From a virus, in IMG/VR virus record IMGVR_UViG_3300042938_002038, positions 17,775 to 81,774 of that record: 64,000 nt of DNA, one strand, 5' to 3'. The notes under the pieces are model-generated. The model was not told the DNA's origin, ran no database searches, and was given only the letters and a program-made list of their open reading frames with translations. The position numbers and the translations under genes were made by a program. Positions 1 to 64,000 of this stretch are shown here, one piece after another (position 1 is the first letter of the stretch; every line of letters begins with the position of its first letter).

Positions 1-141
1 AAAATTCCTGTAGAAGTCTCTACAAAGATCATGGAGACCTACCATGATCAAGCGGCTAAAGCCTCATCTTCAAATTTAATGAACTATTTTATTGCTAATC
101 GACTAAAGAATTTAATGGAGCATATTAATGAATTTATTTAA
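1..141 (+). CDS. C-terminal end of a gene cut by the window edge, possibly clamp-loader small subunit gp62
   Basis: Frame 1 is open from the first base to a TAA at 139-141 and gives 46 residues of a helical, charged C-terminus. No catalytic motif is visible in this fragment. In T4-like phages of the cyanophage type, the DUF6433 gene found next door commonly follows the clamp-loader gene gp62, and the spacing of aromatic and charged residues is compatible with a gp62 tail. This is inference from position and a loose resemblance. The gene could be another replication protein. Confidence 0.4.
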   Translation, partial: KIPVEVSTKIMETYHDQAAKASSSNLMNYFIANRLKNLMEHINEFI

Positions 142-142
142 T

Positions 143-171
143 GGAGACACTAAGTGAAACTAGGTGTCTCC
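143..171 (+). promoter_or_regulatory. Hairpin enclosing the ribosome binding site and GTG start of the DUF6433 gene
   Basis: GGAGACAC (143-150) is perfectly complementary to GTGTCTCC (164-171), leaving a 13-nt loop (151-163). The GGAG ribosome binding site lies in the 5' arm and the GTG start (154) lies in the loop. Folding in mRNA would hide the ribosome binding site, as a translational operator does. Regulation is inference; the complementarity is seen directly. Confidence 0.5.
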
Positions 172-567
172 GAAGTCCTCGAAGCAGCTTCCCAGATAAC
201 TGATAGAAATGAAAGAATCAGATATCTACAAGTCAACAGTTCAGTTCCTTTGCATACGGTTTTTCAAGGAGCATTTGATCCCAAAATTAAGTGGCTTCTT
301 CCGGAAGGTGCACCACCATATAAACCAAATGATTTAGTGGATCAACAACATGTATTTTTTTCTGAATGTAGAAAAATGTATCTGTTTATTGAAGGTGGTA
401 ATAATGATCTAAAACCACTCCGTCGAGAAGCATTATTTGTTCAGATGCTTGAACGTCTTGATCCAAAAGATGCTAAACTACTGTTGGCTATAAAAGATAA
501 ACATATCCCATATCCCGGGATTACCGAGGATGTTATTAAGGAGGCTTTTCCAGGTCTACTTCCATGA
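154..567 (+). CDS. DUF6433-family conserved T4-like phage protein
   Basis: This 137-residue protein starts at GTG (154), with GGAG seven bases upstream. It has the conserved core of a family I recognise from T4-like cyanophages: a central W-L-L-P-E-G motif (about residues 47-52), a segment P-P-Y-K-P-N-D, and a C-terminal P-G-(I/L)-T-x-(D/E)-x-x-K-E-A-F-P motif. No biochemical function is known. It lies in an operon with the partial gene upstream and overlaps the next start by 4 nt (ATGA), so the following small gene is probably translationally coupled. Its start is enclosed in an 8-bp hairpin. Confidence 0.8.
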   Translation: MKLGVSEVLEAASQITDRNERIRYLQVNSSVPLHTVFQGAFDPKIKWLLPEGAPPYKPNDLVDQQHVFFSECRKMYLFIEGGNNDLKPLRREALFVQMLERLDPKDAKLLLAIKDKHIPYPGITEDVIKEAFPGLLP

Positions 568-737
568 GTAAAAATAAGAAAAATTATATAGACCAGCTTG
601 ATGGTTATGATGAGGATGAATATCGTAAAAATGTTCTTAGGGATCAGGAACGTAGAAAAAATAAGCGACTTGCTAATGCACTTCGATCTAAAAATATCAA
701 AGATTTAATGTATCTCGAAGAAGACGAGGAAGACTGA
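564..737 (+). CDS. Small charged conserved phage protein (57 aa)
   Basis: The ATG at 564 overlaps the upstream stop (ATGA), and the TGA at 735-737 overlaps the next ATG, so the frame is held at both ends by 4-nt and 1-nt overlaps. The product is hydrophilic: a Lys/Asn-rich start, an aspartate/tyrosine patch, a basic middle (R-R-K-N-K-R) and an acidic tail of Glu and Asp. It resembles a short basic/acidic protein seen at the same place in T4-like cyanophages. No domain is recognised and function is unknown. The tight coupling is the best argument that it is real. Confidence 0.7.
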   Translation: MSKNKKNYIDQLDGYDEDEYRKNVLRDQERRKNKRLANALRSKNIKDLMYLEEDEED

Positions 738-985
738 TGCCCACTTATCTTTTTAAAAATATAAATACCGACGAAGAGGTTGAACTCTTCATGTCAATAA
801 CAGAGAGGGACAAGTATCTAGAAGATAATCCAAATATCACACAACTTGTTCACGGTGCACCAAGTATAGGCGATCCAATTCGTCTGGGACTCCGTAAACC
901 CGATGATGGCTTCAGAGATCGCCTTAGAGAGATAAAGAAGCACCATAGTCGTGGTATATCCAAGAGTACCGTAAATACTTTTTAA
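737..985 (+). CDS. FmdB-like small phage protein lacking the zinc cysteines
   Basis: This 82-residue protein begins M-P-T-Y-x-F-x-N and has a conserved K-P-D-D-G-F-R-D-x-L-R-E-I-K motif near residues 54-67. This pattern matches a small protein found beside DUF6433 in T4-like phages, whose N-terminus resembles FmdB-type zinc-ribbon proteins. No cysteines are present, so a zinc ribbon is not possible here. The last 15 residues look like a less conserved tail. It overlaps the previous gene by one base. Role unknown. Confidence 0.7.
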   Translation: MPTYLFKNINTDEEVELFMSITERDKYLEDNPNITQLVHGAPSIGDPIRLGLRKPDDGFRDRLREIKKHHSRGISKSTVNTF

Positions 986-1015
986 ATGCTCGTGAACCAA
1001 AAAAGGTTTCACTTA

Positions 1016-1759
1016 ATGTCAGCACCACCGAAAAAAAGACTATCTCGTAGAGAAAAAAGACAAAATAAAGAGAGCAATGGAGCAGTAGGAGATAAAATAA
1101 ATTTTAATCTTCAGGAAGTTTTTCCTTTAACAGAGAATCAAAAACTAACGTTTAATTCTTATGATCAAGGAAAAAATTTAATGCTTCATGGTATTGCAGG
1201 TACTGGGAAAAGTTATATTTCTATGTACCTAGCACTCAATCAAATACTCAGTGAAGATTCTCCTTATAAAAAATTATATATTGTAAGATCAGTTGTGCCT
1301 ACAAGAGATATGGGATTTCTTCCTGGCAACAACAAAGAAAAATCTAAAGTATATGAAGCACCATATTATGCTATATGTTCAGAACTTTTTAAGCGTGGTG
1401 ATGCTTATGATTATCTAAAACAAAAAAATATAATTGAATTTATATCAACCTCATTTATTAGAGGCATAACTCTAAACGATTGTATTATTATTTTAGATGA
1501 GATGCAAAATGCTTCTCTTCATGAATTAGATTCTGTTATTACACGTGTTGGTAAAAATTGTAAAATTATATTCTCTGGTGACTTTACCCAAAGTGATTTC
1601 ACCAATGAAAAAGAAAGAAATGGTCTTCCACAATTTATGAAAATCATTCGTGGTATAAAAAGCTTTAAATTTGTTGAATTTAATAAGAATGATATTTTGA
1701 GGAGTGATTTAGTTCGTGACTACATCATTGAAAAAGACAGACTTGGGATTGCCGCTTAA
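1016..1759 (+). CDS. phoH: PhoH-like ATPase
   Basis: This is a cytoplasmic P-loop ATPase of the PhoH family. Walker A is G-I-A-G-T-G-K-S (about residues 59-66) and Walker B is I-I-I-L-D-E-M-Q (about 157-164); a later S-G-D-x-T-Q-S-D segment is typical of PhoH and helicase superfamily I folds. PhoH-like genes are common in marine phages; roles in RNA metabolism or phosphate stress have been proposed but are unsettled. I chose the ATG at 1016 because AAAGG lies about 10 nt upstream. An in-frame ATG at 986, directly after the previous stop, would add ten residues but has no visible ribosome binding site. Confidence 0.88.
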   Translation: MSAPPKKRLSRREKRQNKESNGAVGDKINFNLQEVFPLTENQKLTFNSYDQGKNLMLHGIAGTGKSYISMYLALNQILSEDSPYKKLYIVRSVVPTRDMGFLPGNNKEKSKVYEAPYYAICSELFKRGDAYDYLKQKNIIEFISTSFIRGITLNDCIIILDEMQNASLHELDSVITRVGKNCKIIFSGDFTQSDFTNEKERNGLPQFMKIIRGIKSFKFVEFNKNDILRSDLVRDYIIEKDRLGIAA

Positions 1760-1973
1760 TTGGCAATCAATTGAAGATTATAATCCTAAAGAACATGGAT
1801 TTGTTGTAGTTGCAAATAAGCATAAAAAATGGATTAGATTTGGTAGATTATATCCTGGGTTAAATCGGTGGTACTATTCAGGTACCACCGAAAACGCTCA
1901 ATATTCAGAAGGTCATAATGATAGTGATAAACCTACACATTGGGCTCCAATGTTTAAAGCACCATGGGATTAA
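1716..1973 (+). CDS. Small DUF551-like protein
   Basis: The 85-residue product has the pattern of DUF551-type proteins: a W near the start, an E-H-G-F-V-V-V-A strand (about residues 26-33), W-Y-Y in the middle and a C-terminal T-H-W-x-P-x-x-x-x-P-W. The frame has no early ATG. The GTG at 1716, with GAGGAG ending 11 nt upstream, is the best start, and TTG codons at 1743 or 1749 are alternatives. It overlaps the end of phoH by up to 44 nt, which suggests coupled translation. Function unknown. Confidence 0.6.
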   Translation: MTTSLKKTDLGLPLNWQSIEDYNPKEHGFVVVANKHKKWIRFGRLYPGLNRWYYSGTTENAQYSEGHNDSDKPTHWAPMFKAPWD

Positions 1974-1976
1974 ATA

Positions 1977-2615
1977 ATGTTCATTCATGAATTACTAAAT
2001 CTAGCTACACTAGAGCGTACTGAAAAAGACGGAAAGAGATACTACATCACACCAGATGGAGTATTTCCTTCCGTCACTACAGTATTAGGTGAAAAGTTAG
2101 ATAAATCCGGATTAGAACTCTGGAAAGCAAAAGTTGGTGTAGAAAAAGCCGAACAGATTTCCAGACAAGCAGCCACAAGAGGTTCTGCCGTACACAAACT
2201 TTGTGAAGACTACTTAATGAATGACGTCATTGATTCTCGTAAAGTCATGCCATTTAATATGATGACCTTTAATACCATTAAGCCAATTCTTGATAAAAAT
2301 ATCAATAAAGTATATGGAGTTGAAGCGGCATTATATTCAAAGAAACTAAACACAGCTGGTACTTCAGATTTATTAGCAGAATATAATGGCGTAAATTCTA
2401 TTGTAGATTTTAAGACTTCTAGAAAAGAGAAGAAAGAAGAGTGGATTCAAAACTATTTTCTACAAGCAACCATTTACTCTATGATGGCTGAAGAGTTGAC
2501 CAATTTAAAGTTCCCGCAAATAGTCATTATTATATCAAATGATGACTATGAAGTTCAAACTTTTATAAAGAATCGAGATGACTATAAGGATAAAGTTCTA
2601 GAACTTTTCAACTAA
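1977..2615 (+). CDS. RecB-like PD-(D/E)XK nuclease
   Basis: This 212-residue protein has the motifs of RecB/Cas4-type nucleases in order: R-G-S-A-V-H (H73), E116, G-T-S-D (D131), V-D-F-K (D144 and K146) and Q-A-T-I-Y (Q163 to Y167). These are the residues that bind metal and cut DNA in the PD-(D/E)XK fold. T4-like cyanophages carry a similar exonuclease near the recombination genes. It probably processes DNA ends during replication or recombination, or degrades host DNA. The ATG follows the upstream stop by three bases. A bidirectional hairpin follows the stop. Confidence 0.82.
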   Translation: MFIHELLNLATLERTEKDGKRYYITPDGVFPSVTTVLGEKLDKSGLELWKAKVGVEKAEQISRQAATRGSAVHKLCEDYLMNDVIDSRKVMPFNMMTFNTIKPILDKNINKVYGVEAALYSKKLNTAGTSDLLAEYNGVNSIVDFKTSRKEKKEEWIQNYFLQATIYSMMAEELTNLKFPQIVIIISNDDYEVQTFIKNRDDYKDKVLELFN

Positions 2616-2642
2616 AAAAAGGGGAAGCATTGCTTCCCCTTA
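2614..2642. terminator. Bidirectional hairpin terminator between convergent genes
   Basis: GGGGAAGC (2621-2628) and GCTTCCCC (2632-2639) form a perfect 8-bp stem with a 3-nt loop. Seven A bases (2614-2620) give a U tract for the minus-strand transcript; the plus-strand T tract is short. It lies between the nuclease gene and the minus-strand gene that ends at 2640. Confidence 0.85.
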
Positions 2643-2915
2643 CTTGTTTAAGTTTCTTTTTAGTACTTCAAGTTCTTCCTTACTAAGTTTACTCATAGCG
2701 CTGTTTAACAATGTTTTCTCTGCTTCTTCTTTAGCTTTTTTAGATGCATTTAAAGTATATGATCCTTCATATAAGTCACGTGATTTGGGTATTTTTACAC
2801 GTGGTCTTTTTGTATACTCATGATTAATCTTACTAGAATTGGATGCAGAAGTAGGCGCTATGCATCCACGATCTCTGCAATCCATTCTATCACAATCTTG
2901 ACATTCATTGTACAC
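2640..2915 (-). CDS. Hypothetical protein with a cysteine-rich N-terminus
   Basis: This 91-residue protein starts with a compact cysteine cluster (C5, C8, C13 and C18, spaced C-x2-C-x4-C-x4-C), which could bind one metal ion. A basic middle and a charged C-terminal helix (K-L-S-K-E-E-L-E-V-L-K-R-N) follow. It starts two bases after the stop of the repeat ORF and is probably the last gene of that minus-strand operon. No family is recognised. Confidence 0.6.
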   Translation of the reverse strand: MYNECQDCDRMDCRDRGCIAPTSASNSSKINHEYTKRPRVKIPKSRDLYEGSYTLNASKKAKEEAEKTLLNSAMSKLSKEELEVLKRNLNK

Positions 2916-2917
2916 TT

Positions 2918-3214
2918 TTAATTCCTAATTTGATAATAAACTTCAAGTGAAATTTGATTCAAAAAAAATGGTGAGACATTATTTCGAATCTCAACCCTAA
3001 GACGTCTTGAAGAGTGATTTTCAATTTCATCCCATACTTCATCATATATTTGATCATAGACTTGATTCCTGACTTGATGCCAGATTTGATTCCAGGCTTG
3101 ATCACTGATTTGATTGTCGACTTGATTCCTGACTTGATGCCAGATTTGATTCCAGGCTTGATCACTGATTTGATCTTCGACTTGGCGCAAGACTTGATCC
3201 GAGACTCTATTCAT
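2918..3214 (-). CDS. Tetrapeptide-repeat protein, x-[D/N]-Q-[V/I] family (98 aa)
   Basis: About 70 residues are a continuous four-residue repeat with Gln at position 3 and Val or Ile at position 4, for example S-D-Q-V, L-R-Q-V, E-D-Q-I, W-N-Q-I, W-H-Q-V. The C-terminal third keeps the period but loses the glutamines. A 20-residue block occurs twice because of a 60-nt tandem duplication. Its ATG overlaps the stop of a 10-codon ORF just upstream. This is the largest member of a family with members at 6069, 8901, 9108, 9713, 9871, 10047 and 10226. No named family is recognised and function is unknown. The opposite strand is also open because of the 12-nt DNA period, but this frame matches the other copies. 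Confidence 0.6.
   Translation of the reverse strand: MNRVSDQVLRQVEDQISDQAWNQIWHQVRNQVDNQISDQAWNQIWHQVRNQVYDQIYDEVWDEIENHSSRRLRVEIRNNVSPFFLNQISLEVYYQIRN
3060..3179. repeat. 60-bp tandem duplication inside the tetrapeptide-repeat ORF
   Basis: Positions 3060-3119 and 3120-3179 are two copies of the same 60 bases that differ by only two adjacent bases near the end of each copy. Each is five 12-nt units. The near identity points to a recent duplication by slippage or unequal recombination. Confidence 0.9.
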
Positions 3215-3252
3215 TTAAATTATCAATGGCGTTTGTCATGATGATGCCGACA

Positions 3253-3435
3253 TCATTCTCGTTCATTTATTTCACCCTTTATAAGATGTGCAATCTGATT
3301 TTGGAATATAGACCAAGTTATATCATATGTTTTATCGGCGACATCACGCATACATCGTTGACTTACATTCATATATATTTTATTGCCAGCACTCATTAAA
3401 AGTTTAGTTTTAAGATTATATTTAGCTCCAACCAT
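3253..3435 (-). CDS. Degenerate four-residue-period small protein (60 aa)
   Basis: The ATG at 3435 lies five bases after the ATPase stop on the minus strand. The frame can be extended to 3468, but that would overlap the ATPase. The protein keeps a hydrophobic residue at every fourth position over about 40 residues (for example Y-M-N-V, M-R-D-V, Q-N-Q-I, K-G-E-I) and its length matches the repeat family, yet most glutamines are gone. It may be a diverged family member. A 4-nt ATGA overlap at its stop begins a six-codon ORF, followed by a ten-codon ORF that overlaps the 98-aa repeat gene. Function unknown. Confidence 0.5.
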   Translation of the reverse strand: MVGAKYNLKTKLLMSAGNKIYMNVSQRCMRDVADKTYDITWSIFQNQIAHLIKGEINERE

Positions 3436-3439
3436 AGGT

Positions 3440-4315
3440 TTAGTTTTTGCAGCAAGTGACAATGGCACGCTTCATCCAATTGGCATCATTCTTACGGCGA
3501 AGGATACCAATCTTAAGAGCCACACGGAGAGAGAGCTCACGGAGTCGGGTTGCATTCTTTTCGATGAAGTTGAGCACATCGGCCTGAGCAGTAGCATCCA
3601 GGCCGATATTCTGCAGCAGACCACCACGTACCACCTGACGGATACGGATGAGGTAGTCACGCTGATTCTTCATTGCCAGGTCGATATAATGAGCACGAGA
3701 CACAAGAGCCGAAAGATGCGGCGCAAGCCGGGACCCACGGTCAATCATGGCGTCAAAATCGTAGTTGGTAATAAAGATCACGGTACCATCGAACTGAAAG
3801 CTCTTGGGCATGCGCTCGGCCGACTCATCGTCAATCAGCGTACCCTCGGTCATATACGAGATGATGCGCTTGTCGGTAGTGTCCAGAGCGGCCTTGAGCA
3901 GACCGATGGCAGTCTCGTCAAGGAACACATCGTCGGCATCGTCAAACACGAGCACCGAACCAGCAGTACGATGCTGATACAGCAGCTTGTAAAGTGCCGG
4001 AGCCTTGACGTAGCCCTTCACGATACGATGGGAGGTGGCATTGGGATCCCATGCCTCGAGCGCCTTCTCGACGGTGAACGACTTGCCGAGACCGGCAGGA
4101 CCGGACACGATCAGCGCACGAACGTCACCGTCGATGGCTGCATTTGCCATGTCGGAGAGGATTTCAAAACGGTCGTTGAGCTTCTGCTCAATTTCCTCGT
4201 CAGTCTCAACGATAACGGGCTCAGAGGGCTGAACCACGTTCATGATCTTGTCCATCTTGTCCGTCTTAGCGGTGCGGGTCTTACGGTAGCCATTTTTCGG
4301 AACGCCACGGGGCAT
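3440..4315 (-). CDS. AAA+ ATPase
   Basis: This 291-residue P-loop ATPase has Walker A G-P-A-G-L-G-K-S (about residues 71-78), Walker B S-V-L-V-F-D-D-A-D (about 119-127) and a sensor-1-like V-I-F-I-T-N-Y (about 174-180), followed by a helical lid. The first 20 residues are basic. The fold resembles clamp-loader and replication-type AAA+ proteins common in phages, but the substrate is unknown. The gene is visibly richer in G+C than the tail genes. AAGGA lies about 8 nt before the ATG, and a TTGACT -35 element lies at 4365-4370. A long open frame on the opposite strand (3383-4492) has no recognisable motif and is rejected. Confidence 0.8.
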   Translation of the reverse strand: MPRGVPKNGYRKTRTAKTDKMDKIMNVVQPSEPVIVETDEEIEQKLNDRFEILSDMANAAIDGDVRALIVSGPAGLGKSFTVEKALEAWDPNATSHRIVKGYVKAPALYKLLYQHRTAGSVLVFDDADDVFLDETAIGLLKAALDTTDKRIISYMTEGTLIDDESAERMPKSFQFDGTVIFITNYDFDAMIDRGSRLAPHLSALVSRAHYIDLAMKNQRDYLIRIRQVVRGGLLQNIGLDATAQADVLNFIEKNATRLRELSLRVALKIGILRRKNDANWMKRAIVTCCKN

Positions 4316-4341
4316 GTCAGTGTCCTTTTGTGTATAAGCAA

Positions 4342-4370
4342 ACCTTATCCCAGATTGGGATTAAAGTCAA
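4342..4370 (-). promoter_or_regulatory. Early-type promoter for the ATPase gene
   Basis: On the minus strand, TTGACT (4365-4370) is followed after 17 nt by TAAGGT (4342-4347), a weak -10. The spacer holds an inverted repeat, ATCCCA-N3-TGGGAT. The -35 and following TTAAT match the promoters at 5479 and 5774. Confidence 0.5.
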
Positions 4371-4504
4371 CCGTTATTTTCGATGGTGGAGAGGTATTCT
4401 TCGTATTCAGCAAGGTCGGCAGCGGTCGGCTCGTAAGCTTCCTCACAGGAAACCTCGAGGTCAAAATCGTCGGGATAGGATATGTTCATTAACCTTTCAG
4501 TCAT
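4367..4504 (-). CDS. Small acidic protein (45 aa or 40 aa)
   Basis: The frame continues upstream to 4567 but would overlap the previous gene by about 70 nt, so the ATG at 4504 (45 aa), or the ATG at 4489 with GAAAGG just before it (40 aa), is more likely. The product is very acidic, with many Asp, Glu and Tyr (E-E-A-Y-E, E-Y-E-E-Y), which is typical of small phage proteins that mimic DNA or bind host proteins. That role is only a suggestion. It overlaps the upstream gene's stop and ends within the ATPase promoter. Confidence 0.5.
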   Translation of the reverse strand: MTERLMNISYPDDFDLEVSCEEAYEPTAADLAEYEEYLSTIENNG

Positions 4505-4727
4505 TCCAGATTGTGAGGGTGATGCAACCCATGCTCTGCTGATACAGCATAGCGCCGAGGTCGCCACCAGGTGTCATCTTAGCGCTTATACGGAGAAAGG
4601 GCTGCTTGTTACCCAGAGTGGTCCTGATGCTGTTGGGCCATTCACCCGGGCGCATGCGCAGCTCAGAGGCTTCAGCGCTGAAGCAGTGCACCTTGTGTTC
4701 GGTCACGTCGGAGGCGGTAATGATCAT
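4497..4727 (-). CDS. Hypothetical early protein (76 aa)
   Basis: The frame opens at 4745, but the predicted transcription start from the promoter at 4752-4780 falls at that ATG. The ATG at 4727 has GAGG five bases upstream, so I prefer it. The protein has no recognised domain; its middle is polar and its C-terminus hydrophobic (C-I-T-L-T-I-W). It is the first gene of a leftward early operon and is the mirror of the gene at 5225, with which it shares promoter, leader and an M-x-I-T-x-x-D start. Confidence 0.6.
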   Translation of the reverse strand: MIITASDVTEHKVHCFSAEASELRMRPGEWPNSIRTTLGNKQPFLRISAKMTPGGDLGAMLYQQSMGCITLTIWND

Positions 4728-4751
4728 GTCTACCTCATTCATCATAGTCTC

Positions 4752-4780
4752 TTTATACCACCACCCAAGATAAAAGTCAA
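4752..4780 (-). promoter_or_regulatory. Leftward early promoter, mirror copy of the one at 5172
   Basis: On the minus strand, TTGACT (4775-4780), a 17-nt spacer and TATAAA (4752-4757) form a good sigma70 promoter. It is followed by GAGACTATGATGAA, identical to the sequence after the rightward promoter. A CTAACCCATTGATATCC box (4788-4804) lies just upstream. Confidence 0.8.
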
Positions 4781-4817
4781 TCCTAAGGATATCAATGGGT
4801 TAGCCAGGTAGACGCCT

Positions 4818-4939
4818 TAACCTATTGAAAAGATTATAAAAACTTTTTTCGGTGCACCAAAACTTTTTTCGATCGACCATCGGTCATGGACCTGCTCACC
4901 GCACTCAAGATGGTAAAACCTAATCTTTTCAATAGGTTA
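4818..4939. repeat. 19-bp perfect inverted repeat
   Basis: TAACCTATTGAAAAGATTA (4818-4836) is the exact reverse complement of 4921-4939, with 84 nt between the arms. The arms include CTATTGA, similar to the bases around the -35 elements at 5479 and 6009. In RNA the arms could form a long stem presenting the 84-nt interior. Confidence 0.85.
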
Positions 4940-5171
4940 GCAGTTTTATAAAAGTCAATGATATCAATGGGTTAGGTGCTCACGACGGTTCTCGGCAGTC
5001 TAAGCCACTGTGGATGGGTTATCATACCGCTAGGACCACCTAGCACGACTAGAGCACGGTTGCCATCCTAACCCATTGATATCATTAGGACTCAAACTTT
5101 TTTCAAAAAAATGCAATTTTTTTCCTCAATCATATCAATGACTTAAGCCTAACCCATTGACAAAGCAGGGG

Positions 5172-5200
5172 TTTACTTTTATCTCATATGGGGTTATAAA
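5172..5200 (+). promoter_or_regulatory. Rightward early promoter
   Basis: TTTACT (5172-5177), a 17-nt spacer and TATAAA (5195-5200) are followed by GAGACTATGATGAA. A CTAACCCATTGA box (5148-5159) precedes it. The arrangement is homologous to the leftward promoter at 4752-4780. Confidence 0.75.
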
Positions 5201-5224
5201 GAGACTATGATGAAGGAAACGAAC

Positions 5225-5470
5225 ATGACCATCACGGTCTATGACCTCAGAAACAAATCTTTCTCACATGGTAACCTTGACTATAAAGTGTATGTGGTTA
5301 TGGCCGATGGTAAAGAACCCAAAGTTTATAGCAGTTACTTTAGAATCAACGCCATTCGTGTGCTTAAAGATCTTGGTCATGATGTAACTGAGATTGATAT
5401 CTATACCAAGCGTGATGCTAAAAAAGCTCTCGGCAAAGATCTTTTTGACAAAATTTACAACCCTCGCTAA
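5225..5470 (+). CDS. Hypothetical early protein (81 aa)
   Basis: The frame opens at 5207, but the promoter would start RNA there. The ATG at 5225 has AAGGA eight bases upstream and is preferred. The small mixed alpha/beta protein has a hydrophobic strand Y-K-V-Y-V-V-M and a basic, helical C-terminus (K-R-D-A-K-K-A-L). No family is recognised. It is the first gene of a rightward series in which nearly every gene has its own sigma70-type promoter. Confidence 0.65.
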   Translation: MTITVYDLRNKSFSHGNLDYKVYVVMADGKEPKVYSSYFRINAIRVLKDLGHDVTEIDIYTKRDAKKALGKDLFDKIYNPR

Positions 5471-5478
5471 ATTACCTA

Positions 5479-5507
5479 TTGACTTTAATCTCAGATTAAG
5501 ATATAAG
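5479..5507 (+). promoter_or_regulatory. Early promoter with a perfect palindrome in its spacer
   Basis: TTGACT (5479-5484), a 17-nt spacer and TATAAG (5502-5507). TTAATCTCAGATTAA (5485-5499) is a perfect 7-bp-arm palindrome centred on 5492 that fills almost the whole spacer, an ideal operator position. Confidence 0.8.
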
Positions 5508-5543
5508 TTAAGTCATACCAACAACACCAACGAAAGACCTACA

Positions 5544-5768
5544 ATGACCGAATTTTCCGGCGACAAGGCCAAGACCAACGTGACCATGGCATCCGATGGG
5601 CGCTACCACACCTCCCGTGACAAGTACCGCAAGGGCGATCTGCGGAAGACCAATCTTGAGGAGTACGGCTCCACATCGTTCGGCACCGATGGGTACTACG
5701 ACGGTGCTCCCGGCCGCAAGAAGCATAAGAAGTGGAGCCGGACGGAAAAGCCGTCCTATCTCGACTGA
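5544..5768 (+). CDS. Small basic hydrophilic protein (74 aa)
   Basis: I chose the ATG at 5544 because it lies downstream of the promoter at 5479-5507; the open frame runs further upstream but through the previous gene. The protein is rich in Lys, Arg, Gly, Tyr and Asp, with a basic G-R-K-K-H-K-K-W cluster near the C-terminus, and looks largely disordered. This could suit nucleic-acid or host-protein binding. The coding sequence is G+C-rich with many C-ending codons, unlike the tail genes. No family is recognised. Confidence 0.6.
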   Translation: MTEFSGDKAKTNVTMASDGRYHTSRDKYRKGDLRKTNLEEYGSTSFGTDGYYDGAPGRKKHKKWSRTEKPSYLD

Positions 5769-5773
5769 GTGGG

Positions 5774-5802
5774 TTGACTTTAATTCCAGATTAAGATATA
5801 AG
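5774..5802 (+). promoter_or_regulatory. Early promoter
   Basis: TTGACT (5774-5779), a 17-nt spacer and TATAAG (5797-5802). The spacer is a variant of the one at 5485-5499, TTAATTCCAGATTAA, and the bases after the -10 (TTAAGT) are also shared. Confidence 0.8.
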
Positions 5803-5829
5803 TTAAGTTATAACAAGGAGACTACCAAC

Positions 5830-6003
5830 ATGGATATCTCGACCGTTCTGTCCCGTATGTACGCCTTCGCCAAGACCACCAAGGACGATGTGGCCTCTAA
5901 TGAGGTTGCCCGGGCCGCCGACCGTCTGGCGCACCAAGGGCCGTTTGAGGCTCAGCTGACCTCAGAGGAAGTCTCGGTGATTTCCCGCTTTGTCGGTGCA
6001 TAA
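5830..6003 (+). CDS. Small hypothetical protein (57 aa)
   Basis: A strong AAGGAG (5815-5820) nine bases before the ATG and a promoter at 5774-5802 support this gene. The product is predicted helical and acidic/alanine-rich, with no membrane segment and no recognised domain. Base composition is G+C-rich, as for its neighbours. It is a typical small early accessory protein of unknown target. Confidence 0.65.
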   Translation: MDISTVLSRMYAFAKTTKDDVASNEVARAADRLAHQGPFEAQLTSEEVSVISRFVGA

Positions 6004-6008
6004 GCCTA

Positions 6009-6036
6009 TTGACTTTTTTCCATAACCTGGTATAAT
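6009..6036 (+). promoter_or_regulatory. Early promoter with consensus -10
   Basis: TTGACT (6009-6014), a 16-nt spacer and TATAAT (6031-6036). A partial direct repeat of the -10 region (TGGTATAA) recurs at 6057-6064. The spacer is one arm of a 14-bp inverted repeat. Confidence 0.8.
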
Positions 6037-6077
6037 GGTTAGTGACCAAATAATGATGGTATAAGGTTATGGAAAAA
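6015..6077. repeat. 14-bp inverted repeat spanning promoter and start codon
   Basis: TTTTTCCATAACCT (6015-6028) and AGGTTATGGAAAAA (6064-6077) are exact reverse complements. The left arm fills the promoter spacer; the right arm contains the ATG (6069) of the repeat ORF. An operator pair or a hairpin in read-through RNA are both possible. Confidence 0.85.
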
Positions 6078-6242
6078 GTTAAGAATCAAGTCTTGGGTTC
6101 AGTCATGGGTCAAGTGGATAAAAAAGTTTATAATCAAGCCTTGAATCAAGTCCAGGATCAAATCTTTGATCAAGTCTATAATCAAGTCTATAATCAAGTC
6201 TGGAATGAAATCTGTTATCAAGTCTTGATGGAGATAGAATGA
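6069..6242 (+). CDS. Tetrapeptide-repeat mini-protein (57 aa)
   Basis: Fourteen consecutive four-residue units, such as K-N-Q-V, M-G-Q-V, F-D-Q-V, Y-N-Q-V, W-N-E-I and C-Y-Q-V, make up the whole protein. It is the only family member with an obvious sigma70 promoter of its own. The ATG lies in the right arm of a 14-bp inverted repeat, with AAGG only two bases before it, so initiation may be weak or regulated. The stop overlaps the next start (ATGATGT). Function unknown. Confidence 0.65.
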   Translation: MEKVKNQVLGSVMGQVDKKVYNQALNQVQDQIFDQVYNQVYNQVWNEICYQVLMEIE

Positions 6243-6415
6243 TGTATCTGGTTAGTTTTACCAACTTTGGTTATACTAAGGACTTTTCCAATAAGGAACA
6301 AGCTCTGACTTATATGGAGAGGGCATGCCTTGAGGCACTGCTGATGACCGAGAAGGGTGAAGTCCTTGCTGGATTCTCTCCTATCACTGGCTTCAAAACC
6401 GAAAAAAGTGGTTGA
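6239..6415 (+). CDS. Small hypothetical protein (57-58 aa)
   Basis: Two adjacent ATG codons (6239 and 6242) follow GGAG (6230-6233) at suitable spacing. The start overlaps the repeat ORF stop, so translation is probably coupled. The product begins M-Y-L-V-S-F-T-N-F and has a short amphipathic helix in the middle, with no recognised domain. Its TGA lies inside the -35 element of the next promoter. Confidence 0.65.
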   Translation: MMYLVSFTNFGYTKDFSNKEQALTYMERACLEALLMTEKGEVLAGFSPITGFKTEKSG

Positions 6416-6439
6416 CTTTAAACCTAGTTAAGATATAAT
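6412..6439 (+). promoter_or_regulatory. Early promoter for the DUF932 gene
   Basis: TTGACT (6412-6417), a 16-nt spacer and TATAAT (6434-6439). The -35 overlaps the stop codon of the upstream gene. Confidence 0.85.
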
Positions 6440-6471
6440 CCTACTATCAAAACAAACACGGAGACTTAAAA

Positions 6472-7425
6472 ATGGCTCACAACATTGAAATGGTTGACGG
6501 CAAGGCTCAGATGGCATATGTGGGTGAAACCCCGTGGCATGGTCTGGGCCGTGAGGTTCCTGCTGATCTTACTCCAGATCAGATGCTTGAGGCTGCTGGT
6601 ATCAACTGGGAAGTTGAGAAGATCAAGGCCTATGCTAAGGTCGGTGGTAAGAACATCGACGTGGGTCGTTCGGCTCTTGTCCGTAAGAGTGACAACAAGA
6701 TTCTAGACATCGTGTCGAACGACTGGAATCCGGTGCAGAACGCTGAAGCGTTTGAATTCTTCAACGACTTCATCGCCGAGGGTGACATGGAAATGCACAC
6801 CGCTGGCTCTCTGGCTGATGGTCAGATTGTCTGGGCTCTGGCTAAGGTCAAGGACGGCTTTGACCTGTTCGGTGGTGATGAGGTCGAATCGTATCTGCAC
6901 TTCACCAACTTCCACAAGTATGGCTTCTCCACTGACGTTCGGTTCACTCCGATTCGTGTGGTCTGCAATAACACCCTAACGCTTTCTCTTAACACCAAGG
7001 TCGAGCGCTTTGTCAAGATTAGTCATCGCCGTGAGTTCAACGGTGACAACGTAAAGCTCATGCTTGGTATTGCTCAAGAGAAGCTTGCTAAGTATAAGGA
7101 AATGGCTGCTTTCCTCGGCACCAAGCGCTACACCAACGAGAATATGGTCGACTACTTCAAGCGTGTGTTCCCTGTTGCTGGTGGTCCGGATGCTAAGAAG
7201 GAACTTAGCAAGAATGCTAAGGTTGCTCTGTCCGTGGTCGATACTCAGCCCGGTGCAGACTTTGCTCGTGGATCCTTCTGGCAGCTCTTCAATACGGTGA
7301 CCTATACTGCTGATCATCTGATGGGTCGCACTCAAGACTCTCGTCTAACCTCTGCTTGGTACGGCAATGGTCGTAACATGAAGACCCGGGCGCTAGAGAC
7401 TGCCATCGAAATGGCAAACGCCTAA
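6472..7425 (+). CDS. DUF932 phage/plasmid-like protein
   Basis: This 317-residue protein matches the DUF932 family of phage- and plasmid-borne proteins. Visible family features are the T-P-W-H-G-L-G motif (about residues 20-26), W-N-P-V-Q-N-A-E-A-F (about 85-94), and a central R-V-V-C-N-N-T-L segment (about 161-168). The biochemical role of the family is not established; members often sit in early or stress-induced regions. It has its own consensus promoter and a GGAG ribosome binding site. Codon use is richer in G+C than in the tail genes, suggesting a different origin. Confidence 0.85.
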   Translation: MAHNIEMVDGKAQMAYVGETPWHGLGREVPADLTPDQMLEAAGINWEVEKIKAYAKVGGKNIDVGRSALVRKSDNKILDIVSNDWNPVQNAEAFEFFNDFIAEGDMEMHTAGSLADGQIVWALAKVKDGFDLFGGDEVESYLHFTNFHKYGFSTDVRFTPIRVVCNNTLTLSLNTKVERFVKISHRREFNGDNVKLMLGIAQEKLAKYKEMAAFLGTKRYTNENMVDYFKRVFPVAGGPDAKKELSKNAKVALSVVDTQPGADFARGSFWQLFNTVTYTADHLMGRTQDSRLTSAWYGNGRNMKTRALETAIEMANA

Positions 7426-7433
7426 AAAAACGG

Positions 7434-7462
7434 TTGACAAAACTTACTACCTGATATATAAG
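7434..7462 (+). promoter_or_regulatory. Early promoter
   Basis: TTGACA (7434-7439), a 17-nt spacer and TATAAG (7457-7462), directly after the DUF932 gene. Confidence 0.8.
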
Positions 7463-7497
7463 TAACTTATCAAAACATAGAAAAGGACTAAAATAAT

Positions 7498-7575
7498 ATG
7501 AGCGAATTTCATTCTGTGCTGTTGGCATCACTTCTACTATTTGTGTTGTGTGGTGTTGTGGCATTGGTGAACTAA
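7498..7575 (+). CDS. 25-residue membrane peptide
   Basis: The ATG at 7498 follows AAAGGA by about 8 nt and lies 35 nt downstream of a good promoter. After five polar residues (M-S-E-F-H) the peptide is one hydrophobic segment of about 20 residues ending V-N. It is too short for a classic holin and has no family. It may be a small inner-membrane effector of host takeover or a leader peptide for the following gene. Confidence 0.5.
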   Translation: MSEFHSVLLASLLLFVLCGVVALVN

Positions 7576-7583
7576 TAGACAGC

Positions 7584-7623
7584 GTCATCTCTATACAACT
7601 GAAGTCATCTCTATACAACTGAA
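7584..7623. repeat. 20-bp tandem direct repeat
   Basis: GTCATCTCTATACAACTGAA occurs twice in a row (7584-7603 and 7604-7623) in the leader between the small membrane peptide and the next gene. It could be a protein-binding site or a slippage product. Confidence 0.9.
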
Positions 7624-7643
7624 AAACACAAGGAAAAACAACT

Positions 7644-7997
7644 ATGAAAACTTTTACTCGTATGGCTGCCCAGGGCGATTTCATCATTCTGCGGATTAAT
7701 GATATTCCCGCAAATGTCGAGCGCCTCGCACCAAATGACCGTAACCACATTGTGGTTGCACATTCCGAAACCGGTCATGACCACGTGATGGTTGCCGACC
7801 GTGTAACCGCCTACAAGACTACTGGTACCAAGGACGTTGATCTTTATGAGATGTTCCTCTCCGTTGAGGCTCCTACAGAGATCAATCATCTTCGTACCTT
7901 TGATACCCACGAGACTCTTCTGGTTCCTCCTGGTAACTATACTGTTCGCCGCCAGCGTGAATATGTTGCCGAGGGTTTCCGTCGGGCTCAGGACTAA
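7644..7997 (+). CDS. Hypothetical protein (117 aa), partner of the DUF6745-like protein
   Basis: The ATG at 7644 follows AAGGA at about 10 nt. The protein contains G-D-F-I-I-L-R near the start, two histidine-rich stretches (H-I-V-V-A-H-S-E-T-G-H-D-H, about residues 35-47) and a C-terminal R-R-Q-R-E-Y. I think a similar short protein sits beside DUF6745 proteins in some bacteria, but this is from memory and uncertain. It shares spacing and base composition with the next gene and probably forms an operon with it. Confidence 0.6.
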   Translation: MKTFTRMAAQGDFIILRINDIPANVERLAPNDRNHIVVAHSETGHDHVMVADRVTAYKTTGTKDVDLYEMFLSVEAPTEINHLRTFDTHETLLVPPGNYTVRRQREYVAEGFRRAQD

Positions 7998-8036
7998 TCT
8001 TTCTTACTCTGTGAATCCATAAAAGGGAATTATATT

Positions 8037-8882
8037 ATGAAGAAGATCGACAAGCTTACTGCAGAACAGACCGCTCAGCTCGAGGTGTATCGTGACAAGT
8101 GGATCAAGATCGGTCTTTCCACCGACCGAGTTGATCCAGATGCAGCTAAGGCTGCTGTAGAACTTCTGTATAAGTGCGGTGGTCTTAACGCACCTGATGA
8201 GATCGTGTTTGCTAACGGTCCTCTGCATGCTAAGAAGCTTCTAGGTAGCCGATCGGTTACGGAGAGTTGTGTATACGGCTCTCATGAGGCCGCTTGGCTT
8301 TCCTTTTATGACTTCATGCAGAATGAAGTTGGTATTGATCTTGAGGGTAAGCTTGACGGTCTCTGGGCTGTTGCCAAGACTTGTGGTTGGATTTCCTGCT
8401 ACGACACTCTTGCAGTAGTGCAGGATCGTCCGGTTCATATCAAGATGGATGAGGACAATCGACTCCATTGTGAAACTGGTCCTGCCATTCTATATGCTGA
8501 CGGTTTTGCTGTCTATGCTTGGCATGGCGTCCGTATTCCTTCCGAATGGATTGAGGATAAGACTAGTCTGACTGCTCAGAAGGCTCTTACCTGGGAAAAC
8601 ATGGAGCAGCGTCGAGCCGCTTGTGAAATCCTTGGTTGGGTCAATATCCTTGGTGCACTAAACGCCAAGGTAATTGATGAGGATGAAGATCCCCAGATTG
8701 GTACTCTTCTGGAGGTTGATATTCCCGAGATTGGTCGGGAGAAGTTCCTCAAGGTTCTTTGCGGTACTGGTCGTGAGTTTGCCATTCCGGTTCCACCGGA
8801 TATGACTACGGCACTTGGTGCTAATGCATGGACATATGATATTGATCCTGATCTTCTTAAGACACTTGAGGTCCGGACCTAA
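8037..8882 (+). CDS. DUF6745-like protein
   Basis: This 281-residue protein has the pattern of DUF6745-type proteins of bacteria. It shows an N-terminal helical part (L-E-V-Y-R-D-K-W-I-K-I-G-L-S-T), a W-x-x-x-Y-D-F region, and a C-E-T-G-P-A-I-x-Y-x-D-G-x-x-x-Y-x-W-H-G-V-x-I-P-x-x-W-I core (about residues 144-172), then an E-I-L-G-W segment. Function is unknown. Many members are bacterial, so a phage copy in the G+C-rich region suggests transfer from a host. AAGGGA precedes the ATG. Confidence 0.65.
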   Translation: MKKIDKLTAEQTAQLEVYRDKWIKIGLSTDRVDPDAAKAAVELLYKCGGLNAPDEIVFANGPLHAKKLLGSRSVTESCVYGSHEAAWLSFYDFMQNEVGIDLEGKLDGLWAVAKTCGWISCYDTLAVVQDRPVHIKMDEDNRLHCETGPAILYADGFAVYAWHGVRIPSEWIEDKTSLTAQKALTWENMEQRRAACEILGWVNILGALNAKVIDEDEDPQIGTLLEVDIPEIGREKFLKVLCGTGREFAIPVPPDMTTALGANAWTYDIDPDLLKTLEVRT

Positions 8883-8893
8883 AAAGTCCGGAC
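8871..8893 (+). promoter_or_regulatory. Hairpin from two copies of the palindrome GTCCGGAC
   Basis: GTCCGGAC occurs at 8871-8878 and 8886-8893. Because the 8-mer is self-complementary, the two copies can pair with a 7-nt loop that contains the stop codon of the DUF6745-like gene. No strong T run follows, so this may be a weak terminator, an RNA-stability element or a translation control site for the next ORF. Confidence 0.55.
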
Positions 8894-8900
8894 TACCTTT

Positions 8901-9074
8901 ATGAATGGGATTATGGATCAAGTTTGGGATCAAGTCTATGGTCAAATCCGGCGTCAAGTCTATGATCAAGTCTTGCGCCAAGTCGAAGATCAAATCAGAC
9001 TTCAAGTTTGGAATCAAGTTTGGGATCAAGTCTATCGTCAAGTTTATGATCAAGTCATAAATTCAAATGAATAA
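8901..9074 (+). CDS. Tetrapeptide-repeat mini-protein (57 aa)
   Basis: After M-N-G-I the product is twelve perfect four-residue units ending Q-V or Q-I (M-D-Q-V, W-D-Q-V, Y-G-Q-I, R-R-Q-V and so on), then I-N-S-N-E. It has the same length as the copy at 6069. No ribosome binding site is obvious; a hairpin lies just upstream. The next ORF begins inside its last codons (ATG 9067), starting a chain of overlapping small ORFs. Function unknown. Confidence 0.65.
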   Translation: MNGIMDQVWDQVYGQIRRQVYDQVLRQVEDQIRLQVWNQVWDQVYRQVYDQVINSNE

Positions 9075-9111
9075 AAAAGTTTATAATCAAGTCAAGTTAG
9101 AGAACAAATGA
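9067..9111 (+). pseudogene. 14-residue truncated member of the repeat family
   Basis: The ATG at 9067 overlaps the previous ORF and begins M-N-K-K-V-Y-N-Q-V, like an ordinary family member, then stops after 14 residues. Its TGA overlaps the next ATG (ATGA, 9108-9111). It may be a truncated remnant that keeps translational coupling along the chain. Confidence 0.4.
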
Positions 9112-9224
9112 AAAAAGATGTATTTACTCGATCCATAAACTTGATAAGTTATAGAATTTATGATCAAATTATAGCACAAATAGAAGATCAAATCTATTCT
9201 AAAATTTTAGAAGATAATCTGTGA
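9108..9224 (+). CDS. Short degenerate tetrapeptide-repeat ORF (38 aa)
   Basis: Joined to its neighbours by ATGA at its start and GTGA at its end. The C-terminal half keeps the repeat (I-Y-D-Q-I, I-A-Q-I, E-D-Q-I, Y-S-K-I), while the N-terminal half has drifted. This points to decay of older copies within the array. Confidence 0.5.
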   Translation: MKKDVFTRSINLISYRIYDQIIAQIEDQIYSKILEDNL

Positions 9225-9406
9225 TACAAATGCGTAAAGTTTCCACTCAATGTCTTGATAAATTCTATATACAACTCTGGCATCAAGTTTGTATTAAAAT
9301 TGACAATGAATCCGTAAATTATATTTGGGAACAATCTAGTATTTTTAGTATAGTCTGGGATCAAGTTCAGATGCCTATCAAGGATCAATTGACTGAATTA
9401 AATTAA
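9221..9406 (+). CDS. Degenerate tetrapeptide-repeat ORF (61 aa)
   Basis: The GTG at 9221 overlaps the preceding TGA as GTGA, in keeping with the chain; an ATG at 9230 would give 58 residues. Units such as L-W-H-Q-V, Y-I-W-E-Q and V-W-D-Q-V show ancestry, but spacing between them has slipped. Size fits the family. Function unknown. Confidence 0.5.
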   Translation: MIQMRKVSTQCLDKFYIQLWHQVCIKIDNESVNYIWEQSSIFSIVWDQVQMPIKDQLTELN

Positions 9407-9415
9407 GGAATAAAA

Positions 9416-9670
9416 ATGGATAATATTCAAATCACACTATCTTATAATCGCTTTCCTGAAAATCAAAATCCAAATACTGTAATGGGTGAATCATATCAAC
9501 ATACTTTTACCATTACTGATGAAGCCACTTATTTTTCTGTTTTAGAAAAAGTTGAAGTGATGCTTAAGAGTCTAGGTTATGAGTTCAATGGTCATCTAGA
9601 ATTTAGTGGTCTGGTAACTGATGATGCCGTTCAGAGTGATAATGTTGTAGTTCTTCGCCCTGAGGAATAA
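9416..9670 (+). CDS. Hypothetical protein (84 aa)
   Basis: AAGGAA lies about 7 nt before the ATG. The protein is acidic and looks like a small alpha/beta domain: a strand I-Q-I-T-L-S-Y, a second strand H-T-F-T-I-T, a helix Y-F-S-V-L-E-K-V-E-V-M-L-K-S-L, and a final strand N-V-V-V-L. It has no four-residue repeat although it lies between two repeat chains. No family recognised. Confidence 0.6.
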   Translation: MDNIQITLSYNRFPENQNPNTVMGESYQHTFTITDEATYFSVLEKVEVMLKSLGYEFNGHLEFSGLVTDDAVQSDNVVVLRPEE

Positions 9671-9712
9671 GTACTATAAACCATATTAGCGTCAAGTCAA
9701 AGATCAAAACCT

Positions 9713-9874
9713 ATGAAACAAGTCTGGGAACAAATTTGTGGTCAAATTTGGGAACATGTCTGGGATCAAGTAGAAAATCAAATCAGTGATCAAGTCAGGA
9801 GTCAAGTATGGGGTCAAGTCAGACTTCAAGTCAGAAGTCAAATCTGGGATCAAGTAGAAGATCAAGCCCTATGA
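9713..9874 (+). CDS. Tetrapeptide-repeat mini-protein (53 aa), first of a coupled chain
   Basis: Thirteen four-residue units from the first residue (M-K-Q-V, W-E-Q-I, C-G-Q-I, W-E-H-V, W-D-Q-V and so on) with Trp or Arg often in position 1. Its stop overlaps the next start as ATGA (9871-9874). Repeat-like bases also precede the ATG (near 9691-9709), so an older start may have been lost. Function unknown. Confidence 0.6.
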   Translation: MKQVWEQICGQIWEHVWDQVENQISDQVRSQVWGQVRLQVRSQIWDQVEDQAL

Positions 9875-10050
9875 ATTATGTTCAAGATCAAGTTGTGAGC
9901 TTTGTTAGGGGTCAAGTCTGGACTAAAATTATGAAACAAGTCATGGTTCAAATCGAGAGACAAACCCGAAATCAGGTCGTGGATCCAGTCTGGGATCAAG
10001 TCTCGGATCAAGTCCGCCGTCAAGTCCGAAGTCAAGTACTGAATCCATGA
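9871..10050 (+). CDS. Tetrapeptide-repeat mini-protein (59 aa), second of the chain
   Basis: The ATG at 9871 is set by the ATGA overlap; a longer frame from 9808 runs out of frame through the previous gene and is rejected. Units include V-Q-D-Q-V, V-R-G-Q-V, I-M-K-Q-V, V-W-D-Q-V, S-D-Q-V and R-R-Q-V. The N-terminal half is more diverged than the C-terminal half. The stop overlaps the next ATG. Confidence 0.6.
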   Translation: MNYVQDQVVSFVRGQVWTKIMKQVMVQIERQTRNQVVDPVWDQVSDQVRRQVRSQVLNP

Positions 10051-10229
10051 ATAGTATTCGAGATAAGATCTTAGCTAATATTTGGCATCAAGTTTATAAT
10101 AAGGTTTATTATCAAGTTAGTAATCAAATTTGGGATAAAACTACCGATCAAGTTTTGGATAAAGTTTATTCTGAAGTAACGATTGAAACTAGGATTCAAG
10201 TCAAGGATCAAATATGGGACATGTCATGA
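10047..10229 (+). CDS. Tetrapeptide-repeat mini-protein (60 aa), third of the chain
   Basis: Begins at an ATGA overlap (10047-10050) and ends in another (10226-10229). The period of four is kept (I-W-H-Q-V, Y-N-K-V, Y-Y-Q-V, S-N-Q-I, W-D-K-T, T-D-Q-V, L-D-K-V, Y-S-E-V), but Lys, Glu and Thr replace several Gln or Val positions. Lower G+C than its neighbours, so probably a separate lineage within the family. Confidence 0.6.
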   Translation: MNSIRDKILANIWHQVYNKVYYQVSNQIWDKTTDQVLDKVYSEVTIETRIQVKDQIWDMS

Positions 10230-10426
10230 ACCAAGTCAGGGGTCAAGTCTGGAATCAAATCAGATTTCAAGTATGGGATCAAATCTGGGATCAAATAGAA
10301 GATCAAGTCCGGAATCAAATCTGGGATCAAGTAGAAGATCAAGTCAGATTTCAAGTCTGTGATCAAGTCAGATTTCAAGTCTGTGATCAAGTCTGTGATG
10401 AATTCTATGTTCAAACCCGAAATTAA
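10226..10426 (+). CDS. Tetrapeptide-repeat mini-protein (66 aa), fourth of the chain
   Basis: The ATG at 10226 is set by the ATGA overlap; another in-frame ATG at 10214 would overlap more. The protein is an almost perfect repeat: M-N-Q-V, R-G-Q-V, W-N-Q-I, R-F-Q-V, W-D-Q-I and others, with the pair R-F-Q-V C-D-Q-V present twice in tandem. This is the most regular copy and looks recently expanded. Confidence 0.6.
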   Translation: MNQVRGQVWNQIRFQVWDQIWDQIEDQVRNQIWDQVEDQVRFQVCDQVRFQVCDQVCDEFYVQTRN

Positions 10427-10440
10427 ATTATGGGTAAATT

Positions 10441-10617
10441 ATGAAAACTGTTATTTCAGATATTCGTAGTTGTCAATATTCACACGCTTTTAATAAAGTT
10501 CAAGATACTACTTCTGCAGATACCCAAAATAAAGTTGCAATGCTTATTTGGGATAAAGTTTTCATCTCTACTTTATATAAGTATATTAGCACATTTGACG
10601 AAGATTTAGGAAATTAA
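10441..10617 (+). CDS. Small protein at the end of the repeat chain (58 aa)
   Basis: The protein has the family length and a few repeat-like pieces (F-N-K-V-Q-D-T, Q-N-K-V, I-W-D-K-V), but most of it is diverged. The ATG at 10441 is the first with room after the previous stop. It ends one base before the next gene. It may be an old family member that has become a distinct protein. Confidence 0.5.
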   Translation: MKTVISDIRSCQYSHAFNKVQDTTSADTQNKVAMLIWDKVFISTLYKYISTFDEDLGN

Positions 10618-10618
10618 T

Positions 10619-11761
10619 ATGGCACGTGCTGCAGCAACACCAAAGTCCTTAAAGGTAAAAAAGTCTGTCAAAGTCAAGACGACTAGGACAGAGCAATATC
10701 TGATTAATATCAAGTATATGGGTGAAGAACCAACTTTTTCTACTGATAGGCAATTAACTGACCAAGAGTACAGTTCTGCTTTATCTTGGTATAATTACAT
10801 GTGTTCTAGATCTGATTCACGTGAATATCTAGAAACCTATCTAAAGAATACCAATCGACTGATTGATCTTAAAAATTTAAAGTCGGTACCGGATAACAAG
10901 TTTATTGAGCATGCCGGTTGGATTGCTCGTATGCTTTCTCGTGGCGTACCGCTTACCAAGCGTTCATATAATCATATGAACCTCAAGCTGGTAGAAATGC
11001 TCAAGCACTCTACTGGGAAAGAGGAAAAGGTTGAGACTAAAAAAGTAATTAATATCCAAGATCGCATCAAAGAAAAAGTGTCAAACTTCATTGGTCTATT
11101 TGATGAAGAAATTGATAAGTGTGGATATACAATTTCAATGTATGAAATGCTTGAAAAGCATGAAATTCAACCTACCCTAGCCAATCGAGTAGCAGAATTT
11201 TTCAAACCTATTGCTGATGAAGCGCAGGAACTCCTTAAAAAAGATTGCAATCCTCAACTCAAAGAGGGTTTCAATCATCTAACCAAGGAACAGATCAAGC
11301 AAAGGGCTGCTTTTTATAGATCCATTTTGGATGATTGTGATCGTTATGCAGGCAACGTCAAGAAGCAAAAGCAACAACGCACCCCGAAGCCCATGACAGC
11401 AGAAAAGAAATTAAAGCATTTTAAATTTATGCGTGAAAGCAAAGAACACAAGCTAGTTTCCATCAATCCAGAAAAAGTCCTTGGTTGTCAAGAACTATGG
11501 GCATTCAATATTAAGTATAATACACTCACAAGGTTTATTGCGCTTGATCGTGGTGGATTAGATGTTGACAGAATGACTATTACCAAGTATAATGGTGATA
11601 CCAAAACATATAAACTTACATCAAAGAAAGTCAAGGATACACTTGAAACCATCCTGTCTGGTGGTAAAAGGGTTTTATCCAAAACACTTGCAGAACTCAA
11701 AGAGTTTCCTATTCTGCAGGAACGTATCAATGAAAATGTAATTCTACTGAAGGTGGTATAA
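10619..11761 (+). CDS. Conserved T4-like phage protein of unknown function (380 aa)
   Basis: The N-terminus is strongly basic (K-S-L-K-V-K-K-S-V-K-V-K), then a helical region follows, with a Lys-rich K-Q-K-Q-Q-R-T-P-K-P-M linker (about residues 252-262) and a beta-rich C-terminus with L-G-C-Q-E-L-W-A-F-N-I-K-Y-N-T. I recognise the type from T4-like cyanophages but know no function. The basic ends suggest nucleic-acid contact. Its stop overlaps the next start (ATAATG). Confidence 0.6.
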   Translation: MARAAATPKSLKVKKSVKVKTTRTEQYLINIKYMGEEPTFSTDRQLTDQEYSSALSWYNYMCSRSDSREYLETYLKNTNRLIDLKNLKSVPDNKFIEHAGWIARMLSRGVPLTKRSYNHMNLKLVEMLKHSTGKEEKVETKKVINIQDRIKEKVSNFIGLFDEEIDKCGYTISMYEMLEKHEIQPTLANRVAEFFKPIADEAQELLKKDCNPQLKEGFNHLTKEQIKQRAAFYRSILDDCDRYAGNVKKQKQQRTPKPMTAEKKLKHFKFMRESKEHKLVSINPEKVLGCQELWAFNIKYNTLTRFIALDRGGLDVDRMTITKYNGDTKTYKLTSKKVKDTLETILSGGKRVLSKTLAELKEFPILQERINENVILLKVV

Positions 11762-11955
11762 TGCAAATCGAAGTCAAAAAGCCTCTAGATGCTCCAATCG
11801 GAAAAGCAGAGATGGTGAAAACTCCATGGGGTACTGAAGAATTGGCTCAAGTATTTAAAGTGATTGATTATATCAGTGGCGATATTAAGTATGCTGTAAT
11901 TAATAATCCTGTTGGCAACTTTAAAGTTCGTTGTAGTGCATTTAGAGTCCGATAA
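11761..11955 (+). CDS. Small hypothetical protein (64 aa)
   Basis: The ATG at 11761 shares a base with the upstream stop. The sequence looks like one small beta domain, with T-P-W-G-T-E-E-L-A, a Y-A-V-I-N-N-P strand and a basic C-terminus. It is probably co-translated with the preceding gene. No family recognised. Confidence 0.6.
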   Translation: MQIEVKKPLDAPIGKAEMVKTPWGTEELAQVFKVIDYISGDIKYAVINNPVGNFKVRCSAFRVR

Positions 11956-11958
11956 ATA
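11951..11958 (+). promoter_or_regulatory. Late promoter candidate GATAAATA
   Basis: GATAAATA matches the T4-type late -10 sequence except for the first base and lies 30 nt before the ATG at 11989, the usual distance in this window. Confidence 0.5.
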
Positions 11959-11988
11959 TATTGACATTTTTAAGATATAGGATATATT

Positions 11989-12660
11989 ATGAAGGTAAAT
12001 ATCGGACCACATATTGGATACCTTACCCCTTTTCATATAGCAGAAAAGATCCTCTTTTGGAAAGATAAGTATAAACCAAACGAAACCAATCCATTAGATG
12101 TGCACAAAGATTATGATGATATTCATAACTTTGGATTGCTTTTGGAAAAGATTCCAGGGTTATTAAAACTATGTGAATGGTATAGTAATCGAGTTCGTAA
12201 AGTCAATGTACGGGTTGATCCATATGATACATGGTCAGCCGATAATACTATTGCACTGTTAGTTGTTCCAATTTTAAAGCAGCTAAAAGAAAATAAACAC
12301 AGTGCAGGTGGCGTTGATGATGTAGATGTTCCAGAAGAACTAAAGTCAACCAGTGCTAAACCATTGACTGAAGAAGAAAAGAATTCCGGATCAGTTGACG
12401 ATAATTACTTCAAGCGATGGGATTGGGTTCTAGATGAAATGATCTGGGCTTTTGAACAAAGCACTTTTGATTGGGAAGCTGAATATTACTCTGGAAAATC
12501 TGATATTCAATTTGAAAAGACGGATGGTGGGTTATCTAAAATGATCCAGGGGCCTAATCATACATTTAAAGTAAATCGTGAAGGTGTATTGCAACATCAA
12601 GAACGAATGTATAAGGGGAGGATGCTTTTTGCAAAGTATTATGAATCTCTATGGTCATGA
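11989..12660 (+). CDS. Conserved phage protein of unknown function (223 aa)
   Basis: The C-terminal half contains a pattern I recognise from many phage hypothetical proteins: K-R-W-D-W-V-L-D-E-M-I-W-A-F-E-Q (about residues 141-156) followed by an acidic D-W-E-A-E-Y-Y stretch. An N-terminal Y-L-T-P-F-H-I segment and an acidic, low-complexity linker (about 106-136) are also seen. No enzymatic motif is visible. AGGA lies six bases before the ATG. It ends next to a small membrane protein gene. Confidence 0.7.
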   Translation: MKVNIGPHIGYLTPFHIAEKILFWKDKYKPNETNPLDVHKDYDDIHNFGLLLEKIPGLLKLCEWYSNRVRKVNVRVDPYDTWSADNTIALLVVPILKQLKENKHSAGGVDDVDVPEELKSTSAKPLTEEEKNSGSVDDNYFKRWDWVLDEMIWAFEQSTFDWEAEYYSGKSDIQFEKTDGGLSKMIQGPNHTFKVNREGVLQHQERMYKGRMLFAKYYESLWS

Positions 12661-12691
12661 ATTATTCAACGTATAGTGTGGAGTTTTCCAA

Positions 12692-12922
12692 ATGCAAGAT
12701 GGATCTAGCAACAATGCACAATGGGCCACACGAAAAAAGCCCAAACGTGACATTACCCTCGGAACACTTTGGTTTGTCATCAGTTTATACTGCATCATTC
12801 CACTTATTCAAATCTTATCCGCTCCCCTTACCGGATTTATGTCATTTGTTTTCTGCATAATGTGTTTTTTAAGTGCTAAATTTTGGATTGATAAGGCTAA
12901 GAAATGTTGGTTCCCGACATAG
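12692..12922 (+). CDS. Small two-helix membrane protein (76 aa)
   Basis: GGAG lies about 8 nt before the ATG. A basic N-terminus (R-K-K-P-K-R, about residues 14-19) is followed by two hydrophobic segments (about 22-42 and 45-65) and a basic, Cys- and Trp-containing tail. An inner-membrane protein is likely; a holin-like or superinfection role is possible, but the convincing holin is at 18368-18655. An overlapping frame from 12651 is rejected. Confidence 0.55.
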   Translation: MQDGSSNNAQWATRKKPKRDITLGTLWFVISLYCIIPLIQILSAPLTGFMSFVFCIMCFLSAKFWIDKAKKCWFPT

Positions 12923-13074
12923 AAAAAAAGCTTTTAGAAATTGAAATAGGTATGCTAAGGAGTGCTTTTAGAATAAATTTTCTTAGGCATGGGTATTCAG
13001 GCACAGAAATTGATGAGATGCTTGATAATATTAATAGAAGAGCCAAGGGAACCTTAGAAAATGATTTTGAATAA
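12904..13074 (+). CDS. Small helical protein before gp33 (56 aa)
   Basis: The ATG at 12904 lies inside the end of the membrane-protein gene. The product is helical and charged, with L-L-E-I-E-I-G-M-L-R-S-A-F-R-I-N and an acidic tail. In T4 a small DNA-binding protein, DsbA, occupies the position before gp33; I see no sequence evidence that this is its homologue. Confidence 0.55.
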   Translation: MLVPDIEKKLLEIEIGMLRSAFRINFLRHGYSGTEIDEMLDNINRRAKGTLENDFE

Positions 13075-13075
13075 A

Positions 13076-13285
13076 ATGAATAACTTTAATATTGAAATTG
13101 AAGTTCTTATTAGTGAAAAGAAGATCAACTACATTGATGCTGTTGTGATGTGGTGCGAAGACAATAATATTGAAGTTGAATATGCAGCAGATTTAATTAA
13201 AAAAGATATGGTTTTACATTCCAAAATTAAAGCGGATGCTGAGAGTCTTAATATTCTAAAAAGAACAGCGCAACTTCCAGTATGA
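13076..13285 (+). CDS. 33: gp33-like late transcription co-activator
   Basis: This 69-residue protein has the conserved core of T4-superfamily gp33: a helix with Y-I-D-A-V-V-M-W-C-E (about residues 20-29), N-N-I-E-V-E, then A-A-D-L-I-K-K and K-I-K-A-D-A-x-x-L-N. gp33 bridges RNA polymerase, sigma factor gp55 and the sliding clamp for late transcription. It is shorter than T4 gp33 (112 aa). The ATG at 13076 avoids the 14-nt overlap that a start at 13061 would make. Its stop overlaps gp59 by ATGA, and the order 33-59-32 is as in T4. Confidence 0.8.
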   Translation: MNNFNIEIEVLISEKKINYIDAVVMWCEDNNIEVEYAADLIKKDMVLHSKIKADAESLNILKRTAQLPV

Positions 13286-13860
13286 CACCGTATGAGTGCT
13301 ATGTTGACTATTTAGCGCTTAAAAGACATTTTACCACAGAGTCATATGATTATTTTAAATATAATGGTAAAGTTAGTGCTAAAAGAGATACATTTGAAAA
13401 GCGAAAAGATAAATTCTTCTTTGAAAAACTTTCAAAACACCGTGACCCACACGGTGTTATACTTGCTAATCTATTAAAATCCAAAGATATATGGATAAAA
13501 GAATTAGTTAGTGATAAGGCACAAGAAAACTATAACTTATGGATCAAAAAAACACAATCAATAACAAGACTTGTTGAATCTGAGCTTTGGTTGTTGGATG
13601 ATAATTTTGATTCAAACTTTAAAGTAGTTTCAGGTAATCATCCTCCATTACTAAAACTATTTTTATCGGATAAACTTTCATTAGAAAGTCTTATTATTTT
13701 AACTACAATTTCTGGATGCATTCCACATTGGTGCAAAAAAATGAAGGATGATTTTATCTGGGATGATGTAAACAAAAAGATAATTAAGACCAAACCGTTT
13801 ATTCATTACGATGTTGAGAAAATAAAGAAAATATGCCTTGACAGATTCTCTACTTCGTGA
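13282..13860 (+). CDS. 59: gp59-like DNA helicase loader
   Basis: This 192-residue protein matches gp59. It starts M-T-P-Y-E-C-Y-V-D-Y-L-A-L-K-x-H-F-T (the T4-type N-terminal motif), continues Y-D-Y-F-K-Y-N-G-K, then F-F-F-E-K-L-S-K and a conserved P-P-L-L-K-L-F-L-x-x-x-L-S-L-E-S-L-I-I-L. gp59 loads helicase gp41 onto gp32-coated forks. Size is close to T4 (217 aa). Translation is probably coupled to gp33. Confidence 0.88.
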   Translation: MTPYECYVDYLALKRHFTTESYDYFKYNGKVSAKRDTFEKRKDKFFFEKLSKHRDPHGVILANLLKSKDIWIKELVSDKAQENYNLWIKKTQSITRLVESELWLLDDNFDSNFKVVSGNHPPLLKLFLSDKLSLESLIILTTISGCIPHWCKKMKDDFIWDDVNKKIIKTKPFIHYDVEKIKKICLDRFSTS

Positions 13861-13936
13861 TAAATAAGTATAGAGGTAAGACCCTCTGTAAAAATATACA
13901 AATATACTATACATACAAAATATAAGGAATATATAA
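13859..13936 (+). promoter_or_regulatory. Late promoter and AU-rich leader of gp32
   Basis: GATAAATA (13859-13866) overlaps the gp59 stop. A start about 6 nt later would place AGAGG-N6-CCTCT (13872-13887), a 5-bp hairpin, at the very 5' end of the RNA, followed by about 49 nt of nearly pure A/U up to the ATG. T4 gp32 represses its own translation by binding cooperatively along an unstructured AU-rich leader next to a 5' pseudoknot; this layout is alike. Autoregulation here is inference. Confidence 0.55.
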
Positions 13937-14848
13937 ATGGACTTTTCTGCACTAAAAAAGACTTCTGGTAAAAGCTCACTAGAAAAGCTTACACAGGAAC
14001 TTGCTAAGATTTCTACCCAGAGTGATTCTAAGGGTGACGCCCGTTTTTGGTATCCGAATGTGGACAAGGCTGGTAATGGTTATGCTGTTATTCGTTTTCT
14101 CCCTGCTCCTCCAAATGAAGATGTCCCATTTGTTCGAATCTTTGAACATGGTTTCAAGGGTCCAACAGGTCTCTGGTATATTGAAAACTCTCTGACTACT
14201 ATTGGTCAAACAGACCCTGTCGGTGAAATGAATTCCCGTCTGTGGAATTCCACAACCGATGACGAGTCTCCTGCTCGAAAACAAGCCCGAGCCCAAAAGC
14301 GTAAGCTAACTTATGTATCAAATATCTATGTGATCCAGGATCAACAGAATCCTGAGAATAACGGAAAGGTATTTCTATTCAAGTTTGGTAAGAAGATTTT
14401 TGATAAACTTAATGAAGCTATGAACCCACAGTTTCAGGATGAAGATCCACTAAACCCATTTGATCTCTGGAGTGGTGCAAACTTCAAACTCAAGATCAGA
14501 AATGTTGAGGGTTATCGTAATTACGATAAGTCTGAATTTGCTTCACCAGGATCACTTGCAGATGATGATTCTGCCATGGAAACTATCTGGAAGCAAGAAC
14601 ATTCTATTCAATCCTTCCTTTCTCCTTCCAATTTCAAGAGCTATGAAGAGCTTTCCAAGAGGCTTGCAGTTGTTCTTGGTACGGACAAGACTGCGGCTCG
14701 AACATCGAAGCCTAAGGTTGAAGATGATGCCCCATGGGTTGAACCAAAGGAAGCTAAGTCTGCACCCGCACGTGAGCCAATGATGACTCAGTCTGATGGT
14801 GGAGATGATGAAGATCTAGAGTTCTTCCGAAATCTTGCTAAGAACTAA
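13937..14848 (+). CDS. 32: Single-stranded DNA-binding protein gp32
   Basis: At 303 aa this is close to T4 gp32 (301 aa) and has the expected parts: a basic N-terminal domain for cooperativity (about residues 1-20), an OB-fold core with F-W-Y-P-N-V-D-K-A-G-N-G-Y-A-V-I-R-F-L-P and W-Y-I-E-N-S-L-T-T-I-G, and an acidic C-terminal tail (G-D-D-E-D-L-E-F-F) that contacts partners. The protein has no cysteine, so the T4 zinc site (His and three Cys) is absent, as I recall for cyanophage relatives. It coats ssDNA in replication and recombination. A terminator follows. Confidence 0.95.
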   Translation: MDFSALKKTSGKSSLEKLTQELAKISTQSDSKGDARFWYPNVDKAGNGYAVIRFLPAPPNEDVPFVRIFEHGFKGPTGLWYIENSLTTIGQTDPVGEMNSRLWNSTTDDESPARKQARAQKRKLTYVSNIYVIQDQQNPENNGKVFLFKFGKKIFDKLNEAMNPQFQDEDPLNPFDLWSGANFKLKIRNVEGYRNYDKSEFASPGSLADDDSAMETIWKQEHSIQSFLSPSNFKSYEELSKRLAVVLGTDKTAARTSKPKVEDDAPWVEPKEAKSAPAREPMMTQSDGGDDEDLEFFRNLAKN

Positions 14849-14852
14849 TATT

Positions 14853-14881
14853 AAGGGGAGCAATATTGCTCCCCTTTTTTT
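14853..14881. terminator. Strong terminator between convergent gp32 and tail operons
   Basis: AAGGGGAGCAATATTGCTCC and the following CCTT form a perfect 24-base palindrome (14853-14876). Seven T bases (14875-14881) follow on the plus strand. The minus-strand operon ends two bases away, so it probably serves both directions. Confidence 0.9.
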
Positions 14882-14882
14882 A

Positions 14883-16514
14883 TTACATTAATTCACTGAA
14901 AAATTCTCTCATAGTTGCAGCATCTATTCCAACAGGCCCGGGATCATTTGGGTCAATTGGTGTTTGTATAGCACCAATACCTGAGGCAGGTGCTTCTTGA
15001 CTACCTTGTTCCATACTTACTGATACTTGTGGTGGTGCAGATTCCGCTACTATATTTTGGGTTGATGCATCATTAATTACAGAACCCATGCTAGATGCAG
15101 ATGCACCTAATTCCATTGATGCAGATTGCCCTTCACTACCAGACATTTGAGCCTGACCAGATGATGGTTCACCGGGCATTTCATTTGCTCCACCAGGTGT
15201 TTGTGCAGCAGAGCCAAGCATTGTCTTTGGATCAATTGGTGTACCACCTTTTCTTACTTCAAAATGAAGATGTGGTCCGGTTGACAAACCTGTATTGCCA
15301 GATTTTGCTATTTCTTGCCCTGCAGTTACGGCATCGCCTTTTGCTACATTTAATGCACTAAGATGAGCATATCTAGTTTCTATACCATCTGGGCTTTGGA
15401 TAGTTACCAAATTTCCATAATTACCTCTTTCTCCTGCATAAACAACAACACCACCAGTTGAAGCCAAAACTGGGGTTCCTACTGGTACTGCAAAATCAAT
15501 GCCTTCGTGATTACCTCTTGCTCTTTGACCAAAACCAGATGAAACTCTACCATTAACAGGTGGTACTAATCCTCCACTGGATTGCTCTGATTGTGCACCT
15601 GAAACCGATGAAGAGAATTGTGCTGCAGGTGGTGCTGCCATTGAAGAAGAATCTGTCATCTGAAATGAAACTTTAGACATACCTGTTGCTGATGGAGCAC
15701 CTGCCGAATCGCCTTGATCAATAACAAAATTATCAGATGAAAATACTATGCTTCTAGCACTTATTTTTAAATCTTTATTTTGATCTGGTGTTTCATCAGA
15801 GTTTGATTGTGACGTTAAAGATGGTGTTCTTATTCTTTGTGAGTCTACTGGTTTTATTGCTGATCCACTTTGAGTTCTAGAACTTATAGGTTTAGCTAAA
15901 CCACCAACCGCTGGCGCTCCGGAACTTACAGGTTTAGCTAAACCACCAACAGATTGTGCACCTTGCTCTGATTCTGAATCTTGTGTGTTTTCTAATTCAT
16001 TATTTACTGGTTGAATATCTTCTGGTTCAACGTCTTCTAGTTGTTGTGCTTGATTTGCTTCCTCTGGGGTAACATCCACGGGTTGTTCACTATCACTTGT
16101 CGACGTTGATGCCATAGAGAACATGCCCATAGCACCAAGAGCCATTGCAGCACCAATAAATCCAATTTTATATTTGCCTGGTACCTTTGAAGCAACTTGT
16201 TTTAATTTGGCTGGCATCCCTGGTATATCCATGGATTTTGAATCCGAATTGGACATATTATGTAAAATTTTACCAAGTAATTCATTTGATTTTACATTTT
16301 GTTCCAGATTATCAAGCATAAATGAATTACTTAATTGTAAAATATCACTCATTGAAGTTAAAGATTTAGTATATTTTTCAATGGGTTTTGATGCTAATGG
16401 ATTGACTGCTTCTGCTTGTTCCTCAGTTTTTCTCTGACCACGTAAAAGCAAAGGTGAACCAAATGAGGATGATGCTTCATTTGAAGCCATGGATCTAATG
16501 TTTAACTGATTCAT
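14883..16514 (-). CDS. M23 (LytM-type) endopeptidase, last gene of the tail/lysis operon
   Basis: Residues about 318-432 form an M23 metallopeptidase: G-N-H-E-G-I-D (H336, D340), R-Y-A-H (H384) and G-P-H-L-H-F-E-V (H415, H417) are the zinc and catalytic residues. Such enzymes cut peptide bridges in peptidoglycan. The N-terminal 110 residues are helical, followed by one hydrophobic segment (about 116-135) and a long acidic, Ser/Gln/Ala-rich linker. The 543-aa size and linkers fit a tail-associated rather than free lysin. It lies 7 nt after the lysozyme-domain gene and shares an S-D-N-F-V-type segment with it. Confidence 0.85.
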   Translation of the reverse strand: MNQLNIRSMASNEASSSFGSPLLLRGQRKTEEQAEAVNPLASKPIEKYTKSLTSMSDILQLSNSFMLDNLEQNVKSNELLGKILHNMSNSDSKSMDIPGMPAKLKQVASKVPGKYKIGFIGAAMALGAMGMFSMASTSTSDSEQPVDVTPEEANQAQQLEDVEPEDIQPVNNELENTQDSESEQGAQSVGGLAKPVSSGAPAVGGLAKPISSRTQSGSAIKPVDSQRIRTPSLTSQSNSDETPDQNKDLKISARSIVFSSDNFVIDQGDSAGAPSATGMSKVSFQMTDSSSMAAPPAAQFSSSVSGAQSEQSSGGLVPPVNGRVSSGFGQRARGNHEGIDFAVPVGTPVLASTGGVVVYAGERGNYGNLVTIQSPDGIETRYAHLSALNVAKGDAVTAGQEIAKSGNTGLSTGPHLHFEVRKGGTPIDPKTMLGSAAQTPGGANEMPGEPSSGQAQMSGSEGQSASMELGASASSMGSVINDASTQNIVAESAPPQVSVSMEQGSQEAPASGIGAIQTPIDPNDPGPVGIDAATMREFFSELM

Positions 16515-16521
16515 TGTGCAC

Positions 16522-18381
16522 CTAAGCTAGAGAAGATATAAGTTGTGATAGAGGAACCTCAGCTGATCTATCATCCTGAGATGCCATGGCTTGATATTGT
16601 CTACCACCTTGTGCCGCAGGTTGTGGAACCGTAATATTCATTGGTGTTCTAGCTGGTCTAGCAGCCAATGATTGTTCATTTAGAGCTTGCCCGCCAGTTC
16701 TTTGCTCTTGTTGCATTTGTGGTCCTGCTGATTGAGCATAACTTAAAGCTAATTGCATTCTACGTGCTGTTGTAGTACCAGATGATCTTTCATAAAACTT
16801 ATCAAATAGCATTGCTGCTTCGTCTGGTGTTTTGGCACCCATAAGGGCTTTTCGTGCTCTAGATTCCGGTCCAGATAGTTCCCAATTTATAAATTCTAAT
16901 TGTTCTTTAAATGTAGATTGTTTTATATCTTTACCAAAAAATTTAGTAAAATTGGCTTGTCTGTCTGGATGCCACTGTGCTAATCCATAAGCTTTGCCAC
17001 TATCACCAACAGCATCAGTTTTAAAATCACTTTCATATTTTATGTTTGCTGCAATACCTGCTGCTTGTTCTCTTGTATATCCTTTTTCAACAAAGAAGCT
17101 CATTACTTCTTCAGCAGAACCTGAGCCAGCAGCACCTGGTGTTCTTGCTCCTGCTATTGGTTCTGATGATGTTTGTTGAGCTGCAGCGGCACCAAAATCA
17201 TAAGTTTCAACTTGTGTTCCAGGTGTCATATCACTAATTGCTGTGGAACTACTTGCAGCACCCGATGAACTAGGTGGTGCGGATGATGCACCTGCTGATG
17301 TTCTTTGTGCACCAGTTGAAGAAACTGATCGTACATTTGGTGCATTATTTTGACCTGATAATTCTGCAGGTCCGACAAAATTATCAGTCATAATAGCTAT
17401 TGTACCAGCATCAAATACAAGTGAATTATAATCATATTCACCGGTACTAGTGCTTGGTTTGCTTTCCATTCTTTGTGCAAATGAAACTGAGCGCACCATT
17501 GGATTCTGTTGTGGTGATGTTTGTTGTGAAGCTACTTTAATATATCCACCATCATGAAGTTGTTTTACTACTTCAAAGAATTGATTTTCAGGATATTCAA
17601 GTTCATCAACAATTAATTTACGTGCTGGCATCAAAGTACCAGCCTTGATATCCCCAATGTCTTTTAAAAGTTCTAATTGTGTATCATTGGATATATCTTG
17701 AGGGCCTAATCTACGAACACTGGGTCCAGGGCCATATTTCTCACTTAGTTCAAATGCTGATTTAGCACCAGCAACTACACCCAAAACACCAGTTGCAGTA
17801 GTTGATAGACCTATACCAAGAGCACTCATAGAATCTTGTTTACCGGTAAGTTTTTCCAGAAAAGTGCCTGCAGCAGCTGTTGTTGCAGCACCTTTCAGCA
17901 TTTGCTTTGGACTTACTAGACTTGCAGCAGAGCGCCCAATGGATTTAGCTACATCTTTACCTTTTTCTAAAACTTTTCCAAGTGTTCCACTTACACGTTG
18001 TTTTAATCTTTGTAGATTTGAAGGTCTTGCTCTAGCTTGAGCCCTTGTTCTTGGTCTTCTTCTAGGCTTTTCTGGTGTAAAATCAGAAAGATTTGGCATG
18101 CCATTATCTTTAGATTCAGAAACATTTAGTATTTTTCCTAGTGTTTCATTTACTTTAATAAGTTCCTGCTCAGCTTGACCAAGAACATTATTGTTGTTTA
18201 ATAATGAATTTGTAACATTTTCAACACCTAAATCAAGTCTTGTTGTTTGACTTTTATATTCTCTAGTTACATTTTGCTGTTCATTATCATCTTTATTTTG
18301 TATACTAGCTATCACAGGCGCTGCTCTGGAAAGATTAGCGCCTGTTGCTTTAAAGTATTGCTGTGTTTTACTTATCGGCAT
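16522..18381 (-). CDS. Tail lysozyme-domain protein
   Basis: Residues about 423-560 match phage tail lysozyme domains: E-E-V-M-S-F-F-V-E-K-G-Y-T-R-E-Q-A-A-G-I and N-I-K-Y-E-S-D-F (E450 the likely catalytic glutamate), then Y-G-L-A-Q-W-H-P-D-R. It would cut glycan strands during DNA entry or lysis. The N-terminus is helical with an Arg/Pro-rich basic patch (about 105-120) and an Ala/Gly-rich, possibly membrane-active region (about 163-205). The 619-aa length indicates a structural enzyme. It overlaps the holin gene by 14 nt. gp5 in this phage has no visible lysozyme domain, so this protein may take that role. Confidence 0.82.
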   Translation of the reverse strand: MPISKTQQYFKATGANLSRAAPVIASIQNKDDNEQQNVTREYKSQTTRLDLGVENVTNSLLNNNNVLGQAEQELIKVNETLGKILNVSESKDNGMPNLSDFTPEKPRRRPRTRAQARARPSNLQRLKQRVSGTLGKVLEKGKDVAKSIGRSAASLVSPKQMLKGAATTAAAGTFLEKLTGKQDSMSALGIGLSTTATGVLGVVAGAKSAFELSEKYGPGPSVRRLGPQDISNDTQLELLKDIGDIKAGTLMPARKLIVDELEYPENQFFEVVKQLHDGGYIKVASQQTSPQQNPMVRSVSFAQRMESKPSTSTGEYDYNSLVFDAGTIAIMTDNFVGPAELSGQNNAPNVRSVSSTGAQRTSAGASSAPPSSSGAASSSTAISDMTPGTQVETYDFGAAAAQQTSSEPIAGARTPGAAGSGSAEEVMSFFVEKGYTREQAAGIAANIKYESDFKTDAVGDSGKAYGLAQWHPDRQANFTKFFGKDIKQSTFKEQLEFINWELSGPESRARKALMGAKTPDEAAMLFDKFYERSSGTTTARRMQLALSYAQSAGPQMQQEQRTGGQALNEQSLAARPARTPMNITVPQPAAQGGRQYQAMASQDDRSAEVPLSQLISSLA

Positions 18382-18655
18382 CTATTTTTGAAATCTTTTC
18401 CTGACCTCTAGTCCATGCTGCAATACCTAAAATTGCACCAAAAGCTAAATGAACCATCCCACCGTTTTGCAATGTCAAACTTTCCCATGCACTATAGTCT
18501 ATAGATAGTCCTGCAATTAATTTATAAAATACAGGCATAATCATGGTAACTGCAGGGAATAAAACAAAGTCGACAAAACATATAATCATGTAGAGATAAC
18601 CCATGAGAGGTCTCCAATATGACTTTAGCCAACTTTCATGATTTTGTTTACGCAT
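18368..18655 (-). CDS. Holin
   Basis: The 95-aa protein has a charged N-terminus (M-R-K-Q-N-H-E), a long hydrophobic stretch (about residues 17-48, one or two helices), a short loop, a helix containing G-G-M-V-H-L-A-F-G-A-I-L-G-I-A-A-W (about 65-81) and a charged tail. This matches a holin type common in aquatic T4-like phages and unlike T4 gpt. The ATG at 18655 overlaps the stop of the gp51-like frame (ATGCGTAA); a longer frame to 18679 is less likely. Neighbouring muramidase and endopeptidase genes support a lysis role. Confidence 0.75.
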   Translation of the reverse strand: MRKQNHESWLKSYWRPLMGYLYMIICFVDFVLFPAVTMIMPVFYKLIAGLSIDYSAWESLTLQNGGMVHLAFGAILGIAAWTRGQEKISKIDADK

Positions 18656-18839
18656 TATTCCTATTCCTTTGCTCTTCAAGTTCTCTAAGATGTTGCAGAA
18701 GCATTTCTATATAAAGATCACGCTCAAAAGGTATAAGATTTTCAATTTCTGCAAGTGAATATTTGTGATGCTGAGCCAAAGAAAATACAGTAGTATAATA
18801 ATTTTCTAAGGAGTTATGACTCAGCCCAACGTAAAAAAA
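18648..18839 (-). CDS. 51: gp51-like chaperone frame, probably expressed as a -1 frameshift fusion with gp26
   Basis: This frame codes 63 residues after the slip site and has no ATG, GTG or TTG before residue 20. Its sequence L-A-Q-H-H-K-Y-S-L-A-E-I-E-N-L-I-P-F-E-R followed by D-L-Y resembles small gp51/tail-chaperone C-terminal segments. gp26 reaches a T7 run (18833-18839) as GAT TTT TTT ACG; a -1 slip would continue into this frame and give a fusion of about 293 aa. The alternatives are a rare CTG start or a homopolymer sequencing error. Tail-assembly chaperones of many long-tailed phages are made by such frameshifts. Confidence 0.6.
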   Translation of the reverse strand, partial: FFYVGLSHNSLENYYTTVFSLAQHHKYSLAEIENLIPFERDLYIEMLLQHLRELEEQRNRNNA

Positions 18840-19528
18840 TCTGCAAGACTCCTTAGTTCTATTTTTCTTTCCGTGCCGTTTTTATTTTTATATTCTATTT
18901 TATAGTATAATTTTGGAGTTGATTCCATAAATTTAACTATTTTTTGATATGTAGCAATATCTAGATTATCCAAAAATTCTTCTATTTCTTTTCTAGAAAA
19001 AGTTTTCAAATCATAAACATCTTCATCTTGATAAACTTGATGCATGGATCTAATAACCAATTCATAGAATGCATTCTCCCCACTATTGAAATATTCTTGA
19101 TCATCAAATATCTGCGCTCTTGGGTATTTCATTACTATACCAGATGCATCATTTATTTTAATAATAGCATCAACTCCTTCTGGGAATTGAACTTCAATAG
19201 AATTTAAATCAATATCAAATGTATAGATTTCATTATCTTCATTGTCTCGATAGGATACTGAAGCTATATTATTTATAGAAAATGCTCTGATTCGGATAAA
19301 GATATACTCAATGTCAAATATTGCTATGTCATCTACATCAAACTTTTCATCAAGACAACAATTGTTAACAACTTGTTTTATTGCTCTAAGTATTTCTGAT
19401 GGATCATCAGATGTTTTTGCCATGAGAAGAAGCTTTTCCTCTTTTACAAGAAAAGGTCTAAACATGAATTTTTCTTTTGTTGAAGGTATTGTCAATTCAT
19501 GGATTGGATAAGAAATTTTAGGTAGCAT
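18821..19528 (-). CDS. 26: gp26-like baseplate hub assembly protein
   Basis: This 235-residue protein matches the T4 gp26 baseplate family. It shows the N-terminal pattern L-P-K-I-S-Y-P-I-H-E-L-T-I-P-S-T, then F-R-P-F-L-V-K-E-E-K-L-L-L-M-A, and D-I-A-I-F-D-I-E-Y-I-F-I-R-I-R-A. It helps assemble the hub and may work as a tape-measure chaperone. It is slightly longer than T4 gp26 (208 aa). The T7 run near its 3' end allows fusion with the gp51-like frame. It follows the gp54-like gene in the minus operon. Confidence 0.85.
   Translation of the reverse strand: MLPKISYPIHELTIPSTKEKFMFRPFLVKEEKLLLMAKTSDDPSEILRAIKQVVNNCCLDEKFDVDDIAIFDIEYIFIRIRAFSINNIASVSYRDNEDNEIYTFDIDLNSIEVQFPEGVDAIIKINDASGIVMKYPRAQIFDDQEYFNSGENAFYELVIRSMHQVYQDEDVYDLKTFSRKEIEEFLDNLDIATYQKIVKFMESTPKLYYKIEYKNKNGTERKIELRSLADFFTLG
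18833..18839 (-). promoter_or_regulatory. Candidate -1 ribosomal frameshift site, UUUUUUU
   Basis: On the minus strand a run of seven T bases lies in the gp26 frame as T-TTT-TTT, a canonical X-XXY-YYZ slippery heptamer, three codons before the gp26 stop codon. Confidence 0.55.
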
Positions 19529-19545
19529 AATTTAAAAGCCTTTAT

Positions 19546-20202
19546 TTAAGTTACAAATTGTGTTGCTAATGGTGAATCTGTATACCAATTTTTAAATGTA
19601 AATGTTGTTGTTACTTTGAATAAAGAATTGTTATTATCCCAATTTAAACTGTTATAATTTAAAGCAATTGGATATGCTTCATTTAACATTACTTTGCAAA
19701 CTGGGTTTGCTTCTCTGTATGCATTCTTTATAAAAGTTTCATTATTTGTTATATCAGCACCTTTATTATTAAAAATGTTTATTTCTATAGAAGTGGAATA
19801 ATCTTTCATATATTCTAAAGTATACTTTGGGACGTATCTACCAGCATTTACACCCTGAAAATCAAATATTCCAAAAGACATCCATTCGCTTATCAGATGC
19901 CAAATTACCAAATCTTTAGTATCTATAAATGAAATTGTAATATCATTAAATGATGCATTAATTGGAAATTTTTGTGATGGGCCAATACCATATCTATTTG
20001 TATTCATGGTATCTAAATTTACACCAGGCCATTGAACAGAGTCTGCTCTGAATGAAATAAGTTCAGAATCTTGTCTGGACGTTAAAGTACTTCTACCATC
20101 ACGTAGTTTATAAGATCCAATTCTAACAAAAAATTTATTACTTTGAATTGTTCCAAAAGTATCTAAATTAGATTTAAATCTATCTATATTGAAACTTGCC
20201 AT
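19546..20202 (-). CDS. Tail-tube-fold protein, probably gp54-like tube initiator
   Basis: This 218-residue protein starts like T4-type tube or junction proteins (F-N-I-D-R-F-K-S-N-L-x-x-F-G, S-N-K-F-F-V-R-I). It has the typical W-P-G-V-N-L-D-T-x-x-x-x-R-Y-G-I-G-P strand-loop-strand (about residues 58-75), then F-N-D-I-T-I-S-F-I-D. The gp19, gp48 and gp54 proteins share this fold. Because gp48 is identified elsewhere, gp54 is the best guess; it is shorter than T4 gp54 (320 aa). It overlaps the next upstream gene by one base. Confidence 0.6.
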   Translation of the reverse strand: MASFNIDRFKSNLDTFGTIQSNKFFVRIGSYKLRDGRSTLTSRQDSELISFRADSVQWPGVNLDTMNTNRYGIGPSQKFPINASFNDITISFIDTKDLVIWHLISEWMSFGIFDFQGVNAGRYVPKYTLEYMKDYSTSIEINIFNNKGADITNNETFIKNAYREANPVCKVMLNEAYPIALNYNSLNWDNNNSLFKVTTTFTFKNWYTDSPLATQFVT

Positions 20203-20801
20203 TAAACCGTATTCCTTGATTCTCTATAAATTCTTTCTGTCGTGGCTTTTTTGAAGTTTTCTGATGGGAGCATGAGAGCAGCATCCCAATACATTGGCTC
20301 TACATTCAAATATCTACTTCTTACATGAGCAAAAAGATATCTTTTTACACACGGTTTGAAATATTTAAAGCGTGCTGCACTTTTAAGAATTTTATAAGAT
20401 ATATTTAATTTAGTATTTTCATTATATTTGTTATCGGATGAAATTGAATATAATGAATCCATAAGTTTGGCTCTGAGTATCGGAGGCAAGTAATGAAGAT
20501 TGATCCCAAGGAAACCGTCTGTATATGATTCAACTACGAATATAAGTGGAAAAGCATCATAATAAGGAAGTTCATCTTTCCATTTTGGATCATATGAGAA
20601 CATAAACATTTTGCCGATATCTTCAGATGCTATTTTAGTCACGGTGTTCTTTTTATCACGCATCAATCTATTACGATCGACTTGAGTTAAAGATCTTGCT
20701 GCTTCTCTGAACCAAGTGCGTGTATCTCTTTGGCGCACTGATTGGTCAATGCCCTGAGTTTTACCCTGCTTTGAAAGCTGTTGAAATATATAAGCAACCA
20801 A
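20202..20801 (-). CDS. Conserved T4-like virion-type protein of unknown role
   Basis: This 199-residue protein has the strongly conserved block M-F-M-F-S-Y-D-P-K-W-K-D-E-L-P-Y-Y-D-x-F-P-L (about residues 67-88) and G-I-N-L-H-Y-L-P-P-I-L-R-A-K-L-M-D (about 99-115), which I recognise from T4-like cyanophages where it is called structural. In T4 the neighbour of gp4 is gp2, the DNA-end protector; whether this is gp2 cannot be said from sequence alone. It starts one base after the gp4 stop. Confidence 0.6.
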   Translation of the reverse strand: MVAYIFQQLSKQGKTQGIDQSVRQRDTRTWFREAARSLTQVDRNRLMRDKKNTVTKIASEDIGKMFMFSYDPKWKDELPYYDAFPLIFVVESYTDGFLGINLHYLPPILRAKLMDSLYSISSDNKYNENTKLNISYKILKSAARFKYFKPCVKRYLFAHVRSRYLNVEPMYWDAALMLPSENFKKATTERIYRESRNTV

Positions 20802-21242
20802 CTATTTTATCCCTAAATGATCTTCTGTCATGATTTGAAATTTCCATCCACGATCAGCACAATAATTTTCTGCTGCATTCCATTTTGCTTTATTAACGCC
20901 CCATGTAAAAACTTCATTGATATATCTTTTTGAAACTTTTGCTGGTTTTGTAGGCTCTTTTGTTTGTGTTTTTGGTTTTACTTCAATCATCACAGTTTCA
21001 CGCTTACCTTCACTATTTATTAGACCAACAATAAAATCAGGAAAATATCGGTGTATTTTATTATCAACTGGTGATCTATAGGGAATGGCAATCTCTTCTG
21101 ATTTCCACCATAATATGCTAGGTTTGTGATCCAAATACAACATGAGTTTTAGTTCCCACTGAGATCTATAAACAATCTTGGTGGGATCTCCTTTGTATTT
21201 TTCTGGGTTTTTTGGTTTAAAATGACCTTGTTTGTATCTCAT
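20802..21242 (-). CDS. 4: gp4 (gp50) head completion protein
   Basis: At 146 aa this is close to T4 gp4 (150 aa). It has the family pattern G-H-F-K-P-K-N-P-E-K-Y-x-G-D-x-x-x-I-x-Y-R-S-x-W-E, then W-W-K-S-E-E-I-A-I-P-Y, and P-D-F-I-V with E-V-K-P-K (about residues 68-89). The P-D-F and E-x-K residues resemble a nuclease-like fold. gp4 completes DNA-filled heads before tail joining. It is the first gene of the leftward late operon, with a TATAAATA late promoter on the minus strand at 21272-21279. Confidence 0.9.
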   Translation of the reverse strand: MRYKQGHFKPKNPEKYKGDPTKIVYRSQWELKLMLYLDHKPSILWWKSEEIAIPYRSPVDNKIHRYFPDFIVGLINSEGKRETVMIEVKPKTQTKEPTKPAKVSKRYINEVFTWGVNKAKWNAAENYCADRGWKFQIMTEDHLGIK

Positions 21243-21248
21243 TTTCGT

Positions 21249-21279
21249 GATAAATAAAGATGTAATAACTATATTTATA
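21249..21279. promoter_or_regulatory. Divergent pair of late promoters
   Basis: GATAAATA on the plus strand (21249-21256) lies 33 nt before gp48. TATAAATA on the minus strand (21272-21279) lies 30 nt before gp4. The pair can start both the leftward hub/lysis operon and the rightward baseplate operon. Confidence 0.7.
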
Positions 21280-21288
21280 GAGGGAAAG

Positions 21289-22278
21289 ATGGCAGTATTA
21301 CCACAAATATTAGCGGCACTGTCTGTAGGTTCTGCTGCTGCTCAATTTGCAGATGCATATGCAGTTCAGAGTGATTATGCACAACAGTATCAAGAATCAT
21401 TGACTTTTCCAAATGATTTGGTTTTAACAAATGAAACACCTTATATTACATTTAAATTTGAGAATTATAAGAAAAGATCCATTTATGAAACAGTTCGAAC
21501 TGAAACAATTGATCAAAATGGTACAATAAGATTACCAGTACCAAGAAATTTACAAGATAGTTTTTCTGTTACGTATAGTCAAGAAAATTTGGGGCCTGGT
21601 GTTGGTGCAGCAACAAATGCAATATTAGAAGGACGAGACGCTGGAGCTGCAGCCGCCGCCGTGGGAGCTGCACAAGTTCCAGGAGGTTTAGCATTACAAT
21701 TTGGTGAAGCAGTACTTAGACGAGCAGCAAACCCAGCAGCAAACCCTGGTTTTTTTGGACAAGCAGCTGGGGTTGCTGCTGAGTATGGAGGTTCTGTATT
21801 TAATGCAGTTCAAAGTGTATCTGGTGTAACTCCAAATCCGTTTCAAACAATATTATTTAAAAATCCAAATTTCAAAAAGCATCAGTTTAGTTGGTCATTT
21901 ATACCAAAAGAACAACAAGAAAGTGAAAAACTAAGAAAAATTGTTGAAACATTTCAGTATCATATGTTACCTGGTATTTCTAAAACCGCCAGTATATTTT
22001 TTACATACCCAGGTATAGTAAGAATATTTTTAAATCCTACATCAAAATATCTTTATAAATTTAAACCTTGTGTTGTAGAATCTTTTAGTGTAAATTATGC
22101 ACCAAATGGACCTGCATTCTATAGGAAAACGGTTGCTCCAGCTGCACTCAGTGTAAATATAACTTTTCAAGAAGTTGAATTGTGGACCAAGAATGATTTC
22201 CTATCAGCACCTATTAGCTCATTGTCAAGAGTATTACCACCGTCTATAAGTCAACTTTTAGGTATTCCAGGGGCTTAA
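21289..22278 (+). CDS. 48: gp48-like baseplate tail-tube cap
   Basis: The 329-residue protein has the T4-superfamily gp48 layout: an N-terminal P-x-D-L-V-L-T-N-E-T-P-Y-I-T-F-K-F (about residues 40-56), an Ala/Gly-rich middle insertion (about 105-170) and a C-terminal tube-fold with N-P-N-F-K-K-H-Q-F-S-W-S-F-I-P-K, Y-P-G-I-V-R-I-F-L and P-A-A-L-S-V-N-I-T-F-Q-E-V-E. gp48 starts the tail tube on the hub. The ATG at 21289 follows GAGGG; a longer frame to 21232 would precede the promoter. Confidence 0.8.
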   Translation: MAVLPQILAALSVGSAAAQFADAYAVQSDYAQQYQESLTFPNDLVLTNETPYITFKFENYKKRSIYETVRTETIDQNGTIRLPVPRNLQDSFSVTYSQENLGPGVGAATNAILEGRDAGAAAAAVGAAQVPGGLALQFGEAVLRRAANPAANPGFFGQAAGVAAEYGGSVFNAVQSVSGVTPNPFQTILFKNPNFKKHQFSWSFIPKEQQESEKLRKIVETFQYHMLPGISKTASIFFTYPGIVRIFLNPTSKYLYKFKPCVVESFSVNYAPNGPAFYRKTVAPAALSVNITFQEVELWTKNDFLSAPISSLSRVLPPSISQLLGIPGA

Positions 22279-22285
22279 TAATTTA

Positions 22286-23152
22286 ATGACAGAAAAATAT
22301 TTTGAAAAATTTCCACTTATTCAATATGCAAATACCATTGCAGTTGATATCACTAGAAGTGCTAAAGTTTTAGATTCAATCTATAATGATCCACATTTAT
22401 ATTATCTGTATGATATCAAGCAGGGTGAAAGACCTGACAGCATAGCAAATCGTTATTATGACGATCAGTATTCAGATTGGATTTTACATTTATCAAATAG
22501 AATAATAGATCCATACTATCAGTGGTATCTTCAGAACGAAGATTTCAATGCCTTTGTTGCTAAAAAATATGGGTCTATTCAACTTGCACAGTTGAAATAT
22601 AAGTTCTATAGAAACAATTGGTATGAAAACCAAAATCCAATTCAAGTGTCAACTTTTAATGCATTGACCGCAAGTGCTAAGCAATATTATGAACCGGACT
22701 TTGGCACAAGCACACTTTCAATTACTCCTTTGCAATATAAGAGAAGGAAAGTGGATTGGATTGTGGATACCAATTATCTGGTGAAATATGCAGTAGCAAA
22801 TGGTGCTAATTTCTCTATCGACAATCTTGTAAATATAACTTACACCGGTGGGTCAGTAGGATCTGGACAAGTAGCTTCAAGCAATTCTACTGCTGTGATT
22901 TTGAGATGCATGGATAGTTTTCAATTGATAAGTACTGGTACTCTCCTTAATAAGGAAAATGGGTCAAATACCACATTTACAGAACAAACGTTTGTTGCTA
23001 ATAATATCCCTGCGGATGAAGCATCATTTTGGTCACCAGTAAGTTATTTTGACTATGAGGATGAAATTAATGAGAATAACAAATCAATTAGAGTAATGAA
23101 CAAATCCTATTATAATGTTATAGCCCAAAATATGAAAGATATTATTGCGTAA
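22286..23152 (+). CDS. 53: gp53-like baseplate wedge protein
   Basis: This 288-residue protein matches gp53: Y-F-E-K-F-P-L-I-x-Y near the start, a LysM-like segment Y-D-I-K-Q-G-E-R-P-D-S-I-A-N-R-Y-Y-D-D (about residues 47-65), W-I-L-H-L-S-N-R-I-I-D-P-Y-Y-Q-W, and F-N-A-F-V-A-x-K-Y-G-S. gp53 closes the wedge onto the hub by clamping gp25 and gp6 in T4. The extra length over T4 (196 aa) is a C-terminal beta-rich region. Confidence 0.85.
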   Translation: MTEKYFEKFPLIQYANTIAVDITRSAKVLDSIYNDPHLYYLYDIKQGERPDSIANRYYDDQYSDWILHLSNRIIDPYYQWYLQNEDFNAFVAKKYGSIQLAQLKYKFYRNNWYENQNPIQVSTFNALTASAKQYYEPDFGTSTLSITPLQYKRRKVDWIVDTNYLVKYAVANGANFSIDNLVNITYTGGSVGSGQVASSNSTAVILRCMDSFQLISTGTLLNKENGSNTTFTEQTFVANNIPADEASFWSPVSYFDYEDEINENNKSIRVMNKSYYNVIAQNMKDIIA

Positions 23153-24369
23153 TGTCAAATACAGTAGGTGATATTTCAGTAGACACTCTTCTTATATCTT
23201 CTCCGAGAGGCAATTTGGATCTATCATCCAGTTTTGTTGCGGCGTCAATATATGAAAGTGTTTTCACGCCAGGAACAATTTGTGATATTGTTGTTTTAGA
23301 TTCAACTGATTTTATCAAAACTCTTAAAATTTCTGGTGATGAAACTGTTAACTTTAAATTTAAATCTTATGGTGGTGAACTAGCATCATTTGTATTTCAT
23401 CTAAATCAAATTAAAGATGTGCAATCAGTTGGTGCACAAAAAGCCAAAATGTATGCTTTTCAATGTATTTCCAAAGAAATTATGCACTCAAAGACAAATT
23501 TGATTCAGAAGTCTTATAATGTTCTTTGCTCAGAAATGATCAAGGATATCCACACAAATTATCTTAAAAGTACCAAACCATTATTGGATATTGAACCAAC
23601 TGCAATCCCACAGAATATTCTAATTCCAAGTCATACACCATATCAAGCAATAAAAACTATTAAAAGAAGATCCATTTCAAGAGAAAATAAATCTTCCGTT
23701 TATGTATATTTTGAGACTAGAGAAAATAACCAGCAGGTATTTAAATTTCTGACATTTGAAAAAATGTTTGCAGCAAATACTGTAAAGACATTCCAGCAAT
23801 CTGATGCCATCAATACTGATATCTTCAATATAATACCAGATAATAATATTATAGCATATACGGTTCCAAATCAAATATCATCTATCAATAAAATCAGATA
23901 TGGTGGTCCTAGAGCAGTAGCACAATTAAATTTTACTACTCAGGAAGAGAAAAAAAATATTATAGACACTACTGGTAATGATCCAAAGATGACTCAAACA
24001 TTTTTCAATGAATTTTTTGATGGGGTTCGTAATCCACCACAATCAGTTATTCCAGTCGATATTTCACAAAGATCTGTTACTAAAATTTCAGAAACGACCC
24101 CATCAATTGAATCTTATATGGCTTCTCTTATACAAAATTCAATGAAACTTAGAGTTCCAGGTGATACTATTCTAGCACCTGGGCAAACCATAGATTGTAA
24201 AATTCCATCAAGGACAGCTCTTACGGCGCCAGTACAAGATGATTCTGAAATGTCTGGTAAGTTTCTCATTACCAGAATCCACCACAGAATTGGTATGCTT
24301 GTGGAAAGACCAAGATATACATGTATAATAGAGTGCATCAAGGTAAACTATGAAAGTAATGAAGCATGA
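23152..24369 (+). CDS. Baseplate hub protein, gp27-like
   Basis: The 405-residue protein sits between gp53 and gp5, has a size close to T4 gp27 (391 aa) and looks like the hub fold of gp27/gpD proteins. It shows S-F-V-A-A-S-I-Y-E-S-V-F-T-P-G (about residues 26-40) and a C-terminal strand pair with S-G-K-F-L-I-T-R-I-H-H-R-I (about 371-383). These features are common in T4-like hub proteins. Assignment rests on position and pattern rather than a strong motif. Its ATG overlaps the gp53 stop by one base. Confidence 0.65.
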   Translation: MSNTVGDISVDTLLISSPRGNLDLSSSFVAASIYESVFTPGTICDIVVLDSTDFIKTLKISGDETVNFKFKSYGGELASFVFHLNQIKDVQSVGAQKAKMYAFQCISKEIMHSKTNLIQKSYNVLCSEMIKDIHTNYLKSTKPLLDIEPTAIPQNILIPSHTPYQAIKTIKRRSISRENKSSVYVYFETRENNQQVFKFLTFEKMFAANTVKTFQQSDAINTDIFNIIPDNNIIAYTVPNQISSINKIRYGGPRAVAQLNFTTQEEKKNIIDTTGNDPKMTQTFFNEFFDGVRNPPQSVIPVDISQRSVTKISETTPSIESYMASLIQNSMKLRVPGDTILAPGQTIDCKIPSRTALTAPVQDDSEMSGKFLITRIHHRIGMLVERPRYTCIIECIKVNYESNEA

Positions 24370-25994
24370 CAGAACGTAATTTAGGTGAAACAATTTCTTG
24401 GTGGGTCGGCACTGTTGTTGACGTTATGGATCCACATGAAGCAGGTCGACTAAAAGTTCGAATTTTTGGTCGTCATGATGATGTTGTTAATATTCCGGAT
24501 TCTGCATTACCATGGGCTCTTGTAGTGCAATCGGTATCATCTGCTGCAATTGGGAAGATCGGTACAGCACCAGTTGGCGCCGTAAAGGGTACTAAAGTTA
24601 TCGGATTATGGGCTGATGAAGATCATCAATATCCTGTGGTTCTTGGTTCTATTGGTAAGTCGGGTGATCCGATCCCAGGTGAATTTGAGAACGGTGCGCC
24701 AAAGATTGATTGGTCATATGGCAGTATTCCCTCACCTGCACAGGCATCTACTCCTCACCCTTTTAATCCATATGCACAAGTTGGATCCACTCAACCAAGA
24801 TATAGAATATCTGATATTGATGCCGGGCGTCAATCTATTGCAAGCATTAGAAATAATGATGGGATTCGTATTACATATGCAGTCCAGGCTGGGATGCGCC
24901 ATCAAAGTACACCAAGTATTGGATTTGCAAATCCAAGAGATAGGAGAGATGTTCTAGATATTTCTAGATCTGTAAACCCACTTTCAATTGGTTCTATATT
25001 TCCTTGCTTACTTTTAAATATGATAAGTCTTAAGGATCTATTGGCATTCACAACAAGTTTAGTTTCTGCAGCAGCATCGGTCATTCGAAATATAATTGTT
25101 GCCGCAATACAAAATGCTATTCTAAACCTTGCACAGAGATTAGGTGTATTTAAAGTATTACAAACAATTAATGAAGTTGCAGGTCAAATTCAACAAATCC
25201 AAGACTTGTTTAATGCATTAAATATTCAGATCTGTGGTGTCAATCTTATTAATCAAGGTTTATTTGACGTTGGTAATTTAGCATTTTCCCAAGCACTAAA
25301 TGGTTTAAATAGTATCACAGGTTTTGTTTTGGGTGGTGTCCAAACTGCTATGCAAGTTTCAAGTCAAGTAGCAGCAAATCTATTTGATAATATTGTTACA
25401 AGACCAGCAATTGCGGTATTGACGCCAGATAGCCCTAGACCCATTGCATCACTGGTAGTTTCTGCACCACCGTCAGATTACGTAAGAAGATATTATGATG
25501 GCGTTGCACAACAAAATCCATTTCCAGGTTATATTACATATGTTGATCCAGTATCGGGAGCAGCTGTTTACGTAAGATCACAGACCCCAGATTACGTGTC
25601 GGTATCACAACATATGCAGTTTGCAGTTGAGGATTATTTTACTTCTGCTATTTCAGCATCACTTTTAAGTGGTAGGTTTGACCCATCTGTATTGGTTCAA
25701 GCTCTAATAGGTGCAACTGGCTTTGCTCAAACATTTGCTGCTGCAGCATATCTTGGGCAAAACGTTCAATCATTAGCTAGAGGTATTTCACCAGTGCTGG
25801 CTGGATTGGTCGGTGCAGCACTATTTGTAAATATTTCACAGAATATAAGACCTGCATTAAGAGGGACCGTTCTTCAAGGTTCACTTGTAGAGAAAGCCCT
25901 TGACAATTTTGCACAAGGGCAAGCATTGTTAGCAAGTCGACTTAGGGAAATTAGAGTAGGTATTGGTCAAAGAGCAGCACAGGTAGTTTCATAA
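24366..25994 (+). CDS. 5: gp5-like baseplate hub protein without a visible lysozyme domain
   Basis: The N-terminus is the OB-fold of gp5/VgrG proteins: W-W-V-G-T-V-V-D-V-x-D-P-x-x-x-G-R-L-K-V-R-I-F-G-R-H, then L-P-W-A-L-V-V-Q-S and G-L-W-A-D-E-D-H-Q-Y-P-V-V-L-G-S-I-G (about residues 12-99). The rest is Ala/Ile/Gln-rich and helical, with no lysozyme E-x8-D/C-x5-T motif and no beta-helix spike; the spike is encoded by the next gene. It overlaps the upstream gene by 4 nt (ATGA). Confidence 0.82.
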   Translation: MTERNLGETISWWVGTVVDVMDPHEAGRLKVRIFGRHDDVVNIPDSALPWALVVQSVSSAAIGKIGTAPVGAVKGTKVIGLWADEDHQYPVVLGSIGKSGDPIPGEFENGAPKIDWSYGSIPSPAQASTPHPFNPYAQVGSTQPRYRISDIDAGRQSIASIRNNDGIRITYAVQAGMRHQSTPSIGFANPRDRRDVLDISRSVNPLSIGSIFPCLLLNMISLKDLLAFTTSLVSAAASVIRNIIVAAIQNAILNLAQRLGVFKVLQTINEVAGQIQQIQDLFNALNIQICGVNLINQGLFDVGNLAFSQALNGLNSITGFVLGGVQTAMQVSSQVAANLFDNIVTRPAIAVLTPDSPRPIASLVVSAPPSDYVRRYYDGVAQQNPFPGYITYVDPVSGAAVYVRSQTPDYVSVSQHMQFAVEDYFTSAISASLLSGRFDPSVLVQALIGATGFAQTFAAAAYLGQNVQSLARGISPVLAGLVGAALFVNISQNIRPALRGTVLQGSLVEKALDNFAQGQALLASRLREIRVGIGQRAAQVVS

Positions 25995-26692
25995 TGTCAG
26001 ACGTAAATTATAATACAAGAAATCCGGATTCTTCGTTTAATACGGAATATCCTTATAACCAAGCAACAATTACTAGATCGGGGCATGAGTTTTATATCAA
26101 TGATGCACCTGGTATGGAAAGTCTACGATTAGCACACACGAAGGGAACATTTATTGAAATAAATGAAACCGGAAAGCTCAATCAAGTAGTTGTTGATAAA
26201 GCATATTTTTATTATAAAGATGGCTTCACCGAAACCATCGACGGGCATAAAGATGTTATTATTGCAGGTGCTCTCAAAACCACAGTTGAAAATTCCATGG
26301 AAGAAATAGTTTCAGGGAATAGATATAACACCATTGGTGGCGATGGCGTTCTAACAGTTGCACAATCATATCAAGAAACAATTTTAAATGATCATGGTGA
26401 AGTTGTTGGTGGTAAAAGAACATCTAGAATAGAAGGTAGTTTAGAATCTAGCATACTTGGTGACAGAGTAGAAACGGTTGAAGGCGTAAAAGTTGATGGT
26501 CTATCCCAAGACTGGTTCACCAAAGCCGGTGGTGGAATTGAAATGCAAGCAGATGGAACCGTTCGATTTAAGTGTAAAAGATTTGTGGTTGATGCCGAAG
26601 AAATAGTTCTTACAACATCCGCTGGTAATATTACCATAACAGCAGCAGGTATTATCAATGCTAGTGGTCAACAAATCCGTCTTAATGATTAA
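25994..26692 (+). CDS. Central spike protein, like the gp5 C-terminal beta-helix
   Basis: This 232-residue protein has the repetitive short strands of a trimeric beta-helix spike: V-E-N-S-M-E-E-I-V-S-G, T-I-G-G-D-G-V-L-T-V, V-V-G-G-K-R-T-S-R-I-E, and a closing A-G-N-I-T-I-T-A-A-G-I-I-N-A-S-G-Q-Q-I-R-L. In T4 this is part of gp5; here it is separate and its start overlaps the gp5 stop by one base. The PAAR tip follows 6 nt later. Confidence 0.75.
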   Translation: MSDVNYNTRNPDSSFNTEYPYNQATITRSGHEFYINDAPGMESLRLAHTKGTFIEINETGKLNQVVVDKAYFYYKDGFTETIDGHKDVIIAGALKTTVENSMEEIVSGNRYNTIGGDGVLTVAQSYQETILNDHGEVVGGKRTSRIEGSLESSILGDRVETVEGVKVDGLSQDWFTKAGGGIEMQADGTVRFKCKRFVVDAEEIVLTTSAGNITITAAGIINASGQQIRLND

Positions 26693-26698
26693 ATAAAT

Positions 26699-26956
26699 AT
26701 GTCAAACATACTAAGAAAAAATATAGATTTTGCTGGTGGATTGATTGTTACAGGTTCGCCAAATGTTTTTGTTAATGGGGCTTCTGTAGTGCGAATTGGT
26801 GATACAGTAAATTCTCACGGTGATCATGGTGTTTCATATATGATAACCGGTTCTTCCAAAGTATTTGTCAACGGACTTGGGCTTTGTAGAGCAGGTGATA
26901 TGGCTTCATGTGGTGATTATGGTACTGGCGGCTCTCCAAACACCTTTGCAGGATAA
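26699..26956 (+). CDS. PAAR-like spike tip protein
   Basis: This 85-residue protein matches PAAR-type tips: F-A-G-G-L-I-V-T-G-S-P-N-V-F-V-N-G, R-I-G-D-T-V, H-G-D-H-G, then a second half T-G-S-S-K-V-F-V-N-G-L-G-L-C-R-A-G-D and C-G-D-Y-G-T-G-G-S-P-N. His and Cys residues near the centre could hold the metal ion found in such tips. It sharpens the tail spike for membrane piercing (gp5.4 in T4). Confidence 0.88.
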   Translation: MSNILRKNIDFAGGLIVTGSPNVFVNGASVVRIGDTVNSHGDHGVSYMITGSSKVFVNGLGLCRAGDMASCGDYGTGGSPNTFAG

Positions 26957-26961
26957 GTTAA

Positions 26962-27384
26962 ATGTCATTAAGAGCAGATAATATAACACAAATAACAAAA
27001 ACCCCTGATATCTTTTCAGACTTTTTCACAGATTTTTCAAAACATCCTGTCACCAAAGAGTTAGCAAGACTTCGTAATGATCAGTCCATAAAGCAAGCAT
27101 TACGAAATCTTATATTGACAAATTATGGTGAAAGATTGTTTCAACCAAATATTGGATCCAATATTCAGAGATCCTTATTTGAACCAAACGATATTATAGC
27201 TGCCGAAGATATTAGATATCACATTGAAACTACAGTTAGACAAAATGAATCAAGAGTCACTTTGCTTCAGGTCGAAGTATTTTCAGATCAGGCAAATGAT
27301 TCTGTTATAATAAATGTGGTATTTGCAATAATAAGCACTAATCAAATTCAATCACTAGATGTGGTTCTTAGAAGAGTAAGATAA
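26962..27384 (+). CDS. 25: gp25 baseplate wedge protein
   Basis: At 140 aa this is close to T4 gp25 (132 aa). It has the conserved core S-I-K-Q-A-L-R-N-L-I-L-T-N-Y-G-E-R-L-F-Q-P followed by N-x-G-S-N-I (about residues 44-69), including the E-R-x-F-x-P pattern shared with type VI secretion TssE. gp25 joins the wedge to the hub and starts the sheath. It lies within the tight baseplate operon. Confidence 0.93.
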   Translation: MSLRADNITQITKTPDIFSDFFTDFSKHPVTKELARLRNDQSIKQALRNLILTNYGERLFQPNIGSNIQRSLFEPNDIIAAEDIRYHIETTVRQNESRVTLLQVEVFSDQANDSVIINVVFAIISTNQIQSLDVVLRRVR

Positions 27385-27388
27385 TCAG

Positions 27389-29209
27389 ATGCAAAACACT
27401 TCCATTTCACTTGTATCACTAGACTTCGACACAATAAAAACATCACTCAAAACATATCTTAAGTCTCAAGATAGATTTAAGGATTATGATTTTGATGGTT
27501 CTAATATGTCAGTACTACTTGATATTCTAGCATATAATACATATAAGAATGCTTTTTATCTAAACATGGTTGCAGCAGAGTCTTTTCTTGATTCTGCACA
27601 GATCAGAGATTCAGTTGTTTCAAAAGCAAAAGAGTTAAACTATACACCAAGATCTAGAAAATCATCCATTGCAAAACTAAATCTACAATTCCCACAGTCA
27701 GGATTGCAAACATTTGTTATACCTACAGGGACTAGATTCTCTGGGCAGAACTCAAATAGCACATATTCATATGTATCAAATCAAGCAGTCATCCTATATC
27801 CAAGTGGTGGATATTTTACCACAACTGATTATCCGATATATGAAGGTCGCTTTCTCACCGAAGCATATATTATGGACTATTCAGTTGAAAGACAACGATT
27901 CCTTCTTTCAAATCCACAGATAGACACAGATAGTCTTACTATAACTGTAAGTGAGGATAATGGAATCACTTTCACCGAATATACTTCCGCTGTAAGTCTA
28001 TTTGATCTGACCGCAAATTCAACTGTATTCTTCATTCAAAGTGCCGAAAACAACAAGTATGAAGTAGTATTTGGTGATGGTGTTCTAGGTAAAAGACCTA
28101 TGGATAGTTCTATTATCAGAGCACAATATAGAGTCACAAATGGTACTGATGGTAATGGATCCACAAATTTTGTTTTGGATGATAATTTGGGTGCAGTCAA
28201 TGGTTTGGGGACTGCGGTTGTTCCAACTATAGTATCTTCTGCTGCTTATGGTGGCGCTGAAAGAGAATCAATTGATTCTATTCGCTATAATGCACCAAGA
28301 CATTATGAAACTCAAGAAAGAGCCATTACAACCAATGACTTCAAAGCACTTCTACTAAACCAATTCACAAATATAAAAGCCGTAAACATATATGGCGGTG
28401 AAGATGTGAAGGATTCGGTGCGCTATGGTAGAGTCTATGTGGTACCTGTTACATATTCTGGTGTTACACTCACCACAAATGAAAAGTCGGACATTGAAAA
28501 ATATCTTAAGGATAGAACAGTGCTGGGGATCACTCCATATGTAATTGATCCAGAAACTCTATATCTTGTTATCAATTCAAATGTCAATTATGACAAAAAG
28601 TTAACTTCACTCACACCGACTGATATTGCTTCAATTGTGAAGTCTGCTATTGAAACTTACAATGTGAATAGTCTGCTTGATTTCAATATTGAATTTCTGC
28701 TATCTGATTTTACAACAATGATTGACAATTCTTATACTGCAATAAGTTCAAATGAGACCAAGATTCAGTTGAAGAAAATTTCATCAATAGGTATAGACAA
28801 GCCAGCTTATATTGCAATTGAATATAATAATAAGATTATTCCTGGCACCGTAATCAGCAGTGAATTTTCATCTGGTGACAGAACTTATAGATATACTGAC
28901 TATAATCCAAATAACAATACACTCTCAATAGTGCAAAATGCAAATGGAACTACCATAATAAATAGTTCTAAGAACATGTACCTTTGCGACATCACTTCAG
29001 TAGGTCAACAAACCTATACTGTGGCTGGAACAATCGACTACGAAATTGGTCATATTGATTTGAATCTCATAACTATAAATTCATTCAATGGGAATCTTGG
29101 AGTTGAATTTTACGCTACACCTATTGCTGAAAACATAAAAGCTGGTAGAAATGATCTGCTCACTATTGATGTGGAATATGGAATAAATGTTATTGCTAGA
29201 GAAGAATAA
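27389..29209 (+). CDS. 6: gp6 baseplate wedge protein
   Basis: The 606-residue protein matches gp6/gpJ-type wedges (T4 660 aa). It has D-F-D-G-S-N-M-S-V-L-L-D-I-L-A-Y-N-T-Y (about residues 33-51), a long N-terminal helix set, V-F-G-D-G-V-L-G-K (about 227-235) and R-Y-N-A-P-R-H-Y-E-T-Q-E-R-A-I-T-T-N-D-F (about 296-315). gp6 dimers form the inner baseplate ring. It starts 4 nt after gp25. Confidence 0.9.
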   Translation: MQNTSISLVSLDFDTIKTSLKTYLKSQDRFKDYDFDGSNMSVLLDILAYNTYKNAFYLNMVAAESFLDSAQIRDSVVSKAKELNYTPRSRKSSIAKLNLQFPQSGLQTFVIPTGTRFSGQNSNSTYSYVSNQAVILYPSGGYFTTTDYPIYEGRFLTEAYIMDYSVERQRFLLSNPQIDTDSLTITVSEDNGITFTEYTSAVSLFDLTANSTVFFIQSAENNKYEVVFGDGVLGKRPMDSSIIRAQYRVTNGTDGNGSTNFVLDDNLGAVNGLGTAVVPTIVSSAAYGGAERESIDSIRYNAPRHYETQERAITTNDFKALLLNQFTNIKAVNIYGGEDVKDSVRYGRVYVVPVTYSGVTLTTNEKSDIEKYLKDRTVLGITPYVIDPETLYLVINSNVNYDKKLTSLTPTDIASIVKSAIETYNVNSLLDFNIEFLLSDFTTMIDNSYTAISSNETKIQLKKISSIGIDKPAYIAIEYNNKIIPGTVISSEFSSGDRTYRYTDYNPNNNTLSIVQNANGTTIINSSKNMYLCDITSVGQQTYTVAGTIDYEIGHIDLNLITINSFNGNLGVEFYATPIAENIKAGRNDLLTIDVEYGINVIAREE

Positions 29210-29215
29210 TCAATA

Positions 29216-32200
29216 ATGTATATTGACAAATATATATCGCCACTTATTGCTAACCAATTCCCTGCTTTCTATAAAGATCAGGGACCTAATTTTATAGCAT
29301 TTGTAAAAGCCTATTATGAATGGGCAGAGCAAAGTGGCAACTTCATAGAACAATCTAGATCTCTATTTGATAATCTAGACATTGACAGCACATCAGCAGA
29401 GTTCATAAACCACTTTAAATCCCAATACGTTTCATTGCTCCCTGATTCCATTCTGGGTGATAAGCGTTTACTGATGAAACACATTTTGGATTTGTATAGA
29501 TCCAAAGGTACACCTAGAGCATATAATCTATTATTCAGAATCCTATTCAATGAGGATATTGAGTTCTATATTCCAAATGATTATATTTTTAAAGCATCAG
29601 ATAATGAATGGTTTGTTCCTAGATATATTGAAGTCACTGGATCCCCATATTTAAAGAATCTTATTGGCAAAAGAATATCATCAGTAGGTGAAACAAACTC
29701 TGCTGTTGTGGACAATTTTGCAAACGTCGTTCGAAACGGCAAAGAAATAAACATTTTGTTTTTAATTGCAATCAATGGTGAATTTAATACCGGATCTAGA
29801 ATAGTATGTGATGATCTTTACATTGGAACATCTGGTGCTTTTATTGACAATTATGCATATTCTCAGCTATCAGATGCCGATAAAGCATCCTATTCTCTAG
29901 TCTACACAGATACCAATGGACCATTTATTACCGGTTCCTTAAGTTCTGTCATTATTGAAGATGGCGGGACTGGTTTTAGTGTTGGTGATACTCTAAGCAT
30001 TCAAGATGGATCCGGATCAGAAGGTAAACTAAAAGTACTTAGAATCGGTAATGATACAAGTGGTAAAGTTTCATTTGCTATTATTGATGGTGGTTCTGGT
30101 TATACTCTAAATGCAAATGTGGTAGTGAGTGGTGGCGGTGGTGCTGGTGCCACATTTAAAGTTGGTGGTCTAATAGATAAAGAGCTTATCTATATCAATA
30201 CCGATCTTATTCCAACATATAGTAACACAAGTCTAGAATCAAATACTGCAGGCATGACGCTTGGCATTTCCGGAAATGCGGCCGCATTCTCTGCCACTGG
30301 AAATTTAATCACTTCGAGCTCAAATGTCATTGTAGCAGATGTTACATCTACAACCCTGAATAAGATTGCCAATGGAACATATGTTTCCAATACCACTTTG
30401 GGTATAAATCTCTATGCATATAGATCTGAAGGATCATTGGTTTGGTTTACTTCCACAACTGATTCAGATTTGAATAATGCAAATATAGTTGCTGGTGCTA
30501 TTGTCGGCAATGCAGCACAGAATGCATTTGTAAGTCTTAATACCGTCTGGCCTAAAACAGCCGTGACTGGTAATGCTGTAATAGTATCCAGTAATTCAAC
30601 CGCAATTATAGCAAATACAGTCAATGGATATTTCATCACAACTGGCACTGTGCGAGATGTTTTCACCACAGGTACCACAAATGTAAATGCATCTATTACC
30701 TCCGTAACAAGAAATACCGATTGGACTTTTGCTAATTCGGTGTCAGCATTGGATAATCTAGATTCTGTTATTGGGCAAGTACTGAACTTTCAAGAAGTTG
30801 AAATTGGCACTATTGCATTCCTCTCAGAACAAAATCCAGGCTCAAACTACGTTGAGAATCCTACAGTCACGGTGACTCAACCTGAAGTTTATGCTTATTT
30901 TATTCCAGATGGGAGAGGTGGTTTCAAAGGTAATAATGCAATCGTTAAAGGTTATACATCATTTGCCAATGGAGTTGTCACCGGAGCCGAAGTTATTTCA
31001 TCTGGATATGGGTATATTGATGGTGAAAGTATAACAGCACAAAGTGATACCACAAATAATTCCATTTCAATCATTACCGTTGTCGATTCAACTGGTAAAG
31101 GTATGGGCAGATGGAGAAATAGCAAGAGCTTTATCTCCGATATAAACTATCTTCAAGACAGCAAATTCTATCAGCAATATTCATATCAGATTCTTGCCCC
31201 AAGAATGCTTGAGACTTATGATACATTTGTTCGTGATATCGTCCATCAATCTGGTCTTGCTCTATACGGTAAATATCAACTCAAGGATTTTCAGTCATCC
31301 GAGAGTACCTTTGAATATGCATCAAATACCCAAACATTTGTCACAGACAATCCAGTCCTGAATCTAGATTTCACCACACAGACTATCAATTCACTTGCTA
31401 TTTTCACTAGAACATCCAATGGGTATTATCTAGATGCTAATGGTAATATGTCAGTGGCAAGTGCTAATACACCTAGATATGAATATTATTCTAATGGATC
31501 ATTCCGTGGGCTTCTGATTGAATCTCAGAGAACTAATTCAATCAGAAATAATAGCATGACTGGCGCAAATACCACCACAAATGCACTTCCAACTAATTGG
31601 AGTATATTTGCTTCAAGTGGTTTGGCAACAAGAGTTGTGGGGACTGGTGTTGTAAACGGTATTGATTACATTGATCTAAGAATAGTTGGAACCTCAACCA
31701 CCACTTTTTATGTGTTGGCATTTGACGGTTCTGTTATTGCTACAACTGCAGCACAGCGTTGGACAGAATCTTTCTGGATTTCATTGCTCTCTGGATCACT
31801 CACAAATATAACCAGTTGCAATATCAATATAAGATGGTCAGGTGGCACAGATGCAGATGGCGCATTTACTCCTACCTCTACATTTACAAGAATTTCACAC
31901 ACAGGGCTTTCACCAACTGGAACAACCGGTGTTTATCCTGCTCTATATTTGAATTTCTCTTCTGGTGTCTATGTTGATCTTACATTGAGAATTGGCATGC
32001 CTCAGATGGAGCTAGGTACTTCCATGAGTAGTGTCATCAGAACCACAACTGCAACTGCAACAAGAGCAGGTGATGTTCTTACAGTCAATTCAACCAGTTT
32101 CTCTAGCATATATAATGAGATATCTAGAGCTGGTGCAGTCTATATTGATGCAGTATTTCCACCAGTAACATCCTCCAATTTTGGTGTATTTGGCATTAGC

Positions 32201-32545
32201 AATAATAATGCCTTTGCAAATTCTTCATACTTTAGCTATTCAAATGCTTCGACAACATACTTTTGGTCTATTGGTGTTGCCACAGCTGCAGGTAATACCA
32301 CAACACTTCTACCAGGAAGAAATAAAATTGCCGCTGCATGGACTAGCAATACAATTAAAACTGGTTTAAATGGTGTAATTGTTGGCGATGGCACCGGTAC
32401 AATTGGATCACGATTTAATACATATAACCGTATGTACATTGGTGCTCTCTGGGATGGATCAAGTCAGTTTAATGGGCACTTCCGACAAGTAAAATTCTAT
32501 AATAAAACAAAATCAAATACAGAAATTATTGCTTTAACTTCTTAA
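29216..32545 (+). CDS. Large baseplate wedge protein with a C-terminal LamG-like domain, possibly gp7-like
   Basis: The 1109-residue protein begins with a domain seen in phage wedges (F-P-A-F-Y-K-D-Q-G-P-N-F-I-A-F-V-K-A-Y-Y and Y-R-S-K-G-T-P-R-A-Y-N-L-L-F-R, about residues 16-110). Its middle has repeated S-S-V-I-I-E-D-G-G-T-G-F-type turns. From about residue 718 a carbohydrate-binding-like domain starts, with F-T-R-T-S-N-G-Y-Y-L-D, P-R-Y-E-Y and G-L-L-I-E-S-Q-R-T-N, also found in the protein at 46873. Position after gp6 suggests gp7, but sequence does not prove it. Confidence 0.65.
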   Translation: MYIDKYISPLIANQFPAFYKDQGPNFIAFVKAYYEWAEQSGNFIEQSRSLFDNLDIDSTSAEFINHFKSQYVSLLPDSILGDKRLLMKHILDLYRSKGTPRAYNLLFRILFNEDIEFYIPNDYIFKASDNEWFVPRYIEVTGSPYLKNLIGKRISSVGETNSAVVDNFANVVRNGKEINILFLIAINGEFNTGSRIVCDDLYIGTSGAFIDNYAYSQLSDADKASYSLVYTDTNGPFITGSLSSVIIEDGGTGFSVGDTLSIQDGSGSEGKLKVLRIGNDTSGKVSFAIIDGGSGYTLNANVVVSGGGGAGATFKVGGLIDKELIYINTDLIPTYSNTSLESNTAGMTLGISGNAAAFSATGNLITSSSNVIVADVTSTTLNKIANGTYVSNTTLGINLYAYRSEGSLVWFTSTTDSDLNNANIVAGAIVGNAAQNAFVSLNTVWPKTAVTGNAVIVSSNSTAIIANTVNGYFITTGTVRDVFTTGTTNVNASITSVTRNTDWTFANSVSALDNLDSVIGQVLNFQEVEIGTIAFLSEQNPGSNYVENPTVTVTQPEVYAYFIPDGRGGFKGNNAIVKGYTSFANGVVTGAEVISSGYGYIDGESITAQSDTTNNSISIITVVDSTGKGMGRWRNSKSFISDINYLQDSKFYQQYSYQILAPRMLETYDTFVRDIVHQSGLALYGKYQLKDFQSSESTFEYASNTQTFVTDNPVLNLDFTTQTINSLAIFTRTSNGYYLDANGNMSVASANTPRYEYYSNGSFRGLLIESQRTNSIRNNSMTGANTTTNALPTNWSIFASSGLATRVVGTGVVNGIDYIDLRIVGTSTTTFYVLAFDGSVIATTAAQRWTESFWISLLSGSLTNITSCNINIRWSGGTDADGAFTPTSTFTRISHTGLSPTGTTGVYPALYLNFSSGVYVDLTLRIGMPQMELGTSMSSVIRTTTATATRAGDVLTVNSTSFSSIYNEISRAGAVYIDAVFPPVTSSNFGVFGISNNNAFANSSYFSYSNASTTYFWSIGVATAAGNTTTLLPGRNKIAAAWTSNTIKTGLNGVIVGDGTGTIGSRFNTYNRMYIGALWDGSSQFNGHFRQVKFYNKTKSNTEIIALTS

Positions 32546-32558
32546 AATAGGCATAGTA

Positions 32559-35500
32559 ATGGCGATTCTCACCACCAAGCACTCAGTTGATGTAGCAAAT
32601 TCATTCATCGACGATGTTAAAAACAATAAAAATACTTACTATACTTTCATGGGGCATCCCGCACCATGGAGTACTGAACCTACTGCGCCTGCTGCAAACG
32701 ATTCGGTAAATCAAGTAGAGCAATCAATTTATAACGATCTTGTCATTGGTAAGCTCATAGGGAACACAGATGTTTCACATGTAATACCAAGATATGATTG
32801 GACAAATAATACTGTCTATGCAAAATATGATAGAAATGATTCTGCGCTATTTGCTAAGCAGTTCTATGTCATGACAGATAGTTATGAGGTTTATAAAGTT
32901 ATTGATAATTCCTCAAATGGATATTCAACCGTAAAGCCTTCTCTTATCTCCACATTAGGAACATTCCAGACCGGTGATGGGTATATTTGGAAGTACATGT
33001 ATAGCGTTGATCCTACCTCAAATACCAAATTTACATCAGCAGATTATATCCCTGTTGCAACAAATACCTCTGTGTCATCCAATGCCGTCGGTGGCACAAT
33101 TGATACCATTTTTGTTTCCAATGCAGGTCTAAATTACAACACGTACCAGAATGGATATATTTTCAATTACGTAAGTTCATCTGAGATTCAATTACCAAAT
33201 ACGGCTACAATTTCCAATACCACAACTTCAACTGTAAATGACTTCTATAGTGGTGCTAGCATCTATTTGAAGTCTGGATATGGTGCTGGTCAAATAAGAA
33301 CCATTAATAGTTACGCAGGTGCTACTAGACTTGTAACAGTCAGTGAACCATTTGATACCTATGCTAAAATAGATCTTTCCGACACTCAAGGGACAATTCA
33401 AGCTACTCAAATAGCAACTCAAACTATTGATAGCATAAATCCACTTTATGCCAAGGGATATTTTAGTGTCGGTGATGTTGTTGTGCAGGTGAATAACGGC
33501 GTGACAGGCACAGTGGCATCTTATAATGGCACCACACTAAGAGTAATTAGAAATAACCTTGCGGTCAACTTCTCTACCGCATTTCCAATTCGCAATACAA
33601 ATAATGATGGAACATTAAAGCCAAGCAGAGTCTCCACAACTGCAGGTTCAAATACCGTAACAGCTTTCCAGGCTACTTTTAATGCCAACTCTTCAGTCAA
33701 TAGCACTGCGGATTCCATTAGTTTAGGTGCAAATCAATATTTCATTGATGGAGACTATGTCTACTATCAAGTGGCATCGGGTAATACCACAGTATCAGGA
33801 TTGACTGCCAATACATATTATTTCATTGTTGGTTCAAATGCCACTCATATAAAGCTATCCGCAACTGCTGGTGGCACTGCATGTAATATCACTGCTTCTG
33901 CCACATCAGAATCTGGTCATATACTATATGCACCACTTTCAAGCAGCTATGCTATAAATGATTATATCAGAGTTGGAACAAATGCAAATAATAACGTCAG
34001 AAGAATAACATCTGTTGGTACAACAACAGCTGCAGCTGAGAGTGGATTTGATACCACAACAATTGCTGATGTGCACTATTCACTCACAAATATTATTATG
34101 CCTGCAAATGTTTCACCTACAACTGCAACTGGTACTGTGAGCAATGTAAATCTAAACTCTGTAAGACTCAATGTAAGCGCTGCTTCACTGCCAGGCAAAA
34201 CTCTTATTATTGGTGAATCAGTCAAAATGGTTGATTCTTCAAATGTTGCTCAAGGTCCAATCGGTGTTGTTGCATATGCAAACTCTTCACAGGTTATTCT
34301 TGGTGGCGTTTCAGGGACTTGGGCTCTAGGCAATTACATCTTTGGTATGTCTTCTCTACAGAGACATTATATTGATCTTGCCGTATCAAGTCCAAATATA
34401 GTAATTTCAAATCCAGTAGGTATATTTGAAGCAGGGCAGAAAATTGTATTCAGTGGTAATGGTTCTGGTAATGCAGTTGCAACTGCTATCTCTGCTATTC
34501 CAAATAGTCTTACTGAATTTGTGATTAGTCCAAGAGTTACTATTACTGGTGACGGCACTGGCGCTCAAGCCTATGCGGTTGTAAACACCGCTTCTGGTAG
34601 TGCAAATACTATTCAACGATTTGTAATGGTGAATCCAGGTTCCGCCTATACCAATGCTAGTGTAATTGTCACCGATGGATCTGGATCTGGTGGATCCGGT
34701 GCACTTGCAACGCCATCCATTGCACCAGTAAAAGGGCATGGCTTTGATGCGGTTGAAGAACTGGGTGGTAAATATGTTGGTATCTATACTAAATTTGACA
34801 CACTTGAAAATGATTCATTCTCTTATCCTTCCCATGGATCTTACAGAACAGTTGGCATTCTAGTCAATCCAACATTCCAAGATGTTATTGTGGATTTGGA
34901 TTCATTTGATCGTGTTAAATTTACAATTACCGGTGCTTCAGGCTCTTATACTGTAAATGAAGTTGTAATCAATGCAAATGCAAGCATAAGCACTGGTTCT
35001 GCCAATCTTTACACAAATGCAACTGGTGTGGTGGCATATTCTAATAGCACTTATCTTGAATTAAAGAATGTCCGTGGTACTTTCTCCACTACGAGCAATA
35101 CCGCAAATAGACTCTATGGTATTTCATCGGGTGTATTTTCAACTCCAGTGTCATTTGCAAATGCGGCATTTGTTGCTAATTCAACATTTACTCAGGACAC
35201 AATTACTGGTAATGTAAAAACCGTAATTACAAATACTAGACTTAGACTAAATGAAGTTGCTGGTAGACTTTCCACAAATGCAACTATTAGCCAAGCATCA
35301 TCAAATGCATATGCAAATGTAACGGCGATATATACCTCAAATGGTCAAAAGAATGCTTCTACAAACTATGGTAGATATTTCAATCAGACTCTTAGATTGA
35401 CTATTAATTCAAACACTGGAAGCTTTCAAAGTGGTGAAGTTGTAAGTCAAGGTAATGCAGTTGGTTATCTAATGTCATCCGTTTATGAAAAAGATCTGTT

Positions 35501-35921
35501 GATCAGTGGAGTTACAGGGTCTTTTGCCAATGGACAACAAGTGGTGGATATTACTTCTGGTGCAAATGGTTATGTAGTCTTTGCAAATTCAACTTATCTA
35601 AAGCTTACCGGCGTTTCTAATAACCTTTCATTCGCTGTGGGGAATTATATAAATAATAACTTAGGGGCTAATGCACAAGTCACCGCTGTTTATCCTGTTC
35701 TACTTCTTTCAGGTGTTTACGGAACAAGTGCATTTACCGCAAGTTCAGTTGATATCGTGGGAAGTAATTCTGCAGCACGTGGGCAAGCAACTGATAGTTC
35801 ATTGATTACATATCCACAACTGGTGAAAAATAGCGGAGAAGTCATGTATCTTGAAAACGTAGCACCTATTACTAAAACACCAGACTCACAAGAACAATTT
35901 AAAATTGTTATAAAGTTCTAG
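32559..35921 (+). CDS. 8: gp8-like baseplate wedge protein, much enlarged
   Basis: The first about 180 residues match gp8: F-M-G-H-P-A-P-W-S-T-E, N-D-L-V-I-G-K-L-I, S-H-V-I-P-R-Y-D-W and T-G-D-G-Y-I-W-K-Y-M-Y (about residues 137-147). The remaining about 940 residues are Asn/Ser/Thr-rich beta repeats not present in T4 gp8 (334 aa). A module of about 75 residues (about 376-455) with G-D-Y-V-Y-Y, G-L-T and L-S-A-T-A-G-G recurs in two fibre proteins. It probably carries surface-exposed domains. Confidence 0.78.
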   Translation: MAILTTKHSVDVANSFIDDVKNNKNTYYTFMGHPAPWSTEPTAPAANDSVNQVEQSIYNDLVIGKLIGNTDVSHVIPRYDWTNNTVYAKYDRNDSALFAKQFYVMTDSYEVYKVIDNSSNGYSTVKPSLISTLGTFQTGDGYIWKYMYSVDPTSNTKFTSADYIPVATNTSVSSNAVGGTIDTIFVSNAGLNYNTYQNGYIFNYVSSSEIQLPNTATISNTTTSTVNDFYSGASIYLKSGYGAGQIRTINSYAGATRLVTVSEPFDTYAKIDLSDTQGTIQATQIATQTIDSINPLYAKGYFSVGDVVVQVNNGVTGTVASYNGTTLRVIRNNLAVNFSTAFPIRNTNNDGTLKPSRVSTTAGSNTVTAFQATFNANSSVNSTADSISLGANQYFIDGDYVYYQVASGNTTVSGLTANTYYFIVGSNATHIKLSATAGGTACNITASATSESGHILYAPLSSSYAINDYIRVGTNANNNVRRITSVGTTTAAAESGFDTTTIADVHYSLTNIIMPANVSPTTATGTVSNVNLNSVRLNVSAASLPGKTLIIGESVKMVDSSNVAQGPIGVVAYANSSQVILGGVSGTWALGNYIFGMSSLQRHYIDLAVSSPNIVISNPVGIFEAGQKIVFSGNGSGNAVATAISAIPNSLTEFVISPRVTITGDGTGAQAYAVVNTASGSANTIQRFVMVNPGSAYTNASVIVTDGSGSGGSGALATPSIAPVKGHGFDAVEELGGKYVGIYTKFDTLENDSFSYPSHGSYRTVGILVNPTFQDVIVDLDSFDRVKFTITGASGSYTVNEVVINANASISTGSANLYTNATGVVAYSNSTYLELKNVRGTFSTTSNTANRLYGISSGVFSTPVSFANAAFVANSTFTQDTITGNVKTVITNTRLRLNEVAGRLSTNATISQASSNAYANVTAIYTSNGQKNASTNYGRYFNQTLRLTINSNTGSFQSGEVVSQGNAVGYLMSSVYEKDLLISGVTGSFANGQQVVDITSGANGYVVFANSTYLKLTGVSNNLSFAVGNYINNNLGANAQVTAVYPVLLLSGVYGTSAFTASSVDIVGSNSAARGQATDSSLITYPQLVKNSGEVMYLENVAPITKTPDSQEQFKIVIKF

Positions 35922-35929
35922 AGGATTAA

Positions 35930-38900
35930 ATGACACTTCAAATAGATCTTTCCCGTAAGCCATATTTCGATGATTTTGACGAAGAAAAGAATTTTTATAG
36001 AGTTCTTTATCGTCCTTCCACTGCTGTTCAAACCAGAGAACTAAATCAAACACAGAGTATATTACAAGACCAGCTAGATAAATTCGGTCGTTCCATTTAT
36101 AAAGATGGATCGGTTGTTGAAGGTTGCTCATTTACATTTGATAATAATTACTTCTATGTAAAGATTCAAGATAGATTTGCAAACGGATCTGTCATTGAAT
36201 CCATTAGTGATTTAATCGGATCATATGTGCGTTCTGGTAATAGCAGTAGCTATCTGGAAGCAATCATAGTAAATACAGCTGCAGGTTTGGAAGCACTTAC
36301 ACCAAACTATAATACACTTTATCTTAAGTATTTAAACTCATACGTATATTCAAATGGATCCATTAAATCTGAATATTCAAATAATGATGTGCTTGAGATA
36401 TTTTCCTCTGCAAATGTAGCGATTGCAAATGCAACCGTAGCAAATACCACCAATTCTACTGGTCGTGGTTATGCTATGACAACATCAGAAGGTGTGATCT
36501 TCAAGAATGGATTCTTTGTCAGAGTAGCACCACAAACTCTTGTTATTTCAAAATACAACAATATCCCTAGTGATGTGTCTGTAGGATTTGATCTAGAACA
36601 AGATATTATCACAGCCGAAACAGACCCAAGTCTTGTTGATAATGCTGCTGGTTCACCAAATGAAGATGCACCTGGCGCCCATCGTCTGAAACTTGTTCCT
36701 TATCTTTCCATTAGAGCTGCTTCCGATATTTCAAATACCGCAACATTCTTCTCTCTAGTTGACTTCAAGAGTGGTCTACCTGTAACAATTCGTACAGATC
36801 CACAATATTCTGCACTAGGTAAGGAATTAGCTAGAAGAACATATGAAACAAATGGTGATTATGTTATCAATCCATTTATTCTTACCGTAGAGAATAAAAG
36901 TTCTACCGATGCAAATAATACCTCATATCTAAATCTGGTAAGTTCACCAGGTATTGGTTATGTCAAGGGAAATAGAGTAGAATTTCTCAATAAGAATGTC
37001 ACTGACATTAGAAAGGGGCTAAACACCTCAACCATTGCAGCACAACAAATTACTGCAAACTTTGGTTACTATATTAACGTTGATGAATATTGTGGTGATT
37101 TCAATAATGATCTGATTGATCAAGTAGAATTACATTCAATTGCTAAGACCTCAATTTCAAATAGAACATTCCTAAGCACTGGTTATTCTTCTACATCTAA
37201 GATTGGTACTGCATCAGTTCGTGGTTTTGCATATGATGATGGCACTCCCGGAACACCACGTGGTAAGTACAGACTATATCTATTCAATATTTCAATGAAC
37301 TCAGGCTTCAATTTCTCTGATGTTCGAAGTGTGATTCGTTATAGTTCTGGTGTCAAAGCCATGGCAGACTTGGTTCTTGATTACAATGGAACCTTGCAAG
37401 CCTATACTGCAACCATTCAAGATAATGCAAACGAAATCATGATCCATCCTTTTGGTCAAAAGGCCATTAAGTCCGATGGATTTGCTAATGTTCAGTATAT
37501 CTATAGAAATAGTTCGAATCAACAGTTCAATACCTCTGGTAGTATGACAATTTCTGTCACTACAGCAGGCACCGGTTCAGAAAGTTTTTACTATCAAGGA
37601 TCACTATCATCTGTTGCGGAAGAATCATTTGTTATAATTCCAACACAGACTAGAATTTCATCTGCAAATCTTTCTGGTACTGTTGCAATATCCTCAACAA
37701 GTGCCAACGTTGTGGGCACAAGCACTACATTTGCCACAGACTTCGTTGTCGGTGAATATATCAATGCTAATACTGAAACAAGAAGAATTAATTCTATTGT
37801 CAATAATACTCTAATTGTTGTTGACTCTGTATTCTCTGCAACTGGTTCTGGTAAGGCTTACTATAAGGAATTCCCAGCTGGCGTTCCAATTAATTTCGGC
37901 ACTAGTGGTAGAACTATCTCCATTTCTGGTAATTCTGCCACTCTTACACTAAATCACAACATTAATGCCACAATGCAATGCACCGTGTATTATGATGTAA
38001 AGCGCTCAGAAACCAAACCAATCGGCAAGGTTATTCAAAGAGATACTCATATTGCTATCTATACAGGTAATAATGCCGGTGGTACTACTGGTCCATGGTG
38101 CTTGGGTATCCCAGACGTTTATAAATTAAAACATGTTTATGTTGGCACAACAAAAGCAAATACAAATCCAGATATGCTTATTGACTTTGATCTAGACAAT
38201 GGTCAAAAAGATTCATATTATGGTCTAGGCTATATTTCATCCAAGAAACCATTGGCAAATAATCAGTGGCTACTTGTTGTTGTTGACAACTTTACACAAG
38301 ATATCACTCAGGGTAAAGGTTTCTTCACAGCAAATTCATACCCAATTGATGATGTCAATACTGCAAATACCCAAACCATCACTACTGCAACAATTCCAGT
38401 TTACAATTCTGTTGTGACCGGTAAAACATATGATCTCAGAGATTCACTAGATTTCAGACCATATGCTACAAATACTGCCGTTGCAAATGCCATCTCAAAT
38501 ACTGCTGCAACTGTAAATCCTGCCACCGCAGCCGCAACTATATTTGCGGTTGATCCTGTGAATGGTTCTTATCTACCTTCACCAGATTTACCTTATCAGT
38601 CAACAATTCAATACTATCTACCTAGAAAAGACAGAGTATCTCTCACCACCGGTGGTGATATTTTAGTGACCGAAGGTATTTCTGCTCAAAGACCTATAGC
38701 ACCTCTTGAAGTGCCAGATACCATGACTATTGGTATTGTAGATGTTCCTGCCTATCCTACATTGACTCCTGCTGATGCTGCAGCTGCTAGTCGTTATGAT
38801 TATGCCGTGCAGTCGTCTATTCAACAAATCAAACGCTATACAATGAGTGATATTGGCAAGCTTGCCAATAGAATTGATCGTCTAGAATACTATACTTCAC

Positions 38901-40294
38901 TCTCACTTGTAGAGCAAGGCGCTAGTGCACTTCTTGTAAGATCAAGCACAACTGGTCTAAATCGTTTCAAGAACGGTATTCTAGTTGATCCATTCAAAGA
39001 TCATACTATCGGCAATACCAATAATCCATTATATCGTATTGCAATTGATTCTACCAGAGGTGAAGCAAGACCGCTATTCTCTCAAGGTTTTGTGAATCTG
39101 TATTATGATGATTCGTTGTCAACAAATACCACAAAGACTGGTGATATTATTACACTTGAGTACACTTCAGTTGTAAATCAAAGCCAGAATTTTGCTTCAA
39201 AACCAGTAAATCCAGCACTCGGCAATCAATATCACTTCAGTGGCACTATGACTTTGGATCCTCCTGGTGCTATCAGCGTGGATATTACCAAGGCACCAGA
39301 TGTTATTGGTGATTTGGATCTTTCTTCCAATTGGGTAAATATGCAGAGATATATCTCTGCTGTTTATGGATCACAATGGAGCAATTGGACTAATACTCTA
39401 ACCCCTGCTCAACAATCTGCTCTTACCTCTTCATCATTTTCTAATCAAGTGGTGACCACAAATGTTCAGCAGTCTCAGAATTATGGGCGTGATATACAAG
39501 TTCAGAATACCCAGAGCTTGGTCACAAATGGCAATTATGTCACAAATGTAAGCACACTTTCGTACATTCAAGCAATCCCAGTGTTCTTCAAAGCTAGTGG
39601 TATGAAGCCACGCACAACGCTCTATGCATATTTCAACAATATTCCGGTCACACAATATTGCTATCCAATGACCGTATATACCGGAACCGTTACAACCTCT
39701 GGTGGTTATAAAAAGACCGATGATGGGCGCTTTGTATTTACTGATAAGAACTCTGTAAATTATGCTTATAGTAGTCTATTTGGAACAACATATCCTGCAA
39801 ATCAAGCACTAAAAGCGGATGATTATGGCAATGTTTATGGTATATTCTTTATTCCGGATGCTACATTCAGAACTGGTGAACTTGAATTTGTTTTGACTGA
39901 TGTTTCGGATCTTTCAAATATCATCAATTCCTCAACCGTTTCTAGAGATACATTCTTTGCAACAAACTTATTTGTACAGACAACCACAAATAGTCAAATT
40001 AGAAACCCAACGATAAATACATCAGAACAAACAAATCAAAACTCACTAAATCAAAATACCAATACACCACCATCAAACGATCCGGTTTCCGCTACTGCAC
40101 CGCCACAATATATCACATCAGAACAATACAATGGTGCTGATGGTGGTTGGGTCACAATAGAAACACCAGTTTTGAATGTGAGTGACACTTCACAACAATA
40201 TACCGGCAGTGGTGGTGGATATGCAACATACTCAGTATATGCAAATTATAGTGGTAATCAAGATTTAAGTTCCTATCAGGGTGGTGCTAATTAA
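35930..40294 (+). CDS. DUF4815-containing baseplate/tail structural protein (1454 aa)
   Basis: The N-terminus has the DUF4815 pattern: R-K-P-Y-F-D-D-F-D-E-E-K-N-F-Y-R-V-L-Y-R-P, A-V-Q-T-R-E-L-N-Q-x-Q, and F-G-R-S-I-Y-K-D-G-S-V-V-E-G (about residues 9-63). This large protein is typical of T4-like cyanophage baseplates, perhaps filling the place of T4 gp10 or fibre connectors. The C-terminus has an Asn/Gln-rich linker and Gly/Tyr repeats. It is the largest protein in the window. Exact role uncertain. Confidence 0.75.
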   Translation: MTLQIDLSRKPYFDDFDEEKNFYRVLYRPSTAVQTRELNQTQSILQDQLDKFGRSIYKDGSVVEGCSFTFDNNYFYVKIQDRFANGSVIESISDLIGSYVRSGNSSSYLEAIIVNTAAGLEALTPNYNTLYLKYLNSYVYSNGSIKSEYSNNDVLEIFSSANVAIANATVANTTNSTGRGYAMTTSEGVIFKNGFFVRVAPQTLVISKYNNIPSDVSVGFDLEQDIITAETDPSLVDNAAGSPNEDAPGAHRLKLVPYLSIRAASDISNTATFFSLVDFKSGLPVTIRTDPQYSALGKELARRTYETNGDYVINPFILTVENKSSTDANNTSYLNLVSSPGIGYVKGNRVEFLNKNVTDIRKGLNTSTIAAQQITANFGYYINVDEYCGDFNNDLIDQVELHSIAKTSISNRTFLSTGYSSTSKIGTASVRGFAYDDGTPGTPRGKYRLYLFNISMNSGFNFSDVRSVIRYSSGVKAMADLVLDYNGTLQAYTATIQDNANEIMIHPFGQKAIKSDGFANVQYIYRNSSNQQFNTSGSMTISVTTAGTGSESFYYQGSLSSVAEESFVIIPTQTRISSANLSGTVAISSTSANVVGTSTTFATDFVVGEYINANTETRRINSIVNNTLIVVDSVFSATGSGKAYYKEFPAGVPINFGTSGRTISISGNSATLTLNHNINATMQCTVYYDVKRSETKPIGKVIQRDTHIAIYTGNNAGGTTGPWCLGIPDVYKLKHVYVGTTKANTNPDMLIDFDLDNGQKDSYYGLGYISSKKPLANNQWLLVVVDNFTQDITQGKGFFTANSYPIDDVNTANTQTITTATIPVYNSVVTGKTYDLRDSLDFRPYATNTAVANAISNTAATVNPATAAATIFAVDPVNGSYLPSPDLPYQSTIQYYLPRKDRVSLTTGGDILVTEGISAQRPIAPLEVPDTMTIGIVDVPAYPTLTPADAAAASRYDYAVQSSIQQIKRYTMSDIGKLANRIDRLEYYTSLSLVEQGASALLVRSSTTGLNRFKNGILVDPFKDHTIGNTNNPLYRIAIDSTRGEARPLFSQGFVNLYYDDSLSTNTTKTGDIITLEYTSVVNQSQNFASKPVNPALGNQYHFSGTMTLDPPGAISVDITKAPDVIGDLDLSSNWVNMQRYISAVYGSQWSNWTNTLTPAQQSALTSSSFSNQVVTTNVQQSQNYGRDIQVQNTQSLVTNGNYVTNVSTLSYIQAIPVFFKASGMKPRTTLYAYFNNIPVTQYCYPMTVYTGTVTTSGGYKKTDDGRFVFTDKNSVNYAYSSLFGTTYPANQALKADDYGNVYGIFFIPDATFRTGELEFVLTDVSDLSNIINSSTVSRDTFFATNLFVQTTTNSQIRNPTINTSEQTNQNSLNQNTNTPPSNDPVSATAPPQYITSEQYNGADGGWVTIETPVLNVSDTSQQYTGSGGGYATYSVYANYSGNQDLSSYQGGAN

Positions 40295-40322
40295 TGAAAA
40301 ACAATAAGGGTCTATAAACTAA

Positions 40323-43109
40323 ATGAATCCTATAGCTCAAACTTTTATAGTCTCCGAGCCGGAAAATGGCGTTGATGCAGTATTTGTCACAGCTGTTGAT
40401 CTATTCTTCAGAAAAAAGTCATCAAATTATGGCATAGAATTGCAGATCAGAGAAACACAGAATGGGGTGCCTACCAAAAGAGTCATCCCATATGCCTCAA
40501 AGGTATTGCAACCAAGTCAGATCAATATTTCTGGAACTGCTGCAACCGCTACCAAGTTTACATTTGATACTCCTGTAGTACTAAGAACAAATGTGCAATA
40601 TGCAATTACAGTTTCACCAGTAGGTGGCGATCCAAATTATGATATATGGATCGCTGAACTTGGTGCAAATGACGTTGCCAATCCAACTGTTCCAATTTAC
40701 AAGAATAATCAGCTTGGTTCTTTGTTTGTTTCTTCAAATGATTTAAACTTTATCCAAAGACCTACGGAAAATATAAAGTATACCTTATACACAGCTCAAT
40801 TTAGCCAGACTAGTGGTAATGCTGTATTCCGAAATGCAAATAATGATTTCTTCCGTGTTCGTGATATCATTGGAACATTTAGACCTGGTGAACAAATCAT
40901 GGTCTCAAATGGATGGCTAGAACTTGCTGCATTGAATCTATCCGGTGCAAACGTATTTACAATCGGTGAAACCCTTTATCAAACTTCAAGTGGTTCTTCA
41001 CCAAACACAGCCACCGGTAAAGTTTATTTTGCTAATACAACTGTTGTAAAAGTTTCAAATCTAGATGGTGCATTTGTCTCCACTGGTAATACCACTGTGG
41101 TCGGTGCCACTTCTAGCAAAACTTCTGTAATTACAGCAGCATACCAAAATGTCATCACGACATCTGCAACAAATGTGATTACAGTTCCGGATCCAAGTTA
41201 CTCTGAGTTTGCAAATGGCAACTACATTGCCGTATTTACCGCTTCAACTGCAAATGCTCAAATTTTACAAATCACAGCAAACAGCACCGTATCTAGAACT
41301 TTGACATTATCTGCTAATGTAAACTTTACAGATTCAGCAGCCAGAATCACTGCGGTTTATGCAAATGCTAATTTGCATGGATATCTGGCTTCTCAGACTC
41401 GTTCTTATCCTGAATCTACATTTGTAATCGGTGGTGTAAACTCAAATACGACTGTAAACTTTGCAAATACATCTGGTAAACAACTTATCGGTAGAGATTC
41501 TGGTGCTTCCGCATATATTATTTCTCTAGTGGATATGTATTTTGATTCCGTAACTTCACAATTCACGGAAGCAAAACCAAGATTCACTGATACAAATTGG
41601 GCTTTCCAAGGTATTTCAAATACTAAAAGTGTGGATGCATCATATAACACAGTGCGCCAAGATGTGCCATATGAATTTAATGATCAACAAAGAATGCTTA
41701 TGTCCAGAAGTAATGAGCTTAAGGCATCACTTGCCGTTGGTGGCACCAGTGGTGCAAGTTCATTTAAGATTAGATCTGATTTGACTACAGCAAACAATAA
41801 AAGCTCACCTTATATTGATACAATTAGAAATCAAGCTGTATTTACACACAACATGATTTTCCCTGAAGTATTCCTAAATGGTACAGCGCTTAATATTGCC
41901 AATCTGACTGGTTATTTTGCATTAGGTGATACCGTTTGGCAGGCAAATGCCACAACAAATACCACTGGCACAGTTGTTATGTCTAATAGCACATTCATTG
42001 CGGTAAGTAATTTGGCAAGTAGCAATACAATGCACATTGCAGGATTTAATGTTGGTTCAAATATAACCTCTACAAATATCACAGCAAATGGTGTTGCAAA
42101 TGTCTCAGCAATTAGAGTTTATAATGAGGCTTCATTTCCTGCAGCGGATCAATCCCGCTATATTTCCAAGAATGTAGTACTTGCAGATAAGCAAGACTCT
42201 GAAGATCTTATTTGCTATCTCACTGCATATAGACCACAAGAGACAAATCTATTAGTTTACGGGCAATTTAGTTCTGCGGATGATGCGGAATCACTTGGAT
42301 CCAAGCATTGGTCTAGACTTCAAGAGAATACTATTTCAGTTGGTTTGTACAGCAGTCTAGTAAATAGAGATGATTATGTTGAATTAGCATATGATTTACC
42401 TACTTCTATTCAACTTCAAAATAACAATGTCTCCACAAATACCACTTCTGCAACTGTAAATTTTGTCGGCACAGCAGATAATTCCGGAATCAAACCAGGT
42501 AATTTTGTCTACATTAGAGATTTGAGTTATGGTGTAACAGGCGTAAGTATTGCAGCCGCAGGTTCTGGATATGCAACTGGTGATCAAGTAAGAATAGATG
42601 GTGGTGTTCCCGGCATTCTAAACGCCAATGCAGTTCTAAGTGTTGTTGCAAATCCAACTGGCAATGTGGTTGGATTGTCTGTAATCTCCAAGGGTAGTTA
42701 TCCAAATAACCAGGTGCTATCTGCAAATGCCACAGCAAATGTAACTGGTTCTGGAACAGGACTTACCCTAGGTGTGAGTGCACTTCAATTTGAACAATCA
42801 ACAAAATTCAATGTGCGTAGAGTTATTGCAACTCCAAATACATCTTCAATTGTGCTAAATTCAAATAATTCTTTCATAACTGGTAATTCAACTGTTGGCG
42901 CTGGAGCCATTGGTTTAATTCCAGATTTAGAAACTCAATATGGTGCATTTAAATATGCAAATAATGAAGGTATTATTAGATATACAACCTCAACTGATCA
43001 GGTGTTTGATAGCTACAAAACCTTTGCTGTAAAGATTGTTCTTGTTTCTAATAATTCTTACATCGTACCAAGACTCAATGATATGAGAGCAATAGCACTG
43101 CAGGTATAA
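40323..43109 (+). CDS. Large tail/baseplate structural protein (928 aa)
   Basis: The N-terminus has P-I-A-Q-T-F-I-V-S-E-P, V-D-L-F-F-R-K-K (about residues 3-33) and a P-N-Y-D-I-W-I-A-E-L-G (about 103-113) pattern. I recognise it from structural proteins next to DUF4815 in aquatic T4-like phages. The rest is beta-rich and Asn/Thr/Ser-rich with G-S-G-Y-A-T-G-D turns. It follows the DUF4815 gene and precedes a small coiled-coil protein. It is probably a fibre connector or fibre network part. Confidence 0.65.
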   Translation: MNPIAQTFIVSEPENGVDAVFVTAVDLFFRKKSSNYGIELQIRETQNGVPTKRVIPYASKVLQPSQINISGTAATATKFTFDTPVVLRTNVQYAITVSPVGGDPNYDIWIAELGANDVANPTVPIYKNNQLGSLFVSSNDLNFIQRPTENIKYTLYTAQFSQTSGNAVFRNANNDFFRVRDIIGTFRPGEQIMVSNGWLELAALNLSGANVFTIGETLYQTSSGSSPNTATGKVYFANTTVVKVSNLDGAFVSTGNTTVVGATSSKTSVITAAYQNVITTSATNVITVPDPSYSEFANGNYIAVFTASTANAQILQITANSTVSRTLTLSANVNFTDSAARITAVYANANLHGYLASQTRSYPESTFVIGGVNSNTTVNFANTSGKQLIGRDSGASAYIISLVDMYFDSVTSQFTEAKPRFTDTNWAFQGISNTKSVDASYNTVRQDVPYEFNDQQRMLMSRSNELKASLAVGGTSGASSFKIRSDLTTANNKSSPYIDTIRNQAVFTHNMIFPEVFLNGTALNIANLTGYFALGDTVWQANATTNTTGTVVMSNSTFIAVSNLASSNTMHIAGFNVGSNITSTNITANGVANVSAIRVYNEASFPAADQSRYISKNVVLADKQDSEDLICYLTAYRPQETNLLVYGQFSSADDAESLGSKHWSRLQENTISVGLYSSLVNRDDYVELAYDLPTSIQLQNNNVSTNTTSATVNFVGTADNSGIKPGNFVYIRDLSYGVTGVSIAAAGSGYATGDQVRIDGGVPGILNANAVLSVVANPTGNVVGLSVISKGSYPNNQVLSANATANVTGSGTGLTLGVSALQFEQSTKFNVRRVIATPNTSSIVLNSNNSFITGNSTVGAGAIGLIPDLETQYGAFKYANNEGIIRYTTSTDQVFDSYKTFAVKIVLVSNNSYIVPRLNDMRAIALQV

Positions 43110-43318
43110 TGGAAAATTTAAAAGTAAAAGATAATAGAAGTCTAGTACGACAAAAAGCTTCTAGTGCAATATTGACGGTTGATAATCAAAGCCTCCTGCG
43201 CTATAGGGAGGAAAGATCCAGAGCCAATAAATTAAATAATGTGCACGAAGAAAATATTAAACTTAAGAATGAATTAGATGAGATTAAATCTCTAATCCAA
43301 GGATTATTAACTAGATGA
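43109..43318 (+). CDS. Small coiled-coil protein between tail genes (69 aa)
   Basis: The start overlaps the upstream stop by one base (TAATG) and the stop overlaps the next start by 4 nt (ATGA). Residues about 6-32 are basic with S-S-A-I-L-T-V-D-N-Q-S-L-L-R-Y-R, and 40-66 form a coiled coil (E-N-I-K-L-K-N-E-L-D-E-I-K-S-L-I). Similar short proteins occur at this place in T4-like cyanophages. It may trimerise or link fibres. Confidence 0.7.
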   Translation: MENLKVKDNRSLVRQKASSAILTVDNQSLLRYREERSRANKLNNVHEENIKLKNELDEIKSLIQGLLTR

Positions 43319-45156
43319 TAACTGTTTCACAGGTAATTAATACTCAGAGCTTTGGTGTTTGGCTTGAAAGAACAAATCAAGTCATCAGCATCATTTCGCA
43401 AAATACTGTCACAACAGATTCAAGTACCGGTGGTTCACTTACCACTGGTAATTCTTATGTCAATGGCTACTTTGGTGCAAATTATGTTACCGTAAATACC
43501 GCCATTCGAGGTGGTAATCTTACTACCAGCGCCACACTTTCTATTAGTTCAAATGCAACTTTTAGTGGTGCAGTCAATACTGCAGGTCTTGTAAGTGCAC
43601 TTAGTGGGATCAACATAACCGGATCCGCAAACGTAAGCTCAGTACTAAATGTTGGTTCAAATGTTTCGGTGAATACCACACAAATAGGCATAGGTAATTC
43701 TACGGTAAATTCTGCTATCACAGCTGCTCAAATGGTGGTGGCAAACTCTACCAATACCGCAACATTGAATCCAATAAGTTTGACCATTGGTACCACCGTA
43801 GTAAACACCTCTACTGTGGCTGTTGGAACATCAACTGTAAATTCTAGCTTGGTAAATACGGCCGCTATCAATATTACGGGTCAAGTAAATGCTGCAACTT
43901 TGTTTGTTTCCACATCAGCAAATGTAGGATCAAATGTTCAGCTCACTACAAGTCAATTGGCAATTGGTAATTCAACCGTAAATGCTATAGCAAATTCTAC
44001 CACAATAAGATTAGCAAATTCTACAAATACCGTTACCTTAACCCCTGTCAGCATTACATTAGGCACAACTGTTGTAAACACAACCGCACTTGCTTTGGGA
44101 TCATCATTCACAGCAAATAGTACTAGAGTTGTTCTTGCCACTACTGCTGGTTTACAGGTGAACGGATCAATCGGTACCGCTGGGCAATTCTTGCTCTCTA
44201 ATGGCACAACTGCTTATTGGTCTACGGTCACCACAGGATCTGTTACTTCTGTCGCCTCTGGTTCTGGTTTGACTGGTGGTCCAATCACATCAACTGGCAC
44301 AATTTCAGTCCTTGCAAATTCTGGTATAATTGCAAATACCACTGGTATATTTGTAAATCCAAATACTGGTATAGTAGTAAATACCGCTGGTGTTTTTGTA
44401 AATGCAACTTATATTGGCACTCTCTCTGCTAATAATGCAACTTATCTGAATGGTCAATTAGCATCTTACTATACAAATGCCACAAATATTACCACAGGCA
44501 CATTAAATACCGCTAGACTTCCTGCGACTGTAAATGTTGCAACTCTTCTGAATGTCGGTGCAAATGTAAATATCAATACATCCACCATATTTGTCGGCAA
44601 TTCTTCCACAAATGTTATTGCTAATTCTTCCGCTCTTACTATTGGCGCAACATCTGTCAATAGCACAATGGTTAATTCCGGATCCGTAAATACCAATCTG
44701 CTTGCCGTATCAGGGAATGCCACATTTGCTAGCAATGTCAGTCTGACTTCTGGTTTACTTGTCGTTACAAATAATGCTACATTCTCTTCAAATGTTTCGG
44801 TTGCAAAAGTCCTTCTGGTTAATAATTCGCACTATTCTTCAAATGCTTATACTTTCAATAATTCAACTGCACGTGCTGTAGTTGATGTATTTGATACCGC
44901 AACTTATAGATCAGCTGAATATTTGATCCAGGTCACAGATTCTACAACAACCCCAAGGTCTTATCAGATAACTAAAATGACAGTTGTTCATGATAATACC
45001 ACACCTTACTCAACCGAATATAGCAATATCTACACAAATATTCCAATGGGAAATTTTGATGTAAATATTGACACCGCAAATAATTTTCAATTGAGATTTA
45101 CACCTACAACTGCAAATTCTGTGGTCAAACTTTCTAGAAATTCAATTGTGGTTTAA
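43315..45156 (+). CDS. Low-complexity tail fibre (613 aa)
   Basis: A fibre-like N-terminus (Q-S-F-G-V-W-L-E-R-T-N-Q-V-I) is followed by long Asn/Thr/Ser/Val-rich repeats of the type G-N-S-T-V-N, L-A-N-S-T-N-T and G-T-T-V-V-N. The same blocks appear in fibres at 45532, 48689 and 52705. The C-terminus (about residues 500-613) is less repetitive (Y-R-S-A-E-Y-L-I-Q-V-T-D-S and Y-S-T-E-Y) and similar to that of the 45532 protein, so it is the likely tip. Confidence 0.75.
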   Translation: MITVSQVINTQSFGVWLERTNQVISIISQNTVTTDSSTGGSLTTGNSYVNGYFGANYVTVNTAIRGGNLTTSATLSISSNATFSGAVNTAGLVSALSGINITGSANVSSVLNVGSNVSVNTTQIGIGNSTVNSAITAAQMVVANSTNTATLNPISLTIGTTVVNTSTVAVGTSTVNSSLVNTAAINITGQVNAATLFVSTSANVGSNVQLTTSQLAIGNSTVNAIANSTTIRLANSTNTVTLTPVSITLGTTVVNTTALALGSSFTANSTRVVLATTAGLQVNGSIGTAGQFLLSNGTTAYWSTVTTGSVTSVASGSGLTGGPITSTGTISVLANSGIIANTTGIFVNPNTGIVVNTAGVFVNATYIGTLSANNATYLNGQLASYYTNATNITTGTLNTARLPATVNVATLLNVGANVNINTSTIFVGNSSTNVIANSSALTIGATSVNSTMVNSGSVNTNLLAVSGNATFASNVSLTSGLLVVTNNATFSSNVSVAKVLLVNNSHYSSNAYTFNNSTARAVVDVFDTATYRSAEYLIQVTDSTTTPRSYQITKMTVVHDNTTPYSTEYSNIYTNIPMGNFDVNIDTANNFQLRFTPTTANSVVKLSRNSIVV

Positions 45157-45168
45157 TGGAGAAAAACA

Positions 45169-45492
45169 ATGGCTGTAAAAACTAATATAGTCATAGATCA
45201 GGGCACTGATTTCAACTCATCATTTACTTTTACCGATGAATCGGATGAGCCCATTGATTTTTCTATATACACCGCAAACTCACAATTAAGAAAAACCTAT
45301 ACATCTAGCATTTCTTATACCTTTCAAACTAGTTTAACTAATAATGGCATTATAATTTTATCGATGAATGCAGCCACAACATCCAATCTTTCTCCAGGAA
45401 GATATGTCTATGATTTAGAAGTTGAAGCCGCAGGTGTCAGATCCAGATTAGTAGAAGGTGTTGTAACGGTGACACCACAAGTCACTAGATGA
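45169..45492 (+). CDS. Small virion-type beta protein (107 aa)
   Basis: The 107-residue protein has an Ig-like or BppU-like pattern: I-V-I-D-Q-G-T-D-F-N-S-S-F-T-F-T-D (about residues 8-24), L-R-K-T-Y, and P-G-R-Y-V-Y-D-L-E-V (about 76-85) followed by G-V-V-T-V-T. Similar short proteins occur within fibre gene clusters of aquatic T4-like phages. It may form a collar or link on fibres. Confidence 0.65.
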   Translation: MAVKTNIVIDQGTDFNSSFTFTDESDEPIDFSIYTANSQLRKTYTSSISYTFQTSLTNNGIIILSMNAATTSNLSPGRYVYDLEVEAAGVRSRLVEGVVTVTPQVTR

Positions 45493-45531
45493 TTTTGTTT
45501 TTTTAATAAATAAAAATAAAAGGGTTTTTAA

Positions 45532-46845
45532 ATGACTGAATATAATTTCATCGTAAAGAATGGGATAGTGGTAAATACTGCATTTACCGCTAATTCCACA
45601 GTGCTGACAGCAAATGGTGTGACTATTAATTCTACCGCTGCTACATTTTCTGGTAATGTCAGTGGCACGCTTATTACAGCTTCACAACCATATATCACAG
45701 CTAATAATGCAAATTTTGTTGGAAGCACATCAGCCGCAAATGTTGTATCCAATTCTCAACTACAATCCAATCTAGCAAATTATGCACAGCTAGCAGGTGG
45801 CACATTTACCGGACCAACCAATTTCAATGCCAATGTAACAATTACCGGTAATCTAATTGTCACCGGCACCACTATATCCGCAAATGTCACAAACCTAGAT
45901 GTAAAAGATCTTAATATTACAGTCGCTAAAGGTGTCGCCACCGCAGCTGCAGCTGATGGTGCAGGTCTTACCGTTGACACAGCAAATGTTACTTGGAATT
46001 ATAATAATGCTACAAACAGCTGGCAATCAAATGTCAATATAACTCCATCAAGCAATAATAATTTAAATCTTGGTACTAGTGCTCTTATATTTGCAAATGT
46101 CTATGCAAATAATGTCATGGGCACAAATCTTTATGGTACATTACAAACCACTTCTCAACCAAATATCACAGCTAATAATGCAAATTTTGTAAAAGCAAAT
46201 AACGGTATCACATCAAATTCTTTCGGTGTTTTTGTCACCCAAGGAACTGGTGTTGTGGTAAATGCTACTGGTGTCCATGTAAATGCTACATATGTTGGCA
46301 CTTTGACAGCAAATAATGCTAATAATCTAAATGGTCAGCCTGCATCTTTTTATACAAATGCCACTAATATTACCACGGGCACTCTAGGTACCGCTAGACT
46401 TCCTGCAACTGTGAATGTGGCAACCGTTGTAAATGTCGGTGCAAATGTAAATATCAATACAACTGCAATTGCAGTTGGCAATTCAACAGTTAACACATTT
46501 ATCACATCGACTGAAATTGATTTACCTTTTGCAATAATGAGTTCAGGTAATCTGGTTACCTCTGCAACAACCGCTAATCAAACTTTAGATCAATTTCCAT
46601 TTGCCACATATAAAGCAGCCGAATATTTCATATATATTGCATCTGGGGCTGCATTTCAAATATCAAAACTATCTGTATTGACCGATGGCACAACTGCTTA
46701 TTCAACTGAATATTCTACCATGATAACCTCTGCAACATTGGCTTCATTTGATGTTTCAATATCAGGTGCAAATGTGCTTATTAGAACAACACCTGTAAAT
46801 GCAATTACTACATATAAACTTCACAAGAAATTAATCAACATTTAA
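45532..46845 (+). CDS. Low-complexity tail fibre (437 aa), variant A of a shared N-terminal anchor
   Basis: The first about 40 residues (N-F-I-V-K-N-G-I-V-V-N-T-A-F-T-A-N-S-T-V) are almost the same as in the spike at 48689, pointing to one attachment site used by two fibres. The middle has L-Q-S-N-L-A-N-Y-A-Q and V-T-I-T-G-N-L-I-V-T-G-T-type repeats also found at 52705. The C-terminus (about 350-437) resembles the tip of the fibre at 43315. Confidence 0.75.
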   Translation: MTEYNFIVKNGIVVNTAFTANSTVLTANGVTINSTAATFSGNVSGTLITASQPYITANNANFVGSTSAANVVSNSQLQSNLANYAQLAGGTFTGPTNFNANVTITGNLIVTGTTISANVTNLDVKDLNITVAKGVATAAAADGAGLTVDTANVTWNYNNATNSWQSNVNITPSSNNNLNLGTSALIFANVYANNVMGTNLYGTLQTTSQPNITANNANFVKANNGITSNSFGVFVTQGTGVVVNATGVHVNATYVGTLTANNANNLNGQPASFYTNATNITTGTLGTARLPATVNVATVVNVGANVNINTTAIAVGNSTVNTFITSTEIDLPFAIMSSGNLVTSATTANQTLDQFPFATYKAAEYFIYIASGAAFQISKLSVLTDGTTAYSTEYSTMITSATLASFDVSISGANVLIRTTPVNAITTYKLHKKLINI

Positions 46846-46856
46846 TTTCTGAAACA

Positions 46857-46875
46857 CGGGGATAGTGAACCGATG
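46857..46875 (+). promoter_or_regulatory. Shared leader motif before fibre genes, copy 1
   Basis: CGGGGATAGTGAACCGATG contains the start codon of the 46873 gene. A close copy (CGGGGACAGGGAACCGAT) precedes the gene at 48689. A conserved ribosome-binding context or a recombination junction are both possible. Confidence 0.5.
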
Positions 46876-48399
46876 TCTATACCACAACCTTCAATGACCG
46901 TTAATTTTTCTAGAACTCCGGATTATCTGGATTCCAGAATTACTTTTTCTAGAACATCAAATGCTACATTTGTCAACGATAATCGACTAATTGCCACTGC
47001 AAATATTAATACACCAAGATTTGAATACTCATCTTCAAATGGTATTCTGCTTGGTCTTCTAAGTGAAGAACAAAGAATCAACTATATACTTCAAAGTGAG
47101 AATTTCTCCACCACTTGGTCTGCAACAAATATTACAGTTTCAAATAACTATACAACAGCACCAGATGGAAACTTCACAGCGGATCTTCTTTCAGAAGGTA
47201 TTGCCAATACTGCTTTGATGACACAACCCGTAACGGTTGCAACCGCAAACCTAGGTGCTGGTTCCATTTTCCTTAAAGCAGGACCAAATGTTAGTACTAC
47301 TTGGGTAAAGGTATTTGTATCAGGTGCTGGCGCTGCAAATGGTGCAGCTGCATGGTTTAATTTAAGCACCGGTGCACTTGGATCCAATTCCATTATTGGT
47401 GGTGGATCTCAACCAATAGCCGTAATTGATAGTTTTGTCGATGGTTGGTATAGATGCAGAGTCTCAGCAAATTGCCCTGGTGAAACAGCACTGAGTTTAA
47501 GTTTTCATTCTGCATCAGCCGATGGTTCTAATACTCGAGTAAATAATGCCACTTATTATGCTTGGGGTGGTCAATTGGAAAATGCTAGACTATCTACTAG
47601 CTATATTCCAACAACAACTTCTACCGCCACCAGAGCTGCTGATAGAATTGCAATTGAAGGCACCCAATTTGCAAATGTTTATAATACCAGACTTGGTGAT
47701 GGAACAGTACTATTAAATATTAATTTTCCGCCTGAATTTGCTCTTGATGATACCACACGTGATATTATAGGTTTAAGTACATCAAATTCATTTACTAAAA
47801 GCATATATTTAGCACAATCAAATGCTACTTCATATTGGACATTCGTTGGCGGCTTCGGTGTTTATGCTACCAGTGTGGCAGCAGGACCAAATGTTATTGC
47901 ATTGACATATAGCACGCTATCAAACTATATCAAACCCTATAGAAATGGTGTATCATCTATATCCACAGGAAATTATACAAAAAGTATCACTGCAAATACG
48001 GCAGGTGTAAATGCCACAGCAGACGTAATTCTTTTAGCTACTGCTAGTGGCTCCTTTGTATCAGGTGAAAGAGTTTATTATCGTGTTCCAACAGGCAATA
48101 CCGCAATTGGTGGACTTACCGGTAATAGCTATTATTACGTTTCATTTTCTAATACCACATCTTTTGCACTATCTGCAACTCCTGGTGGAGCAAATATTGA
48201 TCTAACAGAAGCAAGAACTACAAATCCAGGTGAAGCGCATAGTATGATTCTCAATATAGCAACACCTTATGATAGAATCTATCTTGGTTCTCTATGGACT
48301 TTTGGTTCTGGTTCTGGCCTGAATGGTCATTTTAAAAAGTTTGCATATTATCCAGCTGTATTAAGTAATACCCAAATGCAAGCCATAACTTCAGTATAA
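46873..48399 (+). CDS. LamG-like receptor-binding protein (508 aa)
   Basis: The N-terminal half has a pattern common in phage host-binding proteins: I-T-F-S-R-T-S-N-A-T-F-V, P-R-F-E-Y, G-L-L-S-E-E-Q-R-I-N-Y-I-L-Q-S-E-N-F (about residues 22-75), then Y-Y-A-W-G-G-Q-L-E (about 229-237). The C-terminal half has a LamG-like sandwich (Y-D-R-I-Y-L-G-S-L-W) interrupted by one copy of the G-L-T/Y-Y-Y/L-S-A-T module. It is related to the C-terminal part of the protein at 29216. A CGGGGATAGTGAACCGATG leader precedes the gene. Confidence 0.72.
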   Translation: MSIPQPSMTVNFSRTPDYLDSRITFSRTSNATFVNDNRLIATANINTPRFEYSSSNGILLGLLSEEQRINYILQSENFSTTWSATNITVSNNYTTAPDGNFTADLLSEGIANTALMTQPVTVATANLGAGSIFLKAGPNVSTTWVKVFVSGAGAANGAAAWFNLSTGALGSNSIIGGGSQPIAVIDSFVDGWYRCRVSANCPGETALSLSFHSASADGSNTRVNNATYYAWGGQLENARLSTSYIPTTTSTATRAADRIAIEGTQFANVYNTRLGDGTVLLNINFPPEFALDDTTRDIIGLSTSNSFTKSIYLAQSNATSYWTFVGGFGVYATSVAAGPNVIALTYSTLSNYIKPYRNGVSSISTGNYTKSITANTAGVNATADVILLATASGSFVSGERVYYRVPTGNTAIGGLTGNSYYYVSFSNTTSFALSATPGGANIDLTEARTTNPGEAHSMILNIATPYDRIYLGSLWTFGSGSGLNGHFKKFAYYPAVLSNTQMQAITSV

Positions 48400-48409
48400 G
48401 GGCATGAAT

Positions 48410-48649
48410 ATGTTTGACTATTTTATTAAAGAAAAAACAGAAAAAACTTGGATAAACAATGCAGTACTAGATGGTGTTCTTATCCAGAATGATAACGGTG
48501 AATACCATTCAAATTATAGCATTGATATTATTGGCGCTATTCCAGACATTACCGGTTACCATGTAAATATTAGATCACAAGAACCAATAGAGTTCAAAAA
48601 TCTCACCACAATACCGGCGCCAAGTACACCAATGCGTGTTTGGTTATAA
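48410..48649 (+). CDS. Small hypothetical protein between fibre genes (79 aa)
   Basis: An ATG at 48410 with AAGGG seven bases upstream is preferred to the ATG at 48404, which lies too close to it. The sequence (I-N-N-A-V-L-D-G-V-L-I-Q-N-D-N-G-E-Y-H-S-N) looks like a small beta domain. Similar small proteins occur beside fibre genes in aquatic phages, perhaps as chaperones or fibre caps. No function is proven. Confidence 0.6.
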   Translation: MFDYFIKEKTEKTWINNAVLDGVLIQNDNGEYHSNYSIDIIGAIPDITGYHVNIRSQEPIEFKNLTTIPAPSTPMRVWL

Positions 48650-48652
48650 ATA
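48645..48652 (+). promoter_or_regulatory. Late promoter TATAAATA for the tailspike gene
   Basis: Perfect TATAAATA overlapping the upstream stop codon, 37 nt before the ATG at 48689. The spacing is like that at 57405 and 21249. Confidence 0.75.
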
Positions 48653-48668
48653 ATAAAAATTGCAATTT

Positions 48669-48687
48669 CGGGGACAGGGAACCGATA
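48669..48687 (+). promoter_or_regulatory. Shared leader motif before fibre genes, copy 2
   Basis: CGGGGACAGGGAACCGATA lies directly before the ATG at 48689 and differs at few bases from copy 1 at 46857. Confidence 0.5.
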
Positions 48688-48688
48688 A

Positions 48689-51600
48689 ATGGCCGAATCT
48701 AATTTCATTGTAAAAAATGGCTTGGTGGTAAATACTTCATTTACTGCCAATTCAACAGTATTGCAAGCAAATGGCTTGACAGTCAATTCTACACTTGCAA
48801 ACGTTGCCGGTGGTTTAATTTCTGCTAATCTTACCACGCAAAATATTGGCGTAGGCGCAAATATACAGCTTACCACAACCCAACTTTTTGCCGGCAATTC
48901 AACTGCAAATCTCATTGCTAACTCAACACAAGTAAGATTGGCAAATTCCACTAACACTGCAACTTTAAGCCCAGTAAGTTTAACTGTAGGCACCACAGTT
49001 GTAAACACCACTACAATTTCAGCTGGTGCTTTTACAGCAAATAATACATTAGTAAATGCTGCAGCTGTCAATATTTCCGGTCAGGTAAATACAGCCACAT
49101 TTTTTGCCACTACTTCTGCAAATGTGGGTGCTAATGTTCAATTGACCACAAGTCAACTTTTCATTGGTAATTCATCCGTAAATGCAACAGTAAATTCAAC
49201 TGCATTTTCAGGTAGAGCAAATACAGCAAATACCCTAGTAAATACTGATGGTGTTGGTATTGACCCACTCTATCTTCCAAGAGCAATTGATCTCGGTACC
49301 GCCGCATTTGTTGATATTGATGCACTTTATCAAATCAAAGCATCAAATACCACAACATATAGAAGCGTCCAAGAAAGAGCAGCCGAACTTTATAACGTAA
49401 AAGATTATGGTGCTGTTGGTGATGGTGTTGCGGATGATAGAGCAGCAATTCAAACTACAATTGATGCTGTATATTCATCAGGAAAAGCCGCTTCTGTTTA
49501 TATTCCATCAGGTAACTATAAGATTGGAAAAACAGCAAACACTACTGGTATTGCCGATACTCTTGCTACAAATGGATTGATTACATATCCGTCTGTAAAG
49601 ATTAAAGGTGAGCAAGGATCCACAACTCTCCTTGCTGGCAATAATGATATGACAATCATCGGATATAGAAATCTGGGAACATATCAACTAGCAAATGTGG
49701 TTTCAGCAAATATTTCCGGTACCACAGGGACAATTGTATTCAACTCTGCACACGGGCTTGTAACTAATAATAAAATTCGACTAATTGATTTTACTCCAGC
49801 TGCTTGGAATTCATCAAGTCTTTATACCGTCACAGTTTCAAATACCACAGCCGTTACGGTTACCGTACCTGGAGGCACTGCAAATGCCACAATTATGGGT
49901 ACCGCTTGGTTTTCTAAATCAAATGCTAATAATGATCCTATTGACAATAATGGTGTTTCTAATTTCTATATTCAGGATATTAACTTCTCTAGTGCACTTG
50001 ATACCTCTGATGAATTTTACACAAATTGTACCGCTATTGCTCTAGTCGGTGATGTTGTGCAAAGCAACACAACTGTTTACAGCCCAACTGAATCTAGAAT
50101 TGCCACCGTAAATCTTAAAGATATCTACATTACAGGTCTCAGAACTTATAGAAACGGTGTCTATCTAAGATATTGTGCTGGCACAACAATCAATAATGTA
50201 AAGATTCAAAGAGCATTCAATGGCTTTGTCATTGATCGTTGCGGTGATACGGACTTCTCTGATTGTGAAGTATTCAATGGTATTACATGGTACCCAAGTA
50301 TACTATCAATAACCCGCTCTGGTGCTACTGCTCCACAAACTGCAACTATCACATTTGATGATAAGCATGGCTCTAGAGTAGGCGATCAGATCAAACTCCA
50401 TAATTTCCAAACTATTGAGTGGAATCAAGAAGCAGATGTAACAAATAATCTATTCATTGTTACTTCCGTAACGGATAAAACTATCACTTTCAATACGGCT
50501 GCAGCTGGTGGAACTCCACTTCCTGCTCCAGTTGTTGGATCTGGAACAATTTATTCTATAAACAATGTTGGTTATAAGATCATCGGTGCACCATTTGCTT
50601 ATGACGAAGGTGTTCGCATGGTAAACACCAATGTCAATGGGCAAGCTATAGGTCTATGGGTTCAAGGCCAAGAATGGGGTACTGCCGCATCTTGTTCTTT
50701 CTCTACTGCATTTGGTGGTGCTGCTATTTTCCAAGGGCTTTCATCCACATTGACCACTGCAAACTGGCGTTTGTCAGCATGTGATTTCTCTACTTCATAT
50801 CCATCTATTTCAGGTGATGTTGTTGTAGGCAATCCTACCAAGCCAGGTGTCATTGTTGATGAAAACTGCTTCAATATTCTATTCAGCGGCTGTTATTTTG
50901 CTCTTAGCAGATCCGGTGCTGCAATTTATGGTAGAGAATGCTCTATTGTAGGAAGCTACTTCCTTGCAAATTATGATAATGATATTCTTCTATCAAATGC
51001 TAGAAACATTACAGTGGCAGATAATATCACTTCTAGCGCTGCAGCCACTAGTGCTAGATTTAATGCAAATACATCTGTTGATGGCGCCGCTGATTCCATC
51101 TTCCTAGGTTGGACTAATCAGAATTTTGCAAATGGTGATTATGTTTATTACACCGTTTCAACCGGTAATACTGCTGTTTCTGGTCTAACTGGAAATAGTT
51201 ATTATTACATTGTTGGGGCAAATACAAATGTAGTCAAACTTTCTGCAACTGCCGGTGGTGCAGCCTGTAATATCACTGCATCAGCAACTTCTGAAAATGG
51301 GCATTTCTTATCTGCCATTAGCTCTAAAACATTCTCCATTAATGAAACCGGATCTAGTGTTGGTAATATCATTGTAGGAAATAAATATTCTTCACAGGTC
51401 ACCACACCTTCCAGAACTACAATTTGGAAGAATAATGCAAATCCACTTGATGAAGATGGTCAAAGCAGAAAAGTTAGATTAGGTGTTGGAACATCCATGG
51501 TCTATAGTGGATTTGGTCCACAATACTTTATTGCTAATAGCACATTTGTAAATCTAACAAATGAAACAATACAAATCAGTGCTGCATCACTAGGTGGATG

Positions 51601-52684
51601 GGCTGCAAATGATGTATTTGCTGTAAATGATGTAATTTATTATAGAGCATTTGCAGAATCTGGTAATTCACCAATTGGTGGTCTAGCAAATGTAGGTTCT
51701 TACTATGTTTCATTTGCAAATGCTACACACATTGCTCTTTCCAATACTTTGGGTGGTGCAAATATCAATTTGACATCAGTACCATCTGGCTCACAAATTC
51801 AATGGATTTATCCAAATGAAGATAATTTTGTTCAATTCAGTGCAGATAGAGTAGCAGTTATTGGTAAAAATAATCAGATTACCATAAGCGGAAAAACACC
51901 TGATATCACAATTGGTACTATTACCGGTAATAGTACCATCACTGGTAATAATGTGGTGCTGGTAAGTTATGCAAATACCCTAATCACGGCTGCAAATGCA
52001 GGTGCTTACATCACCGGTAATACTACTGCTCAAATTACCGCACAAGGCGCCGCTGGCAACGTTGTCATCTCAGCTATTAAAAATGTTGATATTAGCTCCA
52101 GTTCTGGAAATGTCTTTATCTATTCTGGTTCTGGGCAAGCAAATGTTTATGTTGCAAATACCATTTCTATCACTTCTGTTACCGGAAATGTAAATATTAC
52201 CAGTTCAAGATTGAATCTTGTTCAATCCAGCAGAATCATTGATCTTGCCGGTAATACTTCAATTCAGTCTAGTGGAAATGTAATTATCAATGCAAATAAT
52301 ATCGGATTCTTTGGTGGTAATACTGGTGCGTATTTACAATCTGTTACAGGAAATGTAAATATTACTACAAATTCCGGCAATCTTTATTTCTACACTGGTT
52401 CTGGACAAGCAAATGTTTATGTTGCAAATCAGATCTCTATCACATCTGTAACAAATACCGTAAGCATTGTCTCCGCAGGAAATATCACTATTCAGCCGAG
52501 CACTGGTATAATAAATATCCCTGGGTCAAGCCAAATACAGATTAATGGAACAAAGGTTATTGGAACTCGTGGCGCCGCAATTGCAGACGCAATTACTGGT
52601 GCTAGTGCAACGGCAAATAATGCTGCAAATACTGTGAATTTAATATTGGCTGCTCTAAGAACACACGGTCTAATTGCTCCATAA
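48689..52684 (+). CDS. Tailspike with pectate-lyase-type beta-helix (1331 aa)
   Basis: The N-terminal anchor is nearly identical to that at 45532. It is followed by Asn/Thr repeats and then, at about residues 230-310, Y-N-V-K-D-Y-G-A-V-G-D-G-V-A-D-D-R-A-A-I and Y-I-P-S-G-N-Y-K-I, the signature of pectate-lyase-3 folds used by capsule or O-antigen depolymerases. A long beta-helix follows, then two copies of the about 75-residue G-L-T/L-S-A-T module (about 790-875 and 965-1035) and two Y-S-G-S-G-Q-A-N-V-Y-V-A-N-like repeats near the C-terminus. The catalytic residues cannot be assigned by eye. Confidence 0.8.
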   Translation: MAESNFIVKNGLVVNTSFTANSTVLQANGLTVNSTLANVAGGLISANLTTQNIGVGANIQLTTTQLFAGNSTANLIANSTQVRLANSTNTATLSPVSLTVGTTVVNTTTISAGAFTANNTLVNAAAVNISGQVNTATFFATTSANVGANVQLTTSQLFIGNSSVNATVNSTAFSGRANTANTLVNTDGVGIDPLYLPRAIDLGTAAFVDIDALYQIKASNTTTYRSVQERAAELYNVKDYGAVGDGVADDRAAIQTTIDAVYSSGKAASVYIPSGNYKIGKTANTTGIADTLATNGLITYPSVKIKGEQGSTTLLAGNNDMTIIGYRNLGTYQLANVVSANISGTTGTIVFNSAHGLVTNNKIRLIDFTPAAWNSSSLYTVTVSNTTAVTVTVPGGTANATIMGTAWFSKSNANNDPIDNNGVSNFYIQDINFSSALDTSDEFYTNCTAIALVGDVVQSNTTVYSPTESRIATVNLKDIYITGLRTYRNGVYLRYCAGTTINNVKIQRAFNGFVIDRCGDTDFSDCEVFNGITWYPSILSITRSGATAPQTATITFDDKHGSRVGDQIKLHNFQTIEWNQEADVTNNLFIVTSVTDKTITFNTAAAGGTPLPAPVVGSGTIYSINNVGYKIIGAPFAYDEGVRMVNTNVNGQAIGLWVQGQEWGTAASCSFSTAFGGAAIFQGLSSTLTTANWRLSACDFSTSYPSISGDVVVGNPTKPGVIVDENCFNILFSGCYFALSRSGAAIYGRECSIVGSYFLANYDNDILLSNARNITVADNITSSAAATSARFNANTSVDGAADSIFLGWTNQNFANGDYVYYTVSTGNTAVSGLTGNSYYYIVGANTNVVKLSATAGGAACNITASATSENGHFLSAISSKTFSINETGSSVGNIIVGNKYSSQVTTPSRTTIWKNNANPLDEDGQSRKVRLGVGTSMVYSGFGPQYFIANSTFVNLTNETIQISAASLGGWAANDVFAVNDVIYYRAFAESGNSPIGGLANVGSYYVSFANATHIALSNTLGGANINLTSVPSGSQIQWIYPNEDNFVQFSADRVAVIGKNNQITISGKTPDITIGTITGNSTITGNNVVLVSYANTLITAANAGAYITGNTTAQITAQGAAGNVVISAIKNVDISSSSGNVFIYSGSGQANVYVANTISITSVTGNVNITSSRLNLVQSSRIIDLAGNTSIQSSGNVIINANNIGFFGGNTGAYLQSVTGNVNITTNSGNLYFYTGSGQANVYVANQISITSVTNTVSIVSAGNITIQPSTGIINIPGSSQIQINGTKVIGTRGAAIADAITGASATANNAANTVNLILAALRTHGLIAP

Positions 52685-52704
52685 TGGGCACCGGAGATTA
52701 TTAA

Positions 52705-55659
52705 ATGACAGTAAAAATAAAGCTTGCAAGAGCTAACGGAGCGCTAGTTTCATATCCTGCTAGCGCTCCGACTATAGTGACAAATGCGGTCAGTGAATTA
52801 ATCACTCAATATTCCAATACCGCAACCGTATTGCAATATGACGCCACCACTTATGCAAATGCTGTGGCATATGTTGACGGCAAGTCTTATGTAAATACAA
52901 GTCAACTATCTTCAAATTTAGCTAATTACCAGACCACTGCTGGTCTTGCTTCAAATGTAGCAGTATTAGCTGCAAACTCCGCTGGCTTTTTGGGTAATTC
53001 ATCTGGCACCATTGCTAATGTTTCATCCTGGATTACTTCAAATGCTGGTGCTGCTTACACCAATGCTGTCTCTTATGTTGATGGCAAAGCATATGTAAAT
53101 ACTGCACAACTCTCTAGCAATCTAGCAAACTATCAGACCACTGCTGGTCTAGCCGCAAACGTTGCTACTCTTGCCGCTAATAGCGCCACTTATGCTAATG
53201 CTTCAATATCTAATACATTTACCATTGGCACTGCAACTTACTTTGTCGCTAATGGCAATGTCGGTATTGGGACTACAACACCTGATGCTAGACTAGCAGT
53301 TTCTGGCACAGCTAATGTTTCTGGGAATGTGGTTATTGGTGGTGCTTTAACTTCTGCTAATCTTACTACACAAAACATTGGTGTAGGGGCAAATATACAG
53401 CTCACCACAACTCAACTTTTTGTTGGCAATTCAACCGTTAATATCAATTATTCAGCAACTGAAGTTTTTATTCGTGACACCACAACAAGTGGATTCATGA
53501 ATTCATCAATGATGAGTGTTGGCTCGACAATTGTAAATACTTCTACAATAAAAGTAGGATCCACCACAGCTAATAATACATTAATAAACACAGCTGCTAT
53601 TAATGTTATTGGTCAGGTAAATGCTGCCACGATCAATATTACCGGATCCGCGGTTATCGGCGGTGTCACTACTCATAATGCAAATGTTATTTTAGGGGCT
53701 TCTGGCTTATCTGCTAATGGTGGGTTTGGCACCGCTGGACAACTACTGAATTCTAACGGTTCTGCAACTTATTGGGCTGCAGATAAAGCGACCAATGCTT
53801 ATTCAAATGCAGTCTCTTATGTTGACGGTAAAGCCTATGTAAATACAAGTCAACTCTCTAGCAATTTAGCAAACTATGCTCTTTTGACTGGTGCCACATT
53901 CACCGGGAATGTTCGAACCCAACAAAGTGCACAAGTTGATGGGAATTTAGTAGTATCCGGCAATTTAACTGTGACCGGAAATGTCACAGTAATCGGCGCA
54001 AATAATCTATCAGTCGTTGATAATATGATCTATTTGAATTCCAATAGTGCCGTATCAAATCCGGATTTAGGGTTTGCTGCTAATTATAATGATGGAATTT
54101 ACCATCATGCTGGATTCTTCAGAGATGCTTCCGATGGTATTTGGAAAGTCTTTGATAGTTATCTTCCCGAACCAGATGCTTCACCTTATATTGACACAAC
54201 CAATTCATCTTTTCATATTGCTAACTTCCAAGCAAATATTGTTTATGTGGGAAATACCACAGTATATTCTACAGTTAATACAACATCTTTTAGTGGCACT
54301 TCAAATAATGCTACATTTGCTTATGGAAAGACTGAAGGTAATTTAAATGCCAATAATGCTTTAACTGCAAATTCAAGTACTTTTCTTGGTACCGCTAATT
54401 TAAGCAATATTCAGACTTTTATAACTTCAAATGCCGCAACTGCCTACACAAATGCCGTTGCATATGTTGACGGTAAATCCTATGTAAATACAAGCCAACT
54501 ATCTTCAAATCTAGCAAACTACCAGACCACTGCTGGATTGGCTTCCAATGTTGCTACACTTGCTGCAAATAGTGCCACTTATGCTAATGCTTCAATAAGC
54601 AATATTTTTACCATTGGTACTTCAACTTACTTTATTTCAAATGGTAATGTTGGTATCGGTACTAATGCACCAGAATCTCCATTACATATTAAATCTATCG
54701 GTCCAATTCAATTAATTTTAGAAGCTGACTCGGATAATATCACTGAGACAGATAATCCTAGAATTGTTATGAAACAAGATGGTGGTGCGGTAGTAGGAAG
54801 AATAGGTTATGCTAATAATACAAATGACATAGAAGTACTTAATGAGCATCCTGGTTCACTACATTTAGGTACGGCTAATACCATAAGAATTACTGCTGAT
54901 GCTGGAGGCAACGTTGGTATCGGAACTACAACACCTGATGCTAGACTAGCAGTTTCGGGTACTGCTAATGTTTCTGGAAACGTGGTTATTGGTGGTGCTT
55001 TAACTTCTGCAAATCTTACCACAACTACCAATACAGCAACATTTGGTAATAGCGTATATATTACCGGTGGTGGAATTGTCGGCATTGGGACTAGTTCACC
55101 TAGCCAAAGTTATAAGCTCACCGTTGCTGCTGCTGCATTGGCTTCAACGCTTGGTGCTACTTCTAATGCATTCCAAATATATACCACCACAAATAACGTT
55201 GATTATATTAACTTTACTAAAATCCGCCAAGCCGTAGGATCTGATTGGTCCACATCGGCTTGGAGAATACAGCATGTTGTTGATGCTACTTCCATGGCTT
55301 ATATCCAATTTAGTGGAAATGGAATACAAAGAGGTTTAACCTTTGGTACCGATAATGCAGAACGCATGCGCATTGATCCTTCTGGCAATGTTGGCATTGG
55401 AAATACTACACCAGATGCTAAGCTTGCTATTACAGGCACGGCTAATATTTCTGGAAATGTAGTAATTGGTGGCGTCACCACTTTAAATGCAAATGTTATT
55501 TTAGGGACTTCTGGTTTATCAGCAAATGGTGGTTTTGGTTCTGCTGGTCAAGTTTTAACTTCATCCGGAGACACCGGAAATGTATATTGGTCCACAGCTT
55601 CTGGTGGCGGTGGTGTATCAACTGGTAAAGCAATTGCAATGGCAATGATTTTTGGTTAA
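52705..55659 (+). CDS. Long repetitive tail fibre (984 aa)
   Basis: The protein starts with K-I-K-L-A-R-A-N-G-A-L-V. It then carries several copies of A-V-S-Y-V-D-G-K-A-Y-V-N-T-S-Q-L-S-S-N-L and N-V-G-I-G-T-T-T-P-D-A-R-L-A-V-S-G, a pattern common in phage fibres. A non-repetitive block (about residues 435-500, Y-N-D-G-I-Y-H-H-A-G-F-F-R-D-A-S-D-G-I-W) looks like a small domain from other fibres. The C-terminus (about 780-984) ends with V-L-T-S-S-G-D-T-G-N-V-Y-W-S-T. A strong 11-bp hairpin lies in codons 11-22. Confidence 0.78.
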   Translation: MTVKIKLARANGALVSYPASAPTIVTNAVSELITQYSNTATVLQYDATTYANAVAYVDGKSYVNTSQLSSNLANYQTTAGLASNVAVLAANSAGFLGNSSGTIANVSSWITSNAGAAYTNAVSYVDGKAYVNTAQLSSNLANYQTTAGLAANVATLAANSATYANASISNTFTIGTATYFVANGNVGIGTTTPDARLAVSGTANVSGNVVIGGALTSANLTTQNIGVGANIQLTTTQLFVGNSTVNINYSATEVFIRDTTTSGFMNSSMMSVGSTIVNTSTIKVGSTTANNTLINTAAINVIGQVNAATINITGSAVIGGVTTHNANVILGASGLSANGGFGTAGQLLNSNGSATYWAADKATNAYSNAVSYVDGKAYVNTSQLSSNLANYALLTGATFTGNVRTQQSAQVDGNLVVSGNLTVTGNVTVIGANNLSVVDNMIYLNSNSAVSNPDLGFAANYNDGIYHHAGFFRDASDGIWKVFDSYLPEPDASPYIDTTNSSFHIANFQANIVYVGNTTVYSTVNTTSFSGTSNNATFAYGKTEGNLNANNALTANSSTFLGTANLSNIQTFITSNAATAYTNAVAYVDGKSYVNTSQLSSNLANYQTTAGLASNVATLAANSATYANASISNIFTIGTSTYFISNGNVGIGTNAPESPLHIKSIGPIQLILEADSDNITETDNPRIVMKQDGGAVVGRIGYANNTNDIEVLNEHPGSLHLGTANTIRITADAGGNVGIGTTTPDARLAVSGTANVSGNVVIGGALTSANLTTTTNTATFGNSVYITGGGIVGIGTSSPSQSYKLTVAAAALASTLGATSNAFQIYTTTNNVDYINFTKIRQAVGSDWSTSAWRIQHVVDATSMAYIQFSGNGIQRGLTFGTDNAERMRIDPSGNVGIGNTTPDAKLAITGTANISGNVVIGGVTTLNANVILGTSGLSANGGFGSAGQVLTSSGDTGNVYWSTASGGGGVSTGKAIAMAMIFG
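52737..52770 (+). repeat. 11-bp perfect hairpin inside the start of the fibre gene
   Basis: CGGAGCGCTAG (52737-52747) pairs exactly with CTAGCGCTCCG (52760-52770), leaving a 12-nt loop. It is much richer in G+C than the surrounding gene and lies within the first 22 codons. Confidence 0.85.
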
Positions 55660-55673
55660 AGGTAATTTAATAA

Positions 55674-56033
55674 ATGGCAAACCCAAATATAGTAAATGTA
55701 ACAAGCATTTTAGGAAAAACTGCAGTTGCAAATGTAAGCACAGTATCAAGTAATATTGTCACAAATAGTGCTGGTAGCAATACAATTGTTAAGATCAACA
55801 CTTTGATGGCATCAAATATCAATGCCACAGCCACATTTGATTTTTCTGCAAGCATATTTCGCAGCAGCATAGATTATTCACTTGCATCTACAATAGCTAT
55901 ACCATCTGATGCATCTTTGGTTGTTCTTTCTAAGGATACTGCTATTTATTTGGAAGAAGGTGATTCCATTAAATGCACAGCTTCTTCCAATGGTGCTATT
56001 GTTGCCGTTTGTAGTTATGAAATAATCAGCTAA
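55674..56033 (+). CDS. Small structural protein (119 aa)
   Basis: The product is beta-rich, with V-N-V-T-S-I-L-G-K-T, S-N-I-V-T-N and a C-terminal A-I-Y-L-E-E-G-D-S-I-K-C-T-A-S-S-N-G (about residues 93-110). Similar small proteins are found within fibre clusters of aquatic myophages and are thought to be virion parts. No function is known. AAAGG lies about 12 nt before the ATG. Confidence 0.65.
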   Translation: MANPNIVNVTSILGKTAVANVSTVSSNIVTNSAGSNTIVKINTLMASNINATATFDFSASIFRSSIDYSLASTIAIPSDASLVVLSKDTAIYLEEGDSIKCTASSNGAIVAVCSYEIIS

Positions 56034-56051
56034 ATATGAGGAAATAGTCAA

Positions 56052-57017
56052 GTGGGCTTTAATTCTTTCAACGGTGGGATAATAGGGAAAGCTAATGAAC
56101 CATCTGGTAGTGTAGCAAGTGGTGTGTGGTCATTAGCTAGACAATTTTTAAGTAGAACTAGTAACTTGTGGCCTACTGCAGGACTTAGTGTTGAATTTCT
56201 AGTAATAGCAGGTGGTGGCGGCGGTGGAGGCGGGGTCGGCGGTGGCGGCGGCGCCGGTGGATATCGTAGTTCTGTAATAGGTGAATCTTCTGGTGGTGGA
56301 TCCACAGCCGAAGCAACTATTCTATGTATCCCTCTTACAAATTATACCGTAACAATTGGAGCAGGTGCACCTGCTCCCCCCAACATCAGCACAGTACCAA
56401 CTTCCGGTTCTAATTCAGTATTTGATATTATCACATCATCGGGAGGCGGTTCTGGTGCAGGTCGAACCGCTGGTACTTATTCTTCTGCATCAGGTGGTTC
56501 AGGCGGTGGTGGTGGGCGTGTTAACGCCAGTGGTTCACCGACTGGCGCAAGCGGAAGTAGTGGTCAAGGGCGAGCAGGTGGTACTGGTCTCGGTGACTAC
56601 TCTGCTGGTGGTGGTGGAGCAAACACAGCTGGTGGTAATGCAACTGCTTCGCTAGCTGGCGCAGGTGGTGGTGGTATAACTTCAAGTATAACAGGATCCG
56701 CTTTGGCTAGGGCTGGGGGAGGTGGTGGCGTAGGTTCTAATGCTGTTGGTGGCGCTGGTGGTGCAGGCGGCGGTGGTGCTGGTGGTGCTATCGGAACAAA
56801 TGGAACAGTTAATAGAGGTGGAGGGGGTGGGGGCTCCACTAGCTCAACCAGCGCAAATATCCCAGGTGGTGGTGGATCAGGTATAGTAATTTTAAAATAT
56901 CCTGCCACTTTTACTTTAAATGCTAGTGTTGGTTTGACCACTTCAACCACTACAATAGGTGCTAATAAAGTCACACAAATAACAGCCGGTACTGGCACGG
57001 TTTCTTGGAGTATATAA
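56052..57017 (+). CDS. Glycine-rich adhesin-like tail protein (321 aa)
   Basis: GTG start at 56052 with AGGAAA about 8 nt upstream. The N-terminal about 50 residues (G-V-W-S-L-A-R-Q-F) lead into V-E-F-L-V-I-A-G-G-G-G-G-G and long Gly-rich runs (G-G-A-G-G-Y-R, Y-T-V-T-I-G-A-G-A). Phage proteins with this layout, including the polyglycine sandwiches of gp38-type adhesins, bind host receptors. The C-terminal about 40 residues are non-repetitive (I-V-I-L-K-Y-P). The open frame on the other strand is proline-rich and is a shadow of the Gly codons. Confidence 0.7.
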   Translation: MGFNSFNGGIIGKANEPSGSVASGVWSLARQFLSRTSNLWPTAGLSVEFLVIAGGGGGGGGVGGGGGAGGYRSSVIGESSGGGSTAEATILCIPLTNYTVTIGAGAPAPPNISTVPTSGSNSVFDIITSSGGGSGAGRTAGTYSSASGGSGGGGGRVNASGSPTGASGSSGQGRAGGTGLGDYSAGGGGANTAGGNATASLAGAGGGGITSSITGSALARAGGGGGVGSNAVGGAGGAGGGGAGGAIGTNGTVNRGGGGGGSTSSTSANIPGGGGSGIVILKYPATFTLNASVGLTTSTTTIGANKVTQITAGTGTVSWSI

Positions 57018-57018
57018 T

Positions 57019-57399
57019 ATGGCACATTATGCATTTTTAGATGAAAATAACGTAGTCACAATGGTAATAGTAGGCAAAGATGAAGGTGAAGATGGCATTG
57101 ATTGGGAAGACTTCTACGGTGCTGTCCGTACTTCATATAATACCTCAGCTGGAGTTTATTATAACCCTGAAACAAGAGAACCTACGCCAGATCAAAGCAA
57201 AGCTTTCAGAAAAAACTATGCAGGAATCGGTTACACTTATGATCCTGTGAGAGATGCATTTATTCCACCAAAGCCTTTTGATAGTTGGATTTTAAATGAG
57301 GATACATGTTGTTGGGATCCACCAATCGCTTATCCAACTGACGGAAATCAATACTATTGGGATGAGAACAATTTAAAGTGGGTAGAAATAACTAATTGA
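57019..57399 (+). CDS. Conserved small tail-region protein (126 aa)
   Basis: The protein starts M-A-H-Y-A-F-L-D-E-N-N-V-V-T-M-V-I-V-G and contains R-K-N-Y-A-G-I-G-Y-T-Y-D-P-V-R-D-A-F-I-P (about residues 64-83) and P-F-D-S-W-I-L-N-E-D-T-C-C-W-D-P-P (about 86-102). I recognise this pattern from many aquatic phages, where it lies near fibre genes and is unassigned. It follows the Gly-rich adhesin by 1 nt and may be its chaperone or a tail part. Confidence 0.75.
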   Translation: MAHYAFLDENNVVTMVIVGKDEGEDGIDWEDFYGAVRTSYNTSAGVYYNPETREPTPDQSKAFRKNYAGIGYTYDPVRDAFIPPKPFDSWILNEDTCCWDPPIAYPTDGNQYYWDENNLKWVEITN

Positions 57400-57404
57400 T
57401 TCCC

Positions 57405-57412
57405 TATAAATA
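57405..57412 (+). promoter_or_regulatory. Late promoter TATAAATA for gp13
   Basis: Perfect TATAAATA, 32 nt before the gp13 ATG, in a short intergenic gap. Confidence 0.8.
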
Positions 57413-57443
57413 TAAAAAAGATATTTTCAAGGAAAATAGATAA

Positions 57444-58184
57444 ATGGCTATACCAACTTCCAGAGCATCCTTTAAAGAATATTGCCTCAGATCTTTAGGA
57501 AAGCCAGTGATTGAAATTAACGTTGATGATGATCAAGTTGATGATCGTATTGATGAAGCTCTAAAATATTACTGGGATTATCATTTTGATGGTTCTGAAA
57601 AACTTTATTTCAAATATCAAGTCACTGATCAAACCAAAATCGACCGTTATGTTCCAATGCCAGAAAATGTAATCGGTGTGGTAAATCTATTTCCTATTGG
57701 GCAAGCTCTGAACACAAATAATCTGTTTAATATCAGATATCAAATTGCACTAAATGATCTCTATACATTGACCTCTGTTTCAATGGTACCATATTACATG
57801 GCTTTGCAACATGTTCAGTTCCTAGAACAAATGCTAGTAGGTCAACAACCCATCAGATATAATCGCCACATGAATAGACTCTATGTTGATATGGATTGGA
57901 ATATCATAAGTGCGGGTGACTATATTGTTGCAGAGGCTTATCAGATAGTTGATCCAGATGTATATACAGATGCTTGGGCTGATCGTTGGCTTCTTCGCTA
58001 TGCAACTTGCTTGATCAAATTACAATGGGGAAACAACCTTAAGAAGTTCCAAGGTATGCAACTTCCCGGCGGGATTCAATTTAATGGTCAAAAGATTTAC
58101 GAAGAAGCACTCCAAGAAAGAATTGATCTTGAAAAAGAAATGATTACTTCTTACAGCTTGCCGGTAACAGATATGATCGGCTGA
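57444..58184 (+). CDS. 13: gp13 neck protein
   Basis: The 246-residue protein matches T4-superfamily gp13: F-K-E-Y-C-L-R-S-L-G-x-P-V-I-E-I-N-V-D-D-D-Q-V, R-I-D-E-A-L-K-Y-Y-W-D-Y-H-F-D-G-S-E (about residues 9-54), and W-A-D-R-W-L-L-R-Y-A-T (about 177-187). gp13 closes the DNA-filled head for tail joining. It is shorter than T4 gp13 (309 aa). It begins the rightward operon 13-14-15-16-17, with a late promoter directly before it. Confidence 0.92.
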   Translation: MAIPTSRASFKEYCLRSLGKPVIEINVDDDQVDDRIDEALKYYWDYHFDGSEKLYFKYQVTDQTKIDRYVPMPENVIGVVNLFPIGQALNTNNLFNIRYQIALNDLYTLTSVSMVPYYMALQHVQFLEQMLVGQQPIRYNRHMNRLYVDMDWNIISAGDYIVAEAYQIVDPDVYTDAWADRWLLRYATCLIKLQWGNNLKKFQGMQLPGGIQFNGQKIYEEALQERIDLEKEMITSYSLPVTDMIG

Positions 58185-58195
58185 GGGTATACCAA

Positions 58196-58942
58196 ATGCG
58201 TGGGTCAGCAAATTTCTATTTCAATAATTTTGCATCATCAGGAGAGCAAGATCTTCTTCATGATCTGATTATTGAATCCATTAGTATGTATGGGCAAGAT
58301 ATGATCTATCTCCCACGTGAAGTAGTAAACTATGATAAACTACTTGGCGAGGATGACCAATCAAAATATACCAAAGCATACCAAATCGTAACATACATTG
58401 ATTCCATAGATGGATTCTCTGGTGATGGGAATTTTGCATCTAAGTTTGGTCTAGAAATACGTGATCAAATCAATCTTATCATTGCACAAAGAATATTCTC
58501 CGAAGAAGTAGGTTCGCAGACCGGTCAAACAAGACCAAATGAAGGTGACTTGCTATTCTTCCCACTCAATAAGAAGTGCTTTATTATCAGATTTGTCGAT
58601 AAGTTTTCAATGTTCTATCAATTAGGGACCCTTCCTACTTGGAAACTTACATTAGAACTATTTGAATATTCAAATGAAATATTTGATACTGGCTATGCAG
58701 ATATTGATATCATCCAAGAAAACTTTTCATCCAATATTATTGATTGGGCTCTACTTGATGAAAATGGTGATTATCTCACCGATGAATCTGAAAACATTTT
58801 GGTCATAGAAAAATACAACGTTGAAACAATAAATCCATTTGCAGATAATAATACTCTACAATCCGGAGGTATAAACTTCCCAGAAGGATCAGATGATTTC
58901 ATTGATTTTACAGAGAAAGATCCTTTCAGTGAAGGATTCTAA
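58196..58942 (+). CDS. 14: gp14 neck protein
   Basis: The 248-residue protein matches gp14: Q-D-L-L-H-D-L-I-I-E-S-I-x-M-Y-G-Q-D-M-I-Y-L-P-R (about residues 18-41), then I-R-D-Q-I-N-L-I-I-A-Q-R-I-F, R-P-N-E-G-D-L-L-F-F-P-L-N (about 113-125) and F-P-E-G-S-D-D-F near the end. Size is close to T4 gp14 (256 aa). It forms the neck ring with gp13. Confidence 0.92.
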   Translation: MRGSANFYFNNFASSGEQDLLHDLIIESISMYGQDMIYLPREVVNYDKLLGEDDQSKYTKAYQIVTYIDSIDGFSGDGNFASKFGLEIRDQINLIIAQRIFSEEVGSQTGQTRPNEGDLLFFPLNKKCFIIRFVDKFSMFYQLGTLPTWKLTLELFEYSNEIFDTGYADIDIIQENFSSNIIDWALLDENGDYLTDESENILVIEKYNVETINPFADNNTLQSGGINFPEGSDDFIDFTEKDPFSEGF

Positions 58943-58944
58943 AA

Positions 58945-59772
58945 ATGTTTACCAATGAACCATTTTACTTTTCTTCAATTAGAAAATATGTCATTCTTTT
59001 TGGAACCCTTTTCAATAATATTAAAATTACCAGATCAGATAATACTGGAAAAGTAACTTCTCTTATGAAGGTACCCATTGGTTATGGCCCTAAGGAAAAG
59101 ATGCTTACACGTGTCATTCAAGATCCAAATATTGATAGACAAACTGCAATTCAACTTCCTATTATGTCATTTGAAATTACTGGATTCAATTATGACGGTG
59201 ATCGTAAAAGACAAACGGTGCACCGAATTGCATCTATTGATCCAGATAACCCTGATAAAAATAAATATCAATACAGTCCAGTACCTTATAATATTGGATT
59301 CTCATTAAGCATATATGTAAAAAATGCTGAAGATGGAACTAAAATTGTAGAACAAATACTTCCATATTTTACACCAGATTGGACCACAACAGTCAATCTG
59401 ATTCCAGAAATGGATATAAAGATGGATATTCCATTGATACTTGAAAGAGTAAACACCGAAGATACCTACACAGGTGATTTTAAAGATCGTAGGGCTTTGG
59501 TTTGGACTTTAGAATTTACAATGAAAGGTTATCTATATGGACCTATCAAGAAGTCTGGAATCATCAAATATATTGATGTAAATATTCATATTCCATCCAT
59601 TGATGAATTAGTTGATAGCGTAGGTAATACGGATCCAACATCTGCAATTTCAGTGCAGCCTGGTTTACTTGCCAATGGTTCACCCACCACAAATTCTGCT
59701 CTATCAATTCCTGTTTCTCAAATTAAATCAACAGACAATTATGGATTTGTCATTGATATAACGGAAAACTAA
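58945..59772 (+). CDS. 15: gp15 tail sheath stabiliser and completion protein
   Basis: The 275-residue protein (T4 272 aa) has the gp15 pattern F-Y-F-S-S-I-R-K-Y-V-I-L-F-G-T-L-F-N-N-I, V-P-I-G-Y-G-P-K-E-K-M-L-x-R (about residues 42-55), P-I-M-S-F-E-I-T-G-F-N-Y-D and Y-N-I-G-F-S-L-S-I-Y-V-K-N-A-E-D. gp15 caps the tail so that it can bind the neck. It starts 2 nt after gp14. Confidence 0.92.
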   Translation: MFTNEPFYFSSIRKYVILFGTLFNNIKITRSDNTGKVTSLMKVPIGYGPKEKMLTRVIQDPNIDRQTAIQLPIMSFEITGFNYDGDRKRQTVHRIASIDPDNPDKNKYQYSPVPYNIGFSLSIYVKNAEDGTKIVEQILPYFTPDWTTTVNLIPEMDIKMDIPLILERVNTEDTYTGDFKDRRALVWTLEFTMKGYLYGPIKKSGIIKYIDVNIHIPSIDELVDSVGNTDPTSAISVQPGLLANGSPTTNSALSIPVSQIKSTDNYGFVIDITEN

Positions 59773-59773
59773 G

Positions 59774-60181
59774 ATGAACGACGATGATCCAATTGGGAAG
59801 TCATTAGGGCTTCCAGCTTATACTAATGAAACCGCGGTGGCTAATATAGTTGCCGCGGCAAAGAATGATTCTGCGAAGGAAGATTTTACTTTTGCTAGAG
59901 CCAATATGCGTGAAGTAATTCAAAATGGGTCGGATGCCATAGAGAGAATGGCACAAATAGCAGATCAGTCTCAGAATGCTAGAGACTTTGAAGTATTATC
60001 TAATCTAATGACCACAGTTGTCAATGCTTCAGAAAAATTATTAAGGATTCAAAAGGCAATCCGTGAAATTGACCGAACAGATGAACCTCACAATGAAGAG
60101 ACTAAACAAGTGACCAACAATTTATTTGTTGGATCAACAACAGAACTTCAAAAGATCTTGTCTGACCTAAAGAACAAATAA
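59774..60181 (+). CDS. 16: Small terminase subunit gp16
   Basis: The 135-residue helical protein has the order and size expected for gp16 (T4 164 aa). It shows Y-T-N-E-T-A-V near the start, then F-T-F-A-R-A-N-M-R-E-V-I-Q-N-G and the helix R-D-F-E-V-L-S-N-L-M-T-T-V-V-N-A-S-E-K-L-L (about residues 72-92), forming the coiled-coil core. It stimulates the packaging motor gp17. It starts one base after the gp15 stop. Confidence 0.85.
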   Translation: MNDDDPIGKSLGLPAYTNETAVANIVAAAKNDSAKEDFTFARANMREVIQNGSDAIERMAQIADQSQNARDFEVLSNLMTTVVNASEKLLRIQKAIREIDRTDEPHNEETKQVTNNLFVGSTTELQKILSDLKNK

Positions 60182-60226
60182 CCATTCCTTTAAGGTCAAT
60201 ACCTATTATACCAATAAAGAGTACTA

Positions 60227-61873
60227 ATGTCAACAAATATATTTGAACAATTTAAATCTTATAACGGCAATCCAAATTTAAAACGATCTGGAGTTGCCGT
60301 TAATTGGACTCCAGACATTGTTGCAGAATATGCAAGATGTTCACAAGACGTGATCTACTTTGTAGAAAAATATATGATGATCATCAATGTGGATCGTGGT
60401 TTGATTAACTTTGATCCATATATCTATCAACGTGAGATGCTCAAGTCCATGACTGATGAGCGCTATACTATTATTGCCACAGCCCGACAGGCAGGTAAGT
60501 CTACGGTTACGGTCGCATTTATTCTTTGGTATATTCTTTTTAATTCAGATAAAACCGTAGCGTTATTAGCAAACAAGGGTGAAACTGCTCGTGAAATCTT
60601 GGGTAAAGTTCAATTAGCCTATCAACATCTGCCCAAGTGGCTTCAGCAAGGTGTCACTGAATGGAATAAAGGTTCTTTTGAACTTGAAAATAATTCCAGA
60701 GTTATTGCTGCCGCTACATCTTCTGATAACATTCGTGGTTATGCTATTAACTTGATCTTTATTGATGAGGCTGCATTCATTGAAAACTGGGATGAGTTCT
60801 TCACCTCAGTATATCCTACTATTTCTTCTGGTACATCCACAAAACTTATTCTTGTTTCAACTCCAAATGGTCTAAATCACTTCTATCATATTTGGACAAA
60901 TGCACAGCTAGGCAAGAACTCTTATAAACCTATTATGGTTCATTGGTCTGCTGTTCCTGGTAGGGATGAAGCTTGGAAACAAGCCACTCTTGCCGCAATG
61001 AATTTTGATATACAGAAGTTCTCTCAAGAATATGAAGTAGAATTCCAAGGAAGTTCTGGTACACTCATTGCAGGTTGGAGATTAAAACAACTTCAAGCTG
61101 AAATACCATTTCACCAAAAAGATGGGCTAACTGTTTATGAGAATTCAGTCAAAGGGAATACCTACGTTTGCATAGTTGACGTATCACGTGGAAAGGGTTT
61201 GGACTATTCAGCCTTTAGTGTGATAGATGTATCAAGAATGCCTTATAAACAGGTTTGTGCTTACAGAAATAATTTGGTGGCACCGATTGACTATGCGGAA
61301 GTGGTTTACAGAATATCAAAGTCTTATAATACAGCCGCAATTCTTGTTGAAGTAAATGATCTAGGTGAACAAATATCCACCTCCTTGCATTATGATTTTG
61401 AATATGAAAATCTTCTCTTTACCGAAAGTGCTGGGCGAAGTGGTAAAAAAATATCCTCTGGGTTTGGCAATAATGTCGACAAGGGAATAAGAACCACTAA
61501 GACAGTTAAGTCCGTTGGTTGCTCAATACTTAAACTTTTAATTGAGCAGGGGCAACTTTTGGTTAATGACAAGGATACTATATCCGAACTATCTACTTTC
61601 TCTAAGAAAGGCGTGTCTTACGAAGCAGAATCAGGTAATCATGATGATATGGTAATGGGATTGGTTTTGTTTGCTTGGCTTTCCGATCAGTCTTACTTCA
61701 AGGATATTACGGATATAAATACTCTTGCTAGACTTCGTGAAAAGACTGATGAAGAGATATCTGCTGAATTGCTACCATTTGGTTTTGTTGAGGATGGTCG
61801 AGAAGATGAATCTGTTCTTGACCTCACCCCTAGAGGGAATTGGTTCTTTCAGGTAGAAGATAGTAATTTATAA
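60227..61873 (+). CDS. 17: Large terminase subunit gp17
   Basis: This DNA packaging motor has Walker A A-T-A-R-Q-A-G-K-S (residues 84-92), Walker B L-I-F-I-D-E-A-A (176-183) with catalytic E181, and a coupling motif V-S-T-P-N-G (about 210-215). The RNase H-like nuclease has D318 (I-V-D-V-S), E375 (V-E-V-N-D) and D473/D474 (N-H-D-D-M-V). At 548 aa it is shorter than T4 gp17 (610 aa). It cuts concatemers and pumps DNA into the prohead. Confidence 0.96.
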   Translation: MSTNIFEQFKSYNGNPNLKRSGVAVNWTPDIVAEYARCSQDVIYFVEKYMMIINVDRGLINFDPYIYQREMLKSMTDERYTIIATARQAGKSTVTVAFILWYILFNSDKTVALLANKGETAREILGKVQLAYQHLPKWLQQGVTEWNKGSFELENNSRVIAAATSSDNIRGYAINLIFIDEAAFIENWDEFFTSVYPTISSGTSTKLILVSTPNGLNHFYHIWTNAQLGKNSYKPIMVHWSAVPGRDEAWKQATLAAMNFDIQKFSQEYEVEFQGSSGTLIAGWRLKQLQAEIPFHQKDGLTVYENSVKGNTYVCIVDVSRGKGLDYSAFSVIDVSRMPYKQVCAYRNNLVAPIDYAEVVYRISKSYNTAAILVEVNDLGEQISTSLHYDFEYENLLFTESAGRSGKKISSGFGNNVDKGIRTTKTVKSVGCSILKLLIEQGQLLVNDKDTISELSTFSKKGVSYEAESGNHDDMVMGLVLFAWLSDQSYFKDITDINTLARLREKTDEEISAELLPFGFVEDGREDESVLDLTPRGNWFFQVEDSNL

Positions 61874-61876
61874 ATA
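61869..61876 (+). promoter_or_regulatory. Late promoter TATAAATA for the sheath gene
   Basis: Perfect TATAAATA overlapping the gp17 stop codon, 44 nt before the gp18 ATG. A strong AAAGGAG ribosome binding site (61906-61912) follows. Confidence 0.8.
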
Positions 61877-61920
61877 CAACAGAAATTTAAATTTATCTTC
61901 TTTAGAAAGGAGTCCTGAAT

Positions 61921-63993
61921 ATGGCGTTCCCTGTAAGTCCTGATGTAAATGTGACCGAGGTCGATTTAACAACAATTGCGCCCAGTGTGGCTACAACAAC
62001 TGGTGCAATTGCTGGTGTGTTTAACTGGGGTCCGATTGGTGAAAGAGTTTCAATTGCTACTGAAAGTGATCTTGTAACTTTCTTTGGTAAGCCAAATGCA
62101 AATAACTATGAAACATTTTTCACAGCAGCTAATTTTCTATCATATAATAATTCATTATTGGTTGCAAGAGCTGCAAACACCACTAGCATGAATGCAAATG
62201 GCACATATGGTGCTTTTGCCAATGTAGGTGCTGTTACAAATACTGCAAATCAAACTGTAAAAAATAGTGTTGATTACGAAACAAATAAACTGACATTTGA
62301 TGCAAATGTTGTTTATGTTGCTAAGTATGCTGGCGCACTAGGTAATTCACTTCGAGTTTCCGTTTGCGATAGCGTTAATGCATATCAATCAAATGTTACA
62401 CTAGTAAATACTGATGCAAACAATACCGTTACTGGCACATTTGCTCTATCGGTTGGATCTAACACAGCAACTGTCCAATTTGCGGGTAGTAATGCTGCAG
62501 GCGCTAATACCTTTGCTGCAAACTTTGCTTCATCTTTCAGTGCTGGTGATTTAGTCACTATTGGTAATAGCACTGTTGGAACTCAACTTTTAACTTTATC
62601 ATCCGTTTCTGCTCCATCTGGCTCGCCGCCGACGTTAACAATGAATTTTACCGGAATCTATACCCTTGCTTCTGATTTCAGCGCAAATACAAATCTTACA
62701 AGAAGCTGGGAATTCTCGACTTTAGTTGATTCTGCACCAACAACTTCACAATTTGTTTCTAATTTTGGTAATTCAGCAGCAGTTGATACCATGCATGTTG
62801 TGGTTGTAGATCAAGATGGTATGTTCACCGGTATCAGTGGTCAAATTCTAGAAGTATTCACTGATGTGTCTAGAGCTACAAATGCTAAATCCGTAGATGG
62901 TGCTTCAATTTATTACAAGCAAGTAATCAATGAAGGCTCAAATTATATCTGGTGGGCAAATGATAGAGCAAATGCTGTAAGCAATACCGCATTAAATGTT
63001 ACTAGCTCAACAAATAATTCTGCATTAAATCTTCATTTTTCTGGTGGGCAGGATGGATTCACTGAATCAAATGCACCTGTTTCAATTCTAGCATCTGGAT
63101 ATGATCTATTCAATGCTAAAGAAACTTCCGACATCTCACTTGTTCTTCAAGGTAAGCCTACTGGTGGTACCACAACAAGTCAAGGTCTAACTGTAAATAA
63201 CTTCCAGCTAGCAAATTATCTAATCGACAATATTGCTTCTACCAGAAAAGATTGTGTTGTTCTCATTACACCAGATGATACTCTTGCAAGAGCAAATGCA
63301 GGGCAGGAAGCTAAATATACCGCTGCATGGGCAAATATCATCCGTGATACCTCATATGCAATGATTGATTCCGGTTATAAATATATGTATGACCGTTATA
63401 ATGATGTTTACCGTTATGTGCCTCTAAATGGTGATATTGCAGGCCTCATGGCAAGAACAGAAAATACAAATGATGCTTGGTGGTCTCCTGCAGGTTTCAA
63501 CCGTGGACAAATTAAAAATATTGTCAAGCTTCGTTGGAATCCAATTAAGGCCGATAGAGATACTCTATACAAAAATGCAGTAAATCCAGTTGTGACTTTC
63601 CCAGGCCAAGGTACTGTTCTATTTGGTGACAAGACAGCAACAAGAAAACCATCTGCGTTTGATAGAATCAATGTTCGTAGATTGTTTATTGTTCTTGAAA
63701 AGTCTATTTCTGAAGCAGCAAAATATTCACTATTTGAGTTCAATGATGAATTTACAAGATCACAATTTAGAAATCTTGTCAATCCTTATCTTCGTGAAGT
63801 TCAGGGTCGCCGCGGTATCACAGACTTCCTAGTTGTCTGTGATGGGACAAATAATACACCTGAAAGAATTGACAGAAATGAGTTCTGGGGTGATATCTAT
63901 ATTAAACCAGCTAGATCTATCAATTTTATTCAACTAAACTTTGTTGCTGTTCGCACTGGTGTCCAATTCTCAACCGTAGTCGGTCAATTTTAA
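61921..63993 (+). CDS. 18: Tail sheath protein gp18
   Basis: The 690-residue protein (T4 659 aa) has the sheath pattern. The N-terminus is F-P-V-S-P-D-V-N-V-T-E-V-D-L-T-T with A-G-V-F-N-W-G-P-I-G-E (about residues 31-41). The C-terminus has W-W-S-P-A-G-F-N-R-G-Q-I-K-N (about 520-533), P-S-A-F-D-R-I-N-V-R-R-L-F-I-V-L-E-K (about 577-594), G-R-R-G-I-T-D-F-L-V-V-C-D and a final strand with I-K-P-A-R-S-I-N-F-I. The middle is an Asn/Thr-rich insertion facing outward. It contracts on infection. The stop at 63991-63993 is inside the window. Confidence 0.95.
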   Translation: MAFPVSPDVNVTEVDLTTIAPSVATTTGAIAGVFNWGPIGERVSIATESDLVTFFGKPNANNYETFFTAANFLSYNNSLLVARAANTTSMNANGTYGAFANVGAVTNTANQTVKNSVDYETNKLTFDANVVYVAKYAGALGNSLRVSVCDSVNAYQSNVTLVNTDANNTVTGTFALSVGSNTATVQFAGSNAAGANTFAANFASSFSAGDLVTIGNSTVGTQLLTLSSVSAPSGSPPTLTMNFTGIYTLASDFSANTNLTRSWEFSTLVDSAPTTSQFVSNFGNSAAVDTMHVVVVDQDGMFTGISGQILEVFTDVSRATNAKSVDGASIYYKQVINEGSNYIWWANDRANAVSNTALNVTSSTNNSALNLHFSGGQDGFTESNAPVSILASGYDLFNAKETSDISLVLQGKPTGGTTTSQGLTVNNFQLANYLIDNIASTRKDCVVLITPDDTLARANAGQEAKYTAAWANIIRDTSYAMIDSGYKYMYDRYNDVYRYVPLNGDIAGLMARTENTNDAWWSPAGFNRGQIKNIVKLRWNPIKADRDTLYKNAVNPVVTFPGQGTVLFGDKTATRKPSAFDRINVRRLFIVLEKSISEAAKYSLFEFNDEFTRSQFRNLVNPYLREVQGRRGITDFLVVCDGTNNTPERIDRNEFWGDIYIKPARSINFIQLNFVAVRTGVQFSTVVGQF

Positions 63994-64000
63994 TTTATAA

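What the first reader, a model, noticed from the sequence alone, without database searches (positions are those of the whole stretch)
6069..10617. Family of translationally chained mini-genes built from a four-residue repeat, x-[D/N]-Q-[V/I]
At least seven clear ORFs (6069, 8901, 9713, 9871, 10047 and 10226 on plus; 2918-3214 on minus) are wholly or largely made of four-residue units, mostly 53-66 codons long. Diverged relatives lie at 3253-3435, 9067-9111, 9108-9224, 9221-9406 and 10441-10617. Most neighbours in a chain overlap by ATGA or GTGA, which suggests selection for coupled translation and against the idea of random repeats. The reading frame of the repeat is the same in every copy. 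I recognise no named family. A strict period of four gives a helix with a Val/Ile stripe and a Gln stripe, perhaps a rod or polymer. A DNA or RNA role of the 12-nt period, which contains many GATC sites, is also possible.
Basis: partly seen in the sequence, partly recalled or inferred. Interest (0 to 1): 0.85.

Follow-up and report, generated by a model that had tools for sequence, protein, structure and literature searches.

The report
Phage repeat-arm genes beside DUF6745
A virus of bacteria carries a chain of tiny genes, each coding for a protein made of one four-residue motif; they appear to be the repeat section of a neighbouring protein, which most relatives keep inside that protein but this virus makes as a set of separate pieces, perhaps to outwit bacterial defences.

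Summary
In detail: seven clear mini-genes built of x-[D/N]-Q-[V/I] units, most chained by short overlaps. They are not isolated. Beside them lie a DUF6745 protein (8037-8882; PF20530, E 3.8e-35) and a 117-aa protein with a homologue in 62 of 63 testable DUF6745 loci. In most relatives the same kind of tetrapeptide array sits inside DUF6745, at one fixed place. Of 91 distinct loci, 60 have an internal array and none of these has separate Q/R-type mini-genes nearby; of 31 without one, 19 (20 with one found by eye) do. So the window shows the split form of a three-part module, with the repeat arm supplied as separate genes, up to about 24 in one relative. Arrays gain or lose whole 12-nt units between otherwise identical contigs. 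The array type differs between relatives (QV, QL, SV, NL, AV, AT, RV) while the period of four stays, which points to protein-level selection. The closest studied analogue, mycobacteriophage Tweety gp54, retargets counter-defence by changing tetrapeptide number, but its flanking domains are unrelated. I judge the module reading likely; docking of the arms on DUF6745 and a counter-defence role are inferences. I found no account of the split form in the papers searched.

The parts
8037..8882 (+). DUF6745 protein (281 aa), core of the module, without the internal array that most relatives have
   Evidence: PF20530 121.5 bits, cut-off 27; alignments
7644..7997 (+). 117-aa partner ('QREY protein', my name, after ...VRRQREY...); no Pfam, PADLOC or NCBIfam match of weight
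   Evidence: homologue in 62 of 63 DUF6745 loci with at least 700 nt upstream; within 150 nt on the same strand in 54 of the 62
6069..6242 (+). tetrapeptide mini-gene, 57 aa; ATGA overlap with the next gene at 6239
   Evidence: A3 profile match
8901..9074 (+). tetrapeptide mini-gene, 57 aa, 18 nt after DUF6745
   Evidence: A3 profile match
9067..9111 (+). 14-codon remnant with one or two units (doubtful gene)
   Evidence: sequence only
9108..9224 (+). diverged mini-gene, 38 aa, ATGA overlap
   Evidence: A3 match E 3.7e-6 over 9090-9209
9221..9406 (+). diverged mini-gene, 61 aa, GTGA overlap
   Evidence: A3 match E 7.9e-6 over 9236-9388
9713..9874 (+). tetrapeptide mini-gene, 53 aa
   Evidence: A3 match
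9871..10050 (+). tetrapeptide mini-gene, 59 aa, ATGA overlap
   Evidence: A3 match
10047..10229 (+). tetrapeptide mini-gene, 60 aa, ATGA overlap
   Evidence: A3 match
10226..10426 (+). tetrapeptide mini-gene, 66 aa, ATGA overlap; differs by one 12-nt unit from the otherwise identical contig L005
   Evidence: AF2 single helix
2918..3214 (-). tetrapeptide mini-gene, 98 aa, opposite strand, with a 60-nt higher-order repeat
   Evidence: A3 match E 1.2e-26
10441..10617 (+). possible far-diverged relative, 58 aa (doubtful)
   Evidence: scattered units in the sequence only; no A3 match
3253..3468 (-). possible far-diverged relative (doubtful)
   Evidence: scattered units in the sequence only; no A3 match

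Best explanation
The window holds the split form of a three-part phage module: a small partner protein (7644-7997), a DUF6745 core (8037-8882) and tetrapeptide-repeat arms. In most relatives the arm is an array of 5-72 units inserted inside the core protein; here it has been moved out and is encoded by several separate mini-genes, most of them overlapping. Most likely the arms act with the core in trans, as exchangeable binding or spacer modules of different length and different variable first residue. Tandem 12-nt units let arms lengthen, shorten and recombine, and many arm genes give a repertoire at once where the fused form has one array at a time. By analogy with Tweety gp54, whose counter-defence is retargeted by changing tetrapeptide number, I think the most likely use is to match or neutralise variable host or prophage defence proteins. 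Shown: the association, the cis/trans complementarity, the fixed insertion place, whole-unit length differences between contigs. Inferred: translation of the genes, docking on the core, target binding, counter-defence. My separate estimates: the arms belong functionally to the DUF6745 module 0.8; they bind it physically in trans 0.6; the role is counter-defence 0.35. The score below is for the chain as a whole without insisting on counter-defence.
For: DUF6745 identity. Internal arrays at one place between conserved N- and C-terminal parts, in many types: xDQL, xSQL, xDQV, xAQV, xDSV, xSAV, xDNL, xSSL, AAT. 91 distinct loci: internal array 60, of which 0 have separate Q/R mini-genes; no internal array 31, of which 19 have; Fisher p 7.8e-12, not corrected for relatedness. 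Record-wide scan of 35 viral records chosen as fused: 61 of 64 array matches lie within the called DUF6745 ORF, and the other 3 are the first half of the same fused gene at the other contig end; one of the 35, L096, proved to be split. In 16 bacterial genomes no separate mini-gene was seen. Reverse test: 17 of 25 contigs found by a mini-gene DNA pattern carry DUF6745; 10 of the 18 that were not already in my DUF6745 set. Profile-profile match of the mini-genes to the internal array region, 99.2% (low-complexity caveat). Partner gene in 62 of 63. Mini-genes stand between DUF6745 and the partner gene in L020, L022, L097 and L106. Whole-unit differences: window vs L005 identical over 8,391 aligned bp but for 12 nt inside the 10226 array; L070 vs L071 identical over 13,218 bp but for 12 nt in the internal array; L097 vs L102 net 84 nt in one mini-gene. 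In Deinococcus leucine-rich repeats (read by eye) precede the DUF6745 C-terminal part, next to the partner gene. Tweety gp54 function: PMC9262239 section 14 and PMC8549241 passages.
Against: No expression or binding data. AF2 gives only a single long helix for a mini-protein and low confidence (about 45-61) for the internal array; no complex could be modelled. 11 of the 31 loci without an internal array showed no mini-gene. For three of these groups one record has them elsewhere, but sister records do not: L013 group G030 13 matches, L012 (G029) 0; L108 group G033 9, G032 0 and L122 (G034) 0; L023 group G040 2, while G037 (78.9 kb), G038, G039 and G041 have 0. L004 (162-kb phage record, 0 matches), L028, L031, L038, L076 and L104 also remain without. 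8 of 25 mini-gene contigs have no DUF6745; in 4 of them arrays reach a contig end and in a fifth they come within 0.45 kb, but three are unexplained. Tweety gp54 is not a DUF6745 protein: no Pfam match, hhalign probability 0.3%. Between window and L006 the mini-genes show no change in 1,674 bp while other genes show 19; most of the 17 near-identical pairs compared show no array length change. Repeat-length differences between metagenome contigs can be assembly errors.
Confidence: 0.55

Rival explanations
1. The module is itself a phage- or prophage-borne defence, superinfection-exclusion or toxin-antitoxin-like system: DUF6745 plus partner are the effector pair and the arms are the sensor, rather than a counter-defence.
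For: Conserved two-gene pair in either order (19 before, 35 after DUF6745 among 54 adjacent cases), in phage contigs, a mycobacterial prophage, plasmids and bacterial genomes; variable repeat arms would suit a sensor; leucine-rich repeats replace the array in Deinococcus.
Against: No PADLOC match for either protein, which only says that it is not a described defence protein. The many extra arm genes in phage contigs would suit an offensive role as well.
Confidence: 0.2
2. The mini-genes are by-products of tandem-repeat dynamics: fragments of a former internal array that spread by unequal recombination and have no selected function.
For: 12-nt units recombine readily; all indels in multiples of 12 keep the frame without selection; two identical neighbours in L177 and a chimaeric mini-gene in L103 show reshuffling.
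Against: Complementarity with the fused form; an M-[KN]-S-V start shared by several phages and shared endings within several phages, though only one of the window's seven (10047, MNSI) comes near such a start; exact 4-nt overlap starts in 38 of 90 neighbour pairs; 24 mini-ORFs in one 16-kb stretch; third base of the V/I codon varies while its second base is nearly fixed.
Confidence: 0.12
3. The mini-proteins polymerise with each other into rods or filaments, independent of DUF6745.
For: Strict period, predicted helix.
Against: Linked to DUF6745 by position and by exclusion; arrays rich in Gly, Asp, Asn and Ser in relatives are poor helix formers (general knowledge); a period of 4 precesses about 40 degrees per unit on a helix.
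Confidence: 0.08
4. The 12-nt DNA repeat (GATC-rich) or its RNA is the functional element.
For: GATC is over-represented in the window (309 against about 221 expected from base composition); units are homogeneous at DNA level within a phage.
Against: GATC absent from several arrays; codons differ between relatives (CAA-GTC, CAG-CTC, TCG-GTC, GCG-GTT, AAC-CTC, CGG-GTC) while the protein period stays.
Confidence: 0.03
5. Mini-genes are silent donor cassettes that recombine into an expressed DUF6745 array, as in antigenic variation.
For: Evidence of recombination between mini-genes.
Against: In the split phages the DUF6745 gene has no array to receive them; the cassettes have their own starts, stops and overlaps.
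Confidence: 0.02

Closest known systems
DUF6745 family (Pfam PF20530), fused form, e.g. prophiGD102-1 gene 38 (L003), L030, and loci in Mycobacterium and Hyphomicrobiales genomes
   Same: Same core protein, same partner gene, same kind of period-4 array with a variable first residue
   Different: There the array is inside the protein; here it is absent from it and encoded as separate mini-genes. No paper in the library holds the word DUF6745
Mycobacteriophage Tweety gp54 and its relatives (148 phage records by tblastn)
   Same: Long tetrapeptide array, unit x-[S/Y]-A-A with x = G/W/Q; number of units varies between relatives (48, 26 and 15; PMC2884959, passages) and decides counter-defence (PMC9262239 section 14, PMC8549241 passages)
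   Different: Different flanking domains, no DUF6745, no partner gene in the 3.5 kb examined; array inside one protein, not split
Deinococcus and Streptomyces DUF6745 genes beside the STM4011-STM4015 cluster (L185, L186, L188)
   Same: DUF6745 C-terminal part with a homologue of the partner gene next to it
   Different: Leucine-rich repeats (Deinococcus, by eye) or a non-repetitive region (Streptomyces) stand where the tetrapeptide array would be
Pentapeptide-repeat proteins
   Same: Short-period repeats with an aliphatic residue once per unit
   Different: Period 4, not 5; no Pfam match to them for five mini-genes

Membership tests
DUF6745 (PF20530) | Score over Pfam's gathering cut-off (core protein 8037-8882) | tested here: met
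   121.5 bits against 27
DUF6745 (PF20530) | Same, for the mini-genes themselves | tested here: not met
   No PF20530 match up to E 1 for the five mini-genes scanned; the model matched residues 73-272 of the core protein, after the array place
Fused DUF6745-array architecture | Array inside the protein between N- and C-terminal parts | tested here: not met
   Absent in the window protein; present in 60 of 91 distinct loci
DUF6745 module | 117-aa partner gene next to it | tested here: met
   About 40 nt away in the window; homologue in 62 of 63 loci, within 150 nt in 54
DUF4816 (PF16086) | Score over the gathering cut-off | tested here: not met
   Best Pfam match of three of the five mini-genes scanned and second of a fourth, at most 22.2 bits (2918-3214, E 1.3e-4) against a cut-off of 29.4
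Tweety gp54 family | Homologous N- and C-terminal regions | tested here: not met
   hhalign probability 0.3% against the DUF6745 alignment; no Pfam match of gp54
Tweety gp54 family | Tetrapeptide array whose unit number changes between near-identical phages | tested here: met
   for the DUF6745 module; assembly error not excluded
Tweety gp54 family | Counter-defence activity | not testable with these tools
   Needs infection experiments
Coiled-coil rod or polymer | Self-association of the mini-proteins | not testable with these tools
   Only single chains could be modelled
Pentapeptide repeat | Pfam match / period 5 | tested here: not met

The most novel reading that the evidence does not exclude
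Phages have split a repeat-armed protein into one conserved core plus a multigene repertoire (up to about 24 copies) of variable arm mini-proteins that compete for or combine on that core, so that a single infected cell displays many binding specificities at once: a polyclonal adaptor system against variable host defences.
Probability: 0.35. Interest if true: 0.88.

Novelty: new variant of a known kind. Interest (0 to 1): 0.72.

Why it matters
It turns an odd set of repeats into a testable module: a conserved core, a conserved partner and a length-variable arm, in the same protein or in separate ones. It offers an analogy between a large uncharacterised family (372 stretches of viral contigs encode a relative in one scan) and a studied tetrapeptide-array phage protein whose mechanism 'remains obscure' (PMC8549241). 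If the arms dock in trans, the split phages offer short, separable parts with which the mechanism of tunable counter-defence could be worked out.

Tried and rejected
Fold searches with the DUF6745 model gave no solved relative: Foldseek best E 1.1, second-look Z at most 3.9 (inconclusive, mostly the C-terminal part was compared). Viral models matched DUF6745 relatives and unnamed fragments at E up to 0.001. Profiles against PDB sequences: DUF6745 gave one match, E 0.016, on the array region; the mini-gene profile gave an ARID-domain protein at E 0.0003 with no stretch passing on its own, which I take as composition. PHROGs gave unknown family 31813 for DUF6745 (E 1.2e-14) and weak matches, best E 0.00035, for the mini-genes. 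PADLOC and NCBIfam gave nothing for core and partner; FliH matches of Tweety gp54 lie far below their cut-off and Cas2 matches of a mini-gene are weak, E 0.0055 at best. Substitution classes between near-identical contigs were not informative: no mini-gene changes in two groups, and in the third 65 non-synonymous and 5 synonymous, inflated by misaligned indels. Searching isolated phages with a mini-protein found only the fused mycobacterial prophage gene (BLAST's low-complexity filter may hide others). Megablast of window 11-35 kb found no isolated phage. The joined partner-DUF6745 ORF of L119 is not used as evidence: the nearly identical L121 has the two genes apart. L123 looked like separate genes but is one array with two frame changes. 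Papers: DUF6745/PF20530 and tetrapeptide terms, Tweety/Phrann terms, repeat and counter-defence terms, STM4011-STM4015 terms (two listings, not read). The primary report of the Tweety escape mutants did not turn up; I rely on two review-type articles, which cite it.
Full report
WHAT IS THERE. The window is part of an 81,774-base virus record. Seven ORFs are made wholly or largely of in-phase x-[D/N]-Q-[V/I] units. Of 95 units counted in the seven genes (only units whose third residue is Q, E, K or H and fourth V, I, A, L or T), the third residue is Q in 79 and the fourth V or I in 87; the first residue is variable (W 22, R 19, Y 14, then S, E, M, L and others). In the V/I codon the second base is nearly fixed (T in 87 of 95) while the third varies (C 59, T 23, A 12, G 1), as expected if the amino acid is what is kept. 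Five ATGA junctions, one GTGA and one 8-nt overlap link neighbouring genes. A profile of 34 mini-genes chosen by me finds nine places in the record, all in the window.

THE NEIGHBOUR. The gene directly before the main chain, 8037-8882, is a DUF6745 protein. Relatives were fetched from viral contigs (27 loci, the best 80 of 372 stretches), bacterial genomes (17 loci) and annotated phages (11 records, of which I read three). Alignment of 14 and of 40 chosen relatives shows a conserved N-terminal part and a conserved C-terminal part; between them, at one place, most carry a period-4 array. Its type differs: xDQL, xSQL, xDQV, xAQV, xDSV, xSAV, xDNL, xSSL and AAT. The constant features are the period and a small or aliphatic fourth residue. 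In the window protein the array is missing.

CIS OR TRANS. I scored 91 distinct DUF6745 loci: 124 loci including the window, reduced to one per identical last 150 residues, L001 left out as part of the window's own record. An internal array of at least 5 units is present in 60 (5-72 units, median 26.5). None of the 60 has a separate Q/R-type mini-gene in the fetched locus; two have other, AA-type arrays, one of them in a different, longer protein (L050). Of the 31 without an internal array, 19 have separate mini-genes (78 in all, median 14 units and 66 aa; the caller is strict and reports 5 of the window's 7). L096 is a twentieth, seen by eye because its mini-genes overlap the called ORF at the contig edge. 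Fisher's exact p is 7.8e-12 for 19 of 31 against 0 of 60, but relatives are not independent and flanks differ in length. Eleven remain. For three groups one record carries mini-genes elsewhere: G030 (L013 group, 13 matches), G033 (L108 group, 9), G040 (L023 group, 2, one of them read). Sister records lack them: G029 (L012), G032, G034 (L122), and G037, G038, G039 and G041, one of these 78.9 kb long. L004, L028, L031 (a truncated L023-type gene), L038, L076 and L104 are also without; L038 has a degenerate and L076 a very short internal array.

RECORD-WIDE CHECKS. In 35 viral records that I chose as fused, the mini-gene profile gave 64 matches in 30 records; 61 lie within the span of the called DUF6745 ORF, and the other three (G059, G061) are the first half of the same fused gene at the other contig end. 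Of these 35, L096 proved to be split, and L123 is one array read in three successive frames. In 16 bacterial genomes the profile matched in 10; the matches outside the fetched DUF6745 genes are first halves of fused genes at contig ends (L194, L195) or a shadow frame (L196), so no separate mini-gene was seen there.

REVERSE TEST. A DNA pattern for M-[KN]-S-V-x-x-Q-V-x-x-Q-V-x-x-Q-V starts found 29 stretches on 25 contigs. DUF6745 is on 17 of the 25 (20 of 28 in that call, which also held three DUF6745-derived records). Seven of the 25 contigs were already in my DUF6745 set, so the independent count is 10 of 18. In 4 of the 8 misses arrays reach a contig end, and in a fifth they come within 0.45 kb; the largest miss is a 102.6-kb contig with 20 matches, some at both ends and some inside.

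SCALE. One relative (L177, 16 kb of the 40.8-kb record G008) has 24 mini-genes in two blocks downstream of one DUF6745 gene, with the partner gene before it; 19 of the 24 have M-K-S-V at or near the start, several share the ending K-A-R-T-E-P, and two neighbours are identical. L179 has 14 in 19 kb. Over 21 chosen loci, 163 mini-genes form 90 neighbour pairs, and 38 pairs have a start in an exact 4-nt overlap; in 14 no ATG or GTG was found before the array.

THE PARTNER. A homologue of 7644-7997 occurs in 62 of 63 loci with at least 700 nt of upstream sequence. In 54 of the 62 it lies within 150 nt of DUF6745 on the same strand, 19 times before and 35 times after it; in seven it is further off or on the other strand, mostly in loci with many mini-genes; in L119 the two form one ORF, but the nearly identical L121 has them apart. 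It is also beside DUF6745 in Deinococcus and Streptomyces, next to the STM4011-STM4015 genes. In Deinococcus the DUF6745 C-terminal part is preceded by leucine-rich repeats (read by eye), which suggests that the array place can be taken by recognition-type repeats.

CHANGE. Seventeen near-identical pairs were compared. Window and L005 are identical over 8,391 aligned bases apart from one 12-nt unit in the 10226 gene. L070 and L071 are identical over 13,218 bases apart from one 12-nt unit in their internal array. L097 and L102 differ by a net 84 nt in one mini-gene. In the L097 group one mini-gene exists in 61- and 89-residue forms, side by side in L103, and L098 and L103 hold altered or chimaeric versions of two neighbours. 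Most other pairs show no array change. Window and L006 have no change in 1,674 bp of mini-genes but 19 in 5,586 bp of other genes (17 synonymous), and the L007 group has none in 372 bp. So length and order change readily in some lineages, and point changes are not fast. Because exchange between 12-nt units keeps the frame, intact frames after such changes are not evidence of selection. All are metagenome assemblies.

STRUCTURE. AF2 on L030 (fused form, 40-row alignment) gives a confident core (most blocks over 90) and a helix over the array at low confidence (about 45-61). The 10226 mini-protein is one helix, mean pLDDT 91. A period of exactly 4 precesses on an alpha-helix, and arrays such as GDNL or GSAA look like poor helix formers, so I do not take the helix as settled. 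No solved structure was found to resemble the core (weak test).

WHAT IT WORKS LIKE. Mycobacteriophage Tweety gp54 has 40-48 tetrapeptides between unique ends; escape mutants against the Phrann gp29/gp30 prophage defence have more or fewer units, and the authors suggest that the juxtaposition of the ends tunes the protein (PMC9262239 section 14, read whole; PMC8549241 passages; PMC2884959 passages). The Tweety unit, x-[S/Y]-A-A with x = G/W/Q, resembles the xSAV and AAT arrays of some DUF6745 proteins, but the flanks are unrelated. It is therefore an analogue, not a shown relative. In the split phages a spacing role between two ends of one protein cannot be the whole story, since the core has no array; a binding role of the arms, or docking that restores the arrangement, fits better. 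This is inference.

VERDICT. A real, unusual finding with too narrow a frame: the unit is the DUF6745 module, and the chain is its repeat arm in separate genes. I found no report of the split form in the searches, of which I saw listings and, for three papers, passages or one section.

Noticed in passing
L050 485-1384 (+): A second, different protein in a phage contig with a fused DUF6745 ends in an xSAA array much like Tweety gp54, with a similar lead-in (LHARAGAGDIP against LHRQAAAGQVP): arrays of this kind are attached to more than one kind of protein.
   Followed up: partly
L185 7048-8369; L186 4915-6537; L188 4058-5522: Partner gene and DUF6745 sit beside STM4011-STM4015 family genes (radical SAM proteins, hydrolase, STM4014, STM4015) in Deinococcus and Streptomyces replicons; in Deinococcus DUF6745 follows leucine-rich repeats.
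   Followed up: partly
window 6472-7425 (+): DUF932 / TIGR03299 phage/plasmid-like protein, strong match, upstream of the module.
   Followed up: no
window 7584-7623: Perfect 20-nt tandem duplication (GTCATCTCTATACAACTGAA twice) just before the partner gene, possibly regulatory.
   Followed up: no
L175 and L176 (G002, 102,602 bases): 20 mini-gene matches, some at both contig ends, and no DUF6745 or partner match in the whole record; a missing piece between the ends, or a different core.
   Followed up: partly
L123 1-760: One internal array read in three successive frames without stops: sequencing error, frameshifting or decay.
   Followed up: partly
L119 and L121, about 5800-5830 of L119: L119 lacks a stretch present in L121, which joins the partner's first part to DUF6745 in one ORF; deletion or assembly error.
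   Followed up: partly
L190 2237-4558 (+): A 773-residue DUF6745 protein on a Mycolicibacterium plasmid in which the N-terminal part of the family seems to occur twice.
   Followed up: no
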